From a virus, in the IMG/VR virus record IMGVR_UViG_3300045125_000034, positions 1 to 64,000 of that record: a stretch of DNA of 64,000 nucleotides, one strand, 5' to 3'. A model generated the notes under the pieces. That model had not been told where the DNA came from and did no database searches. It worked only from the letters and a program-made list of their open reading frames with translations. Position numbers and translations under genes: made by a program. This document shows, one piece after another, positions 1 through 64,000 of the stretch; the first letter of the stretch is position 1; each line of letters starts with the position of its first letter.

Positions 1-1
1 A

Positions 2-845
2 ACGTACTTCGTTCAGTATCAGTTGCAGGTGTTTAACCGTTTTCGCATTTATCGTGAAACGCTTTCGCGTTTTTCGTGCGCCACTTCACTTATAAATCAC
101 GGCTATGCCTCAATATCAGAGGCATCTAATTCTTTGGGAACATTCTTGTACGGTTCAACTATAACTGGAACCCGGGTACTATGCTCCGTGCATCAGCATT
201 AAACCCGTTGGTATTAGCGTTGGTTGGGTATCAGGTAGTACCTAATATTGTTAAGACCGCATTCATATCACCAATCTTCAACTCTATGATTGGAGACTTG
301 AGTCTAGACAATACAGATTTCTACTTCATTCCACCAGAAATCTATAAACTCGACGGATACAAATAAGTGGGAAGCAACTTGAACCAATCGACAAGACATT
401 TACCAAAAAATTCTGTTATGGTTGACTTCAGCGAAGATTCTTCAGGCTTCGTCCACTTTGGTGAGTTTTAAATGCTTGGTTCTACGGGAAGGCGGTTTCT
501 AACATATGGAGGAATTGTTTCCAAAGCGAACAGGATCAAAATCATAAGACCGCCCACAGGAGCAAGATTGGGTCAGTAGAATTGACGGTAATATTATTGA
601 CAGCCGTCAAGGAAGCGTCCCAACAGTATATGTAACAGCCAACTATCCAGAAGGTAAATTGAGTTCTAATGGTGATTTGTCACTATTTGGACAATTCAGG
701 GGTGGTTGCATCTACTGCTTAAGAATCCTAACTCATACACCAAGAATGATATCATCTATGCAGTCAAGGATGATCGTTTTGGTCTACAACAAGAAGTGGG
801 CGATGTAGGAGAAGAAGTACAAGCCTATAAATCGGTAGTTGATAT
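2..845 (+). CDS. 5'-truncated protein of unknown function, frameshifted
   Basis: Open sense runs through several frames from the window edge: a first piece to about 175, a second at 181-366 (ending KLDGYK), then further pieces around 575-700 and 705-845. I recognise no family. The composition (many N, S, Y, G and short beta-like runs such as GNIIDSRQGSVPTVYV) resembles phage structural proteins, but that is only an impression. It could be two genes, one ending near 366. A strong terminator follows directly, so this is the end of a transcription unit that starts outside the window. Confidence 0.4.
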
Positions 846-848
846 AAG

Positions 849-877
849 GCACCCCGCAGAAATGCGGGGTGTTTTGG
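849..877 (+). terminator. Rho-independent terminator
   Basis: Perfect inverted repeat CACCCCGC / GCGGGGTG with a short loop, followed by TTTT. It closes the plus-strand unit and also lies just beyond the 3' end of the convergent minus-strand gene. Confidence 0.75.
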
Positions 878-969
878 GGTCGTAGGTTCTTTTCAACCAC
901 GAGGTCGAAGAAGGAGACAGCACAGAAAACTTATCGCTACAGCGGCAACAACTATGAAGACAGGTAGGC

Positions 970-1374
970 TCATGGAATCTCGTACTTGGCTTGCTCTGTT
1001 GCGATAGCCGAGAACAGGTTGTCCACCGGCAAGCGAACCTTGAACCTTGTAGGCGTGGACATCTGCCCTAGCGAAGTAGGAAGAATGTGCAATAGCCGTG
1101 GGATTGGAACTGTGGACAGCAAGCTTGGTGTCCCAATTGATCTCTCCGTCCTCAATCATCTGCCGCAGAACCCGAACGAACGGGATGTGGTCATTGAACC
1201 TGTGCTTGGGCTCAACCCAAGTCGTGGTCAATGCAGATAAAGTCGTACTTCTTCATTTTAGCCAAGTCCACCGCGTCCTGCCATGTATACGCGGAATCTA
1301 TGGTGTGCTCCTTGTTGTTCGCCTGGAGACAACTGATGCCTCATGTGATCGTCATCTAGGACTAGGATGTTCAT
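970..1374 (-). CDS. cREC (cyclic-phosphate processing receiver)-like protein, frameshifted
   Basis: Minus-strand product assembled over two or three frames, about 130 aa. It starts MNILVLDDD, has YDFICIDHDLG in the middle and VHSSNP later. The pattern LDDD ... hDLG ... vHSxNP is that of the cREC family, stand-alone receiver-like domains common in phages and near nucleic-acid processing genes. The DDD and D-H-D acidic residues sit where receiver domains bind metal. The start ATG at 1374 lies right behind a consensus promoter. Function in the phage is unknown. Confidence 0.6.
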
Positions 1375-1380
1375 ACCCCA

Positions 1381-1408
1381 ATTATAGTCAGGAAACTACC
1401 CCTGTCAA
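1381..1408 (-). promoter_or_regulatory. sigma70-like promoter
   Basis: On the minus strand TTGACA, 16 bp, TATAAT: both hexamers are perfect. It ends 6 nt before the start codon of the cREC gene. Confidence 0.8.
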
Positions 1409-1454
1409 GCCCCACTTTTGCTAAAATACTAATGTTCTTACGGAGGAGTGTCGT

Positions 1455-1537
1455 GTGAGCAAACTTCCAAAAAGGCGTTGGTTTGTGCTTGCTCGTTTCT
1501 TGTGGGTATTATCATAGCCCGAGCGATTGGCTTCTGA
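1455..1537 (+). CDS. Small membrane peptide
   Basis: GTG start behind CGGAGGAG. The product begins VSKLPKRRWFVLARF and, if one T is restored, continues as a hydrophobic run ending IIIARAIGF, about 27 aa: a basic head and one membrane helix. Unknown function. Confidence 0.4.
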
Positions 1538-1538
1538 C

Positions 1539-1566
1539 TTGACCTACTGCATAATGGTGGTATAAT
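1539..1566 (+). promoter_or_regulatory. sigma70-like promoter
   Basis: TTGACC, 16 bp, TATAAT, followed 8 nt later by the GTG start of the next small gene. Confidence 0.7.
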
Positions 1567-1573
1567 ACCCGGC

Positions 1574-1709
1574 GTGAGCAAAACCCAGATAAAGCCCGAG
1601 GACTACGAGAGCCTCGCACATTATCGTGCATGACCACATTTTAGTGGCGGGCGATGAGAAGATCACCATCTTCCTGATGAACCTCATGGAGTCATACAGG
1701 AAAGGGTGA
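1574..1709 (+). CDS. Small protein of unknown function
   Basis: GTG start close to a consensus promoter. MSKTQIKPEDYESLAH continues after one frameshift as IIVHDHILVAGDEKITIF and ends in SYRKG, about 44 aa. No family recognised. It converges on the minus-strand gene that ends at 1722. Confidence 0.4.
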
Positions 1710-1721
1710 GGATTTGGATCG

Positions 1722-2121
1722 TTACTTGTGGACTGAAGAAGAGAATCTTCTCTGCCAATCAAGCCCGACGAGAAGAAAGCATCGTAATCCTCTCTTGGCA
1801 GCAGGTGATGCCATGAGCGCCTTTGACTCAGCGATAGCCTTGAGTTTGTAGGAGAGGATAGGAAGAGATTTACCCTCTTGCGGTAGGAACAGATCAAGTA
1901 CTCCCTGTGCGTTGTGGGGAATCTGACTCGCCATCACTCTGCACATCCTCCATCGTTGACTTGGTGAATGCCGAGAGGCGAACCTACCGCGTAACCTTGA
2001 CATGCATTTCGGGGTCTTGAGGATTGCTACTGAAATCCAAGTAGCCGAGGGCTTCGGTAGGAACCTTGGGTAAACCTTGCCGTTGCCGAGACTGTTCTTA
2101 GAGTTAGCGGTAACTGTTCAT
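1722..2121 (-). CDS. Protein of unknown function, frameshifted
   Basis: Minus-strand ATG at 2121 behind a strong AGGAGG, itself behind a TATAAATA box. Pieces in two or three frames (PTEALGYLDFSSNPQDPE, SAFTKSTMEDVQSD, LDLFLPQEGKSLPILSYKLK) give about 130 aa. No domain recognised. Divergent from the zincin-like gene across a shared late-promoter palindrome. Confidence 0.45.
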
Positions 2122-2135
2122 TGTTATCCTCCTGT

Positions 2136-2148
2136 CTATTTATAAATA
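2136..2148. promoter_or_regulatory. Palindromic, possibly bidirectional, T4-type late promoter
   Basis: TATTTATAAATA reads as the T4 late box TATAAATA on both strands. To the left it is followed by AGGAGG and ATG (gene at 2121). To the right the box 2141-2148 is followed after only 5 nt by ATG 2154. Confidence 0.6.
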
Positions 2149-2153
2149 CTCTT

Positions 2154-3591
2154 ATGGAACCGATTCTAGACTTAGACGAGTGGCTGCTCTTTGAGCGGCT
2201 TGGTATGATAGGGCAAATGAAGATGCCGCTATCAAGTCATTTGAGAAGTTCAAGAAGAGTGTTAAAGGGTTATGTTTGACAACAGAAGGTCTTGGATATG
2301 GTCTACCTTGATAAGACAGACACAGTTCTAACGACATCTACAACATTCCAAAGACAGTTGTGGTCTGCATTCAAGACTGCCTTCCGCCATTATACAAGTC
2401 AGAACCTACTTCGGTTTGCCTTGTTGGGTGGCGGCAAGCCGGATGACACCGTGCTAACCTTTCAAGCAGACAAGATGGGTTCGGTGAAGTCCTGGGTTTG
2501 AAGTATACCCAGTTTCGTAAACCACCCAAGAGATCAGAAGTTGAATGTCAAGTTGACGAGTGCGAGCACCGTTTAAATATCGGCGGTCAGTACAACCTGT
2601 TCCATATGGCTACCTCGCTTGACCATCATAAACCAAACCGAAATCTGCAACATGCTTCAGGAGTGTTATAGGACCTACGCTCCCAAAGGTCAAAGAGTGG
2701 ACAACAAGGCTTCCCGCATCTACAACAAGTGGCTAGACGAACTGATGTCGCAGATTGAGTCCAAGCGTAGCATTTACATTCACGAATATACACACCATCT
2801 TGACCAAATGCGTTACAAAGGTAGCAGCTGGGACAGAGACCTAAAGGTATTGAGAGGCATATCTGCGTTTGCTGCCGCCCAGAATGCCGAACTAACAGCA
2901 AGTCAGACTGCAAAGCCATGCGGAGGTACTTCACCGACGATGCCGAGTTGAATGCATACTATCAAGAGACTATGGGCAATCTTCAAGACGCGGTGCAGAA
3001 GTGGTTGATTGCAGCGACTAACACAAGAGCCTTGACGATCTTGGTTGACGGTAAGACAATGACTCCTCACGATGCGCCGATCACAATGGATGAGTTTGAC
3101 AAGAAGTCCGTGAAGGAGCGTTGCCGACTGATATCAAGAGTGGAGTGCTTGCCGATTTCAACAGAATACTTCGTACTGTAACCCACGGCATGGATAGCAT
3201 AGTTTTAGAATCACGGGCGATCTCAAGGTGGTCTACGATGCCAACTTCGGAAGCGTGTCTGACATCTACATGAAGTTGGTCACCAAGACTCTGTTTGCAT
3301 ATGCCAGCTCATCGTGGATCATGGCTGTATTTCAGCAACTTCCCGACTCAAGCGTAAATTCATGAACCGCCTTTACTCAACGAGTCAAGATATCAAGGAT
3401 ATAGTCAAGGACTTCTGAGACCGACATGGCAAACGGAAAGTCCCCAAGCATTCAGGGGAGTTCAACACCGCAATTGAAAAAATGCGTAGTAGCAAAACGC
3501 CCGGGTGTTCATGGATTCCTTTATTCAGGGTTTATTCATGAAATACAGCAAGCACTTTGACCCAAAGTACTATCGCATAAAAGACGCTTGA
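2154..3591 (+). CDS. Zincin-like metallopeptidase-like protein, frameshifted
   Basis: About 475 aa pieced from all three frames, starting MEPILDLDEWLLFERL and ending KYYRIKDA. The segment RSIYIHEYTHHLDQMRY (codons at about 2769-2815) holds an HExxH zinc-binding motif (HEYTH, 2781-2795) in a hydrophobic setting typical of zincin metallopeptidases. I cannot place a third zinc ligand. It is preceded by a late promoter box 5 nt from the ATG, so late expression is expected. The function could be virion maturation or host attack; that is inference. At least five indels break the frame. Confidence 0.5.
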
Positions 3592-3615
3592 CTTACTTGG
3601 CGGGTGTGGTATACT
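3588..3615 (+). promoter_or_regulatory. sigma70-like promoter
   Basis: TTGACT, 16 bp, TATACT. The -35 overlaps the stop of the preceding gene; ATG 3623 follows 7 nt after the -10. Confidence 0.7.
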
Positions 3616-3622
3616 TTACGAA

Positions 3623-4209
3623 ATGGTATCCGAGATACCGCTATTACCTGATGGCTGCCAAGACATGGAATCTCTGTGTCTGTGGACTATTGCTAAAGCA
3701 ACTAAGCTGAAACCGCGTATCATAAACGAACTGCGTAGGCACAAGTGGTGGGTACTTCAAGATTTTTCCAAGGGCAGGATACCCCTGTGGTCCTATGCTC
3801 TGTTTTTGGAGTTGGTTTGGACACCCCCACAGTACTTCGTAACACAACCGCTGTAGTCTGTTGGTCACCCAAGCCTTATGGGTGGTCTCTGTGGAACGCA
3901 TCATGCGTAAGATAGGAAGAAGGATTATCCACGAATCGGAGATGTTGTCTCTGTAATTTCGGGAGGGCAAGCTGGTTTGAAGTCAAGCGGGCTGTTCCTA
4001 TATCTCTGCGGCAGAGAGTCGCGTATGTTGTGGAATTCAATGACCAATCAAGGGTGGACTCTTATTGCACAGGGCGAATGTAGAACGGGGATGGAGGTTC
4101 CACAGTAGATCGTTGGGTTCTCCACAATGGCGGGGATCAATGGATTGACTTCAGCAATAATCGTCGAGGATCCGTTCTACCGTCTGCATTCAAACATCCA
4201 ATGTCAAGA
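3623..4209 (+). CDS. Protein of unknown function, frameshifted
   Basis: The first frame gives 77 aa with W-rich segments (RRHKWWVLQDF, GRIPLWSYALF). Sense then continues in other frames with DYPRIGDVVSVISGGQ and VAYVVEFNDQS. No family recognised. The clear promoter and start support a real gene; the end is uncertain. Confidence 0.35.
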
Positions 4210-4557
4210 GGATGGATCTGTTGAATTCAGGCATATTGTTTGACGAGTCGGTAGGTCTGAACACAGTTATTGTTCCAGGTCGAACGAGCAAGACAGGCTT
4301 GGGCAGAGTTAATAGACCAAGGTTTTATGAGGTTGGCAATAATGGCTAGAATCAATGAATCAAATGGACGATTTGAAGCCCGCGATAGTGGTGCTGTGTT
4401 TGAGATTGAACACGATCAGGAAAGCAACTACCTGTGCTTGTGGGGGCAGAACTATGTGTATCTTGACAAAGCCCAAGCAGGCAGGCTGTATGATTGGCTG
4501 AAGAAGAACCCTCGACGCATGAACACTTACAAGAAGGTCCGTGATCGGAATAGATAA
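4210..4557 (+). CDS. Protein of unknown function
   Basis: The best-supported part is about 95 aa ending RMNTYKKVRDRNR, with RARQAWAELIDQGFMRL and YLCLWGQNYVYLDKAQAGRLYDWL. The upstream frame LLNSGILFDESVGLNTVIVP probably belongs to it after one indel, or to the previous gene. No known domain seen. Confidence 0.4.
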
Positions 4558-4572
4558 AGACAAGGAGTAACA

Positions 4573-4971
4573 CATGGCAAAGAAAGAAAAACACACGCAA
4601 GAAGACCAAGTTGAGCAAGACTACCAAGAACTACATCAGAGGCAAGTTCAACAAGGGAACTCCATATGAAGTGGAGTTTATGTACATCAAGCCCAATCTA
4701 GTTCAGGGTGGTCTGGTGGTTTTGGCGAATGACTTGTAGGTCTGCTCCAAGAAGGTCCAGAGCCTGATTTGGAAGTGATGCTCAAGGTGCACGGTAAAGA
4801 ATCCTGCGATACTGAAACCAGCCAAGCACACCGCTTGTGGTGGAAGGTGTGGGTACTACAACCGTGGAAGAGATGACCAATCGCATCTCTCAAATCTTAG
4901 CGACCATCGCCAATGGGATGCAGACAGGCGACGATGATGCGGTTCTGTATCTGCAAAAGTCAATGAAGTAA
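4573..4971 (+). CDS. Protein of unknown function, frameshifted
   Basis: ATG behind AAGGAGTAAC. Pieces: KTTKNYIRGKFNKGTPYEVE, YIKPNLVQGGLVVLANDL, LLQEGPEPDLEVMLKVHGKE, then VEEMTNRISQILATIANGMQ and DDDAVLYLQKSMK to the TAA at 4969-4971. About 130 aa, with a basic N-terminus and an acidic amphipathic C-terminus. No family recognised. Confidence 0.45.
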
Positions 4972-5054
4972 GGGTTCCAGAACTCTTCCAAGTTGGTTGA
5001 AGGACTGAACGCAGCAGAGGCTCAAAACTAGTATGTGAATGCGAGGAGACCAAT

Positions 5055-5310
5055 ATGACACCAACAGAATGCCCGAGTCCCTTTATGTTACTGATACTTT
5101 TGAAGCGTACGCACGCGAAAATGTTGTAGGAGAACCGATGGATGATCGCTATTGAGATCGCCCTAAGAACGATAAGTGCGATCCGAAACAGCCGTAATGT
5201 TTTTCGGAATACAAAATCGCTCAAACTAACCATATGGCTAATGAATGCCTCTCGTTGGGTTTCTGAAAGGAGACACAAAAATTGGGTTGAAGAAACAAAA
5301 AGACAATTAA
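5055..5310 (+). CDS. Small protein of unknown function, frameshifted
   Basis: Pieces TPTEMPESLYVTDTFEAYAR, DRPKNDKCDPKQP and CFSEYKIAQTNHMANECLSL ending KKQKDN give about 84 aa. Several Cys residues are present but no convincing zinc pattern. Unknown. Confidence 0.35.
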
Positions 5311-5336
5311 ACACCAAAAGAGAATGAAGAGACAAA

Positions 5337-5474
5337 ATGCAGCTCCCTGAAATACCACAAGACGATGCATTTCAAGGCACAGGTATGTGCGAAAGGCGTT
5401 GGCAGAAACTTATGGATGATGCCGAGTTGGAGTTGACCCCGGCGAAATGCGAGCGGGTTGGCATTAATTACTAA
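5337..5474 (+). CDS. Small intact protein of unknown function
   Basis: An uninterrupted 45-codon frame from ATG to TAA: starts MQLPEIPQDDAFQGTG and ends CERVGINY. Acidic and probably soluble. Too short to classify. Confidence 0.4.
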   Translation: MQLPEIPQDDAFQGTGMCERRWQKLMDDAELELTPAKCERVGINY

Positions 5475-5544
5475 CGCATTTGACGGGCACCTTGTTCATC
5501 GCACTTGGGAAGAAGCGAAGCATTGTGACTGCATCCCAAAGTGA

Positions 5545-5844
5545 ATGGATGACGAAGGTATGGGGCAGCAAATGCCCCACGACTACGAACCGACCTGCTG
5601 CTTATGCAGGGCGTGGGTTATCTTTGAAACTACAGGTATGGTTCCCAATGAGGAACAGGTGGTTCGGTACATACACCAAACCTGTGGCTGTGACTTCTTC
5701 CACTCTCCCATCCTCAAAGAGATGAGAGACTATTGGTCACGGGCAGCCAGCGGTCAAGAACTCGTAACGACAGGACTTCCACCGCTTACACAATCGGCGG
5801 GGATGATCTCGTCGGACTTCTTACTCCACGACTTGATCCGCTGA
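5545..5844 (+). CDS. Small Cys-rich, possibly zinc-binding protein
   Basis: A 100-codon open frame from MDDEGMGQQMPHDYEP. CCLC followed 31 residues later by CGC could bind zinc. The N-terminus may lie further upstream in another frame (FDGHLVHRTWEEAKHCDC). The last 40 residues are less convincing: the minus strand there can also be read as sense. Confidence 0.35.
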   Translation: MDDEGMGQQMPHDYEPTCCLCRAWVIFETTGMVPNEEQVVRYIHQTCGCDFFHSPILKEMRDYWSRAASGQELVTTGLPPLTQSAGMISSDFLLHDLIR

Positions 5845-5951
5845 TATTCGGGACCGCGTGGGGCATGCTAAGGCTTCTTCGCCTTCTTCTTCATTCCATC
5901 AGTATAGCCGTATGCCACAGAAAGTCAATAGCATTTTTTGAATTTTCCTCT

Positions 5952-5979
5952 TGACGCGGCTAAACCAAGTGGTATGTCG
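5952..5979 (+). promoter_or_regulatory. Weak sigma70-like promoter
   Basis: TTGACG, 16 bp, TATGTC: good -35, poor -10, but with the same spacing as the other promoters here and 5 nt before ATG 5985. Confidence 0.35.
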
Positions 5980-5984
5980 CAGGT

Positions 5985-6144
5985 ATGCAGTTTGCCTACA
6001 CGATCTATTATCAAGCACCCACACAAGTTGGTGTACAAGATCGTTTCAGAGCAACTACAAGAACCTCTTCTACTTTTTGGTACCGACAAGACCATTCCTG
6101 ATGAATGGACCCGTGCCGAGCTAGAAAGATATGGGATGTCCTGA
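5985..6144 (+). CDS. Small protein of unknown function, frameshifted
   Basis: Starts MQFAYTIYYQAPTQ; after one shift ends DEWTRAELERYGMS. About 52 aa. The start is supported by the promoter just upstream. No family recognised. Confidence 0.35.
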
Positions 6145-6201
6145 TTGCCCGGCTATACTTTATGACGGGGCAGAAACCCATTCAAATGACTACGCTAACA
6201 T

Positions 6202-6229
6202 TTGACAAACTCAAGTCGCGTGGTATACT
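6202..6229 (+). promoter_or_regulatory. sigma70-like promoter
   Basis: TTGACA, 16 bp, TATACT; ATG 6244 lies 14 nt after the -10. Confidence 0.7.
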
Positions 6230-6243
6230 TGAACAAATGGACC

Positions 6244-6463
6244 ATGACAATCAAACGAGACATTGTTGACAGCCCATTTGGTCGTGGTGACAGACATACG
6301 CGGGCTGCGGAGGTAGTGAATCCTGGGTCACCGTCAGCTGATGCAGAGCGTATGAGGCATCTACTACAGCAACGAATACAAAGACGATGAGACCCACTTT
6401 CGCAAGATGGGTCACCGTCTGAACGAAGGACTTTCCGGAGGCAAACTACCTAACTACTACTGA
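6244..6463 (+). CDS. Small protein of unknown function, frameshifted
   Basis: MTIKRDIVDSPFGRGD ... ADAERMRHL in the first frame. One indel near 6365 moves the reading to YYSNEYKDDETHFRKMGHRL and ends at SGGKLPNYY. About 72 aa. Unknown function. Well placed behind a promoter. Confidence 0.45.
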
Positions 6464-6470
6464 GGACACC

Positions 6471-6598
6471 ATGATTTACTTTGAGAGCAACGACAACCAC
6501 CGAACACTGTTGGACCATGCGAAATGAATGAGTTCTTGCGGGAGATGGAACCCGCTTGATTTCTCTGACAGCGAGTTGGAGATGTGGGTTGAGTACTG
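6471..6598 (+). CDS. Small acidic protein of unknown function
   Basis: MIYFESNDNHRTLLDHA, then after shifts NEFLREMEP and DFSDSELEMWVEY. About 42 aa, acidic. Only 7 nt after the previous gene, so probably one operon. A possible further 30-aa frame (LNILEVVWDGRLTQLSSDP) starts at 6602. Confidence 0.35.
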
Positions 6599-6693
6599 AA
6601 GTTGAACATTCTTGAGGTTGTGTGGGACGGAAGGCTCACCCAACTATCGTCTGACCCCATACGGTAGAATCATTCCGTCATGGGGAAGTGACC

Positions 6694-7112
6694 ATGACAC
6701 AGGACGATGTGTACGAAGGCTGGAAGAAGCGTTTCCCTCTGTGTTTCAAGAAGGAGGCGCTGTTGCATGGTCTACGGTCTACGCTTTGAGTCCGGGATGG
6801 AGACGAGAATCGTTGAGAAGGCGATTGACGAAGATTGAAGCCCATCTTGCAGCAGTGCCGCAAGATGACGAGCAGACCTTTCAGATAGACCAAATGAAGG
6901 AGAAGTTCGGCGTTCTGCGTTGGTACGCTACAGCCTACGACGATGTGATCCCAAGTTTTATTGTTGAAGCCGAGAATGAGTCGGAGAAGACTTGCATCAT
7001 GTGTGGTAACGCAGGGTCTATGCACAAGAAGGGCAGCGGCGGTCTTTGGCTACTCACGCTATGCCCCGAGTGTGCAAAGAAGCATGAATATGTGAAGGAG
7101 AACAGAAAATGA
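6694..7112 (+). CDS. Phage zinc-ribbon protein with KEKFGxLR motif
   Basis: About 138 aa. Starts MTQDDVYEGWKKRFP, shifts to YGLRFESGMETRIVEKAIDE, then DQMKEKFGVLRWYATAYDD and a C-terminal C-x2-C ... C-x2-C pair (TCIMCGNAG, LCPECAKK). This arrangement, a conserved KEKFGxLRfY strand before a zinc ribbon, recurs in small uncharacterised proteins of many phages. Its stop overlaps the next start (ATGA), so the two are translationally coupled. Role unknown. Confidence 0.65.
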
Positions 7113-7526
7113 GTGACGATCCACTTAGCAGATGTGCAGGAGAGAATGAATATCTGAAGTATCAGTTGGATGCTGCCCGTCGTGAGATTTGCATGATGGC
7201 ATCCGGCAAGGGAGGCGGGAGTTCTGGCGTTTCGCCCGATGCGATTGAATATGACGAAGCCGTGGTTGGTTTTGCTTCGGTGGCGGTGACATTGAACCAC
7301 ATCTATGATGTGAAAGCAGTTGAAGACCGAGAGAGATGTTGCTCGCAGGCTGCTGTGCAGCGAGATTTGGATGCAGCGTCGTTATGCTCGTAACGATATG
7401 ACCTTGCACTCCCGAAGAAATAGCCGAGGGAATACGGGTGGGATTGCTTCGGTGAGGAGTGGAGAGCAGGCTCAGGCGGCTATGGATCGGTTGGCAGAGA
7501 TTGACCGCATCATTGGGTTGGAATAG
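7109..7526 (+). CDS. Protein of unknown function, frameshifted
   Basis: Starts MSDDPLSRCAGENEYLKYQL with a helical segment (DAARREICMMA) and a GGGSSG linker. After shifts it reads ERDVARRLLCSEIWMQRRYA and ends DRLAEIDRIIGLE. About 135 aa, mainly helical. No domain recognised. Confidence 0.45.
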
Positions 7527-7539
7527 CTAAAACGGACCT

Positions 7540-7567
7540 ATGACTTCCCTAAAGTATCGGTTATACT
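7540..7567 (+). promoter_or_regulatory. sigma70-like promoter
   Basis: ATGACT, 16 bp, TATACT, 5 nt before the GTG of the next gene. The -35 deviates at one base. Confidence 0.5.
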
Positions 7568-7572
7568 TGGGT

Positions 7573-7769
7573 GTGGCAACGAGAAAAAAGACCAAGAAGA
7601 CCCCAAGCAAGACCCCCGATATCGTGCAGGAGTTGCGTGAAGCGCGCTGCATGGTGGAGTGGCAAGCAGGGCCGTTGAATGGTTGCTTGACCGAGCCGCG
7701 AAGGAGATTGAAAGCCTTCGTGAAGAAGTCAAGGGACTTGAAGTGCCGCGAGGAAGTTTAGGCCCGTAA
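7573..7769 (+). CDS. Small helical protein
   Basis: GTG start. Lys-rich head (ATRKKTKKTPSKTP), then DIVQELREARCMVEW and, after one shift, RAVEWLLDRAAKEIESLREE ending in GLEVPRGSLGP. The heptad-like LLDRAAKEIESLREEV suggests a short coiled coil. Proteins of this shape are common in phage early regions and are unassigned. Confidence 0.5.
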
Positions 7770-7790
7770 AGCTGGCGAGGAGAAGACTAA

Positions 7791-8227
7791 ATGGAAAACG
7801 CCGCAAAGACACGGGTCGAAACCCTGACCGAGGAACATGAGTCGTACCATGAGGCTAACGAGGACTTGCTTTTTGAGAACACCTCCTTCGATTTGACTGT
7901 TGAAGACGCGGTTGGTCTTCGTGATGAATTGACTGAGCGTATTCATATGTGTGATGTGCGTTCTGAAAGATTCTTGAACTCACCGCCGAAGCGACGAAGC
8001 AGTAGCGGAGATCAATCGGCTCCAAGCAGTAGTTGAGTCATACAGCACGGTGGAGCAGGTGATTTTGGGGATGGCGAGGGGCGAGCGAGATGAGTTGAGG
8101 CGGGAAATTTGCGGCGCGAATCTGAGCGTGGCGTAAAGACTCGGAGGAAGCCGCCGAAGAGCGACTATGGGATTGTTACAAAAAGGGGGCTTGGCAACCC
8201 CAAACCGTCGCTATACTGAAGGGGTAA
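7791..8227 (+). CDS. Coiled-coil protein of unknown function, frameshifted
   Basis: Starts MENAAKTRVETLTEEHESYH and is helical throughout: VEDAVGLRDELTERIHMCDV, then in other frames EINRLQAVVESYSTVEQVIL and KDSEEAAEERLWDCYKKGAW. About 140 aa. The promoter of the next gene lies within its 3' end. Confidence 0.45.
8191..8217 (+). promoter_or_regulatory. Probable sigma70-like promoter
   Basis: TTGGCA, 15 bp, TATACT. Spacing is one shorter than usual here and could be a sequencing deletion. Confidence 0.45.
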
Positions 8228-8245
8228 GAAAGGACAAGAAGCCAA

Positions 8246-8518
8246 TGACCCAAACCAAGAACCTGAACGAATACGAGTTCCTGACCTTCAAGACCGACCG
8301 CCGCACGAAAGGGCGAGAAGTTGGTGAGCCGCTACACGATGGAGTTTCCGACTCCCGAGCACAGACCTACTTTGAGGGTCTGCCCAACAAGCCTCAGCAC
8401 CGCAGAAGTACCACACTAGGTGGGTGGCTCGCAAGAACCTGATGAGTGGCGAGACCTTCTACGGGCTTGGGACACCCCGGCTTCTGCTCTCCGAGTTCGA
8501 AACCTATTGGAGCATGTG
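8246..8518 (+). CDS. Small basic protein, frameshifted
   Basis: MTQTKNLNEYEFLTFKTDRR, then REKLVSRYTMEFPTPEHRP, KYHTRWVARKNLMSGETFYG and RLLLSEFETYWSM. About 92 aa, basic and aromatic, no domain recognised. Three indels. Confidence 0.45.
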
Positions 8519-8520
8519 AG

Positions 8521-8829
8521 TGTCCGAAAGGGGATATACTCACAACTATCCACAGAGGAATACGAGATCGTGACCACTTCGCACCCATCGTATCTTCCAA
8601 AGTCCATGATCTTCTCTGTTCCAGAAGACCTGCACCGATGGCACTCACGCTGACTGGTGCGATTCGTCGCCATCAGTGATGATATTGGTATGTGTGGATC
8701 TGTCCATTGATGCGGATAAGCCGGAGAGTGCAGGGATTGGGGTGGAGGCACAAGCGAGTGTTTGAGGCGAATTCCTTGGAGAACTTCGTTGTCCCTACGC
8801 TGGGAGATTTGGGAATGCCTGATTGCTGA
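8521..8829 (+). CDS. Protein of unknown function, frameshifted
   Basis: Starts VSERGYTHNYPQRN. Later pieces: TCTDGTHADWCDSSPS, GLGWRHKRVFEANSLENFVV and GDLGMPDC at the end. About 100 aa; the order of frames is uncertain. Cys and His in CxDGxHxDWC hint at metal binding. Confidence 0.35.
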
Positions 8830-8853
8830 TGATGGTCGGAAGCAGGTGTTGCC

Positions 8854-9156
8854 ATGAGTACACCAAGACTAAAACTCATCGTGTTTCGCAGAAGGCAGGG
8901 TCAGGTTGAAAGCAGCATTTTGTCACCCGCCACACCGCTTGGCATTGGTTGGGCGAACGAGACCTTCTGCTATTGTGCAGCACTAGCACACTTCGGCAAC
9001 CGTCCCGAAACCGAAGTCTTTCCTGTGTCAATTGCGAACGGGGAGATGATCGCATCCAAGTCTATGGAGACCAGCGCACAATGCTATTGAGCATGAAGTC
9101 TACATGGCTGCTCTAGCATTTGACGGGACATTTGACAAGGATCCAACAGGTGATTA
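8854..9156 (+). CDS. Protein of unknown function, frameshifted
   Basis: ATG at 8854. Alternative frames are plausible in the middle (ESSILSPATPLGIGWANET). The end NAIEHEVYMAALAFDGTFDK DPTGD is convincing and overlaps the next start. About 100 aa, unassigned. Confidence 0.35.
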
Positions 9157-9460
9157 AGAGCATTCCAACATCAGACCTCATCCAGCTGGCTGGAGTCCGT
9201 CCTTTGGGACGAACGCGCCCGCTGTCATCTCCCGAGAATAAACACCAGTCTCGTAGTCAGGGACTATTGGGAGTTTGAGCGGGTTGACACTCCCGCAGGA
9301 ATCAGGGTTTGGGTTGAGAACAGGAGCGACATCTCTGTGTTTATTCCAACCATTCACAAGGACTACCCCCACCGAGATCAATACCGCCGTGGAGTACAAC
9401 GAGAAGAAAGCACGGATTCTTTGGGACTTTCTTGTTGGAGAGGGATACGACAGACAATGA
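9150..9460 (+). CDS. Protein of unknown function, frameshifted
   Basis: GTG start overlapping the preceding stop. IKSIPTSDLIQLA, then ESVLWDERARCHLPRINTSL, VVRDYWEFERVDTPAGIRVW, DISVFIPTIHKDYPHRDQY and VEYNEKKARILWDFLVGEGY. About 102 aa, mixed alpha/beta. No family recognised; coherent reading over three frames. Confidence 0.5.
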
Positions 9461-9771
9461 CCTACTTCTCAGCCCTGCCCCGTGCCGATAGTTGCACTCG
9501 TCACTTCCTTAGATTCGTGTGCGGCAAAGACCGTGCGGGATTTGTAATGTTTGAATGCCGTCGAGGCTCCGAATCAGGTATGGATACACAACGCTGCCGA
9601 TAAGACATTGTTAATGCTTAGCGCGACCGTCGCTCTAACCGAGACATTCTAATCCATCAGGACAAGTGCAAGATGGTTGGAACGGAGGACGCTAGGAGAG
9701 TGTGGAACGACCTCTGCAATCCTGCATGGGCTTCACCTCAAATGTATCACGCTCTCACGATGGAGATTTGA
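9457..9771 (+). CDS. Protein of unknown function, frameshifted
   Basis: Overlaps the previous stop (ATGA). MTYFSALPRADSCTRHFLRF, later DILIHQDKCKMVGTEDARRV and WNDLCNPAWASPQMYHALTM. About 104 aa. The segment TEDARRVWNDLxxxxW looks like a short regulatory-type helix pair seen in phage early proteins; no assignment. Confidence 0.4.
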
Positions 9772-9777
9772 AATAGG

Positions 9778-10250
9778 GCTTCAGGTCTAGCATGACCACG
9801 GTTGGATTTACACCGTGCATGAACGCTATGTCCATGCGAGTGTTTCCCGACATGATCTGCATACCGCCATCGGGCAACTTGACCACGATAGGCATATCCA
9901 CAGGCAAGCCCTTTTGAATCCTATCTGACAGAGCCTTGAGCGTGTCCTCGTTCTAAACTTGGGATACGAGCGATATCCCGAGATCAAACCAAGCAGGCTC
10001 TTCATGTTCTTGGTACGGCTGCGGTTTCCAATTTTCTGTCCATCGCCGCGTCTACAACTACCGTAGGCGATTTTCACAGCTACTACGAAGTCCTTCTCTG
10101 TAGGGAAGATGTCTTTACCTCAACCGTGGCTTGAGATGCTTCCGTGATATTCAACCTTGTACTCTTGGCTTATGTTGACATCCGAGGGGCGAACCCGATT
10201 CCACCCTTGGCTTCCGAGAGCATTTCAAGAATGTCTTCGTAGGTCTTCAT
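9778..10250 (-). CDS. ParB/Srx-like domain protein with capsid-targeting-like N-terminus
   Basis: Minus strand, about 155 aa in several frames. It starts MKTYEDILEMLSEAKGG, very like the T4 capsid-targeting sequence, and ends with IVVKLPDGGMQIMSGNTRMD and IAFMHGVNPTVVMLDL. The (s)GNTRxxiaf...G..ptVVML block is the core of ParB/Srx-like nuclease or ATP-binding domains found in many phage proteins. Its start overlaps the stop of the small upstream gene. Inferred to be a virion-packaged enzyme; activity unknown. Confidence 0.5.
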
Positions 10251-10413
10251 TTGCCCGTCAACTGATCTATCGCTTGCTCAAATGGCGGTGGCATACGGCA
10301 TCTTTCCACATCTTTGCTTCCCAAGACGAACCGAAGGGACCGCCCACAGCATTTTCCAATGCCAATTCAAAGATGACTAGGGTGCATTCAATCTTATCTT
10401 GAGACAACCGCAT
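10247..10413 (-). CDS. Small protein of unknown function
   Basis: Minus strand, about 55 aa: MRLSQDKIECTLVIFELALE NAVGGPFGSSWEAKMWKDAV, then EQAIDQLTGK after one shift. Stop overlaps the next ATG (ATGA coupling). Confidence 0.45.
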
Positions 10414-10428
10414 CTTCAGACTCTTTAC

Positions 10429-11212
10429 CTACACCACCATTTGTAACAAAATGGCGATTCGTCCTGACACTTCGGGGTTTAGGAATCGGTCTTCAGCAGG
10501 AACATCCACTTCCAAGATCACAGGAACTCTACCTTTGAACTTGGCTCTTTCGGGGAATACCTGCAGACTAGAGATCAGCCTCAGGGAGCCACCTATGCCG
10601 CCCTTTGAAAACTTCTTGGCAATTTCAAGGCTAGATGTCCCACGATTGCATTTCCATTTTGCTCTTGTACATGCCCGTAGCAACAAGAGCGGGTTGACCT
10701 TTGTAGGGGATGTGCTTCCACTTATGTTCTGATATCATTCCAATCCATACTTTTTACCACGAAACAGAGAGGACCACTACCGCCCTTTGCCCAATCGGCT
10801 AGATCGGGAGCGACTTTGGATTTTCATAAATTTCCTGACAAACGGGCTTTTGCTACGACCCAGTGTAATTATCTCCCAAAGCCTTGTGAAAAGCATTGTG
10901 CATATCATCCACCATTTCTACGAACTTATCGTAGTTTTCAGACCATTTGAGATTTTTTCCCGTAGGCATCCACCCATTTTCTCATGCTCACGGGTGATGG
11001 TCCGAACCTGTCAAAAAACAACTTGAAGGCTTTCATGAACAGATTGAAGTCCTTGAGTCCGAACAGAGTACGAAAGTCAATCCGCTTGACTTCGGGAACA
11101 CCATCGAATTCTTCTTACCCCCGTTGAGTTTCAGGAGCATGGTCTCGTATTCCACGGGCATGGTCTTGCTGCTCTTCTTGGCTTCGTCTAGGAATTCGTT
11201 GAATGAATGCAT
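10429..11212 (-). CDS. Putative head-packaged protein of unknown function
   Basis: Minus strand, about 260 aa over many frames. N-terminus MHSFNEFLDEAKKSSKTMP matches the capsid-targeting pattern with an LxE cleavage-like site (LDE). Later DFRTLFGLKDFNLFMKAFKL, SENYDKFVEMVDDMHNAFHK, WKHIPYKGQPALVATGMYKS and FPERAKFKGRVPVILEVDVP. The last segments are beta-rich. The late box CTAAATA lies 5 nt before the ATG. No enzymatic family recognised. Confidence 0.5.
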
Positions 11213-11217
11213 AAGGA

Positions 11218-11224
11218 TATTTAG
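11218..11224 (-). promoter_or_regulatory. T4-type late promoter, minus strand
   Basis: CTAAATA on the minus strand, then TCCTT, then ATG 11212: predicted leaderless transcript. Confidence 0.5.
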
Positions 11225-11269
11225 GAAATGGGTTTGGCGGGAATAAGCCGTATCGAAATCAGCAAAGCA

Positions 11270-11277
11270 TATAAATA
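11270..11277 (+). promoter_or_regulatory. T4-type late promoter
   Basis: TATAAATA, 7 nt, ATG 11285. Divergent from the minus-strand late promoter 45 bp away. Confidence 0.6.
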
Positions 11278-11284
11278 AGTACAA

Positions 11285-12233
11285 ATGCCAAGACAAACCC
11301 AACTATCCCCGCCAACGAGATTTGTTCCAGTATTTCATAGTTCCGATGTTCTTGGGGGCGGCTACAACTTGCAGAAATATTAGTCCTCGACAGAAGACCT
11401 AGATTCATTGCCGGTCCCGGTGGTGGCAGCGGTGGCGGGTTAGAAGTGACGGCATGCGAAAAGGCAGCAAGAGAACGATGCGGAATATCTTAAAATTCTC
11501 AATGATGCTTTAATGCGAGCCAATGAGGCAAGAATAGCGGCGTATGAAGAACTTTTCATTAGATTCTTGTTGGAGATATGCTGGCTTGGATATCGCTCAA
11601 GATATATGGGGTCTCATACAGGGAATAATTAACGAAATTTGGGCGGAAACACACGGGTATGCTCTCGCTGCTTTGGGTGTGGGAGGATTTACGGGAGGGT
11701 GGGATCCATTAAGAGATTACAGAAATTCGCCCTACCCCCGAAGATATTCCCGATCATGTGCGAGGCAGTCCTTGATGGGACGAACCACCAACGGGAATAG
11801 GAGATGATATCCCTGATCTCCCCGATGGAGTCCCACCGACCCCAAACCAACAAAACCACCTCAAGCACCACAAGACCCGAAAAAACTTGGGCAATGGTTG
11901 AAGAGAGGACTGGAGAAAGATTGTAGGCAAGGTTCCTGTAAAAGAATCTTTTGAAATAATCCTAAAGGTATTAAAAAAACTCGCACCTTGACTGGTTGGT
12001 TGCTGCTATAGTTGCTGCTTTCATCTATGAAGCACTCAGTTGGAAGAAGTTTTCGCAAGAGAGTTTGCGAGAATTCAATCAGATAAAAACAAGTTGGAAG
12101 AATGGCTAAGGCAGCAGTTGGCGTGTTGCAGAAGATCCAGGACTGTAATTCTAATGGTTCTAAGTGTCTCGCGCCATTCACCCCGGATTACCTGTTGAAC
12201 AATGGGAACAACCCGATGACGGTTGCCCAATGA
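11285..12233 (+). CDS. Membrane-associated late protein with Gly/Pro linkers, frameshifted
   Basis: About 315 aa pieced together. MPRQTQLSPPTRFVPVFHSS, a GPGGGSGGG linker, helical AEYLKILNDALMRANEARIA, WAETHGYALAALGVGGFTGG, a Pro/Asp stretch (DDIPDLPDGVPPTPNQQ), then a hydrophobic segment (WLVAAIVAAFIYEAL) and QKIQDCNSNGSKCLAPFTP near the end. Linkers plus one or two membrane helices suggest a virion or lysis-related protein; no family recognised. The late promoter lies 7 nt before the ATG. Confidence 0.45.
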
Positions 12234-12258
12234 ATACCTGAGTTCGCCCTCAAAGAAC

Positions 12259-12286
12259 TTGCACAATTTAGTGTGTGTGGTATACT
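12259..12286 (+). promoter_or_regulatory. sigma70-like promoter
   Basis: TTGCAC, 16 bp, TATACT upstream of the HNH-like gene at 12310. Confidence 0.5.
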
Positions 12287-12309
12287 GTCCATATTATGGA
12301 GAGCGACTA

Positions 12310-13009
12310 ATGGGAACCAATAATCACCGAGGGAAAGACTTTGGTATACAGGGTGGGTATCAATGATGTTGATGCCCCGACATGGTGGTGGGAAAATGGG
12401 AAAAGGGTTCTCTGCCCCGTTATAGTTGTTGGAAAAGTATGCTTGGACGGTGTTATATCATTGAAGAAAAAACAAGGCGTCCCTGTTACGATGGAGTCCC
12501 AGTTCATCCTGTTTGGCATCGTCTTTCAAGATTTATAGAATGGCTGAACACACAACCACAAACGAAGCTGGCGAGAACTTCAACTTGACAAAGACCTGTT
12601 GGTAAAGGGCAACAAGGTTTACGGTCCCGATACCTGTTGCTTTTTGACACACGCTGAGAATAATGTGTTTCGCCCACAAACTTCAAGTAAGTTAGGAAGC
12701 GTAAATAAAGGACAATAGGGGTTCACGAAAGAACCCTTGGAAGAGTCGGCTTATTGGTGCGTCAAAGTACAAAGTCTCATGCTGGCAAAACATGTTATGC
12801 GTTACTCCTCAACCAGAGAGGAAGCCGAGAGTTTGTAGCCATGCGGGAGTCCCTGACCCTCGTTATTGAAATTGCAAACGCCAATTCCCACCAGTTCATC
12901 CGCGATGCCATGTTCCCGATGGATAGACGATTGGAAGAAGGAATTGGTGCTGTTGGAGAAGCGGCTATTCAGGGCGACTGCTAAACCTCAACTGCCGCTG
13001 TTTGAGTAA
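12310..13009 (+). CDS. HNH/homing-endonuclease-like protein, possibly with AP2-like C-terminus
   Basis: All three frames contribute. GINDVDAPTWWW, then LPRYSCWKSMLGRCY, RRPCYDGVPVHPVWHRLSRF, LDKDLLVKGNKVYGPDTCCF. The order W-xx-ML-x-RCY ... Y-x-(G)-V-x-x-W-x-x-F ... LDKDxLxKGNKxYxPxTCxF is the signature of a widespread phage protein group related to HNH homing endonucleases. The downstream part (WKSRLIGASKYKVSCW, then STREEAESL) resembles an AP2-type DNA-binding domain. It ends ATAKPQLPLFE. It may be two genes with a break near 12718. Confidence 0.55.
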
Positions 13010-13010
13010 A

Positions 13011-13578
13011 TGCCGTCCCTTGACTTTCTCAACCTGTATTGGGAGACCTGCGACTCTGTTAGCAGCATTCGCAAGAGTAGGCATTTTTGAAATTGGATGA
13101 CCTACTGACAGAACAGATATCAGGAGGTAGCCATCCGTGAGGATCCCATAGAGACCAAGTATAAGGGAACCAAGAGATGGGATATGCACTTTCCTGAGAA
13201 GAAGGTGGCTATCGAATACAAGACCTATCATCATTCAACAGTAAGGGAACAAGCGGGGGAGTTTGGGGAAGGGATTAGGTAACAGATTGGAAGAGGCAAT
13301 AGGTTCTGCCTTTGATCTCAAGAACAAAGATTCAAATTACAAATTGGGATATTTGATAGTCTTTGTGTTCAGGGATGAGAGTTCCAATTACGATACTGTG
13401 GTGAATAGGGCTATAGAGGTATTTGATAAATTGGTACGCGATGGGGTGTATGACTTCTTCTGCCCGCTGTTTACCGTGGGAAGGATAAGCATGGGGAACT
13501 GTCTGAGTTTACTCTTTCAATCGGTTTATTGGTGATATTGTGGCGGTCAGCCCACACATGCCCCACTTCCCCCACTAA
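13011..13578 (+). CDS. XhoI/PaeR7I-like PD-(D/E)xK restriction-type endonuclease, frameshifted
   Basis: About 185 aa: MPSLDFLNLYWETCDSVSSI, then KRWDMHFPEKKVAIEYKTYH and GNRLEEAIGSAFDLKNKDSN, YKLGYLIVFVFRDESSNYDT, AIEVFDKLVRDGVYDFFCPL. D-x11-E-Y-K forms a PD-(D/E)xK catalytic core. The sequence after it (GNRLEEAIGSAFDL ... LGYL ... LVRDxVYD) follows the XhoI/PaeR7I layout, in which a NNRTEEAiGSA-type helix and a (W)LGYL strand follow the ExK. Some 35 kb away the window also carries a DNA methyltransferase. Could be a restriction or exclusion enzyme, or a host-DNA degradation nuclease. Confidence 0.6.
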
Positions 13579-13768
13579 AAACACATGGGGGAATAATACA
13601 ATTTTCGTTGTTCAAGTCTTGGCAGTAGGTAGGTCGCGTCGTCAAGGGCTAGTCAGGGGAATCCAAAAGATTCTACAAATTTTCTGTTGTCAAGGTCCGA
13701 CCGCAGATTATTTCAGATTTTTCCTGCCGCCTTTTTGTAGAAATCCCGCCAGAATTTTACCAAAGGGG
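13579..13768. other. Intergenic region
   Basis: No convincing gene. C-rich then AT-rich sequence (AAAAACACATGGGGGAATAA) before the promoter of the cobS-like operon. No clear terminator seen. Confidence 0.4.
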
Positions 13769-13796
13769 TTGACACCGCCTAGCCATCGGTTATAAT
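13769..13796 (+). promoter_or_regulatory. sigma70-like promoter of the cobS-like operon
   Basis: TTGACA, 16 bp, TATAAT: perfect hexamers, 6 nt before ATG 13803. Confidence 0.85.
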
Positions 13797-13802
13797 TGAG
13801 GC

Positions 13803-15071
13803 ATGAGCATGACCCGTGAACAGACCCGTAACGCCTTCCTGACCGCCGCCTATGCCTTGGCTGGTGGCGATCCCGTGATTACCCGTCCGCAGGTTTTGGA
13901 AGCCGCCGCTAGTGGCGGTGTGCCGAACCCTGCGTGGTTGACCAACGACCCCGCCTACCGCGCCGGTCGTGGTCAGTACCGTCTGCCGCCGATGCACCAA
14001 GCGTCCCGTGCTGCCGCCCCTGTGGTCCCTGTGACTGCCGCCGCCGCACCTGTGACCGCTACGGCATCTGAGGAACAGCCTTGTGGACCTGAACCTGTCC
14101 ATGCAGGCGATTGAGTCGGGTGGGTCGGCGGTCCCTGCGAAGGATCCGCTGTTCGTGCCGTATGGCGACCATGAGACCATCGTGACCGTCATCAAGAGCC
14201 GCCGATGGACCCTCCTATGTGGTCGGTCCCTGGAGTTGCGGCAAGACCTTCTCGTATCAGCAGGCGTGTGCCGAACTGAGCCGCGAGTACTACGAGGTGC
14301 AGATTACCTCAGAGACCACCGAAGACGATCTGCTCGGTGGCTTCCGACTGGTGAACGGGGAGACCAAGTTCGTGTATGGTCCCGTCGCCCTCGCCATGAT
14401 CCGTGGGGGCTTCCTTGTCCTTGACGAGATTGACCAAGCGACCAACAAGGTGATGTGCCTTCAGCAGGTTCTCAACGGCAAGCCCGTGTTCCTGAAGAAG
14501 ATCAACCAATGGGTCAAGCCTCGCCGCCGGGCTTTCAATGTCGGGGCTACCGCCAACACCAAGGGCAACGGTGACGAGAGTGGCCGCTGGTGGTGCGAAC
14601 CCGCTGAATGTCGCCTTCCGTGACCGCCTCTCGGGCATGACCTTCGTCGCTGATTACCCTGCCGCCGCCGTGGAGCGGAAGATCCTGACTAAGGCTATGA
14701 CCGCCGTGGGCGTGGAGGACGAGGAGTTCGGTAAGCGTCTGGTGGAGTGGGCAGGAGCGATTCGCAAGACCAACCGTGAGGGTGGACTTGAGGAGACCAT
14801 CACGACCCGCCGACTGGTGCAGATTGCTCGAGAACCTCGCCATCCTCGGGAGCCGCGTGAAGAGCGTGGAACTCGGAACCAACATCTACGACGAGATCAC
14901 CCACGAGGCATGCTCAACCTGTACAAGAAGGTTGACGATGAGGCCGAGCCGAAGGTGAAGGGTCAGGATGAACTCGGTCAGGCTCCGAAGGGTCCGACCG
15001 CTGCGGGTACGACCGCTGCCGCTGCCGCCTCCAACAACAGGTGTCTCCCTTCTGATGGTTTACAACTTTGA
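13803..15071 (+). CDS. cobS: MoxR/CobS-type AAA+ ATPase, frameshifted
   Basis: About 415 aa. N-terminal 55 residues: TREQTRNAFLTAAYALAGGD and VPNPAWLTNDPAYRAGRGQY, a small domain shared with the gene at 15773. Then the ATPase: Walker A PWSCGKTF (GPSGCGKT after correction), Walker B GGFLVLDEIDQ, FNVGATANT as sensor 1, and a C-terminal lid with TTRRLVQIA. This is the dynein-related (AAA_5) MoxR/CobS group. Such ATPases work with a VWA partner as chaperone-like remodellers; in cobalt chelatase they insert metal. The VWA partner lies downstream in the same block. cobS-like genes are frequent in marine T4-like phages. The C-terminal tail is Ala/Lys-rich (AAGTTAAAAASNN). Confidence 0.85.
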
Positions 15072-15758
15072 AGTCTTCAGCAACGCACCGGTCACCTATA
15101 GTGGTCCCGATGGAATCTCGTTGACGAGCAAAGCCTTTTGGGTCCTCTCGGCTAAGGACTCGGTGGGCAACACTCAGGCAATCGTTTTTGAAAAGTGAGT
15201 GGCATCTGCAACGGCGATCCTGAGATGATGTTCCTCCACTCCTACCTGAACACCGCTGCCTTCCGCTACCGTCAGACGGGAGAGTACCACCGAACGCTTA
15301 ACTTGGTTGACACCGAAGATGCACGAATCCAAACGAATTCTGTTCCGTTTGGCTCTGCGTGGATGCGTGGATTCAAGCCGATGGAGTACGCCCGTCAACT
15401 TTACAACAACCTGCTTGAGTACAACAACTTTCAACTCACCAACCACATTGACTACACTCTACTCAGGAAGGATGGTCTGCTGATTAGTTCAGGCAGGTCC
15501 GCATACAATAGTTCCCCCGACTATAGTGTGTGGGTCAACGACAAGACCATCGTTCCTGCTGATGGATGGAAGTGTCCGGATCTTCTGCCGCAGAACCCAA
15601 GCCTTCAGGAACTCAAGAATGACATCGGCAAGTTTATTGAAAAGTTGAAGGCAGGAGTTGAACTTCAAACTGCGCTGCTACCACCAAGACCTACTACGCT
15701 CTTGACGCATAAGAAAATCGTCAGAAACCTCTTGACACCAAACCGAAACCTGTTATAA
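15055..15758 (+). CDS. Protein of unknown function in the cobS/cobT operon
   Basis: MVYNFEVFSNAPVTYSGPDG ... NTQAIVFEK in one frame. One extra A near 15193 breaks it from VSGICNGDPEMMFLHSYLNT onward, so I join the two (about 235 aa). The second part alone is an uninterrupted 187 codons: MRGFKPMEYARQLYNNLLEY, PDYSVWVNDKTIVPADGWKC, LQELKNDIGKFIEKLKAGVE. No domain recognised. Its place between the ATPase and the VWA gene suggests a function in the same complex. Confidence 0.55.
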
Positions 15759-15759
15759 T
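15732..15759 (+). promoter_or_regulatory. sigma70-like promoter
   Basis: TTGACA, 16 bp, TATAAT inside the 3' end of the previous gene; ATG 15773 behind GGAGAAATC. Confidence 0.8.
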
Positions 15760-15772
15760 AGGAGAAATCAAA

Positions 15773-16091
15773 ATGACTACGACGAACACCACCATCACGA
15801 TCAAGCCCCGTCAGAGCCAACTTCCTTGCCGCCCTTGAGGCAAAGTTCAGGCCGACCTGCGACCATCACCCGTAAGGCTCTTGTCACCTTCAAGCAGACA
15901 TGGAGTCAGGGTGAGATTGGTCCTCTCGGATTCGCTCTCCGTTGCCTGCGTGGCTCACGAACTCAAGCAACTTCACCGTTCAGCGAGCGGTCTATGCCCT
16001 CCCGTGGAATGAGTACGATGCATTCTTGGCTTCTGCATCGGGCGGTTCGCAGCCGAATACTCCCACGGATGCCGCTGATTCTGCGACCTAA
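15773..16091 (+). CDS. Small protein sharing the PxWLTN domain, frameshifted
   Basis: About 105 aa. MTTTNTTITIKPRQSQ, NFLAALEAK, PATITRKALVTFKQTW, then PAWLTNSSNFTVQRAVYALP and WNEYDAFLASASGGSQPNTP. The block PAWLTN...(V/G)xRaxYxLP also occurs in the N-terminus of the cobS-like ATPase (13803), where it reads PAWLTNDPAYRAGRGQYRLP. I infer a shared small fold, perhaps a winged-helix or adaptor domain linking this protein to the ATPase. Confidence 0.5.
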
Positions 16092-16093
16092 TG

Positions 16094-16193
16094 AGGGGAG
16101 CCGTGGCAACTCGGTAACGAGTAGCACCCCCGCTGCACAGGACTTTGAATCCTGTGGAGCAACCCCCTCGGAAGTTGAAAGACTTCCGAGGGA
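16094..16193 (+). ncRNA. Candidate structured RNA with three hairpins
   Basis: Between two genes: ACTCG-GTAA-CGAGT (16109-16122, GNRA loop), CACAGGA-CTTTGAA-TCCTGTG (16136-16156, 7-nt loop like an anticodon arm) and an 11-bp stem ending at 16192 (from 16165, loop TGAAAG). GGGG at 16095-16098 can pair with CCCC at 16162-16167. It is not a canonical tRNA: no T-arm and a misplaced D-arm. The last hairpin may act as an attenuator or terminator. Confidence 0.45.
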
Positions 16194-16255
16194 TTTCAAA
16201 CCTAGTAGTGCCACCAAGGCCGGTTGCACTACGCATTCTCAAAGGAGATTTCACT

Positions 16256-16549
16256 ATGGCCATCACCACTTGCCGTCGTACCAACAAGAACCGTCGCTCT
16301 CGCGTTGCTGCTCAGAACCTCATGGAAGGCGATGAGTTCGTCATGCACGGCGAGCCGAACATCTTCGTTGAGAAGATCAGCCGCAACGAGGATCGCGGAA
16401 CCGTTCGCGTGACCTTCAGCAACGACATGAAGCGCACCTATTCGTGGGGCTACAAGGCTCTCATCATTGAGACCCTGAGCCGTCACAACTTCCGTCGCAA
16501 CACCCTGCGTCGGGCCGGTTACCCCAACTACTACGCCTATGGTATTTGA
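16256..16549 (+). CDS. Small basic protein of unknown function, intact
   Basis: 97 codons without interruption, behind AAAGGAGA. MAITTCRRTNKNRRSRVAAQ, a beta-rich middle (GDEFVMHGEPNIFVEKISRN, GTVRVTFSNDMKRTYSWGYK) and an aromatic end (YPNYYAYGI). The strands resemble a small SH3- or OB-like nucleic-acid-binding fold, but this is only pattern impression. Confidence 0.6.
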   Translation: MAITTCRRTNKNRRSRVAAQNLMEGDEFVMHGEPNIFVEKISRNEDRGTVRVTFSNDMKRTYSWGYKALIIETLSRHNFRRNTLRRAGYPNYYAYGI

Positions 16550-16629
16550 CACTTTATATCGGACTTCAGATACCAAGCATCGCGTCTTGGGTCTCTAGTC
16601 CTACATCACTAAATTACTGGTTGGTGGAT

Positions 16630-16677
16630 GGGGGCTAGGCAAATATAATGAACTCCTGTGGAAGTGCCTAGACCCCC
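16630..16677 (+). ncRNA. Long stem-loop in the intergenic region
   Basis: GGGGGCTAGGCA pairs with TGCCTAG-A-CCCCC (12 bp, one bulge) around a 23-nt loop that contains ATATAATG. It lies in a 260-nt gene-free stretch (16550-16808) together with a terminator and a promoter. Could be an RNA regulator or processing site. Confidence 0.4.
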
Positions 16678-16712
16678 TACCGCCGGCTGGACAAAGAAAA
16701 GGCTTCGGCTCT

Positions 16713-16740
16713 GCCCCTGCTTCGGCGGGGGCTATTTGTT
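16713..16740 (+). terminator. Rho-independent terminator
   Basis: 8-bp stem GCCCCTGC / GCGGGGGC with a TTCG tetraloop, followed by TATTTGTT. Confidence 0.75.
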
Positions 16741-16771
16741 ATCGGACTTTGTAAAAAACTTGATCGTGGGG

Positions 16772-16799
16772 TTGACTTTCCCTGCCGAGTCGCTATAAT
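16772..16799 (+). promoter_or_regulatory. sigma70-like promoter of the cobT-like gene
   Basis: TTGACT, 16 bp, TATAAT; ATG 16809 follows 9 nt after the -10. Confidence 0.8.
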
Positions 16800-16808
16800 A
16801 AAAGAGTA

Positions 16809-19105
16809 ATGACCGCGACCCTCTCAAAAGCAACCGTTGAATCCAAGGCAGTTCTCGCCCGCATGTTGGCTACGGAGAACCTGTCCGTGGAACACAACCC
16901 GAAGGCTGAGACCGCCTACTTCGATGTCGAGAATCGGAAACTCGTCTTCCCGTGTTGGGAGGGCATGACCGATCACCTGTACGACATGCTCGGCGGGTCA
17001 CGAAACCGCCCACGCCCTGTTCACGCCCGCCGGTACGGAGAGCCCTCGACGCGGCGATCAAGGCAGTTGATCCCCGACCCGAAGCCGCGAGTGCTGCCAA
17101 GGGTTACCTGAACATCGTGGAGGATGCCCGAATTGAGCGGCTGGTGAAGGAGAAGTATCCGGGTCTGCGTCGGACCTTCTTCCTCGCGTATCAGGATCTG
17201 GTGAAGAGCGACCTGATGGCTCCCGCCGTGAATCAGATTGCCACGCTGCGTCTGATTGACCGAGCCAACATGCACTACAAGGTTGGAACCTTCGTGGATG
17301 TTCCGTTCAGCGAAGCCGAGTTCGGCATGGTTGAGCGGATGGCTACGACGAAGACCTTCGATGATGTCGTGGCTCTTGCCCGCGAGATGTGGGAGTACGA
17401 GAAGGAAGAGCAGAAGAAGCAGCAGGAGCAGGAGAAGGCTCAGAGCGAAGAGAAGAGCGTCCAGTCCGAGCAGGGCGAGGGCGAGTCTTCCGAGGGTGGC
17501 GAGAGCAGCGAGGGCGAGCAGAAGAGCGAAGAGACCGCTACCGCCGAGACCAGAAGCCAAGCCCGCGACCGAGACCGAAGAGAAGAGCAAGGGCGGCAAG
17601 GCTGAGACCGCCGAGAGCAAGACCTCCAAGACCGAGGACAGCAACGGCGGAACCGAAGGCGAGGGCAGGGTAGCGATCCGATGCCCGAGGCTTCCAAGAC
17701 CGATGGAATGCTGAATGAGTTCAGCAAGTCCAAGCGAAACCGAAGTACGCGAACTACTTCATGACCGCCGACCTTCCGAAGTTCAATGTGGAGAAGGGCG
17801 TGATTCCCGCTAGCACGGTGATTCCGCTGCTGATCGAACTTGGTGAGAACAACAACGGCATGGGCCGAGTTCACCGAGTGGAAGAATCGCAACGCCGAGA
17901 GTGTCGCCGTCCTGTGCCGCGAGTTCGAACGCCGTCGTGCTGCCGAAGCCGCGAGCCGTACCTCCATGAGCGATTCGGGAATGCTTGATGTGAACCGCCT
18001 GTGGTCCTACCGCGTGAGCGACGAGATCTTCCGTCAGTACGCGAATGTGAAGAATGGTCAGAGCCACGGCATTCAGGTCTTCGTGGACTTCAGCGGGTCC
18101 ATGAACGGCATCCTGTACGAGACCCTGTGTCAGATGGCTTCGCTCGCCGCCTTCTGCCGCCGAATGAACATCCCGTTTGATGTCTACGCCTTCACCGATG
18201 GTCTGGGCCGCCTGTGGACCACCGATATCAAGAACTCCGATTGGGAGTGTATGACTTGGGATCAGCGTGAGAAGGCGACCAACCCGTGGGAGCGTAACGA
18301 GAAGGGAATGCAGATCGGTGGATCCAACTTCCGGCTGGTTCACCTGCTGACGAGTGGACTGAGCGAGCGCAACTTCCGTATGGCTGTGGGCGGAATGCTC
18401 GCCGCCGTTCAGAACCGCCTTGCCAACCGCTACTATCAGAGCAGCGGGATTGAGACCCGCAACGGAGCGCAACTGTTCCGCCTGAATGGTACTCCGACGA
18501 ATCAGGCGACCCTTGCCGCGATGACCATCCTGCCCGAGTTCCGCAAGAAGCACAATCTTCAGATCGTCCACGCCGTCTTCCTGACCGATGGTGAGGCAGG
18601 AGACCGCTTCCGTGGTCCGAGCGAGACCGACTACAACCGCGATGTCACCGGGTATGTCTTCCGCGATAGCGTGACGGGCAACACCGAGAAGGTTCTGTCC
18701 TCCTTCTGCACTACGGGTCAGAACCGTGCGCTGAATCACCTGCTCGCCAAGCGTGGCTTCAATGTCATCGGTATCTCCTCTGCCCGACCCGCGAGTTCCG
18801 AACCAAGATGGCTGACGGTCAGGCAAGCGTAAGTGCTGGCAGCAACTACGACACCGAGATGGAAGCCGCCAAGACTAAGGGCTTCTGCGAGGCTGAGGAC
18901 TGCTACGGTTCACGCGGTGGTTTGGAATGAACGCTCCGCACCTTGACGAGAATGATTACTTCGTGGGCATCACCGAGACCGCCCCCAAGAGCCTCCTCAC
19001 GAAGGCATTTGCGAAGACCATCAAGCAGGGTACGATGAACCGCCTGCTCCTGAGCCGCTTCGTGGATCTGATCGCCAACCCCGCTCAAGAAGATTTGAAA
19101 AAGGA
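16809..19105 (+). CDS. cobT: CobT-like VWA-domain protein, frameshifted
   Basis: About 760 aa. The N-terminal part has GGHETAHALFTPAGTE, an HExxH seen in CobT-like VWA proteins, and EDARIERLVKEKYPGLRRTF. A long acidic, Gln/Glu/Ser-rich linker follows (17400-17680). The VWA domain begins about 18075: HGIQVFVDFSGSMNG carries the MIDAS DxSxS, and later FDVYAFTDGLGRLW and HAVFLTDGEAGD. This is the partner expected for the upstream CobS/MoxR ATPase; the pair would form a metal-dependent remodelling or chelatase-like machine. Whether it serves cobalamin synthesis in the host or virion assembly cannot be told from sequence. At least four indels. Confidence 0.85.
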
Positions 19106-19112
19106 GATTGAA

Positions 19113-19496
19113 ATGTATCGCCTGACTGTAAACACCGAACCGCACAATCAAACTCACGAACACCTGCCGCCTGTTCCCGTCACGAAGGCATGGCTCTATC
19201 ACACCGATACCAATACTTGGCTACTGCACCTTGAGGGTCAGTTCGGTGGAGTGGGAGTCTCTGCTGCCCGTGCCGATGCTGGTATCTGTATCTACGATCC
19301 CTATGGGCATTTCCGTCCTGTGGAGATTCGTATCACCTGCACCGACAAGAATGAGTTTTGAAAATCCGTGGATCGCATAAGGTCTCTCAGATTATGATTG
19401 ATGAGGCCCGGCGAGGGCGTAGATCACATCAGCGTGGCTATGACCAACATCACCAACGACAAGTGGACTGATGTTGCGAAGTGGAGCCGAGACTGA
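19113..19496 (+). CDS. Protein of unknown function after cobT
   Basis: ATG behind AAAAAGGAG, overlapping or abutting the cobT end. MYRLTVNTEPHNQTHEHLPP, KAWLYHTDTNTWLLHLEGQF, ICIYDPYGHFRPVEIRITC, then after a shift RGSHKVSQIMIDEA and VDHISVAMTNITNDKWTDVA ending KWSRD. About 128 aa, beta-rich. Last gene of the operon before a strong terminator. Confidence 0.55.
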
Positions 19497-19521
19497 ACTA
19501 CTAAGATCGTTTGAGGGTCAG

Positions 19522-19559
19522 ACCCCTGTAGGTGTAAGAGCCTACGGGGTTTTTGTTTT
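19522..19559 (+). terminator. Rho-independent terminator
   Basis: ACCCCTGTAGG / CCTACGGGGT stem with loop TGTAAGAG, followed by TTTTTGTTTT. Ends the cobS/cobT block. Confidence 0.9.
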
Positions 19560-19802
19560 AACGCTAAATTCAAATTTCAAACTTGAATTCGAAAAGGGAG
19601 CGTAGTCGCGCCGGAAAAACGACCCCCTGTTTTAGTTTTGCGAGCGGCGGGTTCCCATGCAAGCAAGGGCCGAGTGCCGAGAATTTTTGAAGTCCGCAGG
19701 TTCGCCCAAATAAAGACCCCCCTTTAGTTTACCTTGTTGATTTCAGTTGCCCCGAAATGCCTTTTACCCCCGAGGTGAAATTATTACAAAACAGGTCGAG
19801 TC
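19560..19802. other. Intergenic region between early-type and late blocks
   Basis: No gene seen. Contains an AT-rich imperfect palindrome (AATTCAA ... TTGAATT, about 19567-19590) and C/G-rich runs (GACCCCCCTTTAG). Could hold an origin or a pause site; nothing decisive. Confidence 0.35.
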
Positions 19803-19809
19803 CTAAATA
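19803..19809 (+). promoter_or_regulatory. T4-type late promoter
   Basis: CTAAATA then 5 nt then ATG 19815: predicted leaderless start of the late block. Confidence 0.55.
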
Positions 19810-19814
19810 TCACT

Positions 19815-20006
19815 ATGCCAAAGCAACAACAAATATATGCTTCTGTGTCTACATCTAGGACTAATGTTCCTCGTATTCCCGTAGTTTCTTTGACTAATAA
19901 TGACAACCCACAGTCATCGGTTCCCCCATCTGATCTTCGACAACAAATAGATGCCAGTAGAGCAATGAGTTACTTGATGGGCAGGTACGGTAAATCAAAT
20001 TCCTAA
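19815..20006 (+). CDS. Small late protein of unknown function, intact
   Basis: 63 aa without interruption: MPKQQQIYASVSTSRTNVPR ... DASRAMSYLMGRYGKSNS. Polar N-terminus, probably partly disordered. First gene of the late cluster, directly behind a late box. Confidence 0.6.
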   Translation: MPKQQQIYASVSTSRTNVPRIPVVSLTNNDNPQSSVPPSDLRQQIDASRAMSYLMGRYGKSNS

Positions 20007-20009
20007 ATA
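20003..20009 (+). promoter_or_regulatory. T4-type late promoter
   Basis: CTAAATA overlapping the previous stop, 7 nt before ATG 20017. Confidence 0.5.
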
Positions 20010-20016
20010 CTTTACC

Positions 20017-20406
20017 ATGAAGTCCTTCAAGCAACACATCTCTGAAATGTTCGTCACTTGGGAGGAACTTGGCCGACTTGAGAGAGTCCTTGACAATATG
20101 TTCGCTCAGGTTGGATTGGACATCGCCTTCACCAAGCACTTTTGGGAACGCATCAACGGTAGCCGAATGTATGGTGGTACTGTCAGCATCGTGGATATCA
20201 AAGATGCTTTCAACAAGACCTTTCAGAAGTATGCCAAGCAGATTGTTACAAAGCCGGTGAACTGGACGGCAGTAATCAACGATGTCAGCAAGGGTCTGAA
20301 CATGCCCTTCACTCTAGCATGGGACAAGATCGGTAAGCGTATGGTGATGATGACCGCCATGAAGAAACATGACTTCAAGACTCCCGATCCAAAGTTGAAG
20401 GTTTGA
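20017..20406 (+). CDS. Putative head-packaged protein with capsid-targeting N-terminus
   Basis: Intact 129 aa. N-terminus MKSFKQHISEMFVTWEELGR has the form of the T4 internal-protein targeting peptide (MKTYQEFIAE) with IxE at residues 8-10. The rest (HFWERINGSRMYGGTVSIVD, FQKYAKQIVTKPVNWTAVIN, KIGKRMVMMTAMKKHDFKTP) resembles small toxin-like or nuclease-like folds (an RMVxxTAxK strand near the end), with no certain family. Inferred to enter the head during assembly and be injected with DNA. Confidence 0.6.
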   Translation: MKSFKQHISEMFVTWEELGRLERVLDNMFAQVGLDIAFTKHFWERINGSRMYGGTVSIVDIKDAFNKTFQKYAKQIVTKPVNWTAVINDVSKGLNMPFTLAWDKIGKRMVMMTAMKKHDFKTPDPKLKV

Positions 20407-20413
20407 AAAAAAA

Positions 20414-21146
20414 ATGCCGAAGCAAATACAAAAGAGCTGGTTTGACTATGATACCTACCGCAACCGTGGAGTGTATAAACGATGTTGGTGGTATTGGTAC
20501 GGATATCGTGTATTCTATGAAGCTGGGGTCAAAAAAGTAACGCAGACCACTCCACAAAAAAACCTAACTGCCCAACACGATATTCCCCCAAGAGGAATGA
20601 CCCAAACGGATTGGGATAGATTCAAAAAGGGTTTATGTTGGGCAGAGAGCAGTCCTGATTGCCCCTGCTGCGATGATAAGGTTGGTGCTTCCGATGATGT
20701 TGGTAGATATCAAACAACCCCGATACAGGTTGCGGATATCTATCAGTACTATTGCAAAGATTGTAGATCTGACAGATGTAAAAAGGGGTGTACGGATCTT
20801 CTAGCAATATGTCCAAAGGCAAAGGATAGTGATTCTTCTTGTGCGAAGGACCAAGCAGTATCAGATAAACTTCTTGAACTATGGTCTAATGGAAGATGGT
20901 ATCCGCATATCGAAAGACAACCAAATGAAACTGATTGGCATTATTACCATAGAATTATCGGCATATGGCATTGCGGAAGGCCATCCAGAACATCATGTGC
21001 GGAGTATGGTCCTATCCCGCCGTTAACAGTTCCGGGTCAGAACTACTTTGTGAAGTTCTGAGTGTGAGTACAAGCGTAACGGAGGAACAGGGCCGGATCC
21101 CGATGGTTGGAATCAAGATTGGTGCAAGCCTAAAGGTAATAAATAA
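20414..21146 (+). CDS. Cys-rich late protein of unknown function
   Basis: 215 uninterrupted codons from MPKQIQKSWFDYDTYRNRGV, then one indel near 21060 and continuation CEYKRNGGTGPDPDGWNQDW to GNK, about 243 aa. Many Cys pairs (SPDCPCCDD, YYCKDCRSDRCKKGCTDLLA) suggest zinc or disulfide stabilisation. YKRCWWYWYGYRVFY is strongly aromatic. No family recognised. Its stop lies in TAATAAATAA, which also contains a late-box-like sequence. Confidence 0.5.
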
Positions 21147-21172
21147 CAGAAGCGGTATCGGAAGGAACAACC

Positions 21173-21981
21173 ATGAAGAACTACTTTGATTTGATGCAGC
21201 AACTCAACGAGGTCGCCAAGGGCGGAACGGTCCCTTGGGCAGGCAAGACACGCGGTCCCTTACTTCAAGGGTAAGAGCGGCATGGACATGTTGGCGGGAG
21301 TTGAAGCCGACGCTAGACTCTATGCCCAACGCATGAAGGAGATGCAACCCATCTTCGCTGCTATTGATGACTACAAGGCAGGCAAGCCAGTTTCCGATGC
21401 CATGATGAAGTTGATCGCTACCCTATATCAAGCAGTTGGGAATCAAGCGTGGCACTATGGCCGGTCCTGCTGCAAAGACTCCCGTGGCTACCCGTCCTCC
21501 ATTCAACTGGACAACAGGTGGAGCAGGTTGGTGGCATCCGATCAAGCAATGGTTCCGCTTCAGCCACGACGGCGATAACTACCATGTGACTCAGGTCTAC
21601 AAGAGTCCCGAGAAGTTCGGCATCACTCACAACGAGGTCAGAGCAGTCATCAAGGACTACATCATGAATACACGGGGGGACTATCTTGTTGATAGACTCA
21701 GAGCGAACATTCACTTAAAGAGACTAACAATAGATCAGGCAGTCTTGGAGTTGGGGCAGGAAATCTATAGTGGTAGTAGAGACATCTTCAGACCTCTACA
21801 GAAGTATGTCTACAACCGTGGATGGCTCAAGATCTATGGTGGGCGTGACTGCTACTTGGAGGGAACTATGGAGTCCTCTTTGAAGGCAGCGATGCGTGAG
21901 ATCATCAAGTCCTATGGTGACAAGACCGACTACAATGTAGAGGTCGCTTCACCACAGACCAACAGACGAGTACCCAAATAG
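21173..21981 (+). CDS. Putative head-packaged protein, frameshifted
   Basis: About 268 aa behind GGAAGGAAC. N-terminus MKNYFDLMQQLNEVAKGG (LNE as possible cleavage site). Then GPYFKGKSGMDMLAGVEADA, PPFNWTTGGAGWWHPIKQWF, RFSHDGDNYHVTQVYKSPEK, EVRAVIKDYIMNTRGDYLVD, AAMREIIKSYGDKTDYNVEV. Two indels. No enzymatic motif I can name. Confidence 0.5.
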
Positions 21982-22033
21982 CAAGTACTACAACAGACAG
22001 TCTTCCCGCGAACAGTACGCTTCATAATGTTAC

Positions 22034-22612
22034 ATGGTACGGTTCAAGTCATTCATCGCTGAGTCCAAAGGTATTCAGCCTGCCCGTGTTCAGGCAGGCG
22101 AGATCATCTTCACGGACAAGCAGAACAATGTGTGGCTTGCAACCGAGTGGCACTACTTCAAGCGGTTTCTAGATCCCAACAGCAAGAACGAGAACCCCGA
22201 ATATCTGCGAGCGGTGCAGATGGCTAGCACTCTCGTCGGCGGTCAAAAGGCGAACCCCAAGGGCATCGTCCTCATCAAGTTGACCAACGACAACAACGCC
22301 AGCATCACTCTTGCCCGTTACACCACGACACCTGAAGCCCCAAGCAAGATCGGCAACGAGGAGTTCTCGCAGGCGGGCTATGAGCGTAGAACCAAGATGG
22401 GCGGTCAACTCTCTAGACTCTCCTCTAATGATCTACTCTTAGGTCACACGCCCGTTGAAGTCCTTCGCGTTGCAGACAACAACATCCCTCACTATGTCTT
22501 CCATAACGCGAACACTCTGCGTGATAGAATCATTCGCAACATGCAGTCAAGCAAGTTCAATGTGCTGCTCCGTGAGCCATCGGTGATCCAAGCAACCAAG
22601 GAGTTCTTGTGA
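22034..22612 (+). CDS. Putative head-packaged protein, intact frame
   Basis: 192 codons. N-terminus MVRFKSFIAESKGIQPARVQ matches the capsid-targeting pattern (IAE, as in T4 IPIII). The body is mixed alpha/beta (DKQNNVWLATEWHYFKRFLD, NPKGIVLIKLTNDNNASITL, VADNNIPHYVFHNANTLRDR). It may in truth run on into the next reading frame (CDGGATHFDWSKVGQLMNTQ) after one base correction, giving a protein of about 500 aa. Confidence 0.55.
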   Translation: MVRFKSFIAESKGIQPARVQAGEIIFTDKQNNVWLATEWHYFKRFLDPNSKNENPEYLRAVQMASTLVGGQKANPKGIVLIKLTNDNNASITLARYTTTPEAPSKIGNEEFSQAGYERRTKMGGQLSRLSSNDLLLGHTPVEVLRVADNNIPHYVFHNANTLRDRIIRNMQSSKFNVLLREPSVIQATKEFL

Positions 22613-23543
22613 TGGTGGGGCAACACACTTTGATTGGTCCAAGGTTGGTCAGTTGATGAACACACAGGACCGCATCAAGTTCGGCATCTACCTTGCATCA
22701 GAGTTGGGCTATGCCTTTTGGGTTCTATCGGGCAAGAGCATCGGTGCATTCCCCGGCATGTCCATCATCAAGTTCTTCGCAGTCCCAACCGACAACACCA
22801 ACACCTCCTATGACTCCTACCTCCGTGGTGTTCTCAAGGGAGGCTCAGGCATCGCAAACCCTCATGGTGTCCTCCAAGACCATTGCAGGCAAGAAGGGTG
22901 GAGCAAGGTCAACGATCCTCCCTGCTCTCAACGGCATGGCAAAAGGCATCGCCAACTATAACACACTCAACAACAAGTTCTTGGCGGCGTTGCTTCCATA
23001 CTTCAAGGAGAGTGCAACGGGCGGAAGAACCATCTACCCGTTCATGATTGAGAAGGTGCTTGGTCTCAAGGGAGTGATCCCTGAGCCTGTCGTGTTTGGA
23101 ATCGCATCTGCAAGTTGCATGAGAAAAGAAAAGGCAAACTGACAGACGCAGAGATGGCAGAACTTGAGAAGCAAGTTGTCGCGGTGCAGAAGAAGGTTGC
23201 ATCAGGAGTCGTGCTGCCGGGTATCAACAAGACAGCACCACTCAACCACAACGCTGCTCGCTATCCATCTCCTCCACAATGGAAGGAGTTCTCTCGTTAC
23301 ATCTCTGACATCTTCTGTGATGCGATCTGCTTCGGTCTAAGCTCCGATGGTGCATCAGACATGAGACCAACCATCTCATGGCAGATAGACATGGACATCC
23401 GAGAGTTCACCCGCACGGGCATGGTCAACTACATCATGAAGGAAGTCTCGCAGGAGATGAAGGGAATGTACATTGACGGAGGCAAGCAGTCAGCAGGCGA
23501 TCCGTCACGCAACATCACATGGCTTGGAGCAAGACCGCTATGA
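22613..23543 (+). CDS. Late protein of unknown function, frameshifted
   Basis: About 300 aa from three frames: DRIKFGIYLASELGYAFWVL, SIGAFPGMSIIKFFAVPTDN, LKGGSGIANP, then KTIAGKKGGARSTILPALNG, MIEKVLGLKGVIPEPVVFGI, GKLTDAEMAELEKQVVAVQK, EFSRYISDIFCDAICFGLSS, MDIREFTRTGMVNYIMKEVS. No start of its own is obvious, which favours fusion with the preceding gene. Unknown function; the context suggests a packaged protein. Confidence 0.5.
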
Positions 23544-24256
23544 GATCCTTCTCTCAACACATCAGCGAGAAAGCAAGTTGGATCCTCGTCTTGTTCCAAC
23601 AGGACCAACCTTGGATGAGAAGGGCATGAGTCTATGTGAGTTGCTAGCAGGTAGCAGAGAACAGTTCATCAAGCACTACAACGCGATAGTCAGGGGAGAA
23701 TACATGTCCACAAAAGAGAACATGCCCCTGTTTAAGTTGAGTACGCATGCAGGACAGTTCATCAAAGCATTGGCACAATGGTTTGACCAAGCAGGAGGCA
23801 AGAAGGATTGGTTCCTTCCACTCTTGATGGAAGCAGGTAAGTGTTCAGGCAGAGGACAATGGACATACCACACAGGCAAGGTTTACCGTGGAGTTCTGAA
23901 GAGTTTGGAGAGTGTAGACTTTGTGTTGGAAGACAAGTTTGCTAGTATGCCCGATGCAATGACGGGAGAGTTCTTGGTTGGAACAGCAACATACAAGAGC
24001 ATCTACCCAATGCAGTCGTGGTCTACCAAGGCAGAGGTAACCTTTGAGTTCGCCAACACCGACTACAACAGAAGTGTTCAATGGTCCTACCTTGAAAGGT
24101 AGAAAGAAGAGTACTCAATGATCTTTGAGACTGTACTGCCAAAGAATGAAACCTTTCTCAAGCGACAACATCACTTCTGTATATAGCAAGGTCTAATGAA
24201 TACGAAGTCCTCCGTATCGGCAACGCCCCACTCAAGTGCAAGGTGTACATATGGTA
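23540..24256 (+). CDS. Putative head-packaged ADP-ribosyltransferase (Alt-like)
   Basis: About 239 aa. N-terminus MRSFSQHISEKASW is a capsid-targeting-like peptide (ISE). The catalytic pattern is that of R-S-E type ADP-ribosyltransferases: KVYRGVLKS (Arg), SIYPMQSWSTKAEVTFEFA (S-T-S-like strand) and NEYEVLRIGN (ExE). The order and spacing fit. In T4, Alt is packaged in the head and injected to modify host RNA polymerase; I infer a similar use. Substrate unknown. Frameshifts at about 23580, 24100 and 24195. ATG 23540 overlaps the stop of the previous gene. Confidence 0.7.
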
Positions 24257-24527
24257 TGATTCGTTTCAAAGATCTTGTTGGGATAGTTTAGTTGAAACAG
24301 CAATGGCAAACGATCTAGCAAATGCCATGAGAAAAGAGTTCAACAAGGATGACCCAACGAAGACCAAGCATGACAAGTCCAAGAAGGTGTTGAAGAAGAT
24401 ACTCTCAAAGAACTTGGGGTTTGGCGACAAGGGAGCGGAGTTCCTTGTAGAGAAGACGAAGTTCTACAAGAACATCATTATCAAGATGAAAGTCTTGTTT
24501 GTTGATCTCAATGAGTATCCGATATGA
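24256..24527 (+). CDS. Small basic late protein, frameshifted
   Basis: MIRFKDL then after one shift DSLVETAMANDLANAMRKEF, NKDDPTKTKHDKSKKVLKKI, GDKGAEFLVEKTKFYKNIII, ending VDLNEYPI. About 90 aa, Lys-rich and helical. The N-terminus (MIRFKDLxxxSLVE) follows the capsid-targeting pattern loosely. Unknown function. Confidence 0.5.
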
Positions 24528-25370
24528 AACGCTTCACCCACTACATCAACGAGATCTTCAACAGCCCACGGGTCCGAACACTTGGAAGCGAGTGGCTGTG
24601 TCCACCAACGATGCTGCGAACTACAAGTTCACTATGGCATTCGTAAACGGCGGCTACGCATTGGCTCCTTCATGCTGCAAAGAGTTGGTTGACTTCTATG
24701 AGAAGAATGGAATCATGATAGATGTGAAGAGGAGTACTAGTTGCTACGTGACATGTACACATACAAGAAGGGCAACCCCGACCGACCAGACACCCCGACC
24801 GTACTTGATGGTCTAACCTACATGGTTGGGTTTGCATCCTTCAGTAGTGCCGTCATCAGGGGTTGACTACGGTAGCCTGTTCTCTCTGCGTAACAAGAAC
24901 ATCCCCCAATGTCTGCTTCCGTCATTTGGAACAACTGTTATGAGATGTGGTTCAGCGCAGATGATTCTGTTCTTGGATTCCCCGAAGGATTGGTAAAGGG
25001 TCATGCATCCAATAGCCTTGGGTGGGTATGCTCACGCAAGGACTGCCTTGGTACGGACGATGACTTGGGAGTGATGAGCGGGTCTGCGGCTATCTCTGTC
25101 TTCAATGCGTTGTTTGCAATCATTGAAGACTTCATCAAGACCAAGAGACCATCGGGCATCATCATAGGAAGTAAAAGCGGAGCCAAGGGTTCTAGGTCTG
25201 CCATCTACAAGCGTATGGGCAAGATGGCTGCACAGAAGTTTGGCGGTCAGTACTATGATCTAGATCAATACAGAACTCCACAAGCCCGAGAGGGTCTGAT
25301 GCATGGAGTATTTGTAACTTTGGGAGTACGCCCAAAGACCTTCTTACTGCACCATCACAAAAGTAAATAG
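24524..25370 (+). CDS. Putative head-packaged protein with phage 'SRxKLYxRM' C-terminal domain
   Basis: About 280 aa. N-terminus MKRFTHYINEIFNSP (INE). Then KRVAVSTNDAANYKFTMAFV, LDGLTYMVGFASFSSAV, GSAAISVFNALFAIIEDFIK, RPSGIIIGSKSGAKGSRSAI and YKRMGKMAAQKFGGQYYDLD. The last 90 residues (VFxTVxxIIxxFIKxxxPxxIxxxxxxxxSRxxxYxRMxxxxA) match a domain frequent in T4-like phage proteins of unknown activity. Three indels. Confidence 0.55.
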
Positions 25371-25378
25371 GGGGACAC

Positions 25379-25775
25379 ATGTACGAGTACTCAATATCAG
25401 AAGTAGTTAAGGTAGTAGACGGAGACACACTAGAGGTGGTCTTTGATGTCGGCTTCAGTATGTTCTGCAAGCAGCGTGTGCGTCTAGACGGAATAGACAC
25501 ACCCGAGTCATTCACATCCGATGCCAACGAAGAAGTTTGGGTTGGAAGCCAAGGAGTTCCTGAAGGAGTGGGTCAGTAAGCAGAAGAAACTTCGTGCCAA
25601 GACAACCAAGGATGACAAGTATGGTAGAATCCTTGCTCGCATCTACGGCGACAATCCCGATGTCTGCATCAACGACGAGATGATAAACAAGGGTTACGCT
25701 TGGGGCTACGACGGCGGTACGAAGCAGAAGGACTTCAACCACCTGCTAGAACAGCGTAAAAAGGCAGCAGTCTAA
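25379..25775 (+). CDS. Thermonuclease-like nuclease (SNase family)
   Basis: About 131 aa, one frameshift near 25520. VVKVVDGDTLEVVFDVGF, KQRVRLDGIDTPES, KKFGLEAKEFLKEWVSKQKK, KTTKDDKYGRILARIYGDN, INDEMINKGYAWGYDGGTK. Order and catalytic residues (D of VDGDT, R of RLDGIDTPE, and D/K-YGRxL) are those of staphylococcal-nuclease-type enzymes, which cut DNA and RNA using Ca2+. No signal peptide seen. Probably degrades host nucleic acid. Confidence 0.85.
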
Positions 25776-25802
25776 AGTCCGAATAATCTTTGGATAATCA
25801 CT

Positions 25803-25839
25803 ACCCACCCTCTTGACGGGGGTGGGTTTGTGTTATAAT
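25803..25839 (+). promoter_or_regulatory. Overlapping terminator hairpin and sigma70-like promoter
   Basis: ACCCACCC / GGGTGGGT hairpin followed by TTTGTGTT would end the thermonuclease transcript. Its loop holds TTGACG, and TATAAT follows after 15 bp, so the two signals share the same DNA. ATG 25846 is 6 nt after the -10. Confidence 0.65.
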
Positions 25840-25845
25840 TACGGT

Positions 25846-26100
25846 ATGACTACTACACCGACCAACGATCCAACATTCCCGTCCTCCAAGTTCCGTGCTC
25901 GTTACGGGTTGGAGCGAACCGTGTTCAAGTTGACTGACACCACCTTCCTTGTGGAGGGCGAGAGCATGTTCTCGCGGGGTTCTACTGACGAGCAGGGCAG
26001 GCAGGTCATGGCAGACTTTGAGGGAGGGGCCGTACCTTGCCCGTGGGTGTTCGCTGCGATTGGCAACGGACTGCCCCTACGCACCCGAGAAGAGGTCTGA
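25846..26100 (+). CDS. Small protein of unknown function, intact
   Basis: 84 aa: MTTTPTNDPTFPSSKFRARY, GLERTVFKLTDTTFLVEGES, PWVFAAIGNGLPLRTREEV. Probably a small beta-rich protein. No family recognised. Directly behind a promoter. Confidence 0.6.
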   Translation: MTTTPTNDPTFPSSKFRARYGLERTVFKLTDTTFLVEGESMFSRGSTDEQGRQVMADFEGGAVPCPWVFAAIGNGLPLRTREEV

Positions 26101-26103
26101 CGA

Positions 26104-26235
26104 TTGAGACTGCTAAGGTTCCTGACATGGGAGCAGCGGTGCGAGGCGTTGGGACTGCCAACCGACACTCCGAAGCCCAAGAATCCTTGGGCGACAGCCT
26201 TCGTGACCCTGTTTAGAAAACCAGTAAGACCCTAA
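26104..26235 (+). CDS. Small protein of unknown function
   Basis: TTG start 3 nt after the previous stop: RLLRFLTWEQRCEALGLPTD ... WATAFVTLFRKPVRP, 43 aa. Basic with aromatic residues. A TTG start makes it uncertain. Confidence 0.35.
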   Translation: MRLLRFLTWEQRCEALGLPTDTPKPKNPWATAFVTLFRKPVRP

Positions 26236-26253
26236 AACAAATTCCCCCGAAGC

Positions 26254-26287
26254 CCCTGTCATCGTGCTAACGCCGATGGCGGGGGTT
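26254..26287 (+). terminator. Rho-independent terminator
   Basis: CCCCTGTCATCG ... CGATGGCGGGG stem followed by TTTATAAA; its T-run merges into the late box that follows. Confidence 0.65.
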
Positions 26288-26295
26288 TATAAATA
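26288..26295 (+). promoter_or_regulatory. T4-type late promoter
   Basis: TATAAATA, with AGGAGA before ATG 26314: a leadered late transcript. Confidence 0.7.
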
Positions 26296-26313
26296 GGGTA
26301 CAGGAGATTGTCT

Positions 26314-27118
26314 ATGTACAACTATCAGAAGAGATTGCTAGAGGAATCCGTTGCACTACCCCAGAAGGAAGTCGTTCTAACTGAAGGGGTTGTTGATTTT
26401 ATCAAGAACGCTCTCAAGCGTGAACCCCTTCTTTCACAGATCATGGCTCTCCGTGCTGCCAAGGATAAGTTGAGCAAGGTAGAGTATCAGAAGAGAGTAG
26501 AAGCCATCAAGTATACAGCTGCTACCTATCTCTTCAAGGGTTCGGCTCTCGCCACGATGGGTCTGACACTAGCACACAAAACAGGATTGATGAAGGTCTT
26601 GGACAAGGTAGTTCATCACATAGCAAAAGATCCACACCACGCAACTGAGATTGACCATCTCATACACTCTGCGTTGGGTGTGGTAAAGGTCTTTGCAGAA
26701 TACACCCCCGAAGGAGATACTTTGGAAGAGGCTCCTGCTGCAACGGCAACAAGTAAAGACTACAACTCAAGAGTCATGTCTGCTATGGCTATAGTCAAAG
26801 CAGTAAAGGAAAAGGCAAAGCAACTTGGAGTGAGAGTGGATGCCGATGGCAAAACCGTCACTTGCACCAAGGAGTTCACCAAGGGCGACAACAATGCATT
26901 CCGTCATGCATACGATGCTTGCTACAGCGTCATCTGTCTGTTCAAGTTCACAAAGAACAGTAACCTGTGGGGATGCTCAACCGCAGGCTTCGGCGTAGGA
27001 CACAGGAGTGCATCAAGAACGGACGCATAGTTCTAAACAAAAGTGGAGATGGGACACAACTACAGTTCAGAGGACTCAAGCGGTGGTCTGTACCTCTCCA
27101 ACGGAATGCGATTGACTG
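26314..27118 (+). CDS. Putative head-packaged protein of unknown function
   Basis: About 265 aa; 235 codons are open before one indel near 26990. N-terminus MYNYQKRLLEESVALPQKEV fits the capsid-targeting pattern loosely (LLE). Helical middle: KNALKREPLLSQIMALRAAK, HIAKDPHHATEIDHLIHSAL; Lys-rich C-terminal part ends RRTQECIKNGRIVLNKSGDG, FRGLKRWSVPLQRNAID. The ALATMGLTLAHKTGLMKVL segment may be an amphipathic or membrane helix. Confidence 0.5.
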
Positions 27119-27730
27119 AAGAGAACCTTGAAGAAGCAATGCAGATTAACGAACTTAGAGCAGGAGATACCGTCAAGGTTCCGCACAACGGTAAGATGGT
27201 AAAGGGCAAGATTGTTCGTTACGATGATGGAGGAACAAACAAGGCACGACAGTCGGGTGGTGGTTATGTGGTTGATGTTGGTGAACCAGCAAGCGTACTT
27301 GTACCAGCCCCACAAGATTGTCAAAGAAGCCATTACTGTAGGGGATATTTTGAATAGCAAGAAAAAGCCAGAGTGGAAGTTTGTAACAAAACTCAAGGAG
27401 TGGAGTGGGCTTCGTGAGTTCCTAAACAAGAGCGGAGCGATTGAATGGCTAAAAAGTGTGGGCTATACTAATGTCAACTATGATTATGTTAAGGCACAGG
27501 TTCTAGGTAAGAAGTATTACGCTCCATGTGCAATCATTCACACGGCAATATACGACCCATCAGCAAACGGAGATGTGTCGCACAACATCGTGGCTCCAAC
27601 CCAAGGGGTTTTGGATCAGATGTCATGGACATATAAAGGTCTTGAGAAGATCGCTCCCGGCAAGAGAGGCGAGAAGACTTTCAGTACAGGCATGAAGATC
27701 GTAGCAACAATATTAGCAGTAGGAGAGTAA
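27106..27730 (+). CDS. Late protein of unknown function, frameshifted
   Basis: ATG overlapping the end of the previous gene: MRLTEENLEEAMQINELRAG, DTVKVPHNGKMVKGKIVRYD (SH3/KOW-like strand pattern), then EAITVGDILNSKKKPEWKFV, KLKEWSGLREFLNKSGAIEW and HNIVAPTQGVLDQMSWTYKG. About 208 aa. One shift near 27300. Function unknown. Confidence 0.5.
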
Positions 27731-27732
27731 TC

Positions 27733-27852
27733 ATGGGAAGAGTTAGAGATGCAAGCAAGTCGTTTGGATGCAAGGGGGTTACAAGACTCGCAAAGAGATC
27801 CAAGGGCATTTCCCGTGCAGGATTACCAAAGATATACGCACCATGCTTCTGA
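27733..27852 (+). CDS. Small basic protein
   Basis: MGRVRDASKSFGCKGVTRLA KRSKGISRAGLPKIYAPCF, 39 aa and intact, 2 nt after the previous stop. Arg/Lys-rich; may bind nucleic acid. It may extend after an indel. Confidence 0.45.
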   Translation: MGRVRDASKSFGCKGVTRLAKRSKGISRAGLPKIYAPCF

Positions 27853-27885
27853 TGGTGGCATAGCAAGAATGCAAACGAAAGCAAA

Positions 27886-28014
27886 ATGAAATCGTTCAGG
27901 AAGTTCTTGGAAGACAAATGGAGTAAGGACTATAAGAAGTCTATCAACTGCTCCAACCCCAAGGGCTTCTCACAACGCGCCCATTGTCAGGGCAGAAAGA
28001 AGAGAGGTAAGTAA
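27886..28014 (+). CDS. Small phage protein with NPKGFSQRAHCxGRKKR tail
   Basis: Intact 42 aa: MKSFRKFLEDKWSKDYKKSI followed by NCSNPKGFSQRAHCQGRKKR. The tail is a conserved block (DUF5872-like) repeated in many T4-like and marine phage proteins. The first ten residues again look like a capsid-targeting peptide (FLED rather than LxE). Role unknown. Confidence 0.65.
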   Translation: MKSFRKFLEDKWSKDYKKSINCSNPKGFSQRAHCQGRKKRGK

Positions 28015-28015
28015 T

Positions 28016-28186
28016 ATGCAGAATCGTAGATTCATCGCACCAAAGTTTCATGAGAGACCACAGCCCGTAAGTCCTTTGAGTGCTCCTCAGCCAGAGGTGG
28101 TGGAGGAAATTAAACAACCCGAGACTCATGTTGAGACTCCCGTGGTTGAAGATAAGAAGACACCAAAAGACAAGAAGCAGAATTGA
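28016..28186 (+). CDS. Small disordered protein, intact
   Basis: 56 aa: MQNRRFIAPKFHERPQPVSP then Pro/Glu/Lys-rich to DKKTPKDKKQN. Probably unstructured. It starts 1 nt after the preceding stop. Confidence 0.5.
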   Translation: MQNRRFIAPKFHERPQPVSPLSAPQPEVVEEIKQPETHVETPVVEDKKTPKDKKQN

Positions 28187-28301
28187 AGTTGATTTTTGCT
28201 GCGAAAACGGCATAACAACTTTTAATATCTCCTCTTCTCCCATCGTGTATACTACATACATGACCATCCAAATCGGGTGGCACTTATAAGGAGAAAGAGT
28301 A

Positions 28302-29058
28302 ATGACACGATTCTTTAGATACCTCGCCGCTGTAGCCGCAGTAGTTTTGGCAAACAGCACTTTTGCACAGACTGCTTCGGCTCCTGCTCCGAAGGCATCA
28401 CCTTCTATCTTCAGCGTAGTCTCGGTTGATGAGACCTTGACTTTCTGGGGCAAGAAGAATGTTGATACTGTTACTGAGTTGGACTCAACCGTTAAGGGCA
28501 AGTTGTTTGATCTTATCGGTTGGCATGTGACCGTTCCTGTTTACTCACAGGACTACATGGGTTACGGTGCTATCGACATCGGTGCAGACTATGCTCTGTT
28601 CGCGGCGAGAAGTTCCTTGGCTCAGTCACCAACTTCAGCGTTGAAGCGGGTGCATGGTTGCCAACAGGTTCAGCAGGTTACGGCACAGACAATGTTAACC
28701 CCCATGTCGGATTCAACTACGACATGACTTGGGGCTAGCGTAGTCTACACGCAGTCCTTCGACTACCTTTGGGTAGGTGAGGTTGCTTATAGCCCCGTGT
28801 TCGGCAACTACAACAACTACGGTCTCAACGCCGAGTCGTTCGTTGCTTACAATTTCGGTGCAGTTTTTGGTTGGTGCTGACCTCAACCAATGGTACACAA
28901 GTGGCTCAAATGTAGCCTTCCTTGGACCCAAGGCTGAGTGGAAGGTTTCCAACAATGTTGAAGTCAACGCAGGCTTCGGTGTTCCCGTATGGCAGGAAAT
29001 CAATGCTGCAAACGAGAACAGTTGGAATGTGACCGCAGGCTTGTCAATCAACTTCTGA
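28302..29058 (+). CDS. Secreted outer-membrane-like beta-barrel protein, frameshifted
   Basis: About 250 aa behind AAGGAGAAAG. Clear Sec signal peptide MTRFFRYLAAVAAVVLANST FAQ with cleavage after FAQ. The rest is amphipathic beta: KNVDTVTELDSTVKGKLFDL, MGYGAIDIGADYALF, VEAGAWLPTGSAGYGTDNVN, EVAYSPVFGNYNNYGLNAES, NNVEVNAGFGVPVWQEINAA, ending SWNVTAGLSINF. The terminal aromatic F and alternating pattern fit an outer-membrane barrel. Phage-coded outer-membrane proteins are known to alter the host surface (superinfection exclusion); that is inference here. A 9-aa frame (MTIQIGWHL) lies upstream at 28260. Confidence 0.65.
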
Positions 29059-29080
29059 TTTGTAAAAAAGCAGGTTACGA

Positions 29081-29110
29081 GGGGGGTGGAGGAGACTCCA
29101 CCCCCTTTTC
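29081..29110 (+). terminator. Rho-independent terminator
   Basis: GGGGGGTGGAG / CTCCACCCCC stem with GAGA-type loop, followed by TTTTCATTT. Confidence 0.9.
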
Positions 29111-29115
29111 ATTTA

Positions 29116-29123
29116 CATAAATA
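29116..29123 (+). promoter_or_regulatory. T4-type late promoter
   Basis: CATAAATA right after the terminator, about 36 nt before ATG 29159 with an AAGGGG ribosome site between. Confidence 0.55.
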
Positions 29124-29158
29124 GATAGAGTCAAGATGTTTACACGAAAGGGGTAAGT

Positions 29159-29587
29159 ATGATACCTACAGAATTGATTTCAATGGTTGGTGGTTCGGCT
29201 GTCGGGTTCCTATTCCGATTCATGGCACAGAAGTCACAGGATCAGAAGGAACTATTTCAGCAGATGATTACTGCTAACAAGCAGACTACAGAGAATCAAG
29301 ACAAGGCAGTACAGAGAGTTCCGTTGGATGTTGGCAAGGGCGTTCGCCAACTAATCGTACTATCGGTGTTGTTCGCAACCTTCCTCGCCCCATTTGCCCT
29401 ACCGTTCTTTGGCGTTCCCACCTTCGTTGAAGTGGATGCAACTCAAACCAATTTCTTTGGAATGGACACCATGAAGAAGTACTTCGTGGAAATTAATGGT
29501 TACCTGTTCACTTCAGAGAACCGTCAGATTCTACTCAGCATTATTGGATTCTACTTCGGCTCTGCTGCCGCAGGTAATAAGTCATAA
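29159..29587 (+). CDS. Membrane protein, holin candidate
   Basis: Intact 142 aa. MIPTELISMVGGSAVGFLFR, then a hydrophilic stretch (QKSQDQKELFQQMITANKQT), two adjacent hydrophobic segments (LIVLSVLFATFLAPFALPFF) and a C-terminal one (ILLSIIGFYFGSAAAGNKS). The size and membrane topology fit a holin or other small phage membrane protein. It is followed at once by a lipoprotein gene, so the pair could be a lysis cassette, but the lysozyme lies 19 kb away. No sequence family claimed. Confidence 0.55.
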   Translation: MIPTELISMVGGSAVGFLFRFMAQKSQDQKELFQQMITANKQTTENQDKAVQRVPLDVGKGVRQLIVLSVLFATFLAPFALPFFGVPTFVEVDATQTNFFGMDTMKKYFVEINGYLFTSENRQILLSIIGFYFGSAAAGNKS

Positions 29588-29597
29588 GGAGCCACAC

Positions 29598-29858
29598 ATG
29601 AAGTTCATCAACAAACTAATCACAGTAGCATGCTTGGCAGCGTTGTCGGCATGTGCATCAACCAATCCAGAGATCGTTCCTGACAATACATCAGACAGCG
29701 TAATCCTTAAGAAGATCAACCACGAAATTCAGAGCGGCGAAGTCTTCAAGACAGGATGGCAATGGATCCTATGGTATCTTCCTTTCGTGTTCCTCGTAGT
29801 CTCATGGGGATGGAGACAGTTCATCAGAATGCCAATTCATTGTGATGAGCCGTGCTGA
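29598..29858 (+). CDS. Lipoprotein with a membrane helix
   Basis: 87 aa behind AAGGAG. Lipoprotein signal peptide MKFINKLITVACLAALSAC with lipobox LSAC, then a short periplasmic linker and WQWILWYLPFVFLVVSWGW as a second hydrophobic segment. One indel near the end may extend it to a Lys/Glu tail (about 29890). Could be a spanin-like or superinfection protein; unproven. Confidence 0.65.
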   Translation: MKFINKLITVACLAALSACASTNPEIVPDNTSDSVILKKINHEIQSGEVFKTGWQWILWYLPFVFLVVSWGWRQFIRMPIHCDEPC

Positions 29859-29965
29859 GCCGAAGAAAGAAGAAGAAGAGAAAAAAGAATGAAACGAATG
29901 AGACTCCTTCTGCATGATTTGATTTTGGGTTACTGACGCAAACTTATATCGGGGGGTATAGGGCA

Positions 29966-30779
29966 ATGGCCGAAGGAAGTCTGTTGGTCATAATCATGAT
30001 TCATGCGGTAACTGTCGGAAGATTAAGGATGCTCAATGCGAGGAAACCCGCAAGGCTTTGGAGCAATGCAATAAGGCTTGGGAGGAGGCACAAGCCGAAT
30101 CACAGGATGCTCTTGAGAAAGAACTAGAGGAAGCCAAGACAAAGAACAAGTCTTTGCAGAAGACTATTACTGCGTTTCAAATTGCAACGACCGTGGGAGT
30201 TACCCTGCTAGGGCAAGAAGTCTTTGATAAGATCATGGACAAGGTTAACTCTGTAACCGGAAGTCAAAGCCAAGATCACAGGGGAAGTCGCAAAACCCGC
30301 AGAGAACAAGACCGAGACCAAGGGCAAGACTGACGGCAAGAAGTCAGTCTCGTTTGGTTACGGTAGCAGCAGTAACATTATGACTGCTAGTAGGTTTGCT
30401 TCTTCGGGTGCGGCTCAGTACATCCCGCGATTCACAATCACAGGAAAAGACCCGAGCCTACCCACAGAGTTGACGATGCTAACACCACCGTCATCAAACA
30501 CAACCACCATTCTAGACGGTCAGGGAATAGGACTTCCGCTTGTCCCGCCCGTGATTAAGCAGCAGGCTACCGCCGCTTCTATAGATTGGTCAAAGTATAT
30601 CGTTGCTAACGCAACGCCACCGATTGAGGCTGTTGTTACGACATGGGGTGGAGCCGATTGGGACGATTGGGCAGGAGGAGCAGCAACACCGATGTTGGTG
30701 TCGGCGATCCTGTTCCCGCCCCACACGGCATTTCGGTATTCGCACTCAGTCTAATCAACAGCCCAGAAGAAGGGCATAA
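29966..30779 (+). CDS. Coiled-coil membrane protein with PEP-CTERM-like tail, frameshifted
   Basis: About 265 aa. MAEG ... KSVGHNHDSCGNCRKIKDAQ (Cys pair), coiled coil EAQAESQDALEKELEEAKTK, hydrophobic TITAFQIATTVGVTLLG, a Lys/Thr linker, then a Ser/Thr/Pro-rich region (PSLPTELTMLTPPSSNTTTI) and WGGADWDDWAGGAATP. In the last frames it reads VPAPHGISVFALSLI then PRRRA and stop at 30779. The VPxP, hydrophobic stretch and RRRA end resemble PEP-CTERM sorting signals. The next gene has the same kind of tail. Confidence 0.5.
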
Positions 30780-30791
30780 GAAAGGGGAACA

Positions 30792-31424
30792 ATGAACAAG
30801 ACACTTGCTACGGCTATCACTACACTCGCACTTTCCGCATCGGCATCCGCAGACCTTGTTGATGGTAGTTTTGAAGGTAATGATATTTACTACGGTTACG
30901 GATTTCTTCAAGGAGGAATTGATACTCCTTGGAGGACTACCGCTCCTGATAACCTGATTGAAATTTGGGGAGAGTATATGCCTACTCCTGCATACGAAGG
31001 AACTCGTCATGCAGAACTAAATGCAAACTACGCATCCACACTCTATCAGGATGTCAACGGATTGGGCGACAACAACACAATCAACTGGCACTTCGCTCAC
31101 CGTGGTCGTTATGGTACAGACACCATGAAGTTGACCATCACCGACTTAGGTGCTGACCAACTATGGGAGGCGGCGATGACACGACACTATTCCAACAAAA
31201 CTTCTCAGCCGATGACGCGGCATGGCAAGTACACTATGGCTCAATTACTTCTATTGGTAACAATACTCGTTTTGCTTTTGAAGCCGTGAGTGCTGTCGGG
31301 GGAACACTCAAGGCAACTTTATAGATTGGTGTGGATTTGGAGCAAATGTTTCCTATTCCAACACGCGGGGCAATCTCCCTTTCTGGGTTTGGGTTTCTTC
31401 ATGGGTACTCGCAGAAGAGCCTGA
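30792..31424 (+). CDS. Secreted PEP-CTERM-like domain protein, frameshifted
   Basis: About 210 aa. Signal peptide MNKTLATAITTLALSASASA, then a lectin-like beta domain: DLVDGSFEGNDIYYGYGFLQ, APDNLIEIWGEYMPTPAYEG, RHAELNANYASTLYQDVNGL, NWHFAHRGRYGTDTMKLTIT, TRFAFEAVSAVGG. The order GSFE - W - iEIW - ELNA - YQdv - FahRGR - FeAvS follows secreted PEP-CTERM-associated domain proteins of marine bacteria. The end, read through frames, is IPTRGAISLSGFGF then FMGTRRRA: proline pair, hydrophobic stretch, Arg tail. Exosortase-like anchoring in the host envelope would follow; inference. Confidence 0.6.
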
Positions 31425-31444
31425 TTTCATTTGTATTTCTTGGA

Positions 31445-31468
31445 GAGGGAGGGGAACCTCCCCCTTTT
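31445..31468 (+). terminator. Rho-independent terminator
   Basis: GGGAGG-GGAA-CCTCCC followed by CCTTTTCATTT. Confidence 0.75.
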
Positions 31469-31473
31469 CATTT

Positions 31474-31481
31474 CATAAATA
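31474..31481 (+). promoter_or_regulatory. T4-type late promoter
   Basis: CATAAATA, exactly 5 nt (CCCTT) before ATG 31487: predicted leaderless. Confidence 0.6.
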
Positions 31482-31486
31482 CCCTT

Positions 31487-31796
31487 ATGAAATCCTTCAG
31501 GCAGTTTATAAAGGAAGAGAGACTCTGTGCCAAACAGCACAGGAATGTTTACCTATGGTTTTGGGATTTCAGACGGATATGGTCCCTTCTGATTTTGATG
31601 TTGAGGACTTCACCGACACGGATGAGCCAAGGAAGCGTAAGCACCTGCCGTGGGAAGTTGAAAACGCCATTGAAGCCAACAGCAGACGGGATATGATTCT
31701 TCGTTGGATGAAGAGTGCAGTAGCCAACAGCTGAAGAAAGCAGTAACTAACAAGTCCTTGCCACTAACTCCCGATTGGCAGACTACCAAGAGATAA
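31487..31796 (+). CDS. Putative head-packaged protein, frameshifted
   Basis: About 100 aa. MKSFRQFIKEE is a near-perfect capsid-targeting peptide (IKE). Then DSVPNSTGMFTYGFGISDGY, DFDVEDFTDTDEPRKRKHLP, WEVENAIEANSRRDMILRWM and QLKKAVTNKSLPLTPDWQTT. Three frames. Unknown activity. Confidence 0.55.
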
Positions 31797-31799
31797 ATA
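31792..31799 (+). promoter_or_regulatory. T4-type late promoter
   Basis: GATAAATA overlapping the preceding stop; ATG 31828 downstream behind AAGGAC. Confidence 0.4.
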
Positions 31800-31827
31800 G
31801 GATACACCCCTTTCAAGGACACTAAAC

Positions 31828-32385
31828 ATGAGCGACTTTAACTTCCGTAAGCCACTATCCTCGCAAAAGAAGAACCTCAACGAAGCCCTCCAGCACATCA
31901 ACAGGCTGTACAACAACACCCTGTCTGCCGGTAGAGTTGATGTCGTTGGCATGGAACTCAACGAGGCAGAGAGAAGACCATCGGCAAAGTCACCTTCACT
32001 CCATATAAGGAAGGCAAAGTTCGGTTTGGATAGTCAAGGGAAAGGGCGGAAAGGAGATTGGTTTCATTACCATAGTCAAAAACCGCCTCAACCACCGTAC
32101 CCAACCAGTTGTACTTGGGTAGTCAGGGCGAGGAGAGAGTTGGCTCTCAACCTGTGGCCCGAAAGTTGGAACCCCACCCACGGGCGGGTACACGCGGGAG
32201 TATGTCAAGTTCAAGCCCAACCAAATGTTGCAGGCAGCAGCAAAGTGGATCATGGACAACCACAAGGAGTTGGTAGAGGAGGTTGTGGGTGAAGCCAGGA
32301 AGACCTCAAGGTAGTCAAGAAGGGCAAGGCAAAGACAGAGAAGAACAAGACATCTGAGTTCACGCCGGCGACAAGCGTGGCATGA
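31828..32385 (+). CDS. Putative head-packaged protein, frameshifted
   Basis: About 185 aa: MSDFNFRKPLSSQKKNLNEA (LNE site), a second LNEA near residue 45, KTIGKVTFTPYKEGKVRFG, GFITIVKNRLNHRTQPVVLG, KPNQMLQAAAKWIMDNHKEL, EDLKVVKKGKAKTEKNKTSE. A small beta domain followed by helices and a Lys tail. The stop overlaps the next ATG (ATGA). Confidence 0.5.
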
Positions 32386-32927
32386 ACCGTTTTGTTGAAG
32401 AGGAAGAGGTAGAGGAAGTAGAGGATGTTGAGGAAGAGGTAACCGAGGGTGTTCGCTTTATGGCAGGTGCAGAGACCATGATTAAGAATGCGGGCGGATC
32501 ATCTATGGTCAGCAACTTCCCGCAAGATGTCTCAACTTGATTCAAAGCCAACAGGAAGTGTCATTGTCTTCACAAGCGAGAAGAATCCCGAGTCTTCGGA
32601 GATCAGGGTGTACAGCCCAAGCGATTTCCAAAACATGGTAAAGGGTCTATCAAAGAAGGTAGAGCCAAAGGTTGGTTCTAAGGGAAGTTGGTCGGACGGC
32701 GAAGTGACCGTCATCGGCATCAAGAAAGCGTTGAACCTATTAACGAGAAGTACTACAGAAAAGCCGATCCAACCCAAGCAATGCACATTCCCGCTAAGTG
32801 GGTCTATGAAGACTTCTTCAAGAAGGTTAAGACAAGCGGTGTAATGTTCAATCAACTCAAGGCAGAAGAGGCTCTTGAGGATACATTCGCAGGGATCGGT
32901 CAGGTACAAAGGTATGCAAAAAACTAG
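32382..32927 (+). CDS. Late protein of unknown function, frameshifted
   Basis: About 180 aa. Acidic start MNRFVEEEEVEEVEDVEEEV, then GAETMIKNAGGSSMVSNFPQ, SKPTGSVIVFTSEKNPESSE, VYSPSDFQNMVKGLSKKVEP, EKYYRKADPTQAMHIPAKWV, KTSGVMFNQLKAEEALEDTF. Coupled to the previous gene. No family recognised. Confidence 0.5.
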
Positions 32928-32945
32928 AACAGTAGGTGAACTACT

Positions 32946-34241
32946 GTGAAACTCCTTCTCTACCTACAAGAGATACATGGACATCAAGGAAGAAAACCTA
33001 AACGAGGCAGATTGGTGGTCAAGTTCAGGAACCATTGACAAGAAGACAGTAGACTCCTTCTTGGATGATTTGGAATCCGCGTACAAGAAGGGCGGAAAGA
33101 GAGCCAAGGTTGCCAAGACCGATGGAACCGTAGAGGGATTGGCTTGATGATTACAAGGATTGGTTCCGCCGCGCTCCCAAGAACCTCATGGACTACATCA
33201 AGTCAGAGATTGCAAAGATGGGCATCAAGGAATCCCTTGGAACCTATATGGCTACCTCCGAGGCTCGCATTCCGTTCAAGAAGATTCTCAACAATGTAAA
33301 GGACATTCAGGGACCATTCACAATCGTGGTTATGAAAGCAGATGGACCCCGGCACTAATGCAGAAGAAGGTAAGTGGTGCTGCTGCCATCCCTGCCCACA
33401 TCAATCACATGTTGGATGGAGATCTAAAGAACAAGAAGTGGAAGGCTATCGCTATTGAGACTGCTAGTGGCAAGATCGTAAATGTTCTTCATCCATCAGA
33501 TATGAAGAAGGAAGAGGTTGAGACAGAAGGCGAAGACCTAAGCGAAGCCTATATCAGCACAGAGCAGATCAAGGCAATCCGCGATGACTTGAAGAAGGAA
33601 CACCCACAGTTCACCTTCATGGTTGCTCGTCGTGCAAACAGTTACTCGTCAATCCGAGTAGCAATCGTCAGGGGACCAGTTGCCTTTGCTTACAAGGCAG
33701 ATGGAACTCCCGAGCCTAATGTGGACATCAACCACTATTGAGCCTGATAACTACAAGAACAGCCACATCCTCAAGAAGATTCTCAAGACCATCAACAAGA
33801 AGAGCTGGGATAGAAGCGACATATCAACGGACTACTTTGATGTTGGTTTCTACCTTGATCTGACCCAAGGCAACAATACCTACGGTAGCCAAAGAAAACC
33901 ATTTGAACTAACAGGAGCAAGAAGACTGCTCCGAAGTCTACTCCTGTTGCCGTGACAAAGAAGAAGGTTGATGATATAATCAAGAGAATCACCACTAACA
34001 CCGTAGCAAAGGGTCAGACTAAGACTCCCGCAAACGCAGGTCACGCACAGAAGAAGTCTCCATTCAACTCTTACTTTGAAGAGAAGGAAGGTGGAGATGA
34101 GATCAATGAAGTCTCGCCGCCATCGGTCCTGCTCGCAAGTTCAGCAAGGATCCCAAAGTCAAGGCTGATTTCAAGAAGAAGTATGGAGAGCGTTGGAAGG
34201 AAGTAATGTACGCCACCGCATGGAAGATGCACAACAAGTAA
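32946..34241 (+). CDS. Large head-packaged protein with phage TDYFDVGFY domain, frameshifted
   Basis: About 430 aa in several frames. Start reads NSFSTYKRYMDIKEENLNEA after one correction, a targeting-like N-terminus with IKE and LNE. Then SEIAKMGIKESLGTYMATSE, HMLDGDLKNKKWKAIAIETA, HPQFTFMVARRANSYSSIRV, ILKKILKTINKKSWDRSDIS and TDYFDVGFYLDLTQGN: the last block is a conserved domain of T4-like and cyanophage proteins. The end KADFKKKYGERWKEVMYATA WK is another widespread phage C-terminal motif. Activity unknown. Confidence 0.55.
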
Positions 34242-34252
34242 GGAGAAACACA

Positions 34253-34479
34253 CTGGCTAGAAGAAGTTGGTTAGCATAGCAGTCACTCCCGAATACTTTC
34301 TACATTTCTTTCCCGTAGGAACGGTTATTGACAGACCCGGACTTCCTCTGTTGAAGGTGTCCGATGCTGCTCCTATGTTGGACGGCAACATCTCTGTTCA
34401 GTTTGAAGTATCAAACAGCATGACCCGAGCGAAGCACACATTTGGTGGCACGAACGGGGAAAACGGCATTCCGTTTTGA
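34253..34479 (+). CDS. Small late protein of unknown function
   Basis: Behind AAGGAG; the start may be a miscalled ATG (CTGGCTAGAAGAAG). SIAVTPEYFLHFFPVGTVID, RPGLPLLKVSDAAPMLDGNI, SVQFEVSNSMTRAKHTFGGT. About 74 aa, beta-rich. Confidence 0.4.
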
Positions 34480-34661
34480 AGTCATTCTTCGCACATCTAA
34501 CAGAACAGGAACAGGCTCCACGACCAAAGCCTGTGTATTTCGTCAGTCGTTTTAACATCAGCGGAACTGTCGTGAGTGCGGTGGCGGTATACGATACACT
34601 AACAAAGAACTACAAGAGCCGCACCAAATTTTGGCGATGGCGGGTTCGCATAAAAGACTAG
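34476..34661 (+). CDS. Small putative head-packaged protein
   Basis: TTG start overlapping the previous stop: MKSFFAHLTEQEQAPRPKPV (LTE), YFVSRFNISGTVVSAVAVYD and KFWRWRVRIKD. 61 aa, intact. The capsid-targeting pattern with LxE at residue 8-10 supports the start. Confidence 0.5.
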   Translation: MKSFFAHLTEQEQAPRPKPVYFVSRFNISGTVVSAVAVYDTLTKNYKSRTKFWRWRVRIKD

Positions 34662-34671
34662 CGAAGGATGG

Positions 34672-34890
34672 ATGCTGATGGGTTACATCGGCAAAACACT
34701 ACAGCAGAAAGAACTCCCGCCTCTTCGTGTAGGAGATGTTGTGGAGGTTCAAGATCTTGTTCTGTCTGATATAGCTGGTGGAAATTGGGCATTAAATAAC
34801 AAGGTAACAGGGAACCCTATTGACTATCGCTCTAATCTGTTTTCTCGTCAACTGCACGGCAAGATCAAACGAACTTCAACACCTGTATGA
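34672..34890 (+). CDS. Small late protein of unknown function
   Basis: GYIGKTLQQKELPPLRVGDV, VEVQDLVLSDIAGGNWALNN ... HGKIKRTSTPV, about 72 aa, SH3-like strand order (PxLxVGDxVEV). The true start may be 34669. The stop overlaps the next ATG. Confidence 0.45.
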   Translation: MLMGYIGKTLQQKELPPLRVGDVVEVQDLVLSDIAGGNWALNNKVTGNPIDYRSNLFSRQLHGKIKRTSTPV

Positions 34891-35017
34891 AATCTTACAA
34901 GCAACTAAAGTGGGACTTGGGAGAATCGCGAAGAAGCAGGATGCTGTTGAGGCTATAGACCCATCTGCTAGAGTTGTTGTTCGCCCTGCTGATCTACGAC
35001 ACAAAACCCCGGCGTGA
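34887..35017 (+). CDS. Small protein with targeting-like N-terminus, frameshifted
   Basis: MKSYKQL then GLGRIAKKQDAVEAIDPSAR VVVRPADLRHKTPA. About 43 aa. Stop overlaps the next start. Confidence 0.4.
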
Positions 35018-35328
35018 CCGTCATGGTACGCAAGCACAAGAAGCACAAGAGAGGGGAAGAGGCTTACGATTGGACTCTCCGTGGGCCAAACAGCAACCGT
35101 AAGTATTATGGGACTCTCAAAAAGAACAAGGGTAAAAAGGCTAGTGGGTGGGTTGCGATGGCTACCGATTCAAGGGAAAAGGAAAAGGCAGTTATCACGG
35201 ATACCCACGGAGATTCCATGAAGGCTGTCAAAAAGGCATACAAAGCCATAGCCAAAGCCACAGGTTCTACTGCCTTGGGTCTGCCCCTGATCGCAAGAGG
35301 AAATGCGAAATATAGACCCTTGACTTGA
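35014..35328 (+). CDS. Small basic protein, intact
   Basis: GTG start. VTVMVRKHKKHKRGEEAYDW, TLRGPNSNRKYYGTLKKNKG, WVAMATDSREKEKAVITDTH, GDSMKAVKKAYKAIAKATGS. 104 aa, strongly basic, perhaps nucleic-acid binding. The next promoter overlaps its end. Confidence 0.5.
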   Translation: MTVMVRKHKKHKRGEEAYDWTLRGPNSNRKYYGTLKKNKGKKASGWVAMATDSREKEKAVITDTHGDSMKAVKKAYKAIAKATGSTALGLPLIARGNAKYRPLT

Positions 35329-35347
35329 CGGTGGGATGTGCTATAAT
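35320..35347 (+). promoter_or_regulatory. sigma70-like promoter
   Basis: TTGACT, 16 bp, TATAAT, 6 nt before ATG 35354. A second TTGAC overlaps at 35325. Confidence 0.8.
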
Positions 35348-35353
35348 ATTGGT

Positions 35354-35577
35354 ATGAAAAGCACATCGGTTCGCCGTCGTCCGTCAATCGCAACCACAGT
35401 CCTTTGGACCTTCGTCATACTGAAGTTGACGGGGCAGTTGAATTGGTCGTGGTGGTGGATCACCTCTCCCGCATGGATCGTCTTGGGTCTTTGGGTTTGC
35501 GTTTGCCCTTCTATTTGGGGTATCATACGCAATCAGCCCCGAGGGTATGAAGCGGTTCCTGCGGGAGCGAGTTTGAG
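35354..35577 (+). CDS. Small membrane protein, Fragile-X-F-like
   Basis: MKSTSVRRRPSIATTVLWTF VILKLTGQLNWSWWWITSPA, a second hydrophobic segment (WIVLGLWVCVCPSIWGII), and after one shift a basic end. The LKLTGxxxWSWWWxxxPxWI pattern is that of the transmembrane Fragile-X-F group of small phage proteins. Role unknown. Confidence 0.6.
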
Positions 35578-35620
35578 CGTCTGTGCAGGAATACTTCAAC
35601 ACTACACGAAGGAGCAAGTG

Positions 35621-35895
35621 ATGATTGCTGCAATGACACGCGACGAATACAAGTCTGAACTTCGCAAGGGTATCTGTGAGATCACCTTCACCAAGAAGGA
35701 TGGCACAGAGAGAGTCATGCGTTGCACCCTCGCGCAGGCGCACATGCCCGTGCGCGAGTACGAGAAGGACGCTCACGGAGCCGAAGAGCCCACGCAAGGT
35801 CAACACCAACACTCTTGCGGTTTTGGGATTTGGACAAGGCGGCGTGGAGAGCATTCAACTTGGACAGCGTGAAACATTTCAAGCCCGCTGTCTGA
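35621..35895 (+). CDS. WYL_2/Sm-like SH3 beta-barrel phage protein, frameshifted
   Basis: About 90 aa behind AAGGAGC. TRDEYKSELRKGICEITFTK, KDGTERVMRCTLAQAHMP, KVNTNTLAV, then WDLDKAAWRAFNLDSVKHFK. The series GxxxxxFtKxDGteRxMrcTL ... vWDldkxaWRsFnxdsV is the WYL_2 (formerly DUF2693) family, very common in T4-like phages; function not established. Confidence 0.75.
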
Positions 35896-35901
35896 CCCCC
35901 T

Positions 35902-35975
35902 GTTCCCGTAACTCAGTTGGATAGAGTAGTTGCCTTCTAAGCAACAAGTCGCAGGTTCAAGTCCTGCCGGGAACA
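35902..35975 (+). tRNA. tRNA-Arg (UCU)
   Basis: Acceptor GTTCCCG / CGGGAAC, D-loop with TTGGATAGAG, anticodon arm GTTGC-CTTCTAA-GCAAC, T-arm GCAGG-TTCAAGT-CCTGC. Canonical cloverleaf. Confidence 0.95.
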
Positions 35976-35990
35976 GCTTACAATTTAATA

Positions 35991-36250
35991 TGCTCGTGGT
36001 AACTCAATTGGTAGAGTAGCCGACTTCAATAGGAGCGGTTTTGTAGGAATACAAAACATGAAACTCGTCAAATTCGGTGGACGGTTGAAAGACCCAACGC
36101 CGAGCCAAGCCCAAAAGGGAAGGTGTAGAGACTTGACGGCGGGCATTCAGAACGGATGAAGGCAAAGTCCAGACCACGAACTGTAAGGGCGGCGTAAGCC
36201 GAAGTGGTAAGTTAATCGGTGAGGTTGTGGGTTCAAGTCCCACCCAGGCA
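35991..36250 (+). tRNA. tRNA-Lys (UUU) interrupted by a group I intron
   Basis: 5' exon has D-arm sequence (CTCAATTGGTAGAGTAG) and CCGACTT; 3' exon continues TTAATCGGTGAGG and T-arm GTGGG-TTCAAGT-CCCAC, then CCAGGCA. Joining 36026 to 36212 gives anticodon arm CCGA-CTTTTAA-TCGG, anticodon TTT (Lys). The 5' acceptor (TGCTCGTGG) does not pair cleanly with TGCCTGG expected from the 3' side, probably a read error. Confidence 0.8.
36027..36211 (+). other. Group IC3 self-splicing intron in tRNA anticodon loop
   Basis: 185 nt with the conserved core of tRNA group IC3 introns (as in Azoarcus tRNA-Ile and cyanobacterial tRNA-Leu): GTCAAATTCGG (36067-36077), CAACGCCGAGCCAAGC (36095-36110), GGAAGGTGTAGAGACTTGAC (36118-36137) and GATGAAGGCAAAGTCCAG (36155-36172). 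P2 hairpin GTTTTGTA/TACAAAAC at 36038-36057. The 5' exon ends in T and the intron ends in G, as required. No ORF inside. Confidence 0.85.
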
Positions 36251-36291
36251 GCTTAGGGAGCACTAAATAGATTAGAGGAGTGTGCTAATCC

Positions 36292-36648
36292 ATGAACAAA
36301 TGCAAACATTGCAACAAGGAATTTAAATCTCATCCATCCAAACAATCAAAGAAAAAAGCAGAAGAATTATATGTGGTTCTTGTGCAGTTTCTAAAGAAGA
36401 TGGAAGACAAAAATTGAGTTTGTTGAATTATTAGGTGGTAAATGCCAAAGATGCGGGTTTAAAGGTCATCCGGGTGTGTTTCATTTTCACCATAAAGACC
36501 CATCACAAAAATCCCACGAATTAAATGGAAACGGTTTGTTGACAAAGAAAGATATAACGAACTTTCAAAGTGCGAATTATTGTGTGCTAACTGCCATCAA
36601 ATAGAACATTCAAACACAGATTTGATTAAAAGTTTTGGTCTGCTATAA
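36292..36648 (+). CDS. HNH endonuclease, frameshifted
   Basis: About 118 aa. MNKCKHCNKEFKSHPSKQSK zinc-finger head, then FVELLGGKCQRCGFKGHPGV, FHFHHKDP, KRFVDKERYNELSKCELLCA NCHQIEH. CxxC ... HFHHKDP ... LLCANCHQxEH is the HNH/treble-clef fold of free-standing phage homing endonucleases. It sits 40 nt after the intron-containing tRNA, so it may once have mobilised it. More AT-rich than its neighbours. Confidence 0.8.
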
Positions 36649-36649
36649 T
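36622..36649 (+). promoter_or_regulatory. sigma70-like promoter
   Basis: TTGATT, 16 bp, TATAAT at the end of the HNH gene, driving the gene at 36708. The -10 lies in a CTGCTAT...ATAGCAG inverted repeat. Confidence 0.6.
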
Positions 36650-36707
36650 TGATAGCAGGTCTGCGAATCTAAATAAACTCACCCATCTCTTGAAAGGAGA
36701 TTACATC

Positions 36708-37075
36708 ATGGACACTCTTCTTTACGGTCTTCTTGGTCTTTCACTAGCAACAAATCTCGCTACTTTCGTTCACGGGTTCTTCGTTCGTTCTGAGCGTAGG
36801 GGCCGAAGAGAATGAGAGAAGTCTCTTCTGTTCGTGACGAACTTCTCAATCGTATTGATGATGTTGAACGCAATGTTGATGGGGTGAATAGTCACCTTCA
36901 CGACACAATCAACAGCGAGGTTGCCTCTCTCACCCGAAAGATTGAGGAACTAGATCGCACCTTTACTTCCATTATTGACAACTTGGAGGAAGAGGTATAC
37001 AATAGTCAGGATCGTTTCTTTGAGAGTTGCAGAAGCGGCAGAACCCGTTTGCTGCAAGACAAGAAGCGGAACTGA
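36708..37075 (+). CDS. Small membrane-anchored coiled-coil protein, frameshifted
   Basis: Membrane helix MDTLLYGLLGLSLATNLATF, then RSERRxxEENEREVSSVRDE, LLNRIDDVERNVDGVNSHLH, EVASLTRKIEELDRTFTSII. About 122 aa. One indel in the GGGGCC run. A GGGGAT/ATCCCC hairpin follows at 37079-37096. Confidence 0.6.
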
Positions 37076-37121
37076 TGCTGGGGATCGCCATCCCCACCAA
37101 CTTTAACATAAGGAGAAAACA

Positions 37122-37332
37122 ATGGCAAAGTTTGAATCAGAGCCATGCCCTGTTGCTGGTGGCTGCGACAAGTTGACCTGCGTTCTCAGCAAGGTTGGCA
37201 TTAACCGTAGCCTTCTTGTCACTCTCGCTCTTCTTCCATTCGCTTGGACCCGGAGCCGTGTGGCTGAAGAACGCCGTCGTAGCCGTCGCCAATGTGGTGA
37301 TGGGTCTTTTCGGCAACAACCCCGCTTGCTGA
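37122..37332 (+). CDS. Small membrane protein, frameshifted
   Basis: About 69 aa behind AAGGAGAAA: MAKFESEPCPVAGGCDKLTC, SLLVTLALLPFAW, then WLKNAVVAVANVVMGLFGNN. Two hydrophobic segments and four Cys in the head. Function unknown. Confidence 0.5.
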
Positions 37333-37343
37333 TACAAGCGGGT
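37318..37343 (+). terminator. Terminator-like hairpin
   Basis: CCCGCTTG / CAAGCGGG stem over the stop codon, followed by TTAATTGT. Confidence 0.5.
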
Positions 37344-37364
37344 TAATTGTGCTAGAGATGCACT

Positions 37365-37434
37365 TGCCCGATGGTGTAACGGTAGCACCAGAGATTTTGG
37401 TCCTCTGTGTCCTAGTTCGAATCTAGGTCGGGCA
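37365..37434 (+). tRNA. tRNA-Gln (UUG)
   Basis: Acceptor TGCCCGA / TCGGGCA, anticodon loop with TTTTGGT (TTG), T-arm CTAG-TTCGAAT-CTAG. One base short in the anticodon stem, probably a read error. Confidence 0.9.
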
Positions 37435-37449
37435 ATTCAGGAGTTAGGA

Positions 37450-37656
37450 GTGGAATACAAGTTCTATCCAACTGATGACAACGGTAATGAAATCCGCGAC
37501 CCCGAAACGGTGCGGAAGTATCATCATGCCATCATGTTGTTTGGAATGAAGTTTAGTGAGTATGTGAAGGAGATGGATCCTGACCTTTGGAAGAGAGCCG
37601 CAGATTATGCTGCCTCCTTCACAAAGGTTGATGGAATAGAATTCATGGGCCGATAG
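37450..37656 (+). CDS. Small protein of unknown function, intact
   Basis: GTG start between two tRNAs: MEYKFYPTDDNGNEIRDPET, HHAIMLFGMKFSEYVKEMDP, WKRAADYAASFTKVDGIEFM. 68 aa. The last codons overlap the 5' end of tRNA-Ala. Confidence 0.5.
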   Translation: MEYKFYPTDDNGNEIRDPETVRKYHHAIMLFGMKFSEYVKEMDPDLWKRAADYAASFTKVDGIEFMGR

Positions 37657-37718
37657 TTCAACGGGAGAACAATGCCTTTGCAAGGCATGGGTTGGAGGTT
37701 CGAATCCTCTTCGGTCCA
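37647..37718 (+). tRNA. tRNA-Ala (UGC)
   Basis: Acceptor GGGCCGA / TCGGTCC, anticodon arm ATGCC-TTTGCAA-GGCAT, T-arm GGAGG-TTCGAAT-CCTCT. Confidence 0.95.
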
Positions 37719-37732
37719 CTACGGAGGTAATC

Positions 37733-37993
37733 ATGACAAGTCTAAACTCATACACGCCCGGACAGGGCTACAAAGAAGGCTACAATGATCGCATGAATGG
37801 TCTAGCGGATCGTTCTATCACTCATGCTACCACAGAGCCGTTTTGGATGGAGTATCGGCAGGGCTATATGCAAGCCGAGAGAAACATTATTGAGAAGGCT
37901 CGTCAGGAAGTCAGCTTGAGAGCCGCAGGTTCTTGGCAGAATGAATTTCGAAAAAAGGACAGATGGCAGAGCGGTTTAATGCGGCGGTCTTGA
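37733..37993 (+). CDS. Small protein of unknown function
   Basis: ATG behind GGAGGTAATC: MTSLNSYTPGQGYKEGYNDR, ATTEPFWMEYRQGYMQAERN, ARQEVSLRAAGSWQNEFRKK. The GYKEGYNDRMNG ... YRQGYMQAE pattern is seen in small phage proteins. The frame runs into tRNA-Ser; the true stop is probably near 37957 after an indel in the A-run. Confidence 0.5.
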   Translation: MTSLNSYTPGQGYKEGYNDRMNGLADRSITHATTEPFWMEYRQGYMQAERNIIEKARQEVSLRAAGSWQNEFRKKDRWQSGLMRRS

Positions 37994-38044
37994 AAACCGC
38001 TGAAGGGTGCATAGCCCTTCGGGGTTCGAATCCCTCTCTGTCCG
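37957..38044 (+). tRNA. tRNA-Ser (UGA)
   Basis: Class II. Acceptor GGACAGA / TCTGTCC, anticodon arm GCGGT-CTTGAAA-ACCGC, long variable arm, T-arm GGGG-TTCGAAT-CCC. Confidence 0.95.
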
Positions 38045-38049
38045 CTTTG

Positions 38050-38133
38050 GCGTGGGTTCCCGGAGTGGTCAAACGGGACAGACTGTAAATCTGTTGGCTT
38101 TCGTCTTCGTAGGTTCGAATCCTACCTCACGCA
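38050..38133 (+). tRNA. tRNA-Tyr (GUA)
   Basis: Class II. Acceptor GCGTG.. / ..CACGC, anticodon arm CAGA-CTGTAAA-TCTG, variable arm, T-arm GTAGG-TTCGAAT-CCTAC. Confidence 0.95.
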
Positions 38134-38136
38134 CTT

Positions 38137-38221
38137 GGGCAGATGGCAGAGTGGTCTAATGCAGCGGTCTACTAAACCGCAGAGGTTAACGCCTCCGAGG
38201 GTTCGAATCCTTCTCTGCCCG
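38137..38221 (+). tRNA. tRNA-Ser (anticodon reads ACU; probably GCU)
   Basis: Class II. Acceptor GGGCAGA / TCTGCCC, anticodon arm GCGGT-CTACTAA-ACCGC. As written the anticodon is ACT; bacterial serine tRNAs for AGC/AGU use GCT, so one base may be miscalled. Confidence 0.85.
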
Positions 38222-38235
38222 CTTGGAATGCTAAA

Positions 38236-38609
38236 TATGATAGCCATGCACATATCATTCTTCCTACAACTACAATCTCAACTACGAGTCCTTCATTGGC
38301 AAACCAAGTCGTATGCCGAGCTACAAGGCTCTAGGTAAACTATACGATGCTTTGGACGGTTTGATTGACACCTATGTTGAGACCCATGCAGGAAAGTATG
38401 GCAACACCTTGGGCAATCCAAACTTCTCATTCAGCGTCAGCAACTACAAGGACTCCAATTCGTTGGGTGTCATCACCACGGCTATTGAGTTCCTGTCTAT
38501 TGAGTTGCCCAAGAAGTTGAATCCTAACACCGACACGGATCTACTAAACATTCGTGACGAGATGCTTGGTGCGCTCAATCAGACAAAATATCTGCTTCGT
38601 CTAGAATAG
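38236..38609 (+). CDS. DUF5856-like phage protein, frameshifted
   Basis: Start ATG 38236 or 38245, just after CTAAATA. ISFFLQLQSQLRVLHWQTKS YAELQ, then ALGKLYDALDGLIDTYVETH AGKYG and LLNIRDEMLGALNQTKYLLR. QLxLRxLHWQTxSYAEHxALGxLYD is the mark of a helical phage family (DUF5856), resembling ferritin/Dps-like four-helix bundles. One indel near 38330. About 122 aa. Confidence 0.75.
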
Positions 38610-38612
38610 TTG

Positions 38613-38641
38613 TTGACGGCGAGCGGTTCGTCGGCTATAAT
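38613..38641 (+). promoter_or_regulatory. sigma70-like promoter
   Basis: TTGACG, 17 bp, TATAAT upstream of tRNA-Glu. Confidence 0.7.
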
Positions 38642-38655
38642 ACTCTAGACAACTT

Positions 38656-38728
38656 GGCCCCTATCGTCTAGTGGTTAGGATCAGAGACTTTCATTCTCTT
38701 GGCCGGGGTTCGAATCCCCGTAGGGTCA
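38656..38728 (+). tRNA. tRNA-Glu (UUC)
   Basis: Anticodon arm AGAGA-CTTTCAT-TCTCT, T-arm CGGGG-TTCGAAT-CCCCG, acceptor GGCCCCT / AGGGTCA region. Confidence 0.95.
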
Positions 38729-38736
38729 CTAAAACC

Positions 38737-39020
38737 TTGATGGGATTGTTAACCCCATCAAAAACTCTGACTGTCCATCACACCTACCTGCCCACTAACG
38801 GTAGGAACCCTAGTGTGCGATGCGGTTGGAGGGCGTAGTTGAGTGCTTCTTCTAGATGTACACTAGAGAGCAACAGGTCTACTGCCTTTCTTTTTACGGG
38901 GGTTGTTCTTCGGTTAAAGCAGTAACAACCAAAGGTAGAATTGTCGGTGGCATGATCGCTAGTTACTGAGTTCTTGTAAGTTAAACATCGGCAGCGGGTT
39001 CGAATCCCGCACCCCCCTTT
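38737..39020 (+). ncRNA. Unresolved structured RNA region ending in a tRNA-like 3' half
   Basis: No gene. Hairpin TTGATGGG/CCCATCAA at 38737-38761. Then a nested structure from about 38775 (CATC, CACAC, TACC pairing with GGTA, GTGTG, GATG). At the end GGGGGTT (38899) can pair with ACCCCCC (39011-39017), and GCGGG-TTCGAAT-CCCGC is a perfect T-arm. Between them about 90 nt do not fold as one tRNA. Could be a tRNA with a small intron, a tmRNA-like RNA or a badly read tRNA. Confidence 0.4.
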
Positions 39021-39033
39021 AGGAGTCTACACC

Positions 39034-40089
39034 ATGAAGATTGAAGAAGATGTCAAGTTGGATTTCGCTGATGTCCTGATTCGTCCTAAGCGAAGCAACC
39101 TTGAGAGCCGCAGCAAGGTTGACCTAAACCGAACATTCAAGTTCACTTTGCCAAACGGCGAAGAGACATGGACAGGCATTCCTCTCGTAGCGGCTAACAT
39201 GGATTCAACAGGGACCATCCCTATGGCTAAAGCACTATCCAAGTGGGAGGCTATGGGTGCGGTTCATAAGCATGTTCCGATTCGTGAGTGGAAGGAAGCC
39301 AACATTCACGATTGGTTTCCCGCCGCCATCTCATGCAACATCATCTATACGATGGGCATGGGAGACAACAACAGCAACGCCAAGGAGATGTTGAAGGCTC
39401 AAGAGGTGCTTGATACGCACCCACAGATCAAGTTCATCTGTATTGATGTTGCTAACGGATACACACAGAAGTTCGTCAACTTCGTTAGCAACATTCGTGG
39501 GTTCTTCCCGAAGCACATCATCATTGCAGGTAATGTAGTCACGCGAGGAGATGACGGAGGCACTACTTCTCGCAGGTGCTAACATCGTCAAGGTTGGTAT
39601 TGGGCACGGCTCAGTATGCACTACACGCAAGGTCGCGGGCGTGGGGTATCCACAACTCTCTGCAATCATGGAGTGTGCTGATGCTGCTCATGGTCTTGGC
39701 GGTTTCGTCATGGCTGATGGTGGCTGCACTTGTCCGGGTGACATCGCAAAGGCATACGGTGCGGGTGCTGACTTTGTGATGATCGGCGGTATGCTCTGCG
39801 GAAGCGGACGAGGCAGCAGGAGAGATCACAGAGAACGGCAAGGAGTTCTATGGCATGAGTTCTGCTGATGCTATGCAAAAGTATCTCAGGCGGTGTTGCT
39901 GCCTACCGTGCACCAGAGGGCAAGAAGGTTTATGTCAAGGCTAGTGGTCCTGCCGATGCAACGATTCGACAGATACTTGGTGGAGTTCGTTCTGCTTGCA
40001 CTTATGTCGGTGCAGAGAGGTTGAAAGACCTTCCGAAATGTACAACATTCGTGAGGGTTAACCGGCAACTCAACAACATCTTCACCTAA
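39034..40089 (+). CDS. guaC: GMP reductase, frameshifted
   Basis: About 350 aa, closely following E. coli Gua[87 protein letters not shown] (catalytic Cys loop), [84 protein letters not shown] reductase converts GMP to IMP with NADPH, rebalancing purine pools. Motifs are GuaC-type (GMSSxxAM) rather than IMP dehydrogenase. Intergenic to tRNAs. Three indels. Confidence 0.95.
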
Positions 40090-40105
40090 CTACTAATGGC
40101 ACTAT

Positions 40106-40177
40106 GCGGATGTAACTCAATGGCAGAGTGTTGGCCTTCCATGCCAAATGTTGAGGGTTCGACTCCCTTCATCCGCT
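40106..40177 (+). tRNA. tRNA-Gly (UCC)
   Basis: Acceptor GCGGATG / CATCCGC, anticodon arm TTGGC-CTTCCAT-GCCAA, T-arm with TTCGACT. Confidence 0.95.
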
Positions 40178-40180
40178 TTA

Positions 40181-40255
<75 letters not shown>

Positions 40256-40268
40256 TATAGGAGGTTTT

Positions 40269-40409
40269 ATGGGCGGTAAACATTCAGCAGGTAAGGGAGA
40301 CACCTACAGGAAGGTGGACTACGGTTTATGGTCTAAAAATTGGGATGCGATTTTCCAAAAGAAGACCAAGAAGAAGAGTGTAAAACTTGCACCCAAGCGA
40401 AAGCCGTGA
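40269..40409 (+). CDS. Small basic phage protein, intact
   Basis: 46 aa: MGGKHSAGKGDTYRKVDYGL WSKNWDAIFQKKTKKKSVKL. The GGKHxxGKGDxYRxVDxxxWxxNWDxIF pattern is common in small phage proteins of unknown function. Ribosome site AGGAGG overlaps the tRNA-Pro spacer. Confidence 0.65.
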   Translation: MGGKHSAGKGDTYRKVDYGLWSKNWDAIFQKKTKKKSVKLAPKRKP

Positions 40410-40475
40410 TTATACTAAACACTATATCACAACTAGAGTCGCCGTGATGTATGGCGGGTCGCTTTGGAGAAAGAG

Positions 40476-40659
40476 ATGGTCATAGAAGATTTCGCCACAC
40501 ACGCAAACATCGGAGAGTTTGCCCGTAGAGGCTGCACGGATCGTAGAGTGGGAGACTGAGGGTAAGTTCGGAACGACACAAGCGTTTGAAGAGATCAAGA
40601 AGGCTTATCTTGCTTTGAAGCAGGCTAACGCAGAGATCAAGGGACTAACAAATGGATGA
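40476..40659 (+). CDS. Small protein of unknown function, frameshifted
   Basis: MVIEDFATHANIGEFAR then VEAARIVEWETEGKFGTTQA FEEIKKAYLALKQANAEIKG. About 60 aa, helical. Coupled to the next gene by overlap. Confidence 0.45.
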
Positions 40660-41273
40660 AGAGATGGAGACATACAGCAGAGAACTAATCACCGAGATAT
40701 CATTGTCTCGCGTCTTCTCTCATGTTGAGGAAGAGACCGTTCGCTTATCCTCACCGCGTTTCGTGGTAGCAACTCTCTGCAAGTAAACAGAACGCAGAAC
40801 AAGAAACTTGAGAACGACATTCGCTCCGCAGGGTTTGGCTTTGAGAAGGTTGTTGGAACCTACGAAGAAGACCTTGGCGATGGCAAGAAGCGTAGAGTAA
40901 CCGAAGAGTCTTTCATGATTATCGGTGACGATGACTCTGATGCAAAGGTGGGTGCTATCAAGGGTTTCGCTAAGAAGATGGGAGCAAAGTACGAGCAGGA
41001 CGCTATCTTCTTCAAGTCGCCAAAGTCCCCACAGGGCTTCGTGATTGGAACCAAAGCAGATGCATGGCACGTTGCATGGGCAAGGAAGAGTCTGTTGGTG
41101 AGTTCAAGCCCAACCGACTAAGTGGTATCTACACAGCATTGAAGACCAAGAACAAGGAACCCATTCGCGGTTTCAAGTTTGAGGAGTTTCATCACCCAAT
41201 GACCGTGACTCAGATTTGGGTGCGTCATCTCATGAAGAAGAAAGGTATAGACAATGGTGAACAAGTTTCGTGA
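40653..41273 (+). CDS. DUF3293-like phage protein, frameshifted
   Basis: About 200 aa. MDEEMETYSRELITEISLSR, then ILTAFRGSNSLQVNRTQNKK, LENDIRSAGFGFEKVVGTYE, VTEESFMIIGDDDSDAKVGA, FAKKMGAKYEQDAIFFKSPK, VGEFKPNRLSGIYTALKTKN, GFKFEEF. The sequence TAxR..N...N..L...l...G(y/f)g...v.G.yxE...v.EesF.i ... kyxQdai matches DUF3293-type proteins. Function unknown. Confidence 0.6.
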
Positions 41274-41463
41274 ACTACGCCGCCGTCGCAAGCGGAAGTA
41301 TGAAGCCCGCAAGTTGAAGCGGCAGGAAGGTCTACTCAACGCGAAGAAGGAAGCTCTTCGTAAGTTGGAAGACCGTGGCATTCTTCCCACTTGGGTTAAG
41401 AAGAAGAAGTTCTCTGCCGACCGAGAACCGACCGCATACGAGAAGGCTAGATACAAGGCTTGA
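41254..41463 (+). CDS. Small very basic protein, intact
   Basis: 69 aa: MVNKFRELRRRRKRKYEARK LKRQEGLLNAKKEALRKLED. A long basic helix, likely nucleic-acid binding. Unassigned. Confidence 0.55.
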   Translation: MVNKFRELRRRRKRKYEARKLKRQEGLLNAKKEALRKLEDRGILPTWVKKKKFSADREPTAYEKARYKA

Positions 41464-41472
41464 TCGTAAGCA

Positions 41473-41545
41473 TTCCCGAGTAGCACAGCGGTAGTGCAAT
41501 CGGCTGTTAACCGATGGGTCGTTGGTTCAAATCCAACCTTGGGAG
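41473..41545 (+). tRNA. tRNA-Asn (GUU)
   Basis: Anticodon arm TCGG-CTGTTAA-CCGA, T-arm GTTGG-TTCAAAT-CCAAC, acceptor TTCCCGA / TTGGGAG. Confidence 0.95.
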
Positions 41546-41573
41546 TTGACAATACTTGGTTAGATGCTATACT
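41546..41573 (+). promoter_or_regulatory. sigma70-like promoter for tRNAs
   Basis: TTGACA, 16 bp, TATACT between tRNA-Asn and the next tRNA. Confidence 0.75.
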
Positions 41574-41581
41574 ACCTGTAT

Positions 41582-41655
41582 GGGATCGTAGACCAACGGC
41601 AGAGTCAACGGATTTAAAAATCCGTAAAGTATGGGTTCGAATCCCATCGGTCCTA
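41582..41655 (+). tRNA. tRNA with ambiguous anticodon (UAA or UUA), class I
   Basis: Acceptor GGGATCG / CGGTCCT, T-arm ATGGG-TTCGAAT-CCCAT, short variable loop. The anticodon arm ACGGA-TTTAAAAA-TCCGT has an 8-nt loop, so one homopolymer base is probably extra. Removing an A gives TAA; other corrections give TTA. A short variable loop is not expected for tRNA-Leu. Confidence 0.7.
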
Positions 41656-41659
41656 TAAT

Positions 41660-41744
41660 GCGGAGTGAAGCTGGAATTGGCATACACGGCGGATTCAAAA
41701 TCCGCTGCCCTCTAAAGGCGTGTGGGTTCGAATCCACCTCCGCA
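41660..41744 (+). tRNA. tRNA-Leu (CAA)
   Basis: Class II. Acceptor GCGGAG / CTCCGC, anticodon arm GCGGA-TTCAAAA-TCCGC, T-arm GTGGG-TTCGAAT-CCACC. Confidence 0.95.
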
Positions 41745-41782
41745 CTTCGTTCAGATTCCGTTAAGCCAACATATCTACTGTC

Positions 41783-41968
41783 ATGGAAACCATAACACAC
41801 ATCTCTCTTGGTCTGTCCGCACTTTCTTTCATCTCCGCATTTCAGATTAAACTGTACAGGTGGGCATACGCTCGCGGTCACGCGCACGGACACCACACAG
41901 GATTTACTCACGGTCTGTGGAAGGCTCACGAAAGAAATAACCACAAAAAGACCTTGACGCAGGTCTGA
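41783..41968 (+). CDS. Small membrane protein with His-rich tail, intact
   Basis: 61 aa: METITHISLGLSALSFISAF hydrophobic head, then YARGHAHGHHTGFTHGLWKA HERNNHKK. Nine His in the second half could bind metal. Unassigned. Confidence 0.5.
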   Translation: METITHISLGLSALSFISAFQIKLYRWAYARGHAHGHHTGFTHGLWKAHERNNHKKTLTQV

Positions 41969-41982
41969 GCCTGTGATACAAT
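41954..41982 (+). promoter_or_regulatory. sigma70-like promoter
   Basis: TTGACG, 17 bp, TACAAT, 7 nt before ATG 41990. Confidence 0.6.
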
Positions 41983-41989
41983 CTTCGTA

Positions 41990-42313
41990 ATGGCAACCCC
42001 AATATACATCATTGGCAAAGATGAAACCTTCACCACCATCCATCAGAAGTGGGCAGACAAGTTCATCTCTATGGTCAAGAGCAACAAGACCTTGGTGTGT
42101 AAGGTTTGCAAGCACGAAGTCCCCGCCAAGGGGGATGAAGGAAAAGATGAAGATTTCGTCTGCTTCCCCTGCTTCCGCGATGAACATAATGGTGAGCCTT
42201 CAAAGAACAAAGAGTACTTTGATAGCCTGAACAAGCAGGACGCAGTAGAGAAGGTTCGTGAGGCGAAGCGAAAGCCTAGAAAGAAGAAGGTACAGAATGA
42301 CGCTACCGTATGA
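41990..42313 (+). CDS. Small zinc-ribbon protein, intact
   Basis: 107 aa: MATPIYIIGKDETFTTIHQK, VCKVCKHEVPAKGDEGKDED, FVCFPCFRDE and a Lys/Arg-rich C-terminus. Two CxxC pairs 23 residues apart form a probable zinc ribbon. Unknown function. Confidence 0.6.
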   Translation: MATPIYIIGKDETFTTIHQKWADKFISMVKSNKTLVCKVCKHEVPAKGDEGKDEDFVCFPCFRDEHNGEPSKNKEYFDSLNKQDAVEKVREAKRKPRKKKVQNDATV

Positions 42314-42501
42314 ATCCTACAACTCTCTAGTCAACACCCGAGAGTTCCTGAAGGAAGTGATGAACAACTCCAAGATGTCCAAGGCAGAGATGCGTAAGAG
42401 GGCTAGAGATAGCTACTAAAGCATTTCCCTGCGGAGTTTGATTTCAAGAGGTGGATCATGGATCACGAAAAAGATCACCGCCGAATGGGTCAAGCCTGAA
42501 G
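42297..42501 (+). CDS. Small phage protein of the 'YxxLxNTREFL...LKHFP' type, frameshifted
   Basis: MTLPYESYNSLVNTREFLKE, SKAEMRKRARDS then after one indel KHFPAEFDFKRWIMDHEKD. The MPYERYxxLxxTReFLxxL ... vRxrAxxxLkHFP layout is widespread in phages and bacteria, function unknown. It overlaps the previous gene by 17 nt. Confidence 0.6.
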
Positions 42502-42687
42502 CAGAGCAGCGTGGTTATATCTGTATTGGTCGCCATGATCCTGTAGAGTACAGCCCCGAAAATAAGGGATGGATCTTTTTGGGATGAAACATGGACACGC
42601 CCATCAAAGGGGTTCCTCTCCGAAGAGGAGTGCCAGAAGGCTCTCTCACAGTATGTAGAAGACCTTGGAAGCGGAAGAGACCTCTAA
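42457..42687 (+). CDS. Small protein of unknown function, frameshifted
   Basis: KKITAEWVKPEAEQRGYICI, GRHDPVEYSPENKGWIF, then WDETWTRPSKGFLSEEECQK ALSQYVEDLGSGRDL. About 76 aa. The start is disturbed by an indel near 42460. Confidence 0.45.
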
Positions 42688-42697
42688 ATAAGATCGC

Positions 42698-42779
42698 GTC
42701 GGTGTGGTGAAATTGGCATACACGAAAGATTTAGGTTCTTTTGCCGCGAGGCGTGTGGGTTCGACTCCCTCCACCGACA
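42698..42779 (+). tRNA. tRNA-Leu (UAG)
   Basis: Class II. Acceptor GTCGGTG / CACCGAC, anticodon arm AAAGA-TTTAGGT-TCTTT, T-arm TGTGGG-TTCGACT-CCC. CTAAATA lies just upstream. Confidence 0.9.
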
Positions 42780-42784
42780 TTCAC

Positions 42785-42857
42785 AGTCCCATAACTCAAC
42801 GGCTAAGAGTGCTTCCTTTACACGGAAGAAGTTGTAGGTTCGAATCCTATGGGGACT
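42785..42857 (+). tRNA. tRNA-Val (UAC)
   Basis: Acceptor AGTCCCA / TGGGGACT, anticodon arm CTTCC-TTTACAC-GGAAG, T-arm GTAGG-TTCGAAT-CCTAT. Confidence 0.95.
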
Positions 42858-42860
42858 ACT

Positions 42861-42934
42861 GCCACCTTAGCAGAGCGGTAATGCGTCGCTTTTGTAAAGC
42901 GAAGATCATGGGTTCCGATTCCCCATAGGTGGCT
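42861..42934 (+). tRNA. tRNA-Thr (UGU)
   Basis: Acceptor GCCACCT / AGGTGGC, anticodon arm TCGCT-TTTGTAA-AGCGA. The T-loop TTCCGAT contains one extra C or a substitution. Confidence 0.9.
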
Positions 42935-42941
42935 TCTATGC

Positions 42942-43133
42942 TTGAGTTTCACAATCCCATACCCGGTTGTCGTAGAAGGCGTTAAGGAAGGATACGCCAT
43001 CTATGTACGAGACTCAGGAACCTTCGAAAACGACATTTGGTGTGTGGTGCATTGTGATACGGGGGTGGTTCGCCACTACCGATCCGATCAAATCCGCATC
43101 CATTTCAACGCAACTTTCAACATCACGAAGTAG
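42942..43133 (+). CDS. Small conserved phage protein (GYAIYVRDxGTFxNDxWCV), near intact
   Basis: TTG or a miscalled ATG start: SFTIPYPVVVEGVKEGYAIY, VRDSGTFENDIWCVVHCDTG, HYRSDQIRIHFNATFNITK. 63 aa. This exact layout (PxPVVVxxVKxGYAIYVRDgGTFeNDxWCVvxcdgG..RHyxxdQIxixxNATF) is shared by many tailed phages; function unknown. Confidence 0.75.
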   Translation: MSFTIPYPVVVEGVKEGYAIYVRDSGTFENDIWCVVHCDTGVVRHYRSDQIRIHFNATFNITK

Positions 43134-43140
43134 CCATTTT

Positions 43141-43148
43141 TATAAATA
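43141..43148 (+). promoter_or_regulatory. T4-type late promoter
   Basis: Perfect TATAAATA upstream of the exported protease. Confidence 0.65.
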
Positions 43149-43217
43149 CTGGTGTTCTTGGAAGGACAGATTTCTAGGAAGCATGGCCCTTCTAAAAAGG
43201 ACAGAACGGAGCCGCGA

Positions 43218-44092
43218 ATGCTAAGACCGAGGAGTTTGGTCATGGCGGGCGTTCTAACGCTCGCAGTCGTGCCACAGCGGGGCAAGTGTCCTGCCAATCA
43301 TCAGCAAATTGCGATTGCAATGGCTACAGCCAACAGGTGGTAGAGAAGGTCGTTGGGTCCAACGCAGTAGTTCACTACGACGGAAAGCCTCTTGGTTCTG
43401 GTATTGCATATCGCAAGAATGGAAAGTTGTATGTGCTATCAGCAGCACATGTGATAGAAGACGAAGATGCAGTCAAGAGCAGATATTGGTTTTGCCACAA
43501 AACTTCGTGGAGATTAAACGATACCCATCACTAATTTGTCCTGAAGATGAGCCAAGTCAGGACAAAACATGGGAACCAAGAAGATAGAGGTAACTTTGTT
43601 CTGTAGGAGAGATGGAATCTCCAATTACCAAAGAGACATGCAAGATGGTTTTAACTTGACCCCGAGTATGACTTGTGCATCTTGGAAGTTGAACAATCCA
43701 AACCATTAACTCCACTTGTTAGAGGATATGTGTTTTGACTACACCACTCCACGCTTGGGTGTGCCTGTATACATCATGGGCAATCCTTCAGCGGACTACA
43801 TGGGACTATCACCCGAGGTATCATCGGCAACAATCATAGGAGCCGTGGATCATTGTCTGAACATCTGCCTTTCTTCTACCAAACAGATGCGGACGCTGCT
43901 CCAGCTCTTCAGGCGGCGGTCTCTATCGTGCGGACACGGAGGCGCGTGTGTAGGCGTAGTTGTTATGTTGAACTGTTTAAATCGGCAGGTGTACAGCGTA
44001 CCTGTTAATGTTCCTACAAGAGACATTACTCAGGCACAATCAGATAGAATTGTTGCCTCCGAGTGCTTGACTTACATTTACTGTGTGATATA
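43218..44092 (+). CDS. Exported trypsin-like serine protease, frameshifted
   Basis: About 290 aa. Signal peptide MLRPRSLVMAGVLTLAVVPQ. Then VVHYDGKPLGSGIAYRKNGK, LYVLSAAHVIEDEDA (catalytic His in SAAH), PEYDLCILEVEQSKPL (catalytic Asp), VYIMGNPSADYMGLSPEVSS and, reading across a frame break, SSSGGGLYRADTEA (catalytic Ser in SSGGG) followed by CVGVVVMLN. The complete His-Asp-Ser triad and order fit HtrA/trypsin-type proteases, without a PDZ domain in sight. The late promoter and export suggest action in the periplasm, perhaps at lysis. At least four indels. Confidence 0.75.
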
Positions 44093-44094
44093 AT
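44067..44094 (+). promoter_or_regulatory. sigma70-like promoter of the replication operon
   Basis: TTGACT, 16 bp, TATAAT; GGAGGAGGT and ATG 44124 follow. Confidence 0.8.
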
Positions 44095-44123
44095 CTCTCC
44101 AACACCTTTGGAGGAGGTATACT

Positions 44124-44828
44124 ATGAACATCTCCGCAAGACACAATCGCTTTGCTCAAGAATTACGCTGCGATCAACAGCAATATCGTGATTCGTTCGG
44201 GCAACATAATTAGGACCATCAGTCCAACCAAGAACATCTTCTGCGAGGCTACTGTCTCCGAAGAGTTCCCGATTGACTTTGGTATCTACGATCTGAGCAA
44301 GTTCCTTGCTACGATCAGCATGTTCAAGGATCCAACCTTTGACTTTGAGGATACCCATGTGGTCATCTCTTCAAAAGGCAGCAAGTCCAAGGTCAAAGTA
44401 TTACTACTCTGATCCTGAGCAGTTGGTGAAGAGTGACAAGAAGTTGAAGGATGCCTCCTTCTGTGGTCAACTTCCGTTTGGATGTTAAGGATCTCGTTGA
44501 GATGCAGAAGGCTTCTGCTGTTCTTGGTTGCCCCGATATAGAACTGTGTCGTAAGGGCGACCGTCTTGAACTGCGAGTACTTGACCGCAAAGACCCAACA
44601 AGCCACACCTATGCAATGGTTGTTGGCGATACCGACACAGACGCAGACTTCAAGTTCCTGTTCAAGGTTGATGCTCTTCGCATGATCCCCGGCAACTACA
44701 ATGTCGTGGTGAGTGACAAGAATGTTGCGGAGTTCCGTAGCGAGGACGGCAACACGGTGTATTGGATTTCGCTTGAGAGCGACAGCACCTACAAGGCAGG
44801 AAAGAAGTCTCATGCTACCGTTGGTTGA
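44124..44828 (+). CDS. 45: Sliding clamp (gp45), frameshifted
   Basis: About 233 aa aligned by eye with T4 gp45: TIALLKNYAAINSNIVIRSG, EFPIDFGIYDLSKFLATISM, KYYYSDPEQLVKSDKKLKDA, SVVNFRLDVKDLVEMQKASA, FKFLFKVDALRMIPGNYNVV, VYWISLESDSTYKAG. The trimeric ring tethers the polymerase to DNA and in T4 also activates late transcription, which matches the late boxes found here. First gene of a gp45-gp44-(x)-gp62-RegA order close to that of T4. The first codons are in another frame (MNISxxDT). Confidence 0.95.
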
Positions 44829-45749
44829 AAAGTACTCGACCTTCCAAGGTCGCAGACTGCATCCTACCCGCAAGCATCAAGAAGACCTTTGAGGATATCG
44901 TCCGACACGGGCGAAGTACCCAACATGATTCTTGCGTGGAGGTGCAGGCTGTGGTAAGACTACGGTCGCTGTTGCGATGTGCAAGGAGTTGGGTTTAGAC
45001 TACCTGTTCATCAATGCAAGCGAGGACAACGGTATTGATGTTCTTCGCACACGCATTCGCAGTTTCGCGTCCACGGTCTCTTTGAGTGGCGGCAAGAAGG
45101 TGGTCATCCTTGACGAGGCAGACTACCTAAACCCGCAGTCAACGCAGCCTGCTCTTCGTGGTGCTATTGAAGAGTTCGATAAACAACTGTCGGTTCATCC
45201 TGACCTGCAACTTCAAGACTCAGTATCATTGAGCCTCTGCACTCCGCTGCACCGTGATTGACTTCAAGATTCCTGCAAAGGAGAAGCCGTCACTCGCAGG
45301 TCAGTTTTTGGACAGAGCCAAGATGATTATGGACTCCGAGGGAGTACAGTACGAGGAGAAGGCAGTAGCCGAACTAATCATTCGCTACTACCCCGACTTC
45401 CGTAAGACCCTGAACACCATTCAGCGTCATGCTCTGTCAGGTTCCATCAACGCTTCTGTTCTGTCTAACGGTAGGGACATTGAGATAGATGCCCTCATCA
45501 AGGCAATGAAGTCCAAGTCGTTCCCGAGATTCGTAAGTGGGTTGTGGATAACTCGATAGAGAACCCGCTTCCTATTTAGGAAAATCTATGAGGGGATACA
45601 GGACAAGGTTGAAATGGGGTCAATCCCACAGGCTGTTCTCATCCTTGGGGAGTACCAATACAAGTCTGAGCTTCGTTGCAGATCAGGAACTAAACCTCGT
45701 CGCATGCTGTTTGATGCTCGCTTCGGACTGCACCTTCGCTAAACAATAG
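44812..45749 (+). CDS. 44: Clamp loader large subunit (gp44), frameshifted
   Basis: About 315 aa. LPLVEKYRPSKVADCILPAS-type start over frames, ILAGGAGCGKTTVAVAMCKE (Walker A), DYLFINASEDNGIDVLRTRI, KKVVILDEADYLNPQSTQPA (Walker B), CRFILTCNFK, CTVIDFKIP, YYPDFRKTLNTIQRHALSGS, QAVLILGEYQYKSAFVADQE. Same block order as T4 gp44. AAA+ ATPase that opens gp45 rings with gp62. The start overlaps the gp45 end. Confidence 0.95.
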
Positions 45750-45753
45750 TGCC

Positions 45754-46379
45754 ATGAATCACAAGATCAAAAGTCTGAACGATCTTACAATCGCGTTGCA
45801 TGAGATCAACAAGAAGTTCCGCATCACCGAGTTTGTGGACGAGTACCGCAAGGCTATTGGAGACTCTAGCACAGACATCCTGTCTCAACTAAAGCAGGAC
45901 GGTCTGTCTAATCCATTCCAAAAGATCGTCAATCTATCTTCTAAGGTGAACGAGGAAGAACTAGAGAAGTTGATGAATGTGGGCGACAAGTTGACCACCA
46001 AGTACAACTATACTGACTACTTGGATGAATGCCAAAGCCTACGCGACACCTTCCTGAAGGATCGTCGCAACTACTTCGCGTCAAAGGTTACTCGTCAGCC
46101 AACAGCAAAGAAGGATGAGATCACAAGCATCTTTGACTTGAGCGGAACTACGGATATGATCCTAGCCGACTTCATAGACAAGGCTTTGGCGATCATACAC
46201 CCGAGCCACTTGGACACGTGTATGAGGACTTGAATGGCAATCGCATCAAGACCAAGATTCGCCACAAGCCCGCATCAATCACACACGACCATGTTGAAGC
46301 CCCGCTGATTGACCGTTATCATGGCATCAATGCATACGATACCTTCTTGCTCAGGTCTTTCTACGACATCAAGAAGTGA
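45754..46379 (+). CDS. Protein of unknown function between gp44 and gp62
   Basis: About 207 aa, 145 codons uninterrupted. MNHKIKSLNDLTIALHEINK, KFRITEFVDEYRKAIGDSST, FQKIVNLSSKVNEEELEKLM, RDTFLKDRRNYFASKVTRQP, then LNGNRIKTKIRHKPASITHD, RYHGINAYDTFLLRSFYDIK. Largely helical. No T4 counterpart occupies this position. Five nt from gp44, so in the same operon; a replication-associated role is likely but unproven. Confidence 0.6.
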
Positions 46380-46457
46380 GTGGGTTTACATTCCCATTCG
46401 TTTGATCGTATCCTTGACTTCCGAAGAGGATATCACAATATCCTTGACCTACAGATT

Positions 46458-46843
46458 ATGAATCCATTTGATCTTCGTAAACAGATAAACGACAAGACAG
46501 GCAACATCATAGACCGCGACTCTGACAAGGAAAAGCAGTACATTCCTTTCATAATTAATCGTGCGTTCTCACAGTTTCCTGATACGGTCATGGCAGCGAA
46601 CAGCATGAACCTCTTTCCTCACTTGGACAAGCGGTTTGCAGTACGACTTCCCACACAGGTATCAAGAAGCTAAGCGGTTCTCTCGTTGGCCCAAGGCAGA
46701 GTGGGACGAGGAGACAATAGGCATGATTGCCGAGTACTACAATGTGAGTAAGTACAGGGCAAGAGATACATGGCTCTGATGACTGAGGAAGATATTGAGT
46801 ATTTGAAGAGAAAACATGGAAAGGAGGAATCAAGGGTAAGTAA
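46458..46843 (+). CDS. 62: Clamp loader small subunit (gp62), frameshifted
   Basis: About 128 aa: MNPFDLRKQINDKTGNIIDR, KEKQYIPFIINRAFSQFPDT, VMAANSMNLFPHLDKRFQYD, FSRWPKAEWDEETIGMIAEY, EDIEYLKRKHGKGGIKGK. The block QYxxFxxNxAxSQFPxxVxxxxxMN corresponds to T4 gp62 ([20 protein letters not shown]). Partner of gp44. Shorter than the 187-aa T4 protein, as in marine T4-like phages. Confidence 0.85.
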
Positions 46844-46882
46844 ATGCTAACACCCCTTGGACACACATCAAGGAGTATTGTC

Positions 46883-47324
46883 ATGTCGCTAGTGGAATCC
46901 TTCGTGGAGGTTGACCTCCCAAATCCAGAGAATTTCTTGAAAGTCAAGGAAACTCTCACCCCGTATCGGGGTATCATAAGACAGAAACACAAACTACGGC
47001 AGTCCTGCCACATTCTCCACAAGAGAGGCAAGTACTACATCGTTCACTTCAAGGAACTCTTCATGTTGGACGGGTTACCTGCAAACTTCCCCAGATTCGG
47101 ACAAGGCTCTGCCGTAATACCATCTGCAATCAGTTGCAGGAGTGGGGTCTAATCAAGATCACCGATCCAAGTAAGACCAAGGAGCCTGTAGTCCCCGTAT
47201 CGTACTCCTCAAGATTCTCCCATTCGGTCAGAAGAAAGAATGGGAACTGATTCCCAAGTACAACATCGGCAGGAAGAGATCAATGGATCACGGAGAGACC
47301 TACGACCCCGACAGCGACGAGTGA
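46883..47324 (+). CDS. regA: RegA translational repressor, frameshifted
   Basis: About 146 aa. SLVESFVEVDLPNPENFLKV KETLTR, KLRQSCHILHKRGKYYIVHF KELFMLDG, then ARRNTICNQLQEWGLIKITD and FGQKKEWELIPKYNIGRKRS. Close to T4 RegA (DFLKVKETLTRMGI, QSCHILQKKGLYYIVHFKEM, WGLIEI, WKLVPKYTIGN). It binds start regions of early mRNAs and blocks translation. Confidence 0.95.
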
Positions 47325-47349
47325 CTAACCCTTTTTTGAAATTTACATT

Positions 47350-47886
47350 ATGGAAACACTAAAGTTAAAATACAACAAACTTTGGATAGATGTCCCCGAT
47401 CTAGCTCTCTTCGCAACCGAACAGTCTGCCTGCTTTGATGTCAAGGCGTACTTCGGTTCCAAGACCCGTATGGTGGATGCCTACGACCGCAATAACGGTC
47501 ACCACAGGCTCATGGCGGGCTTTGAGCGTCCTGATGCCCTCCGTTCCTTATAGTGCCTCCTAATGGCATTAGAGTCCTTATACCGACAGGGATAGTCCTA
47601 GACATCCCCGAGGGCTATTCCGTTCGCCTACACGCCCGTAGCGGGTTGGCGATCAAGGTGGACTAATTTTAGCAAACTCCGAGGGGGTCATAGACTCTGA
47701 CTACACCGACCAACTCATGGTGGCTGTGGTTAACATATCGGACATGCCTCACCCAGTATTACACACGGAGACCGTATCTGCCAAGGCGAGATGGTCCCCG
47801 TTCTCAAGTACTCTCTGAAACCACCGACGAGAGAATTCTCCCCAAGACTAGCCGAAAGGGTGGGTTCGGCCTCTACTGGAGTTTAA
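47350..47886 (+). CDS. dut: dUTPase, frameshifted
   Basis: About 178 aa. KLKYNKLWIDVPDLALFATE, QSACFDVKAYF (motif I), PTGIVLDIPEGYSVRLHARS GLAIK (motif II), LILANSEGVIDSDYTDQLMV AVVN (motif III), and a C-terminal R-KGGFGSTG-like motif V recovered across frames (47855-47880). Trimeric enzyme hydrolysing dUTP to dUMP, keeping uracil out of DNA. Confidence 0.9.
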
Positions 47887-47888
47887 AA

Positions 47889-48303
47889 ATGACACGCGAT
47901 GAACTGCTCAAGATTCGTGAAGACCTGACTACCAAGGCTCGCAACCTGATGAAGAAGAAGAACGCCGACTTCACGCAGGTAACGACGGGTTGGAACCGAT
48001 TGCAAATTTCACTAGAGTTGAAGGGCTAGGGCATCTGCACCACCGAACAGGGCTTCCTAGTCCGTATGACCGATAAAATGAGCCGCCTTTCGTCATTTGT
48101 TGAGTCCGGTAAGTTGGCAGTAGAGAGATGAATCTTTTGAAGATACCCTTGTAGATGTTGTAAACTATGCCGTTTTGATGTATGCTTACATACATGGCAA
48201 GAACACCAAGTCTACTCCTGTGTCTGTTCATAGCGAACCTTCTCACCCTTTCGTTCCCAAGTCAAGTTGCTGCAAGCACCAAGAACGGCAACGGACGGTT
48301 TGA
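47889..48303 (+). CDS. Nmad1/DUF1599-like nucleotide-metabolism protein, frameshifted
   Basis: About 135 aa: MTRDELLKIREDLTTKARNL MKKKNADFTQ, EPIANFTRVEGLGICTTEQG FLVRMTDKMSRLSSFVESGK, ESFEDTLVDVVNYAVLMYAY. The pattern KKNxDYt...aNF...lGi...GflvRmxDKxsRl.sfl ... eSfxDTLxDlxNYaxL is that of DUF1599/Nmad1 proteins, helical folds of the MazG-like or nucleotide modification type. Placed next to dUTPase. Its end overlaps the lysozyme start. Confidence 0.7.
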
Positions 48304-48688
48304 GGAGTTCATTATCAATCCGTGGTCTGACACCACAGCAAACCCGTCAACTGTTGAACGCTCTGCTACAAGCTGAGAGCGGTGGCAAAGACAACGCTGT
48401 TGGTGACAACGGCAAGGCGATTGGTCCATATCAGACTTGGGAAGTGTATTGGAGAGATGCTGTTGAGTACGACCCGTCAATCGGTGGCAATACTCGGACT
48501 GCACTAACCGTGCATACGCAGAACGGATTGTGGTAATATACCGCAATCGCTATGCTTCCAAGGGTGCGACCTACGAGACTCTTGCTCGCATTCACAACGG
48601 CGGTCCATCAGGTTACAAGAAGAGTGCTACTATCAAGTATTGGAACAAGGTGAAGAATGAACTTAGAAGATCATCTATCAGGAAGTGA
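48194..48688 (+). CDS. Secreted i-type (destabilase-like) lysozyme, frameshifted
   Basis: Signal peptide MARTPSLLLCLFIANLLTLS FPSQVAAS, then IRGLTPQQTRQLLNALLQAE SGGKDNAVGDNGKAIGPYQT, WEVYWRDAVEYDPSIGG, AERIVVIYRNRYA and ARIHNGGPSGYKKSATIKYW NKV. The ESGGxxxAVGDNGxAIGPxQ and RIHNGGPxGxxxxxTxxYW blocks are those of i-type/destabilase-like lysozymes. Probably the endolysin, exported by Sec, as SAR or signal-peptide endolysins are. Confidence 0.8.
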
Positions 48689-49081
48689 TGGGTATACCCC
48701 AGAACAACAAGAGGTTCCTTCTAGATTTGCAACATGTGCTTGCTAGTAAAACCAATCACGGAGTTTCACAAGGATAGGGGCAGAAGAGACAAGTTCAAGA
48801 GGCATCCAGCATGCAATTTGTGCTTGAAAAAGCATCAGAAGGTGGTAGCAAAAATTAGGAAAAACGCACCTCCAAAACCAACCGTATGCGAATGCTGTGG
48901 CAGAAATCCCGACACGGATACCACTATCAGAGGTTGGGCTATGGATCATGACCACATCACAGAAGAATTCCGTGGTTGGATATGCCAAACCTGCAACATT
49001 GGCTTGGGGCATTTCAAAGACTCTGTTGAAGGTCTTGAGAGAGCAATAGATTACTTACAAAGAACAAGTAAACGGAAATGA
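48657..49081 (+). CDS. Endonuclease VII-like HNH protein, frameshifted
   Basis: About 140 aa. N-terminal MNLEDHLSGSDGYTPEQQEV, then CNMCLLVKPITEFHKDRGRR, HPACNLCLKKHQKVVAKIRK, TVCECCGRNPDTDTTIRGWA, MDHDHITEEFRGWICQTCNI GLGHFKDS. Two CxxC zinc pairs plus MDHDHxTxxFRGWICxxCNxGLG are the recombination endonuclease VII (T4 gp49-like) signature. Resolves branched DNA or acts as a nicking HNH. Confidence 0.9.
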
Positions 49082-49086
49082 TAAGC

Positions 49087-50411
49087 ATGGAAGACAGCAG
49101 ATACCAAATCATTGAAGGCGACTGCATCACAGGGAATGAAGACGCTACCCGATGGGTGCGTCCATACCATAGGTAACATCCCCACCGTACTATGGTCTTC
49201 GTGACTATGACGGCGGTGAGGCAGAGATCGGAGGCGAAGAGACCCCGATGACTATGTGAAGAAGATGGTTGAGGTGTTCAGGGAAGCCAAGCGTATTCTC
49301 CGAGATGATGGTACGCTGTGGCTGAACCTTGGTGACACCTACGCTACTACAAGCGGCGGAATGGAGCAGTTGCGTAAGTTGGGAGGTCAGACTCAAACTA
49401 CGGAGCGGTGAAGTACTCCGAGGGGTACAAGGGTGTGTCACAGAAAGGTAAGGATGGAGCCAAGAAGAGCGGTCTCAAGCACAAGGACTTGATCGGTATT
49501 CCTTGGAGAGTCGCACTTGCTCTACAGGCTGACGGTTGGTATCTCCGTCAGGACATCATTTGGAACAAGCCAAATCCCATGCCCGAGAGCGTGACCGACC
49601 GTTGCACCAAGTCTCACGAATACATCTTCCTGCTGACCAAGCACCCGAAGTACTACTACGATCACGAAGCAATCAAGGAGCCTGCGACCACATCTCCTAT
49701 GTCAAGAGACAAGCAGGGAGAGGGCTATCAGGCAGACTATCCTCACGGTGATCGTTTCTCTCCCGGGCGAAAGAGTGTGGGGAGCGGACGGCAAGCGTAA
49801 CAAGAGGTCTGTGTGGACTGTGACTACCAAGGCGTACAAGGGAGCGCACTTTGCTACCTACCCCAAGGACTTGATTGAGCCTTGCGTCCTCGCTGGGTAC
49901 GAGCGAGCATGGGTGCTGCTCCAAGTGTGGTGCCCATACAAGCGTACAGTAGAAAAGCCTACGCAAAACTTGGAGCCTGTTGATCCTATTGAGCGTAAGG
50001 AGAGTAGCGCTTACCCCTGAAGATAGTGCTATAGTTCTGTGGTTAGAACAGAATGGTGGCGACTACCGAATCTCCGTTGACGGCGACAAGCACACGGAAC
50101 AATGGAACGACATTCCTATCAGTAATGGCAGAAGAAGTGAGTTCAAGAAGAAAGGCTACACCATTCTCACACATGGGGAGAGGGGAACCAATAGCAACAG
50201 GGTGGGTTCAGACCTGTGAGTGTTCCGATTCCACCACCGTTCCCTTCGCACAGTTCATTCGACCCGTTCACAGGCAGCGGCACGACTGCGGTCGTTTGCT
50301 ATGAACCACTTGGACGCAAGTACATCGGTACAGAGTCGAACCCCGAGTACTATCAAGTTGGCTGAGGGCAGGATAGCCGAAGAAGCACCCCTAACTCTAT
50401 TGGATTCCTAA
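49087..50411 (+). CDS. DNA methyltransferase (N4-C or N6-A type), frameshifted
   Basis: About 440 aa. MEDSRYQIIEGDCI, TSPPYYGLRDYDGGEAEIGG-type motif IV (S-P-P-Y) over frames, VKKMVEVFREAKRILRDDGT LWLNLGDTYA, LIGIPWRVALALQADGWYLR QDIIWNKPNPMPESV, KSHEYIFLLTKHPKYYYDHE AIKE, an insert (DYRISVDGDKHTEQWNDIPI), and FDPFTGSGTTAVVCYEPLGR KYIGTE (motif I, SAM binding, at the C-terminus: beta-class order). Probably protects phage DNA. Multiple indels. Confidence 0.9.
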
Positions 50412-50413
50412 CG

Positions 50414-50689
50414 ATGAACAAGTTGAGACCGATTGGAAAGTGGATTGAAGCTCTAGACTGTTGGTGGTGGCGAGAAGACCACAGAGAGTGGTATCATCTA
50501 CACCGAGAAGATCTCGCTCTCAGATGGTGTGGAGCACGGTCATGTCTATCGTGGCGAAGCAAGTTGACCGAGGACATCTAAGGTTGGAGAGACAAGGTTC
50601 TGTGGGACACCTCCAAGATCAGGGGCGGTGGCCACGGCAATAACAATGTGATCCATCAGGATTGGATCTCTATGGTGGAGAGAAAGTGA
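50414..50689 (+). CDS. GroES-like co-chaperonin (gp31-type), frameshifted
   Basis: About 90 aa. MNKLRPIGKWIEA, VGGGEKTTESGIIYTEKISL SDGVEHGHVYRGEAS, then KVGDKVLWDTSKIRGGGHGN. The GroES fold order (xxLRPIGdxVxV, E..T.sGIiyte, GxVxxxGxg, VGDxVLwd) is visible. T4 gp31 replaces GroES to fold the large major capsid protein; same role likely. Confidence 0.75.
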
Positions 50690-51449
50690 TGGACAAGACA
50701 GTATTCATTCCTATTCCGACACGCAATCATAACAACTATCTAAAGCACTATCTTCGGTGCATAGATGAGTTGGGACTATCCCAAGGATAAGATAGTCACT
50801 TCCACATCAAACAACAAACAACAACGATGATGACACTGCTAGCTACTCTTAACTTCATGGATGAACAAAAATCACCGAAGTTACAAGAAGGTAATGTTTG
50901 AGCACGGCGACTTCTCTGTTCTTCAGAAAGACATGGGGTGGCAGGACAAGGATGGAATTAGACTTCGCATCATGTCTATCATTAGGCTTAGAGAAGTTTG
51001 GATTTGTGCAAGCAAGAGTGGTGCGAGCTATTTCTTCCCTATGGATACGGATAATTGGGTTGCTCCATTCACATTGAAGTACCTAATTGATGATGATTGC
51101 CTTAGTAGCACCATTCATGAAGGACTTTATGGCAGAAAGAGAAATCTGGCGCTCCAGTTACTTCTACAAGGTAAACGAGTGGGGATTTATGGCAGTAAAG
51201 ACCCCAACCACGAATCATTCAACATATGCGGCACAGACAAAGGCCCGGTGTGGAACCATAAAGGTAGATGCTGTGGTTCATTGCACATATCTTCTTGGTT
51301 GCAGTTACATGTACAAAGGTCAAGTACTATGACGGCAGCAATCAATGGGAATTGCACCTTGCTAATTAGTGCTAGAACAAACGGAGTAAATCGTCGCAGT
51401 ACATCTGTAACGAAGGATGTTTGGGTTTGTTAGGTATGCGAAACAATAG
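50689..51449 (+). CDS. Glycosyltransferase-like protein, frameshifted
   Basis: About 250 aa. MDKTVFIPIPTRNHNNYLKH YLRCIDEL, KKVMFEHGDFSVLQK, ARVVRAISSLWIRIIG-type frames and SYFFPMDTDNWVAPFTLKYL (DxD motif), then VAPFMKDFMAEREIWRSSYF, HCTYLLGCSYMYKG. GT-A type start and DTDN acidic motif indicate a sugar transferase. Coupled to the co-chaperonin gene by overlap. Highly indel-damaged. Confidence 0.55.
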
Positions 51450-52290
51450 TGGATCGTGATGACTGTTATGACCTTATGTCATCTAAATGCCTCAAAGATA
51501 ACAAAAGAGTGACGGACAAAGATGTTGTGTTTTTCGGGGCAACACAGCAAGAATAACACAAATCCAATCTATGCTAAACGAAAAATAGCCTGTGAAGAAA
51601 CATGGCTAAAGGATATTGATACAAGCAAGTACTGTTGTAACCACCATAAACGACCCATCACACTATGAGTTTCAACAGAATCCAGAAAAGAAATACCACT
51701 TTTCCGATGAGGAAGAGTCTTGTTACATAAACGCACCAGATAGTTGGCATTCTTGCTATGACAGAACTAAGATTTTCTAGAGTGGGTATGAATGAAACAA
51801 CATCTCAGTATTTTGGAAAGTTGATGATGATACTTTTATCAATGCGAATAGATTCAATACCTACGAAGATTACAAGAACAAAGACTCTATTGGACTACAG
51901 TATTTCTATAACAATCATTCTAAACTAAATGTGCCGGGTTACTTTATGCATGGAGCGGAGTGTTGTGTATCTCGTAGAATTTTAGGGAATGTGTTGGATA
52001 AATGCCTCTACCAATCAAAGATGACTATGTAAACCACGAAGATTATGACTTGGGGTACGTAATCAGTAATCTCATACCCGATGCTGTGGTCCATTCTCGA
52101 TTCTGATATACATCCAACAATAAATGAAACCTCTCCAGAAACTTTGAATTCGGGCAAGAAGATAGACAATCTATTACTTGCTGCCCCGTTCCTCCTGATA
52201 AGATGGTACTTCTTCACAAGATGTATTCGAATAGTGGCAGGAAAGACATGGAAACAATGCACAACTACTACAAGGACGGCAATTGAACTT
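51450..52290 (+). CDS. GT31/Fringe-like glycosyltransferase, frameshifted
   Basis: About 280 aa. DKDVVFFGATQQ, SHYEFQQNPEKKYHFSDEEE, SVFWKVDDDTFINANRFNTY, GYFMHGAECCVSRRILGNVL, LPIKDDYVNHEDYDLGYVIS NLIPDAVVHS. WKVDDDTFIN (DxD), a G..C.(V/L)S acceptor segment and the EDYxxG are features of beta-1,3-galactosyl/fringe (GT31) enzymes. Probably decorates phage DNA, capsid or host glycan. Confidence 0.55.
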
Positions 52291-54838
52291 CTACACCCAT
52301 GTAGCCGTCAAAGGCTCTAACATCCTCTTCCGTGGCTAATGAGAACGGTAAGAAGGTTTCCTACAAGGCAGACTTCGCACCGACTCTGTTTGTTCCCGCC
52401 AAGGGCAAGAAGACCGAGTGGGCTTACCCTTGATGGCAAGCCTGTAGAGCCATTCCAACCCGGCAGCATCCGCGACTGCAGCGAGTTCATCAAGGAGTAT
52501 CGTGGGGTGAGCGTGGTTTTGAGATATACGGTAACTCCGAGTGGGTCTATCAGTACATCGGCAAGCAGTACCTCAATGAAGTTGAGTACGATCCTTCGCT
52601 ACTTCGTGTTGGGTTCATAGAACATTGAGACCGAGAGTGAGGATGGATTCCCTAACATCAAAACTGCTACCGAGAGAGTCAATGCTATCACCCTGAAGGT
52701 CAAGGGCAAGACATTGGTGTTTGGCTTGGGTAAGTTTGCCCTGCCCGATTCCAAGTGCTTCCAGTACGATGACGAAGCCAAGATGTTGCAGGAGTTCCTT
52801 GCAGCATGGGAGGCTTTAGACATAGACATCATTACGGGATGGAACATCAACTTCTTTGACATCCCATACCTTGTCAACCGCATCACACGACTGTTCGGTG
52901 AGAAAGAAGCCATGCGTCTTTCCCCGTGGAGAGACATTCGCTCCCGAACAGTAGTTGTGATGAACAAGGAGAACGAGGTCTATGACTTGTTGGGGATAGC
53001 AACCCTTGACTACTTTGACCTGTACCGCAAGTTCACATATGTGAATCAGGAGTCCTATGCCCTGAACCACATTGCTTGGGTGGAGTTGGGGGAGCGTAAG
53101 AAGCACTACGAAGGAACCCTGTCTGAATTCTACAAGAGAGACTTTCAGAAGTTCATTGAGTACAATCAGCACGATGTTGCTCTCGTAGAGATGCTTGAGA
53201 ACAAGTTGAAGTTGCTTGAACTATCGTTGGCTCTAGCCTACTCCGCTAAGGTGAACCTCAACGATGTCTTCTCGCAGGTGCGTACATGGGATGCCATCGA
53301 TTATCACCACCTGACCAAGAAGAAGATCGCTATACCCATGAAGCGTGGGGATGCTGAGAAGGAAGACAAGTTTAGAGGGAGCCTATGTGAAGGAGCCTCT
53401 TGTGGGCAGTCACGATTGGGTAGTCTCGTTTGACTTGGACTCGCTGTACCCGCACCTCATCATGCAGTACAACCTCAGCCCCGATACCAAGGTGGTTGAC
53501 CGACAGGGTAGAGCCTCTAGCCTACACGGTAGAGGACTTCCTCACGCAGAGACACGCGGGTGCGGACACGCCCACGCGGGCGGTACATGGAGAGATGTTT
53601 GACAAGGGTTACTGTCGTTGCTGCTAACTGCGTCTGCTTCACCAAGAGCAAGCAGGGCTTCCTGCCCGAACTCATGGAGACCATGTATGAGGAACGCAAG
53701 GCTTTCAAGAACAAGATGCTTGAAGCCAAAGCGACACTAAAGAAGTTAGGGGAAGATGCTCCTGCCGATAAGGTCAAGCAGTTGAAACTTGACATTACTC
53801 AAGTACCACAACTTTCAGTTGGTGCGTAAGATTCAGTTGAACTCTGCGTTCGGTGCTTGTGGCAACCAATACTTCCGCTACTACGATCCGCAGATAGCCG
53901 AAGCCATCACCTATTCGGGTCAGTTGTCCATCCGTTGGATTGAGAACGCTCTGAACAAGTTCTTGAACAAGACTCTCAAGACCAACAGGATAGACTACAT
54001 CATCGCAAGCGACACGGACTCTGTATACATCCGTCTTGGTAACTTGGTCAAGCAGATCATGCCCAATGAGACTGACCTGCAGAAGATCACCAAGTTCCTG
54101 AACCGCTTCTGTAACGAAGTCTTGCAGCCACTCATCAACAAGGAGTTTGTCCAACTCGCAGAACAGCAGCAGGCTTACTCGCAGAAGATGAACATGAAGC
54201 GAGAGGGTATCTGCTAGTCGTGGCATATGGACGGGCAAGAAGCACTACATCCTTGCCATATGGATGGGCGAGGACAATGTGCTGTTGCAGAAGCCTGAGA
54301 TCAAGATGATGGGTATTGAGACTGCCAAGAGCAGCACCCCGTTCATCGTGCGTGAGGCTCTGAAGAAGGCTATCGGTATCATCATCAACGGAAATAGGGA
54401 GGAGTTGGTCTCGTTCGTTGGTTCCTTCAAGGAAACCTTTAACGGTAGCCCCGTGGAGGAGATAGCGTTCCCGCGTGGGTGCAACAACCTCAAAGAGTAC
54501 AAAGACCCAACGATGATCTACAAGAAGTCTACCCCAATCGCCGTGAAGGGTGCGTTGATTTATAACCATTGGCTACGCGAGAGGAACCTGACCAAGAAGT
54601 ACCCTCTGATAGGTGACGGAGAGAAGGTCAAGTTCATCTATCTGCGAATGCCCAATCCCGTGAAGGACAAGGTTATTTCGTTTAGCGGCAAGATTCCGAA
54701 GGAGTTTGGGCTGGAGGCGAAATACATAGATTATGAGGCTCAGTTTGATAAGTCCTTCGTAGTCCCCCTTACTACTATCACTAACTTGATCGGATGGAAC
54801 ATCTTTGAAATGAGTACCTTGGAGGATCTATTGTCATG
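52285..54838 (+). CDS. 43: Family B DNA polymerase (gp43), frameshifted
   Basis: About 840 aa. NFYTHVAVKGSNILFRG start, exo I GFIDIETESEDGFPNI, exo II DIITGWNINFFDIPYLVNRI, exo III EYNQHDVALVEML, motif A DLDSLYPHLIMQYNLSPDT, motif B KIQLNSAFGACGNQYFRYYD, motif C IIASDTDSVYIRLG, and palm/thumb GIETAKSSTPFIVREALKKA. All catalytic acids of polymerase (DLDSLYP, DTDS) and 3'-5' exonuclease are present. Layout as T4 gp43. TTG (or miscalled ATG) start at about 52285. At least seven indels. Confidence 0.97.
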
Positions 54839-54986
54839 ATTATGCAAATGCTTGGATTGGTGATTGGCGTATGTGCAGGTTACCTTTTGGGTCTGTTTGT
54901 CTACGAGCAGATGCAACCTCATAGCAGAGAAGCGTCGTAGGCGTAAGATCCGAGAAGAACTTGACCGTCTGTTCAATGACCGATAA
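54836..54986 (+). CDS. Small membrane protein, frameshifted
   Basis: Overlaps the polymerase stop. MIMQMLGLVIGVCAGYLLGL FVYEQMQ, then after one indel IAEKRRRRKIREELDRLFND. One membrane helix and a basic cytoplasmic tail, about 49 aa. Confidence 0.55.
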
Positions 54987-55015
54987 ACTACACTATTCTA
55001 AATGGAGTATACACA

Positions 55016-56082
55016 ATGAGCGACTTTCTAAAGAGCATGATTCGTGCTTCGGGTAACGAGTGGGCAACCATAGCAGAGGATGGAGTTGATGGTGATGTTG
55101 CGGGCTTTGTAGACACAGGCTCGTACATCTTCAACGCTCTCCTGTCGGGTTCACTCACAGGCGGTATCGCAAGCAACAAGATCCTTGGTATCGCAGGCGA
55201 GAGTGCTACGGGCAAGACCTACTTTGCCCTTGGTATCGCCGCACAGTTCTTGAAGGACAATCCCGATGGAGCGATCCTCTACTTTGACAGCGAGCAGGCT
55301 GTTACGAGTGAGATGATCTCAGGCAGAGTGTCTTGACCCCGCTCGCGTAGCCGTATTCCCTGTGGCTACTGTGGAGCAGTTCCGTCATCAGTTGCTACAG
55401 ATCATAGACAACTACGGCAAGTTGGACGAGAAGAAGCGTAAGCCCTTCTTTGTGGTGTTGGACCTCGCTAGGCATGTTGAGCACTAGCAAGGAAACCAAC
55501 GACACACTTGAAGGCAAGGAAGTCAGGGACATGACTCGCTCGCAGGTTATCAAGGGAACCTTCCGAGTCCTGACCATGAAGTTGGGTCTGCACAAGATCC
55601 CGATGGTTGTGACGAACCACACCTACGATGTCGTTGGTGCGTATGTTCCGACCAAGGAGATGGGTGGTGGTAGCGGTCTGAAGTATGCTGCGTCTACCAT
55701 CGTTTACCTGTCCAAGAAGAAGCATAAGGTAGATGACGAGGTTGTGGGTAACATCATTCATTGCAAGTTGTATAAGGCTCGCTTCACCCGCGAGAACAAG
55801 ATGGTTGATGTGCTACTTACCTTTGACAAGGGGCTAGATAGATACTATGGTCTAGTTGACCTTGCTCTCTCGCAGGTAGTGTTCAAGAAGGTTTCCACCA
55901 AGATTGAACTACCCGATGGGACTACCGCCTTTGAGAGTCAGATCAACAAGAACCCCACCAAGTTCTTCACTGAGCAGGTCATGAAGTCCCTTGAGGCAGC
56001 AGCCGCGAAGGAGTTCAAGTACGGTAGCGACAGCGAAAGTGAAGTAGAAACAGAAAAGGAATTGGAGACAGCAGATGAGTAA
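55016..56082 (+). CDS. uvsX: UvsX/RecA-like recombinase, frameshifted
   Basis: About 353 aa. [60 protein letters not shown] (Walker A), [70 protein letters not shown], and an acidic C-terminus. Order and [11 protein letters not shown] strand are those of T4 UvsX. Strand exchange and recombination-dependent replication. Confidence 0.95.
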
Positions 56083-56754
56083 GTTTTTGAGCATAGTAGT
56101 TCCGTATAGAAACAGGCAAGAACATCTTGCGGTGTTTGCTCCGCATATGGAAAAGTTCCTTTACGACTTGGGTATAGAAAACTTCAAAATACTTATTGTT
56201 GAACAGGATGATCCACTCGTGAGGTCAAGCATTCAACAGAGCAAAACTTTTGAATGTTGGATTTGATTTGAGTAAGGACTATGACTATTTTTGTTTCCAC
56301 GATGTCGATATGATACCTACCGAAGCAGACTACAGTTGGGTGGATGAACCTACTCACATGGCAACAGAGTGTTCACAATTTGGATATCAGTTGCCATATG
56401 GTGGTTACTTTGGTGGGGTCACTCTATTCAATAAGCAAGACTTTTTGGATGTAAATGGTTACAGTAACGACTACTGGGGTTGGGGAGCAGAGGACGATGA
56501 TATGATGCTTCGTTGCTATTCTAAAAACAAATTGCACCCTCCTGCACATACCAAGAAGGCGTGGAAGATATGAATCTCTAAGCCATCAGAGAAGAATAAT
56601 ATTGAATGAGTATAAGGGGAACATACAAAAACTACAGACACTAAATCCAGATAATGTCTGTTTAGAGGGGTCTGAACACCCTTCATATGAGACCCTTGAT
56701 ATCAATCCGTATCCCAATACACAGCATACAACAATAGTAAAGGTGTCTATATGA
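56075..56754 (+). CDS. GT7 (beta-1,4-galactosyltransferase-like) glycosyltransferase, frameshifted
   Basis: About 226 aa. [44 protein letters not shown] (FHDVDMIP DxD motif), [40 protein letters not shown] and [13 protein letters not shown]-like, [20 protein letters not shown]. PYRNRxxHLxxF, FHDVDxiP, GGV..f....F..vNG..N.yWGWGgEDDD are classic GT7 motifs. Overlaps uvsX by 8 nt. Confidence 0.85.
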
Positions 56755-57549
56755 GTAAAGGTCTAATACTTGGGTCTTCAAAGGGTCTTTCTCTAGACCA
56801 ACTATATCCTTGGGCATCTTCTGCTTCAGAAACAGGGAATAGAGTTGTGTTACTTAACATGGATGGAGAGAGTAACAAAATGCTATCCCTTCAGTTAAAG
56901 GGGATTGGGATTGAAGTCAGGGATGTTGTTTCCGACAACACACTATCTCCGCATAATGCTAGATTTGTGGCTCAACACGAATACTTAAGCCGGGCGCGAC
57001 GAGGAATATTGTGTAATCACAGATGTTAGAGATGTTTTGTTTCAGGAGTGATCCAATAGAATGGATCACCAATAACATAGAAAATTATGATGTTGTATGT
57101 GCTAGTGAGGGTCTTCTTTATAAGGACGAACCTTGGGGTAGAGGTAATTTGATAGAGGGGTATCCCGATTTGTATGAGAGCCATAAAGACAACCCAATCA
57201 TGAATGTTGGTGTTATTGGGGAAATGCAGAGGAAGTTGCAAAGGTTTGTCTTAGAATATTTGAAATGTGCAAGGCAAACAAAGCATACTTAGCAGATCAA
57301 TCGTCTTTTAATGTTATCTGTGCTGACAGCACTATGCAGAACAAAATAAAGAAGACAACATCAAGAGATCCTTTTGCCTTGCATTGTAGTTGCTTGATTA
57401 GAAACTGCCGAGGTAGTAGTTTTGTCTTGAATGAGTCTACGGTTCATCTGTTAAAAGATCCCGAACCAATAAACGAAAAAGGAGTTCTAAAAACTCCGAG
57501 TGGTATCCCTTATTCTATAGTGCATCAATGGGATAGGATGCCGTCATGA
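56751..57549 (+). CDS. Glycosyltransferase-like protein, frameshifted
   Basis: About 265 aa. [53 protein letters not shown] across frames (DVRD acidic motif), DPIEWITNNIENYDVVCASE, NPIMNVGVIGEMQRKLQRFV, AYLADQSSFNVICADSTMQN, KTPSGIPYSIVHQWDRMPS. The VITDVRDVxFQ.DP and IxNxGxIG segments are found in nucleotide-sugar glycosyltransferases. Coupled on both sides by overlaps. Confidence 0.6.
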
Positions 57550-58348
57550 AAACTGTTTGCAGAAGATATCCCGATTGGTTAAATTTTGAATTGGATTTCC
57601 CTACAGAGATTCATTTACAATACCCAGAATTTCCATTTGACCCCAAAGATGGGGTATACCGAGTGTATTGTGATTCCTTTGAGCCATCGACTTCTTGTGC
57701 AAATCCAAAACAAATAAGTAAGATATTGCTCCTGTATGACCTCATTCTTACGAAAAATGAAAACATAGTTTCGGAATATCCAAACGCTAAGTTGTTCTTC
57801 TTTGGTAATTCTATGATGTATCCTGATGTTCCCGGCAGGAAAGAATTCTCCGTGTCTTTCTTGACAACAAAACCCAATTGGCATTTGCCGGGCTATGATT
57901 TGAGGTATGAACTGTGGGGCAAACAAGACGAGATACTTATCCCCAAGGTATTCTATAGTTCAAGAAGAATGCCAATAGATTCTTCTCGTATACTTCCGGG
58001 AGATGGCGGGGACAAGGATAAGATGTTGATGTTTGAATCAATGTTTCACATAGCAATAGAAAATACCAATGAGAAGAACTACTTCACAGAGAAGATAAAC
58101 GATTGTTTTTGGACGGAAACAGTACCCTTGTATTGGGGCAACAAAGATACAATCAACAGTAAATTTGACTCTCGGGGGTAATACACTTCCAATCAATACC
58201 AGAACTGATAGAGTTATGCAATTCTCTAACGCCCGACGATTACACTTCTAGGCTTGAGAGTATAAAGAACAACAAAGAACTATCTAAAGAATACTCAAGG
58301 CATATGAACGAACGCATCCGTGATGAAATTTTAATGAGAAGAAGATGA
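57546..58348 (+). CDS. GT10 (fucosyltransferase-like) glycosyltransferase
   Basis: About 267 aa; 211 codons open. VCRRYPDWLNFELDFPTEIH, LLYDLILTKNENIVSEYPNA, ILPGDGGDKDKMLMFESMFH, IAIENTNEKNYFTEKINDCF, WTETVPLYWGNKDTINSKFD, then FQSIPELIELCNSL. F(H)IAIENtnekNYFTEKinDcfwtetVPlYwG is the donor-binding block of GT10 enzymes. One indel near 58178. Confidence 0.85.
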
Positions 58349-59072
58349 AGTGGTGTTTTGGAATAGTGTTCAATGGTATTGACTATTTGAGCAGACAAAT
58401 AGTCTCAATCAAGAACCAAGAGGGTATCTGTACAAACGACTATCAGATAATTTTAGTAGGGTCCAAGCACAGACGAATCTTCAAGATTGATTTCTTCGTT
58501 TCGGTCTGAAGGAATAGATATCTCTCTTATACCGTTTCAAGACACATCCGAAATGGGCTGGATAACTAAGAAGAAGAATCTTGTGGCTTACATGTCCAAG
58601 TACGAGAACTTAGTTATAACACACGACTATGTTGGTTTCTGCCGTGGGTGGTATAGAAATTTTGTTGAGTTTGGTGAGGATTGGGAGGTGTGCATGAACT
58701 CAATAAGAAGAGATGATGGTAGAAGGTTTAGGGATTGGATTACCTTTAAGGAATGGTGGGGTTGGCCTCTATTTCTTCCTTATGAAGTTACGGATCAAAC
58801 ATCCAAAATGTATGTTAGCGGAACTTATTGGTGCGCGAAGAAACACTACATGGTCAAAAACCCATTAAACGAAAAATCTAAGATGGGGGCAGGGTGAAGA
58901 CCTAGAGTGGTCTCATAGATGCAGGCACACTTGGAACTATAAGATAAACAAGAACTCTGTAGTTAAGTTGATGAAAGAGAAATTATGGAAGGGACAGCCC
59001 GACTATAGCCCGCACCCAGATACTGATCCTAATGTTGATGAAATTCTTACATCGTCAGAGGTTCAACCATGA
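58345..59072 (+). CDS. Glycosyltransferase-like protein, frameshifted
   Basis: About 240 aa. MKWCFGIVFNGIDYLSRQIV, SIKNQEGICTNDYQIILVGS, MGWITKKKNLVAYMSKYENL VITHDYVGFCRGWYRNFVEF, MYVSGTYWCAKKHYMVKNPL, EDLEWSHRCRHTWNYKINKN. The early strand order and ITxKKNLxxxxxxYENLvixHDYvxF (DY in place of DxD) fit GT-A transferases with GT2-like fold. Overlaps both neighbours. Confidence 0.6.
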
Positions 59073-59517
59073 AGGTTATAGCACACAGAGGAAATGTGTT
59101 TGGTCCGATACCTCTAAGGAAAACAATCCAAAGTATATTGAAGCAGCATTAGATCTTGGGTTTGATGTTGAGATTGATGTTTGGTTTGACGAGAGTGATT
59201 CGTGCGCGGGGTATTATCTCGGTCACGATCATCCCTTGTATAAAATTGATGCCTCTTGGTTGATGCGTGATGGAGTTTGGTGTCATGCCAAAAACCAGAA
59301 GGCACTAGAAAGAATGTTTTGTGACAAAATCCCCAACTATTTTTGGCATCAGGAAGATAGATTCACCATAACTAGTAGAGGTGATATATGGTGTTACCCA
59401 AACAATCCTAGTCGGTCGGGGATATTAGTCGATGTAGGTAGACCCAAACGAGGTCTTGATATTCGTGGAGTGTGTACAGACTACGCAAATGAATGGAAAA
59501 TGGAGTATAGAACATGA
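59069..59517 (+). CDS. Glycerophosphodiester phosphodiesterase-like protein, frameshifted
   Basis: About 150 aa. MKVIAHRGNVFG, NPKYIEAALDLGFDVEIDVW, YYLGHDHPLYKIDASWLMRD, VWCHAKNQKALERMFCDKIP, YFWHQEDRFTITSRGDIWCY. HRGN, ENxPxYI..AL..GfdVEIDVW, LgHDxPxY and CHaKN are the catalytic blocks of GDPD-type TIM barrels (metal ligands E, D, H). Shorter than bacterial GlpQ. May process a glycerol-phosphate-containing glycan. Confidence 0.8.
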
Positions 59518-60481
59518 AAACACTAGACATTTTTTACCTCACCTTTTCTAGACCAAACTTTCTTATTGCTCATGCTAGGGAAATAGCAGCAGCAATAAAG
59601 AAGAAGCCGGTGGTGAATTCAGTTGTATTTTTGGGCAATCCCAGCAGAATTCCTCAAGAAATTAAAGATCAACTCAAGGCAATTCTTGGTTCTAAACTCG
59701 TTATAGAAGATCACTACAAGAATCGAAGAGTACATGGCTAAACTTGATCGTATAGCCAGTTCTAAATCAGACTATACGATGAAGATTGACGAGGATTGCT
59801 ACATGACCTCCGAATCTTGGGTTAAGATGTTTGATTTGATGGACGAGATACAAGACAACGATTTGTTTGGTACTGGTTGTATAACAAACGGTATACCAAC
59901 ATGTGATCTTTTTCTTCAGAACCACGCACCAAAAGTAAAAGATCGAATCGAAACTGACTATTTCTGCAAGGCTCAGTTTTACCCCCATAAATGGAGCAGA
60001 TTATAGGGTGCTAAACCATCCATCATTGAAGATGAAATGGAATCCCGATCTTTTCTGGCATCTATTGTCTACAGTAAATCACCCCTATCAGGGGATTCAC
60101 CCCATGCGTCTTATGGGGGACGCAAACATAGTTCTAAACGATCACATAGTCAACAACTTTGATGAAACTATGCTTCCTAAAGACCTTCCTGTTATACACG
60201 AAAAGGACAAGTACCCCCATTACTGTCCCCAAGTTCTTTTGATGAAACCAGAAAATCTAAAGAAAGTCTTGTCTTCCAAAGAACTTTTTTATGACATGTA
60301 CGACGAAGTACCGCTGAACTTGTATAGAGAAAAACACGGAATGGCAATGGCTATAGGTGTAGGAATTCCAATACTTCATACTATGTTTAACTGGTCTCAG
60401 CAGTATGAATATGAAAGAACTCTTATAGATCGTTTGTGCAAGATATCTGAAGACCGCCATCAAAAAGAAGTATTCGTATGA
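59514..60481 (+). CDS. Glycosyltransferase-like protein, frameshifted
   Basis: About 320 aa. MKTLDIFYLTFSRPNFLIAH, AKLDRIASSKSDYTMKIDED CYMTSESW (IDEDCY acidic motif), LFGTGCITNGIPTCDLFLQN, VLNHPSLKMKWNPDLFWHLL, HPYQGIHPMR and a C-terminal helical region. KIDEDxY followed by small-residue acceptor segments fits a GT-A enzyme. Frame breaks at about 59720 and 59995. Confidence 0.65.
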
Positions 60482-61199
60482 CCCCGATGAAGTTCAGGTA
60501 GTTATACCTCTTGCGGGGGAAGGCAAAAGATTTAGAGACAGGTATTCTTGCCCAAAGCCTCTCATAGACATAAGAGGCGAAAAGATGATATCTTTAGCCT
60601 TTAGAACTTTAGATATTCCTCACAGCAAAGCAGTATTCATAATACGATCAGATCACGATTACGATGGTATGTTATCAAAAACCATAGAGGAATTTTGTCC
60701 GAAAAGTTCTATAGTAGTTGTTGATAAATTGACAGAAGGTCCGTGCTGTACCGCTTTGTTGGCAAAACCACATTTAGAATCAGATAAACCTCTCGTTGTA
60801 GCGAATTGCGATCAGGTTATGAGATGGAGTGGTTCTAGGTTTATAAGATATTGTATAAGAGAAAACTATGATGGGGTTGTAGTAACCTATCATGAAGCCA
60901 CACCGAAAAATAGTTACGCTCGTTTAAACAAAAATGGGGATGTTGTTGAAGTAAGAGAGAAGAATCAGATAAGTTGTGTATCTTTGAACGGCATACACTA
61001 TTGGAAGAGAGCAGATTATTTCTTCGAATCTTCCGAAAAGATGATGAAAGCAGATGATAGGACTAACAATGAGTTTTACATTGCTCCCTCTTACAATTAC
61101 ATGATTGCTGATGGGCATACCGTTGGTATCTACCACATTCCCAATGAACAGCATTATGCTATCGGTACTACTCAAGATTTGGAGACCTACATAGGATAG
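60478..61199 (+). CDS. Sugar-phosphate nucleotidyltransferase, near intact
   Basis: About 240 aa. EVQVVIPLAGEGKRFRDRYS CPKPLIDI (G-x-G-x-R-F...PKPL signature), AVFIIRSDHDYDGMLSKTIE, LTEGPCCTALLAKPHLESDK, PLVVANCDQVMRWSGSRFIR, ATPKNSYARLNKNGDVVEVR, NEQHYAIGTTQDLETY. NTP-transferase fold that makes NDP-sugars or acts on phosphorylated polyols. The first four codons need one base removed. Confidence 0.9.
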
Positions 61200-61220
61200 G
61201 ACACAGAACGAGGTTCCGTG

Positions 61221-61548
61221 ATGATAGTTGATATGATTCAGAACTATGTCTCGTGGGTGGTTTGTTGGAGACTTCGAACCTAGTATTCACAAAACTGATA
61301 AATTTGAAGTAGGCGTTCTTACCCACAAGAAGGGCGAGAAGTGGGCTGCTCATTACCATAAAGAAGCAAGAGAGATAAACCTTCTACTTGAGGGTAAGAT
61401 GTTGATGCATGGAGTGGAGTTGCAAGAAGGATCCATTTTTGTTCTTGAGCCTTGGGAAGTAGCAGATCCAATATTTCTTGAAGACTGCAAAGTTCTAGTA
61501 ATCAAAACCCCGTCTATAAAAGGAGACAAATATGAAGTTGTTTGTTGA
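61221..61548 (+). CDS. Cupin-fold protein, frameshifted
   Basis: About 108 aa. MIVDMIQNYV then GWFVGDFEPSIHKTDKFEVG, EKWAAHYHKEAREINLLLEG KMLMHGVELQEGSIFVLEPW EVADPIF. HYHKEA...E...l.EG.......l..G..fvlePw is the two-motif cupin barrel with likely metal ligands His, His, Glu. Isomerase, epimerase or regulatory roles are common. Directly upstream of the RuBisCO-like gene, with a 17-nt overlap. Confidence 0.75.
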
Positions 61549-62789
61549 TGAAAACAGCATTGATCGTGAGAAGTATTTTGTTGTTACCTATATGGTCGAG
61601 TCTGATAAAAGTCTTAGAGATGCTGCTTGGAATATTGCCATAGGTCAAAGTGTCGGAAACCCAAATGTTAGGGGAACAGGTGGGAGACCGGAAGACCTGT
61701 TTAAAAATCATTCGTGTCTCATCCTCGGGGACGAAGGGGAACTTAGTGTCCAAAAAATAGGAAAGGTCAAGATTGCTTTCCCCGTAATCAATACAGATTG
61801 GGAAACAGACGGAATTAGCCATTTCATGTGCCAAGTCATGGGTGGGCATGTGGACATTGATTTGGTTAAGAGATGTCGTGCTATTGATATAGATTTCCTG
61901 CATAGTGTTACAAAGCACTTCAAAGGTCCACGGTTTGGAATAACGGGAATGCGTGAATTTACAGGGCAATACGATAAGCCACTTTTGGTGCTATCATAAA
62001 GCCTAAGATTGGAATAAGCCCAGAGACACTATTGGATATGGTTAAGGAACTAGTAGAAGGTGGGGTTGACTTCTATAAAAGAAGATGAAATCATGTCCAA
62101 CCCATCATTCTGCCCGCTAGACACTCGGGTGGGTATGATCTCCAATTACTTGGCATCACAATCAAGAAATGTGGTATTTTGCCACACCATAAACTGCGAT
62201 CCGCATGTTCTAGAAAGTAGAGTTAGTCGCATACATTCTCTTGGCGGTAATGGAGTACACATCAATGTATGGAGTGGGTATGGTTCATACAACAGCATAC
62301 GAAAGATGGATCTGCCGATATACATTCATTTCCAGAGTAGTGGAGCAAAAGTCACAACCAACATTACAAATCAGTTCAGTATTAGTTGGCCTGTCATCTG
62401 CAAATTGGCAACAATGATGGGAGTCGATACCATTCAGACGGGAATGGTTGGTGGATACAGCAACGATAATCCCGAAGAAATTCTAGAGTGTGTTCGTATT
62501 TTACAACAGGGGAATACTGTCCCTGTCCTGAGTTGCGGATTGCATCCGGGTCTTGTTGATAAGATAACCTCACTAGTAGGTAACGACTATTTGGGCAATG
62601 CTGGCGGTTCAATTCACGGACACCCAAATGGAACACTATCGGGTGCTAGAGCAATGCGTCAGGTCCATAGACAAAACTTATGGGGTCGAGTACAATGAGG
62701 CAATAGCCAAATGGGGTAAGGTTCAGCCCGAATTCAACATAAAGCAGTTGTATGAAACTGTAGAGTACCAACTAAATTCTAAGGAGTAA
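61532..62789 (+). CDS. RuBisCO-like protein (form IV type), frameshifted
   Basis: About 415 aa, breaks near 61997 and 62075 and 62665. YFVVTYMVESDKSLRDAAWN, IAFPVINTDWETDGISHFMC QVMGG, FKGPRFGITGMREFTGQYDK PLLVLS, IIKPKIGISPETLLDMVKEL VEGGVDFIKEDEIMSNPSFC PLDTR, FCHTINC, DLPIYIHFQSSGAKVTTNIT, DTIQTGMVGGYSNDNPEEIL, VPVLSCGLHPGLVDKITSLV, LGNAGGSIHGHPNGTLSGAR. These follow the RuBisCO large-chain order: KPKxG loop, carbamylation-site block GGxDFxKxDE, xxIHxxS, GGxxGxPxGxxxGAxAxR. Flanked by NTP-transferase, cupin, methyltransferase and epimerase, so likely an isomerase, enolase or decarboxylase on a phosphorylated sugar acid rather than CO2 fixation. Confidence 0.85.
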
Positions 62790-62796
62790 ATGTAAT

Positions 62797-63403
62797 ATGC
62801 AATGGCAAACAGATCTAATAGCAGACATTCGGTTTAATGATCCTAACATAGATGATAGAGATGATGTAACCGGCTTGTTTCTGGCTATGGGTAGACATTT
62901 CGAATTTACGAATGACAACCATACAGCATTACAGAAGGCAATAAGTGCCTGTAGAACTCCCCCAAAAACTTTTTGAAATTGGTGTGTGCAGAAATGCATC
63001 ACAGTCATCTACACATACTATAATAAAAAATGTTCCATCGGACGGGGTTTATCTCGGTGTGGATCTTGATGACAAGACATTTTTAAACGACGCATCAAAG
63101 GGTATACACACCATAAAAACATCATCTTCAAACTACGATGAGGTTGTTAATAGATTAACTAGTCTTGGTGTTAAGACTTTGGATTTCATATTCATTGATG
63201 GTTGGCACAGTATAAATCAGGTTCTTAAAGATTGGGAGTATACAAAACTATTGTCTGACGGTGGTGTTGTTGGGTTCCATGATACTCGACTGCATCCGGG
63301 TCCGCACTATTTTATAAACAATCTGAATAGAGATAAGTGGGAAGTACACTCCAATCTTTGCCCCAATGATTGGGGTTTGGGATATTGTAGAAGAAAGGAT
63401 TGA
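62797..63403 (+). CDS. SAM-dependent methyltransferase-like protein (Methyltransf_24 type), frameshifted
   Basis: About 201 aa. MQWQTDLIADIRFNDPNIDD, TALQKAISAC, then LPQKLFEIGVCRNASQSSTH, SDGVYLGVDLDDKTFLNDAS, TLDFIFIDGWHSINQVLKDW, LLSDGGVVGFHDTRLHPGPH. fEIGvxrnxSs ... ylGvDlDd ... lDfIFIDGwHsxxxvxxDw ... l..GGvvgFHDt is typical of Methyltransf_24-type enzymes. Substrate likely a sugar or small metabolite of the same pathway. Confidence 0.8.
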
Positions 63404-63407
63404 TAAC

Positions 63408-64000
63408 TTGAGAAAACTGCATTAGTCACAGGAGCGTCGGGTTTCATCGGCTCAAACTTGGTTGACCATCTTGTTGGTTTGGGGTGGGATGTTGTTGGTA
63501 TAGACAATGAATCTAGCCTAGCCCACGACAAGTTCCACTACAACTCAAAGGCATCATATGTACCAAAGGATGAAGCAGACATCTCTACAGAGAAGCCTTG
63601 GAAGGCATTAGCCAACCATAAGTTTGACTATGTGTTTCATATGGGTGCAGAGTGTCGTATTCAGCAATGCATAGAGAATCCTGCCCTATGCATATCAACT
63701 AATGTTTTAGGTACAGTAAAGACTCTTGAATACGCCGCGAAGATAGGAGCAAAGAGACTTGTGTTCTCGTCCACCTCCTCCATATACTCAGGCTGTGACT
63801 ATGCAGCAGATGAGAACGAAGAGCCGATCTGCATCAATCCCTACGCTTCCACTAAACTTTCGGGAGAGGTCTTCTGCAAGCAGTACAGTATGACTACTGA
63901 GTTGGATACGGTTGTGCTTCGTTACTTCAATGTGTACGGCGAGAGACAGCCAATCCGTGGTTCGTATGCTCCTGTAATCGGTGTGTTTCAACGACAACTA
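63408..64000 (+). CDS. NAD-dependent sugar epimerase/dehydratase, 3' truncated by window
   Basis: At least 197 aa. EKTALVTGASGFIGSNLVDH (Rossmann GxxGxxG), GWDVVGIDNESS, YVFHMGAECRIQQCIENPAL, STNVLGTVKTLEYAAKIGAK, RLVFSSTSSIYSG (catalytic Ser/Thr), INPYASTKLSGEVFCKQYS (YxxxK), LDTVVLRYFNVYGERQ. Extended SDR of the UDP-glucose epimerase/dTDP-glucose dehydratase group. The start is disturbed by one missing base in TTGAGAAAAC. Continues beyond 64000. Confidence 0.9.

What the first reader, a model, noticed from the sequence alone, without database searches (positions are those of the whole stretch)
35991..36250. Phage tRNA-Lys split by a group IC3 intron
The intron core matches Azoarcus and cyanobacterial tRNA introns almost word for word (GCCGAGCCAAGC, GAAGGTGTAGAGACT, GATGAAGGCAAAGTCCAG). 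Such introns sit in bacterial tRNA genes; in a phage tRNA the element is unusual and, at 185 nt without ORF, compact. A phage could be a vehicle moving it between bacteria, and splicing may couple to infection.
Basis: partly seen in the sequence, partly recalled or inferred. Interest (0 to 1): 0.8.

Follow-up and report, generated by a model that had tools for sequence, protein, structure and literature searches.

The report
Self-splicing intron in phage lysine tRNA
A T4-like virus of bacteria carries a lysine tRNA gene cut in two by a 185-base self-splicing RNA intron with a DNA-cutting enzyme gene right behind it, and many other phage tRNA genes turn out to have such introns, although a 2014 review (and the open papers I could search) had them only in phage protein genes.

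Summary
Confirmed. Window 36027-36211 is a 185-nt group I intron splitting a tRNA-Lys(UUU) gene (35992-36251) between U34 and U35, in an IMG/VR T4-like phage contig (G000, 145 kb). Rfam RF00028 gives 48.4 bits (gathering 50); the intact relative L136 gives 50.6. Covariation across 34 tRNA introns supports the fold. The contig is indel-rich, but colinear contigs L136 and L144 carry the same tRNA-Arg/tRNA-Lys pair intact. It is not a singleton: of 121 viral-contig hits to one core motif, 86 sit in tRNA-like genes, mostly Leu(UAA), also Arg(UCU) and Lys(UUU), plus Gordonia phage Daredevil and Agrobacterium phage Atu_ph07, unannotated. A 2014 review states that all phage introns then known lay in protein genes; I found no later report in the searchable papers. 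Such genes are enriched beside intron-bearing phage tRNAs (10/27 locus clusters versus 5/251 intronless; p=3e-8). Likeliest reading: a self-splicing, phage-lineage intron that homes with this neighbour ('collaborative homing', known for cyanophage psbA). Splicing and homing are inferred, not shown. A bacterial donor is not supported, but not excluded.

The parts
35901..35977 (+). tRNA-Arg(UCU), intact, immediately upstream; same order in L136, L144 and (intronless) L309
   Evidence: ARAGORN and RF00005 71 bits; order in relatives
35992..36026 (+). tRNA-Lys(UUU) 5' exon (D arm, 5' anticodon strand, C32 U33 U34); carries an indel relative to intact relatives
   Evidence: alignment with L136/L144
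36027..36211 (+). group I intron, 185 nt, no ORF
   Evidence: RF00028 48.4 bits; 34-row covariation
36024..36026 (+). P1 5' strand CUU (tRNA positions 32-34), pairs with internal guide GAG 36033-36035; U-G wobble at the splice site, identical in 34 of 34
36038..36057 (+). P2 hairpin closed by GGAA (GNRA) loop 36046-36049
   Evidence: all 7 pairs counted show compensatory changes
36064..36069 (+). P3 5' strand, pairs with 36138-36143
   Evidence: 100% paired, 4 pairs with compensatory changes
36074..36103 (+). P4-P5 arm
36104..36124 (+). P6-P6a arm
36130..36133 (+). P7 5' strand GACU, pairs with AGUC 36166-36169 (guanosine-binding helix, invariant)
   Evidence: 34 of 34 paired
36144..36158 (+). 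P8 hairpin
   Evidence: 100% paired
36173..36208 (+). P9.0 (36173-36177/36204-36208) and P9 hairpin 36190-36201 with GUAA (GNRA) loop
36212..36251 (+). tRNA-Lys 3' exon (U35 U36, anticodon 3' strand, variable loop, T arm, acceptor 3' strand); carries indels relative to relatives
36270..36290 (+). inverted repeat GATTAG-N9-CTAATC holding the Shine-Dalgarno-like AGGAG in its loop, just before the HNH start codon; conserved in L144, L044, L147
36292..36648 (+). small HNH endonuclease gene (119 aa in L144), frame broken here by short indels in runs of A
   Evidence: tblastn in two frames; PHROG 2255 HNH E 1e-19, Pfam HNH 0.0018 (below its cut-off) on the L144 copy

Best explanation
A T4-like phage encodes a tRNA-Lys(UUU) whose anticodon loop is interrupted after U34 by a compact group I intron. 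After transcription the intron folds, pairs its guide GAG with exon CUU (positions 32-34), takes a guanosine into P7, cuts, joins the exons and restores a normal tRNA-Lys (inferred from structure and boundaries; no splicing data). The intron belongs to a family that sits in phage tRNA genes with U34 and C32, i.e. Leu(UAA), Arg(UCU), Lys(UUU), and probably reached the Lys gene from a phage tRNA-Leu intron. It has no nuclease of its own; the HNH gene directly 3' of the tRNA probably cuts intronless (or HNH-less) alleles of that region during co-infection, and repair copies HNH, tRNA and intron together, while the intron splits the target in the carrier and protects it ('collaborative homing'). 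The last step is inferred.
For: Intron: RF00028; 52 pairs over 34 introns 98.3% paired, 28 with compensatory changes, covariation score 0.522 against 0.170 +/- 0.009 shuffled and at most 0.092 slid; the anticodon stem across the intron covaries too. P1, P7 and terminal G fixed. Gene probably functional: intact copies in L136 and L144, colinear tRNA clusters. Phage: T4-type DNA polymerase, baseplate hub/lysozyme, baseplate wedge, DnaB. Family: 79 introns with CUU|...G| boundaries, 53 Leu(UAA), 16 Lys(UUU) (six of these bacterial), 10 Arg(UCU). Complete phage genomes: Daredevil Lys, Atu_ph07 Leu, LR756501 Leu, LR756511 Leu with HNH inside. Lineage: 7 window-type Lys introns form one clade (100/97) next to phage Leu introns L027 and L098 (95/97 for the nine). 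HNH: the four close database relatives of this HNH all lie directly 3' of a tRNA-Lys, three split and one (L391) intronless; L136 differs from L144 by lacking the HNH; enrichment of HNH beside split tRNAs 10/27 against 5/251 clusters, p 3e-8, or 7/27 against 4/251, p 1e-5 with a model built without those loci; ribosome-site hairpin conserved, as in T4 segB, mobE and I-Tev genes (PMC2988022).
Against: No splicing or cleavage was measured. The window copy of tRNA and HNH is broken by indels, taken as sequencing error by inference. L391 and L537 have an HNH beside an intronless tRNA, so at least there the HNH is not held off by an intron. L136, L148, L007, L141 keep the intron without this HNH, so the intron does not depend on it. 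Intron tree bootstraps had not settled and some branches are long.
Confidence: 0.7

Rival explanations
1. The intron is real and splices, but the HNH is an independent free-standing homing gene that targets the tRNA region, like T4 segB, and the two share a neighbourhood without cooperating.
For: HNH beside intronless tRNA-Lys in L391 and tRNA-Leu in L537; introns without HNH are common; T4 segB sits between tRNA genes (PMC2988022).
Against: Strong enrichment beside split tRNAs compared with intronless ones of the same three kinds; HNH directly 3' of the tRNA in several clusters.
Confidence: 0.35
2. The intron came from a bacterial tRNA gene and the phage shuttles it between bacteria.
For: Bacterial tRNA-Lys introns at the same site exist in Bacteroidota, Rhodothermales and Poribacteria; the Daredevil Lys intron does group with one on a Microbacterium contig (99/96); holding the window clade together with bacterial Lys introns is not rejected (p-AU 0.108).
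Against: Best tree puts the window clade with phage Leu introns; a single origin of all Lys introns (p-AU 0.023) and of all phage Lys introns (0.0097) is rejected.
Confidence: 0.15
3. The split is an adaptation: an unspliced tRNA-Lys escapes anticodon nucleases such as PrrC, or splicing times tRNA supply in infection.
For: The intron sits in the loop that PrrC-type nucleases cut (established knowledge); phage tRNAs counter tRNA-cutting defences (PMC7824862).
Against: Such introns sit mostly in tRNA-Leu(UAA), also in Arg(UCU); the spliced product is an ordinary tRNA; no regulatory feature was found in the intron.
Confidence: 0.07
4. The window tRNA is a dead gene with a decaying intron.
For: Indels in acceptor arm and variable loop; broken HNH frame.
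Against: DNA polymerase and other genes of the contig are broken in the same way; HNH indels are in runs of A and the remaining codon differences from L144 are largely silent by inspection; relatives are intact.
Confidence: 0.06

Closest known systems
Group I introns of bacterial tRNA genes (subgroup IC3: Azoarcus tRNA-Ile, cyanobacterial tRNA-Leu(UAA), proteobacterial tRNA-Arg)
   Same: Core words, size, P1 on the anticodon loop, GNRA loops on P2 and P9, no ORF; same U34 site as tRNA-Leu(UAA) introns
   Different: Phage genome, tRNA-Lys(UUU), own clade near phage tRNA-Leu introns
Group I introns of phage protein genes (T4 td, SPO1 polymerase, Twort nrdE)
   Same: Phage-borne group I introns
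   Different: Those interrupt protein genes; Hausner et al. 2014 state that all phage introns known then do (PMC3984707)
Collaborative homing of F-CphI and the psbA intron in cyanophage S-PM2
   Same: Intron-bearing gene in a T4-type phage with a free-standing endonuclease gene next door; presence and absence of each part vary
   Different: tRNA gene instead of psbA, HNH of another family; cleavage specificity not shown here (PMC6083498)
T4 SegB
   Same: Free-standing homing endonuclease in a tRNA cluster with its ribosome site in a hairpin
   Different: GIY-YIG, intergenic target, no intron (PMC2988022)

Membership tests
Group I introns (RF00028) | Covariance-model score | tested here: met
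   48.4 bits in the window, E 2.2e-11, 1.6 below gathering; 50.6 in intact relative L136, over gathering
Group I introns (RF00028) | Conserved fold P2-P9 with P3/P7 pseudoknot | tested here: met
   52 pairs, 98.3% paired, 28 with compensatory changes; P7 is paired in all rows but invariant, so says nothing by covariation
Group I introns (RF00028) | U before 5' site pairing with G of the guide; intron ends in G | tested here: met
   U-G in 34 of 34; all 79 introns end in G, but they were selected with that rule
Group I introns (RF00028) | Self-splicing with guanosine | not testable with these tools
   needs transcripts
Subgroup IC3 | Best match to an IC3 subgroup model | not tested
   no subgroup model in the library; core words and GNRA L2/L9 agree from memory of Azoarcus
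tRNA-Lys(UUU) | Cloverleaf with UUU after splicing | tested here: met
   ARAGORN calls it in L136 and L144; the window copy itself is not called
HNH homing endonucleases | HNH motif and profile match | tested here: met
   PHROG 2255 E 1.3e-19; Pfam HNH 18.8 bits, below its 21.4 cut-off
Collaborative homing systems | Free-standing endonuclease gene beside the intron-bearing gene | tested here: met
   window, L144, L044, L147; enrichment
Collaborative homing systems | Endonuclease cuts the intronless allele at the insertion site and the intron blocks it | not testable with these tools
   needs cleavage assay

The most novel reading that the evidence does not exclude
Phage tRNA genes are a main, overlooked home of group I introns: a phage lineage of compact introns spreads among U34 tRNAs (Leu, Arg, Lys) in cooperation with small HNH endonucleases encoded just behind the tRNA, a collaborative homing system aimed at the anticodon loop.
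Probability: 0.4. Interest if true: 0.75.

Novelty: new variant of a known kind. Interest (0 to 1): 0.62.

Why it matters
The 2014 review states that, in spite of many phage tRNA genes, all phage introns then known were in protein genes. This finding and its relatives contradict that: the introns are common in viral contigs and present, unannotated, in complete genomes of cultured phages, partly because standard tRNA and Rfam scans miss them. Phage tRNA repertoires are therefore undercounted. The HNH association makes collaborative homing, known from one well-studied case, testable on a compact system, and links intron spread to phage-phage competition. Cultured phages with laboratory hosts (Gordonia terrae, Agrobacterium tumefaciens C58) make splicing testable now.

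Tried and rejected
Alternative genetic code: TGA read as Trp opens longer frames in the window, but conserved DNA polymerase pieces are separated by frame changes, which indels explain and recoding does not; rejected. Phage as bacterial shuttle: bacterial tRNA-Lys introns were found, but the tree does not join the window clade to them. The genome pattern scan was too loose; most of its hits are chance. A first regular-expression search for endonucleases was too strict and missed known HNH genes; replaced by HMMs. First P7 column assignment was out of register by two and was redone. A 35-nt BLAST query and a too-long query gave nothing. A cyanobacterial sample with the exact core pattern gave no match, which says nothing of their introns, since RF00028 does find them. 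MFE folding of the window alone is weak evidence (z -1.27).

Full report
Observation. The window lies in G000, an IMG/VR virus record of 145,204 bases. A default Rfam scan of the window lists 14 tRNAs and no intron; a permissive scan of 35890-36350 gives RF00028, group I catalytic intron, 36017-36193, 48.4 bits, E 2.2e-11, full length, against a gathering score of 50. The same model gives 50.6 bits in L136 and 48.5 in L144. The intron runs from 36027 to 36211, 185 nt, between ...GACUU and UUAAUC..., ending in G. Exons joined give the loop CUUUUAA, anticodon UUU, tRNA-Lys.

Is the tRNA real? In the window, ARAGORN does not call it, with or without introns. Two related contigs, L136 (84 kb) and L144 (119 kb), are colinear with the window around the tRNA cluster and carry tRNA-Arg(UCU), then tRNA-Lys(UUU) with a 185-nt intron, and both are called as tRNA-Lys. 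Against L144 the window differs by short indels in the acceptor arm, the variable loop and, in the following gene, in runs of A, while other differences in that gene look mostly silent (silent is by inspection, not by a computed rate). The DNA polymerase of the contig lies in several frames. I conclude that the contig has sequencing errors and that the gene is probably intact in the virus; this is inference until reads are seen.

Structure. Thirty-four introns (the window, 32 from viral contigs, one from a Microbacterium contig) were aligned with their anticodon stems. RNAalifold finds the group I fold unaided. With P1 and P7 added, 52 pairs in 12 helices are 98.3% paired; 28 pairs have compensatory changes; the covariation score is 0.522 against 0.170 (sd 0.009) in shuffles, none of 500 as high, and at most 0.092 when partners are slid. 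The pre-tRNA anticodon stem across the intron covaries as well, which ties intron and tRNA together. P1 (CUU with GAG, U-G at the splice site) and P7 do not vary, so they add no covariation evidence. P2 ends in GGAA and P9 in GUAA, GNRA loops as in IC3 introns (from memory). The IC3 subgroup itself was not tested with a model.

The virus. T4-type DNA polymerase (about 50% identity to cyanophage S-CAM3), a baseplate hub and tail lysozyme, a baseplate wedge, DnaB helicase and tail fibres show a T4-like tailed phage.

How common. ARAGORN with introns places 86 of the cores inside a tRNA. ARAGORN's isotype labels are often off because it misplaces the boundary; with the rule CUU|...G| and a closing anticodon stem, 79 introns were delimited (including six bacterial ones and the window): 53 Leu(UAA), 16 Lys(UUU), 10 Arg(UCU). 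All insert after U34 of a C32-U33-U34 loop; that is partly built into the rule. Some IMG/VR contigs may be prophage or misassigned, so named phages matter: Gordonia phage Daredevil tRNA-Lys(UUU) with a 238-nt intron beside its tyrosine integrase, Agrobacterium phage Atu_ph07 tRNA-Leu(UAA) with a 278-nt intron, partly under a hypothetical-protein call, and uncultured huge phages LR756501 (Leu, 205 nt) and LR756511 (Leu, 700 nt with an HNH-like reading frame inside). None is annotated as a tRNA in these records (the last two have no annotation at all); the Atu_ph07 paper lists 33 tRNAs and mentions no intron (PMC6102473).

Lineage. In a tree of 70 introns the seven window-type Lys introns form one clade (100/97) with phage Leu introns L027 and L098 as nearest relatives (95/97 for the nine). 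Daredevil's Lys intron groups with a Microbacterium contig (99/96), and L037 stands apart. One origin of all phage Lys introns is rejected (p-AU 0.0097), as is one origin of all Lys introns (0.023); joining the window clade to the Bacteroidota and Poribacteria Lys introns is not rejected (0.108). So transfer between tRNA genes within phages is the best reading for the window, with host exchange plausible for Daredevil. Bootstrap values had not settled.

The neighbour. Directly 3' of the split tRNA-Lys lies a small HNH gene (36292-36648), in L144, L044 and L147 as well; L136, of the same lineage as L144, lacks it; L148, L007, L141/L143 lack it. A scan for this HNH in viral contigs returns four close relatives, all directly 3' of tRNA-Lys: L144, L044, L147 with the intron, and L391 with an intronless tRNA-Lys. 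L309 has an intronless tRNA-Arg/tRNA-Lys pair and no HNH. Thus all four combinations occur. The start codon follows GATTAG-N9-CTAATC with AGGAG in the loop in all four intron-bearing copies; T4 segB, mobE and I-Tev genes have ribosome-site hairpins (PMC2988022).

Is that association general? Loci with intron-bearing phage tRNAs and loci with intronless tRNA-Lys, tRNA-Leu(UAA) and tRNA-Arg(UCU) were compared for HNH genes within 1 kb. After grouping loci with similar flanks: 10 of 27 intron clusters against 5 of 251 intronless clusters (Fisher p 3e-8); with an HMM made only from more distant HNH genes found outside these loci, 7 of 27 against 4 of 251 (p 1e-5).

Mechanism. Shown: intron, boundaries, fold, tRNA context, HNH adjacency. 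Inferred: self-splicing; cleavage of intronless alleles by the HNH; protection by the intron. The model is collaborative homing as described for F-CphI and the psbA intron of cyanophage S-PM2, where the free-standing enzyme cuts the intronless gene and the intron prevents self-cleavage (PMC6083498). HNH beside intronless tRNAs (L391, L537) shows that the enzyme can also live without the intron, as expected of a free-standing homing gene; it leaves the neighbour-only rival open.

Novelty. Hausner et al. [quoted passage not shown] Nine searches of open papers found no later report of phage tRNA group I introns; most subscription papers and preprints were not searchable, so priority is not claimed.

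Noticed in passing
window 1-64000: Frames are broken throughout by short indels; genes such as the DNA polymerase at about 52.7-54.1 kb lie in several frames. Annotation of this contig by ORF calling will be misleading.
   Followed up: partly
window 41581-41656: tRNA with an unusual anticodon loop (reported as taaa), perhaps tRNA-Leu(UAA) with an indel.
   Followed up: no
L148:10619-11046 and L044:3360-3753: ARAGORN calls a permuted tmRNA with tag ANRMAMAA near the Lys-intron loci of related phages.
   Followed up: no
L125 (LR756511.1), tRNA at 819-1605: tRNA-Leu(UAA) of a 595-kb phage has a 700-nt group I intron with an HNH-like reading frame inside it: a self-contained version of the same kind of element.
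   Followed up: partly
L123 (Gordonia phage Daredevil), 1340-1651: Split tRNA-Lys stands next to a tyrosine integrase gene and may be the attachment site.
   Followed up: no
L124 (Pelagibacter phage HTVC120P) and L127 (KT997847): A similar intron core lies between two pieces annotated as capsid protein, i.e. probably an intron in the capsid gene.
   Followed up: no
L168, L183, L208, L218, L200, L188: Bacterial contigs (Bacteroidota, Rhodothermales, Poribacteria, Microbacterium) with introns in tRNA-Lys(UUU) at the same site; I recall no description of bacterial tRNA-Lys introns.
   Followed up: partly
L098, tRNA-Leu locus: An HNH frame of 269 aa starts 15 nt after the analysed 3' exon stretch, overlapping the end of the tRNA-Leu gene; this intron is among the nearest kin of the window clade.
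   Followed up: partly

What the first reader, a model, noticed from the sequence alone, without database searches (positions are those of the whole stretch)
61532..62789. RuBisCO-like protein encoded in a phage glycan cluster
The product shows the RuBisCO large-chain order of motifs (KPKIG, GGVDFIKEDE with the Lys-x-Asp-Glu metal/carbamate block, IHFQSS, GGSIHGHPNGTLSGAR). RuBisCO-like proteins known to me are cellular enzymes of methionine salvage and sugar-acid (for example apionate) pathways. Here the gene lies between a nucleotidyltransferase and cupin and a methyltransferase and epimerase, in overlapping reading frames, within a T4-type phage. This suggests a new use: making an unusual phosphorylated sugar for phage or host surface glycan. 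I am not aware of such a phage gene.
Basis: partly seen in the sequence, partly recalled or inferred. Interest (0 to 1): 0.95.

Follow-up and report, generated by a model that had tools for sequence, protein, structure and literature searches.

The report
Phage RuBisCO-like enzyme for sugar coats
T4-type phages from environmental samples, and a few marine bacteria, carry a distinct relative of the CO2-fixing enzyme RuBisCO that has lost the CO2-fixing residues and sits in a conserved gene set for making an activated sugar, so it is probably a sugar-phosphate enzyme for surface glycans rather than a carbon-fixation gene.

Summary
Window 61532-62789 encodes a RuBisCO-like protein (RLP), broken into three reading frames by sequencing indels. 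Intact copies are common: 169 relatives in IMG/VR, 51-82% identical in the 80 kept, under strong purifying selection, several on contigs with T4 portal and gp23. They form one clade, separate from RuBisCO forms I-III, MtnW and OiaX. All 46 members examined keep the Lys-carbamate/Mg site and K175/K177, but replace E60, N123, H294 and K334, so CO2 fixation is not expected. The gene belongs to a conserved module (nucleotidyltransferase in 79 of 83 loci, GDPD-like protein 65, cupin 54). The same module lies in cellular surface-glycan clusters of SAR11 and Patescibacteria, so it is not phage-exclusive. In 163 viral cupin neighbourhoods, the place of the RLP (72) is otherwise taken by RpiB (63, fused to the nucleotidyltransferase) or phosphomannomutase (12), never two of the three together, though this reflects few replacement events. 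Best reading: the RLP isomerises a sugar phosphate that the nucleotidyltransferase then activates for a surface glycan. Glycan context is strong; the exact reaction is inferred. Viral "rbcL" genes are already reported, usually as carbon-fixation genes; I found no paper describing this clade, module or role.

The parts
61532..61990 (+). RLP, N-terminal part (frame 1), includes the IGQSVGNPNVR motif
   Evidence: translation; relatives; local disagreement with relatives around 61660-61700 (VRGTGGRPEDL against VRN-WETDEL) suggests a further pair of indels
61987..62074 (+). RLP, second part (frame 3): GAIIKPKIGISPETLLDMVKELVEGGVDF, K175/K177 equivalents at 61999-62001 and 62005-62007
   Evidence: translation; residue mapping
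62075..62660 (+). RLP, third part (frame 1): IKEDE metal/carbamate motif (K 62078-62080, D 62084-62086, E 62087-62089), YIHFQSSG, SCGLHPG, GGSIHGHPNG
   Evidence: translation; Pfam PF00016 8.7e-20 for ORF 62060-62695; residue mapping
62660..62789 (+). RLP, C-terminal tail (frame 2): SIDKTYGVEYNEAIAKWGKV...
   Evidence: translation; tblastn of L001 in frame 2
61246..61548 (+). small cupin, module partner; its stop overlaps the RLP start, as in many relatives
   Evidence: phrog_24762 1.7e-30; overlap distances
60585..61199 (+). sugar-phosphate nucleotidyltransferase (RmlA/MobA-like), module partner; N-terminus lost to a frame break
   Evidence: phrog_3980 2e-40; family
59032..59517 (+). compact GDPD-like protein, module partner
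   Evidence: phrog_34507 5.2e-17; invariant H-R, E-x-D, H, K pattern
62797..63403 (+). methyltransferase (Methyltransf_24/CmcI-like), frame-broken
   Evidence: PF13578 9.6e-7 for ORF 62945-63400
63458..64000 (+). NAD-dependent nucleotide-sugar epimerase/dehydratase, runs off the window; the ORF is open only from 63458 and the gene may start a little upstream in another frame
   Evidence: PF01370 7.9e-28, phrog_540 2.9e-39
57546..58181 (+). glycosyltransferase family 10-like ORF of the same cluster
   Evidence: PF00852 8.8e-6
55016..56082 (+). uvsX recombinase (split by a frame break), phage anchor next to the glycan cluster
   Evidence: phrog_97 5.7e-27 and 9.1e-40

Best explanation
The gene encodes an active form-IV-like RuBisCO homologue of its own clade. 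It uses the conserved carbamylated-lysine/Mg centre to enolise a phosphorylated sugar (a ketose or aldose phosphate) and reprotonate it elsewhere, that is, it acts as a sugar-phosphate isomerase, epimerase or mutase-like enzyme. Its product is handed to the adjacent nucleotidyltransferase, which makes an NDP-activated sugar or polyol; glycosyltransferases, the methyltransferase and epimerases of the cluster then build it into a surface glycan (host envelope glycan during infection, or a virion glycan). Shown: family, clade, residue pattern, purifying selection, conserved module, the cellular glycan-cluster counterparts, and exchange with other sugar-phosphate enzymes. Inferred: the isomerase chemistry, the substrate, the NDP-sugar product, and where the glycan goes.
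For: Family and fold. One clade, SH-aLRT 100, stem 1.94; score gap of over 450 bits for members against under 220 for all other RuBisCOs/RLPs found. K175, K177, K201, D203, E204, S379, G381 kept in 46 of 46; E60G, T65N, N123G, H294Q, K334Y also in 46 of 46, hence a new but fixed active site. dN/dS 0.056-0.068 in four unsaturated pairs. Module: nucleotidyltransferase in 79, GDPD-like in 65, cupin in 54 of 83 loci. Cellular copies in a SAR11 O-antigen-type cluster with an O-antigen ligase/polymerase, Gmd, a WecA-type transferase and a weak flippase match and in a Patescibacteria glycosyltransferase cluster. Slot exchange: the RpiB domain (PF02502, 3.9e-32) is fused to the homologous nucleotidyltransferase and followed by the homologous cupin in cyanophage Bellamy and in most of 80 IMG/VR RpiB loci, none with an RLP; phosphomannomutase (PF03332) fills the place in another group; 163 cupin neighbourhoods: RLP 72, RpiB 63, PMM 12, no overlap.
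Against: No substrate or activity is shown. The slot exchange reflects few events: on the nucleotidyltransferase tree the labels change only twice, so it is not many independent replacements, and RLP and RpiB loci were partly collected by searching for those genes. Phosphomannomutase is a mutase and a PfkB-like kinase may stand in the place in a further group (weak match), so the slot says 'sugar-phosphate enzyme', not strictly 'isomerase'. The cupin is missing from 29 of 83 loci. A decarboxylase or aldolase-like reaction of the RuBisCO fold is not excluded.
Confidence: 0.6

Rival explanations
1. It is a decarboxylase or aldolase-like enzyme on a sugar-acid phosphate, like OiaX, giving a short ketose phosphate (for example a tetrulose phosphate) for the nucleotidyltransferase.
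For: OiaX-type RLPs work on branched sugar-acid phosphates and share the metal site (residue table); the product would also fit a nucleotide-sugar module.
Against: OiaX-type proteins keep H294, R295 and K334; in this clade H294 and K334 are replaced in all members and R295 in all but one. They form a separate clade; NCBIfam OiaX score 135.7 against a cut-off of 700; exchange with RpiB points to an isomerisation.
Confidence: 0.18
2. It serves methionine salvage or the MTA-isoprenoid shunt (MtnW-like enolase, or methylthioribulose-1-P isomerase paired with a cupin as in Rhodospirillum rubrum).
For: RLPs of known function act there, and an RLP-cupin pair is known from R. rubrum (own knowledge); the NCBIfam MtnW model does match (151.9 bits).
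Against: Far below the MtnW cut-offs, outside the MtnW clade, and without MtnW-type residues around H294 and K177. The cupin occurs equally with RpiB and PMM modules, and no salvage enzymes recur in the loci. The R. rubrum RLP itself was not in the tree.
Confidence: 0.08
3. It is a viral auxiliary RuBisCO that fixes CO2.
For: Viral rbcL genes are commonly annotated so (PMC8506154, PMC12615777), and one soil viral rbcL was reported active with rbcS.
Against: H294, K334, N123 and E60 are replaced in all 46 members; no phosphoribulokinase, small subunit or Calvin-cycle gene was seen among the recurring neighbours.
Confidence: 0.02
4. The joint of phage DNA and this gene is a mis-assembly.
For: The window is an uncorrected, frame-broken long-read-like record.
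Against: 80 other contigs carry the same arrangement; nine contigs with this RLP also carry T4 gp23 and seven carry the T4 portal; DnaB-type helicase lies beside the module in many.
Confidence: 0.01

Closest known systems
RuBisCO-like proteins, form IV (MtnW; OiaX and relatives)
   Same: RuBisCO fold, K175, carbamate-Lys/Asp/Glu metal site, loss of CO2-fixing residues, cellular sugar-phosphate chemistry
   Different: Separate clade with a long stem, own residue set (Q294, Y334, N65, G123), mostly in T4-type phages, linked to a nucleotidyltransferase rather than to salvage or catabolic genes
Archaeal form III RuBisCO
   Same: Closest by sequence and fold among solved structures (27% identity, TM 0.8)
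   Different: Catalytic His294, Lys334 and Asn123 absent, Arg295 nearly always replaced; no RuBP-forming genes seen alongside
Novel RuBisCO-homologue groups in the Global Ocean Sampling data (PMC1821046)
   Same: 65 GOS sequences were seen to cluster with no known form; N123 and H327 noted as poorly conserved; may include this clade
   Different: No viral origin, gene neighbourhood or function was given in the passages read; identity could not be tested here
Viral 'rbcL' / 'RbcL-like' auxiliary metabolic genes (PMC12607003, PMC8506154, PMC12615777)
   Same: RuBisCO-family genes on viral contigs, also noted in random IMG/VR records
   Different: Read as carbon fixation; the passages read describe neither the residue pattern nor a glycan module
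Cyanophage nucleotide-sugar cluster with nucleotidyltransferase-RpiB fusion and cupin (Synechococcus phage Bellamy gp206-gp207; SynMITS9220M01)
   Same: Homologous nucleotidyltransferase, cupin and GDPD-like protein
   Different: A pentose-phosphate isomerase (RpiB) stands in place of the RLP

Membership tests
RuBisCO large-chain superfamily (PF00016) | profile match over the curated cut-off and RuBisCO fold | tested here: met
   129.8 bits against 30.1; AlphaFold2 model of the 82% identical L001 matches RuBisCO structures, TM about 0.8
RuBisCO forms I-III (CO2-fixing) | catalytic H294, K334, N123, E60 conserved | tested here: not met
   Q, Y, G, G respectively in 46 of 46 members
RuBisCO forms I-III (CO2-fixing) | carbamylated K201 with D203/E204 and K175 | tested here: met
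   residues kept in 46 of 46; carbamylation itself not testable here
Form IV RuBisCO-like protein (broad sense) | RuBisCO homologue lacking CO2-fixing residues | tested here: met
MtnW (DK-MTP-1-P enolase) | NCBIfam equivalog cut-off and position in the MtnW clade | tested here: not met
   151.9 against 409 and 130.3 against 513.6 bits; separate clade
OiaX (3-oxo-isoapionate-4-P decarboxylase) | NCBIfam cut-off and position in the OiaX clade | tested here: not met
   135.7 against 700 bits; separate clade
R. rubrum-type methylthioribulose-1-P isomerase RLP | clade membership | not tested
   no reference sequence was at hand for the tree
GOS-only RuBisCO-homologue groups | same clade as the 2007 GOS sequences | not testable with these tools
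   those sequences were not at hand; PMC1821046 read
Surface-glycan / nucleotide-sugar module gene | conserved linkage with a nucleotidyltransferase in phage and cellular glycan clusters | tested here: met
   79 of 83 loci; SAR11 and Patescibacteria clusters
T4-type phage gene | on contigs with T4 hallmark genes | tested here: met
   gp23 on nine contigs with the RLP, one of them binned with a Bacteroidota MAG; portal on seven of 19 records; UvsX and DNA polymerase in the window; the window record itself gave no gp23 or portal match

The most novel reading that the evidence does not exclude
A RuBisCO-superfamily clade has been recruited as a sugar-phosphate isomerase or epimerase for nucleotide-sugar synthesis, a biosynthetic role I know of no report of for this superfamily, and is spread mainly by phages, interchangeably with RpiB and phosphomannomutase in one modular pathway shared with SAR11 cells. 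Many viral 'rbcL' calls would then be glycan genes, not carbon-fixation genes.
Probability: 0.5. Interest if true: 0.85.

Novelty: new variant of a known kind. Interest (0 to 1): 0.72.

Why it matters
It adds a probably biosynthetic branch to one of the best-studied enzyme families and places it in environmental phages and in SAR11, whose envelope glycan is a likely point of phage contact. It gives a short, directly testable list of substrates, because unrelated sugar-phosphate enzymes occupy the same place in the module. It also warns that viral RuBisCO homologues taken as carbon-fixation genes in virome surveys may not fix carbon, which bears on claims about viruses and the carbon cycle.

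Tried and rejected
CO2-fixing RuBisCO: rejected on active-site residues. MtnW and OiaX membership: rejected by curated cut-offs and tree. Mis-assembly: rejected by many independent contigs. 'Phage-only gene': rejected, found in SAR11 and Patescibacteria genomes. L083, titled Sphingobacteriales, first looked cellular, but its contig carries T4 gp23, so it is counted as phage. GenBank phages: no RLP match, and no RuBisCO fold among predicted viral structures in BFVD. The GDPD assignment of the partner was tested by structure prediction: confident model (pLDDT 97.6) but no significant match in the PDB, so 'GDPD-like' rests on the H-R/E-x-D/H/K motif only. The cupin hint of a mannose-6-phosphate isomerase (7zvm, E 0.0014) is too weak to use.

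Full report
CHECK OF THE OBSERVATION. The window belongs to a 145,204-base virus record full of frame breaks. The product of 61532-62789 is readable in three frames. Read through as one protein for searching, it matches Pfam RuBisCO_large at 1.7e-37 and archaeal, MtnW and other RuBisCO-family structures at up to 2.9e-40. NCBIfam models for form III RuBisCO, MtnW and OiaX all match, all far under their cut-offs, which already indicates a separate subfamily. AlphaFold2 on the 82% identical relative L001 with a 53-sequence alignment gave pLDDT 91.0; the closest solved structures are form III RuBisCOs and MtnW, TM about 0.8, 24-28% identity.

INTACT COPIES. A scan of IMG/VR gave 169 relatives, of which the best 80 (51-82% identity) are kept as L001-L080, nearly all as single open frames near 395 aa. 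GenBank phages hold none and the predicted viral structures of BFVD hold no RuBisCO fold. dN/dS in the four pairs that are not saturated is 0.056-0.068 (the script then stopped on an identical pair), so the gene is under strong purifying selection. On contigs with the RLP, T4 portal was found in 7 of 19 virus records and gp23 in 8 of 17 virus records plus the phage contig binned in G003. The window record has UvsX and a T4-type DNA polymerase but gave no portal or gp23 match.

CLADE AND ACTIVE SITE. In a tree with forms I, II/III and III, MtnW, OiaX and other proteobacterial RLPs, the phage-type proteins form one clade (SH-aLRT 100, stem length 1.94; quick search, no bootstrap). In profile searches of 297 SAR11-family, 380 Patescibacteria, 399 Pseudomonadota and 248 Bacteroidota genomes the members score over 450 bits and everything else under 220. 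Mapped on RuBisCO numbering, all 46 members keep K175, K177, K201, D203, E204, S379 and G381, and all 46 replace E60 by G, T65 by N, N123 by G, H294 by Q and K334 by Y; R295 is K, S or once R, H327 is Q or H. The metal/carbamate residues are therefore kept and those for carboxylation are gone. H294Q and K334Y are fixed, so a particular new substrate is likely.

GENE NEIGHBOURHOOD. Of 83 loci, 79 have within five genes a nucleotidyltransferase of the RmlA/MobA kind, 65 a small protein with a GDPD-like motif, and 54 a small cupin, usually directly before the RLP and often overlapping its start (families). Around them lie methyltransferases, glycosyltransferases and nucleotide-sugar epimerases/dehydratases. 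The window has the same order.

CELLULAR COUNTERPARTS. Three cellular genomes carry the clade. In a SAR11 genome (L111) GDPD-like protein, nucleotidyltransferase, RLP and epimerase sit in a surface-polysaccharide cluster with an O-antigen ligase/polymerase (Wzy_C), a flippase-like protein (weak match), a WecA-type transferase, GDP-mannose dehydratase and a fucose-synthase-like protein, next to genes read from their sequence as the transhydrogenase pntA/pntB. A second SAR11 contig (L081) has nucleotidyltransferase and RLP beside genes read from their sequence as Mrp, HflK/HflC and DegP. A Patescibacteria contig (L082) has nucleotidyltransferase, GDPD-like protein, cupin and RLP among glycosyltransferases. 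The SAR11 copies nest among phage copies, so genes have moved between phages and cells. They are rare in cells: 2 of 297 SAR11-family genomes and 1 of 380 Patescibacteria.

THE SLOT. In Synechococcus phage Bellamy the homologous nucleotidyltransferase carries a C-terminal RpiB pentose-phosphate isomerase domain and is followed by the homologous cupin. Of 80 IMG/VR loci found with that RpiB domain, 79 have it fused to the nucleotidyltransferase, 74 have the cupin nearby, and none has an RLP; no RLP locus has RpiB. Scans with the cupin alone added a third type, with phosphomannomutase (PF03332, 1.5e-18). Among 163 distinct viral cupin neighbourhoods: RLP 72, RpiB 63, phosphomannomutase 12, HAD only 5, none 11, with no overlap among the first three. 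The 'none' group includes loci where the RLP is more than three genes away and a group with a PfkB-kinase-like protein (the kinase match is weak). HAD domains occur with RLP and RpiB types and are not clean alternatives. On the nucleotidyltransferase tree the three labels need only two changes, so this is a small number of replacements followed by joint descent. That limits its weight, but it also suggests that nucleotidyltransferase and slot enzyme evolve together.

MECHANISM. RuBisCO-fold enzymes work by metal-assisted enolisation of a phosphorylated ketone (own knowledge); the residues for that are kept here. Exchange with RpiB and phosphomannomutase, next to a nucleotidyltransferase, argues that the RLP makes or converts the sugar phosphate that the nucleotidyltransferase activates. 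I therefore take it as a sugar-phosphate isomerase or epimerase (about 0.6 for the statement as a whole; the glycan-pathway part alone about 0.85). The substrate is not known. A decarboxylase like OiaX is the main rival.

LITERATURE. Yooseph et al. 2007 saw 65 ocean RuBisCO homologues that fell into no known form (PMC1821046). Viral rbcL genes have been reported in Great Salt Lake (PMC8506154), in landfills, where one clustered with 'RbcL-like' proteins and similar calls were seen in random IMG/VR records (PMC12607003), and in soils, with carboxylation reported for one (PMC12615777). Searches for RLP together with glycan or phage module terms found no paper describing this clade or module, within an open-access library that lacks most subscription journals.

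VERDICT. New variant of a known kind.

Noticed in passing
L082:7257-7682, L111:10379-10804, window 59032-59517: The module's GDPD-like protein is only about 140 aa, has invariant HR, E-x-D, H and H-x-K, folds with pLDDT 97.6 and has no significant match in the PDB (best relevant GDPD hit E 0.044): possibly a compact new fold type with a phosphodiesterase motif.
   Followed up: partly
L086:7835-8989 (Synechococcus phage Bellamy gp206, annotated 'phosphatase'): Nucleotidyltransferase fused to an RpiB isomerase domain; mis-annotated in the public record. Many IMG/VR loci share it.
   Followed up: yes
L252:7327-8055, L297:7312-8034: Eukaryotic-type phosphomannomutase (PF03332) in phage nucleotide-sugar modules.
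   Followed up: partly
L083 (JAAXIF010000028.1, titled Sphingobacteriales): T4-type gp23 lies on the same contig as the RLP; the contig is most likely a phage genome binned with a bacterium.
   Followed up: yes
window 41581-41656: ARAGORN reports a tRNA with a four-base anticodon (taaa); may be a read error or a frameshift-suppressor-like tRNA in a phage tRNA array.
   Followed up: no
window 1-64000: Frame breaks throughout (no ORF over about 340 aa, uvsX and DNA polymerase split): an uncorrected long-read-like record; gene-level claims need relatives.
   Followed up: partly
L087:6341-7723, L153:6631-8001, L285:5634-6998: HAD_2 phosphatase/phosphomutase-type domain fused in front of the same nucleotidyltransferase in cyanophages and IMG/VR contigs.
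   Followed up: partly
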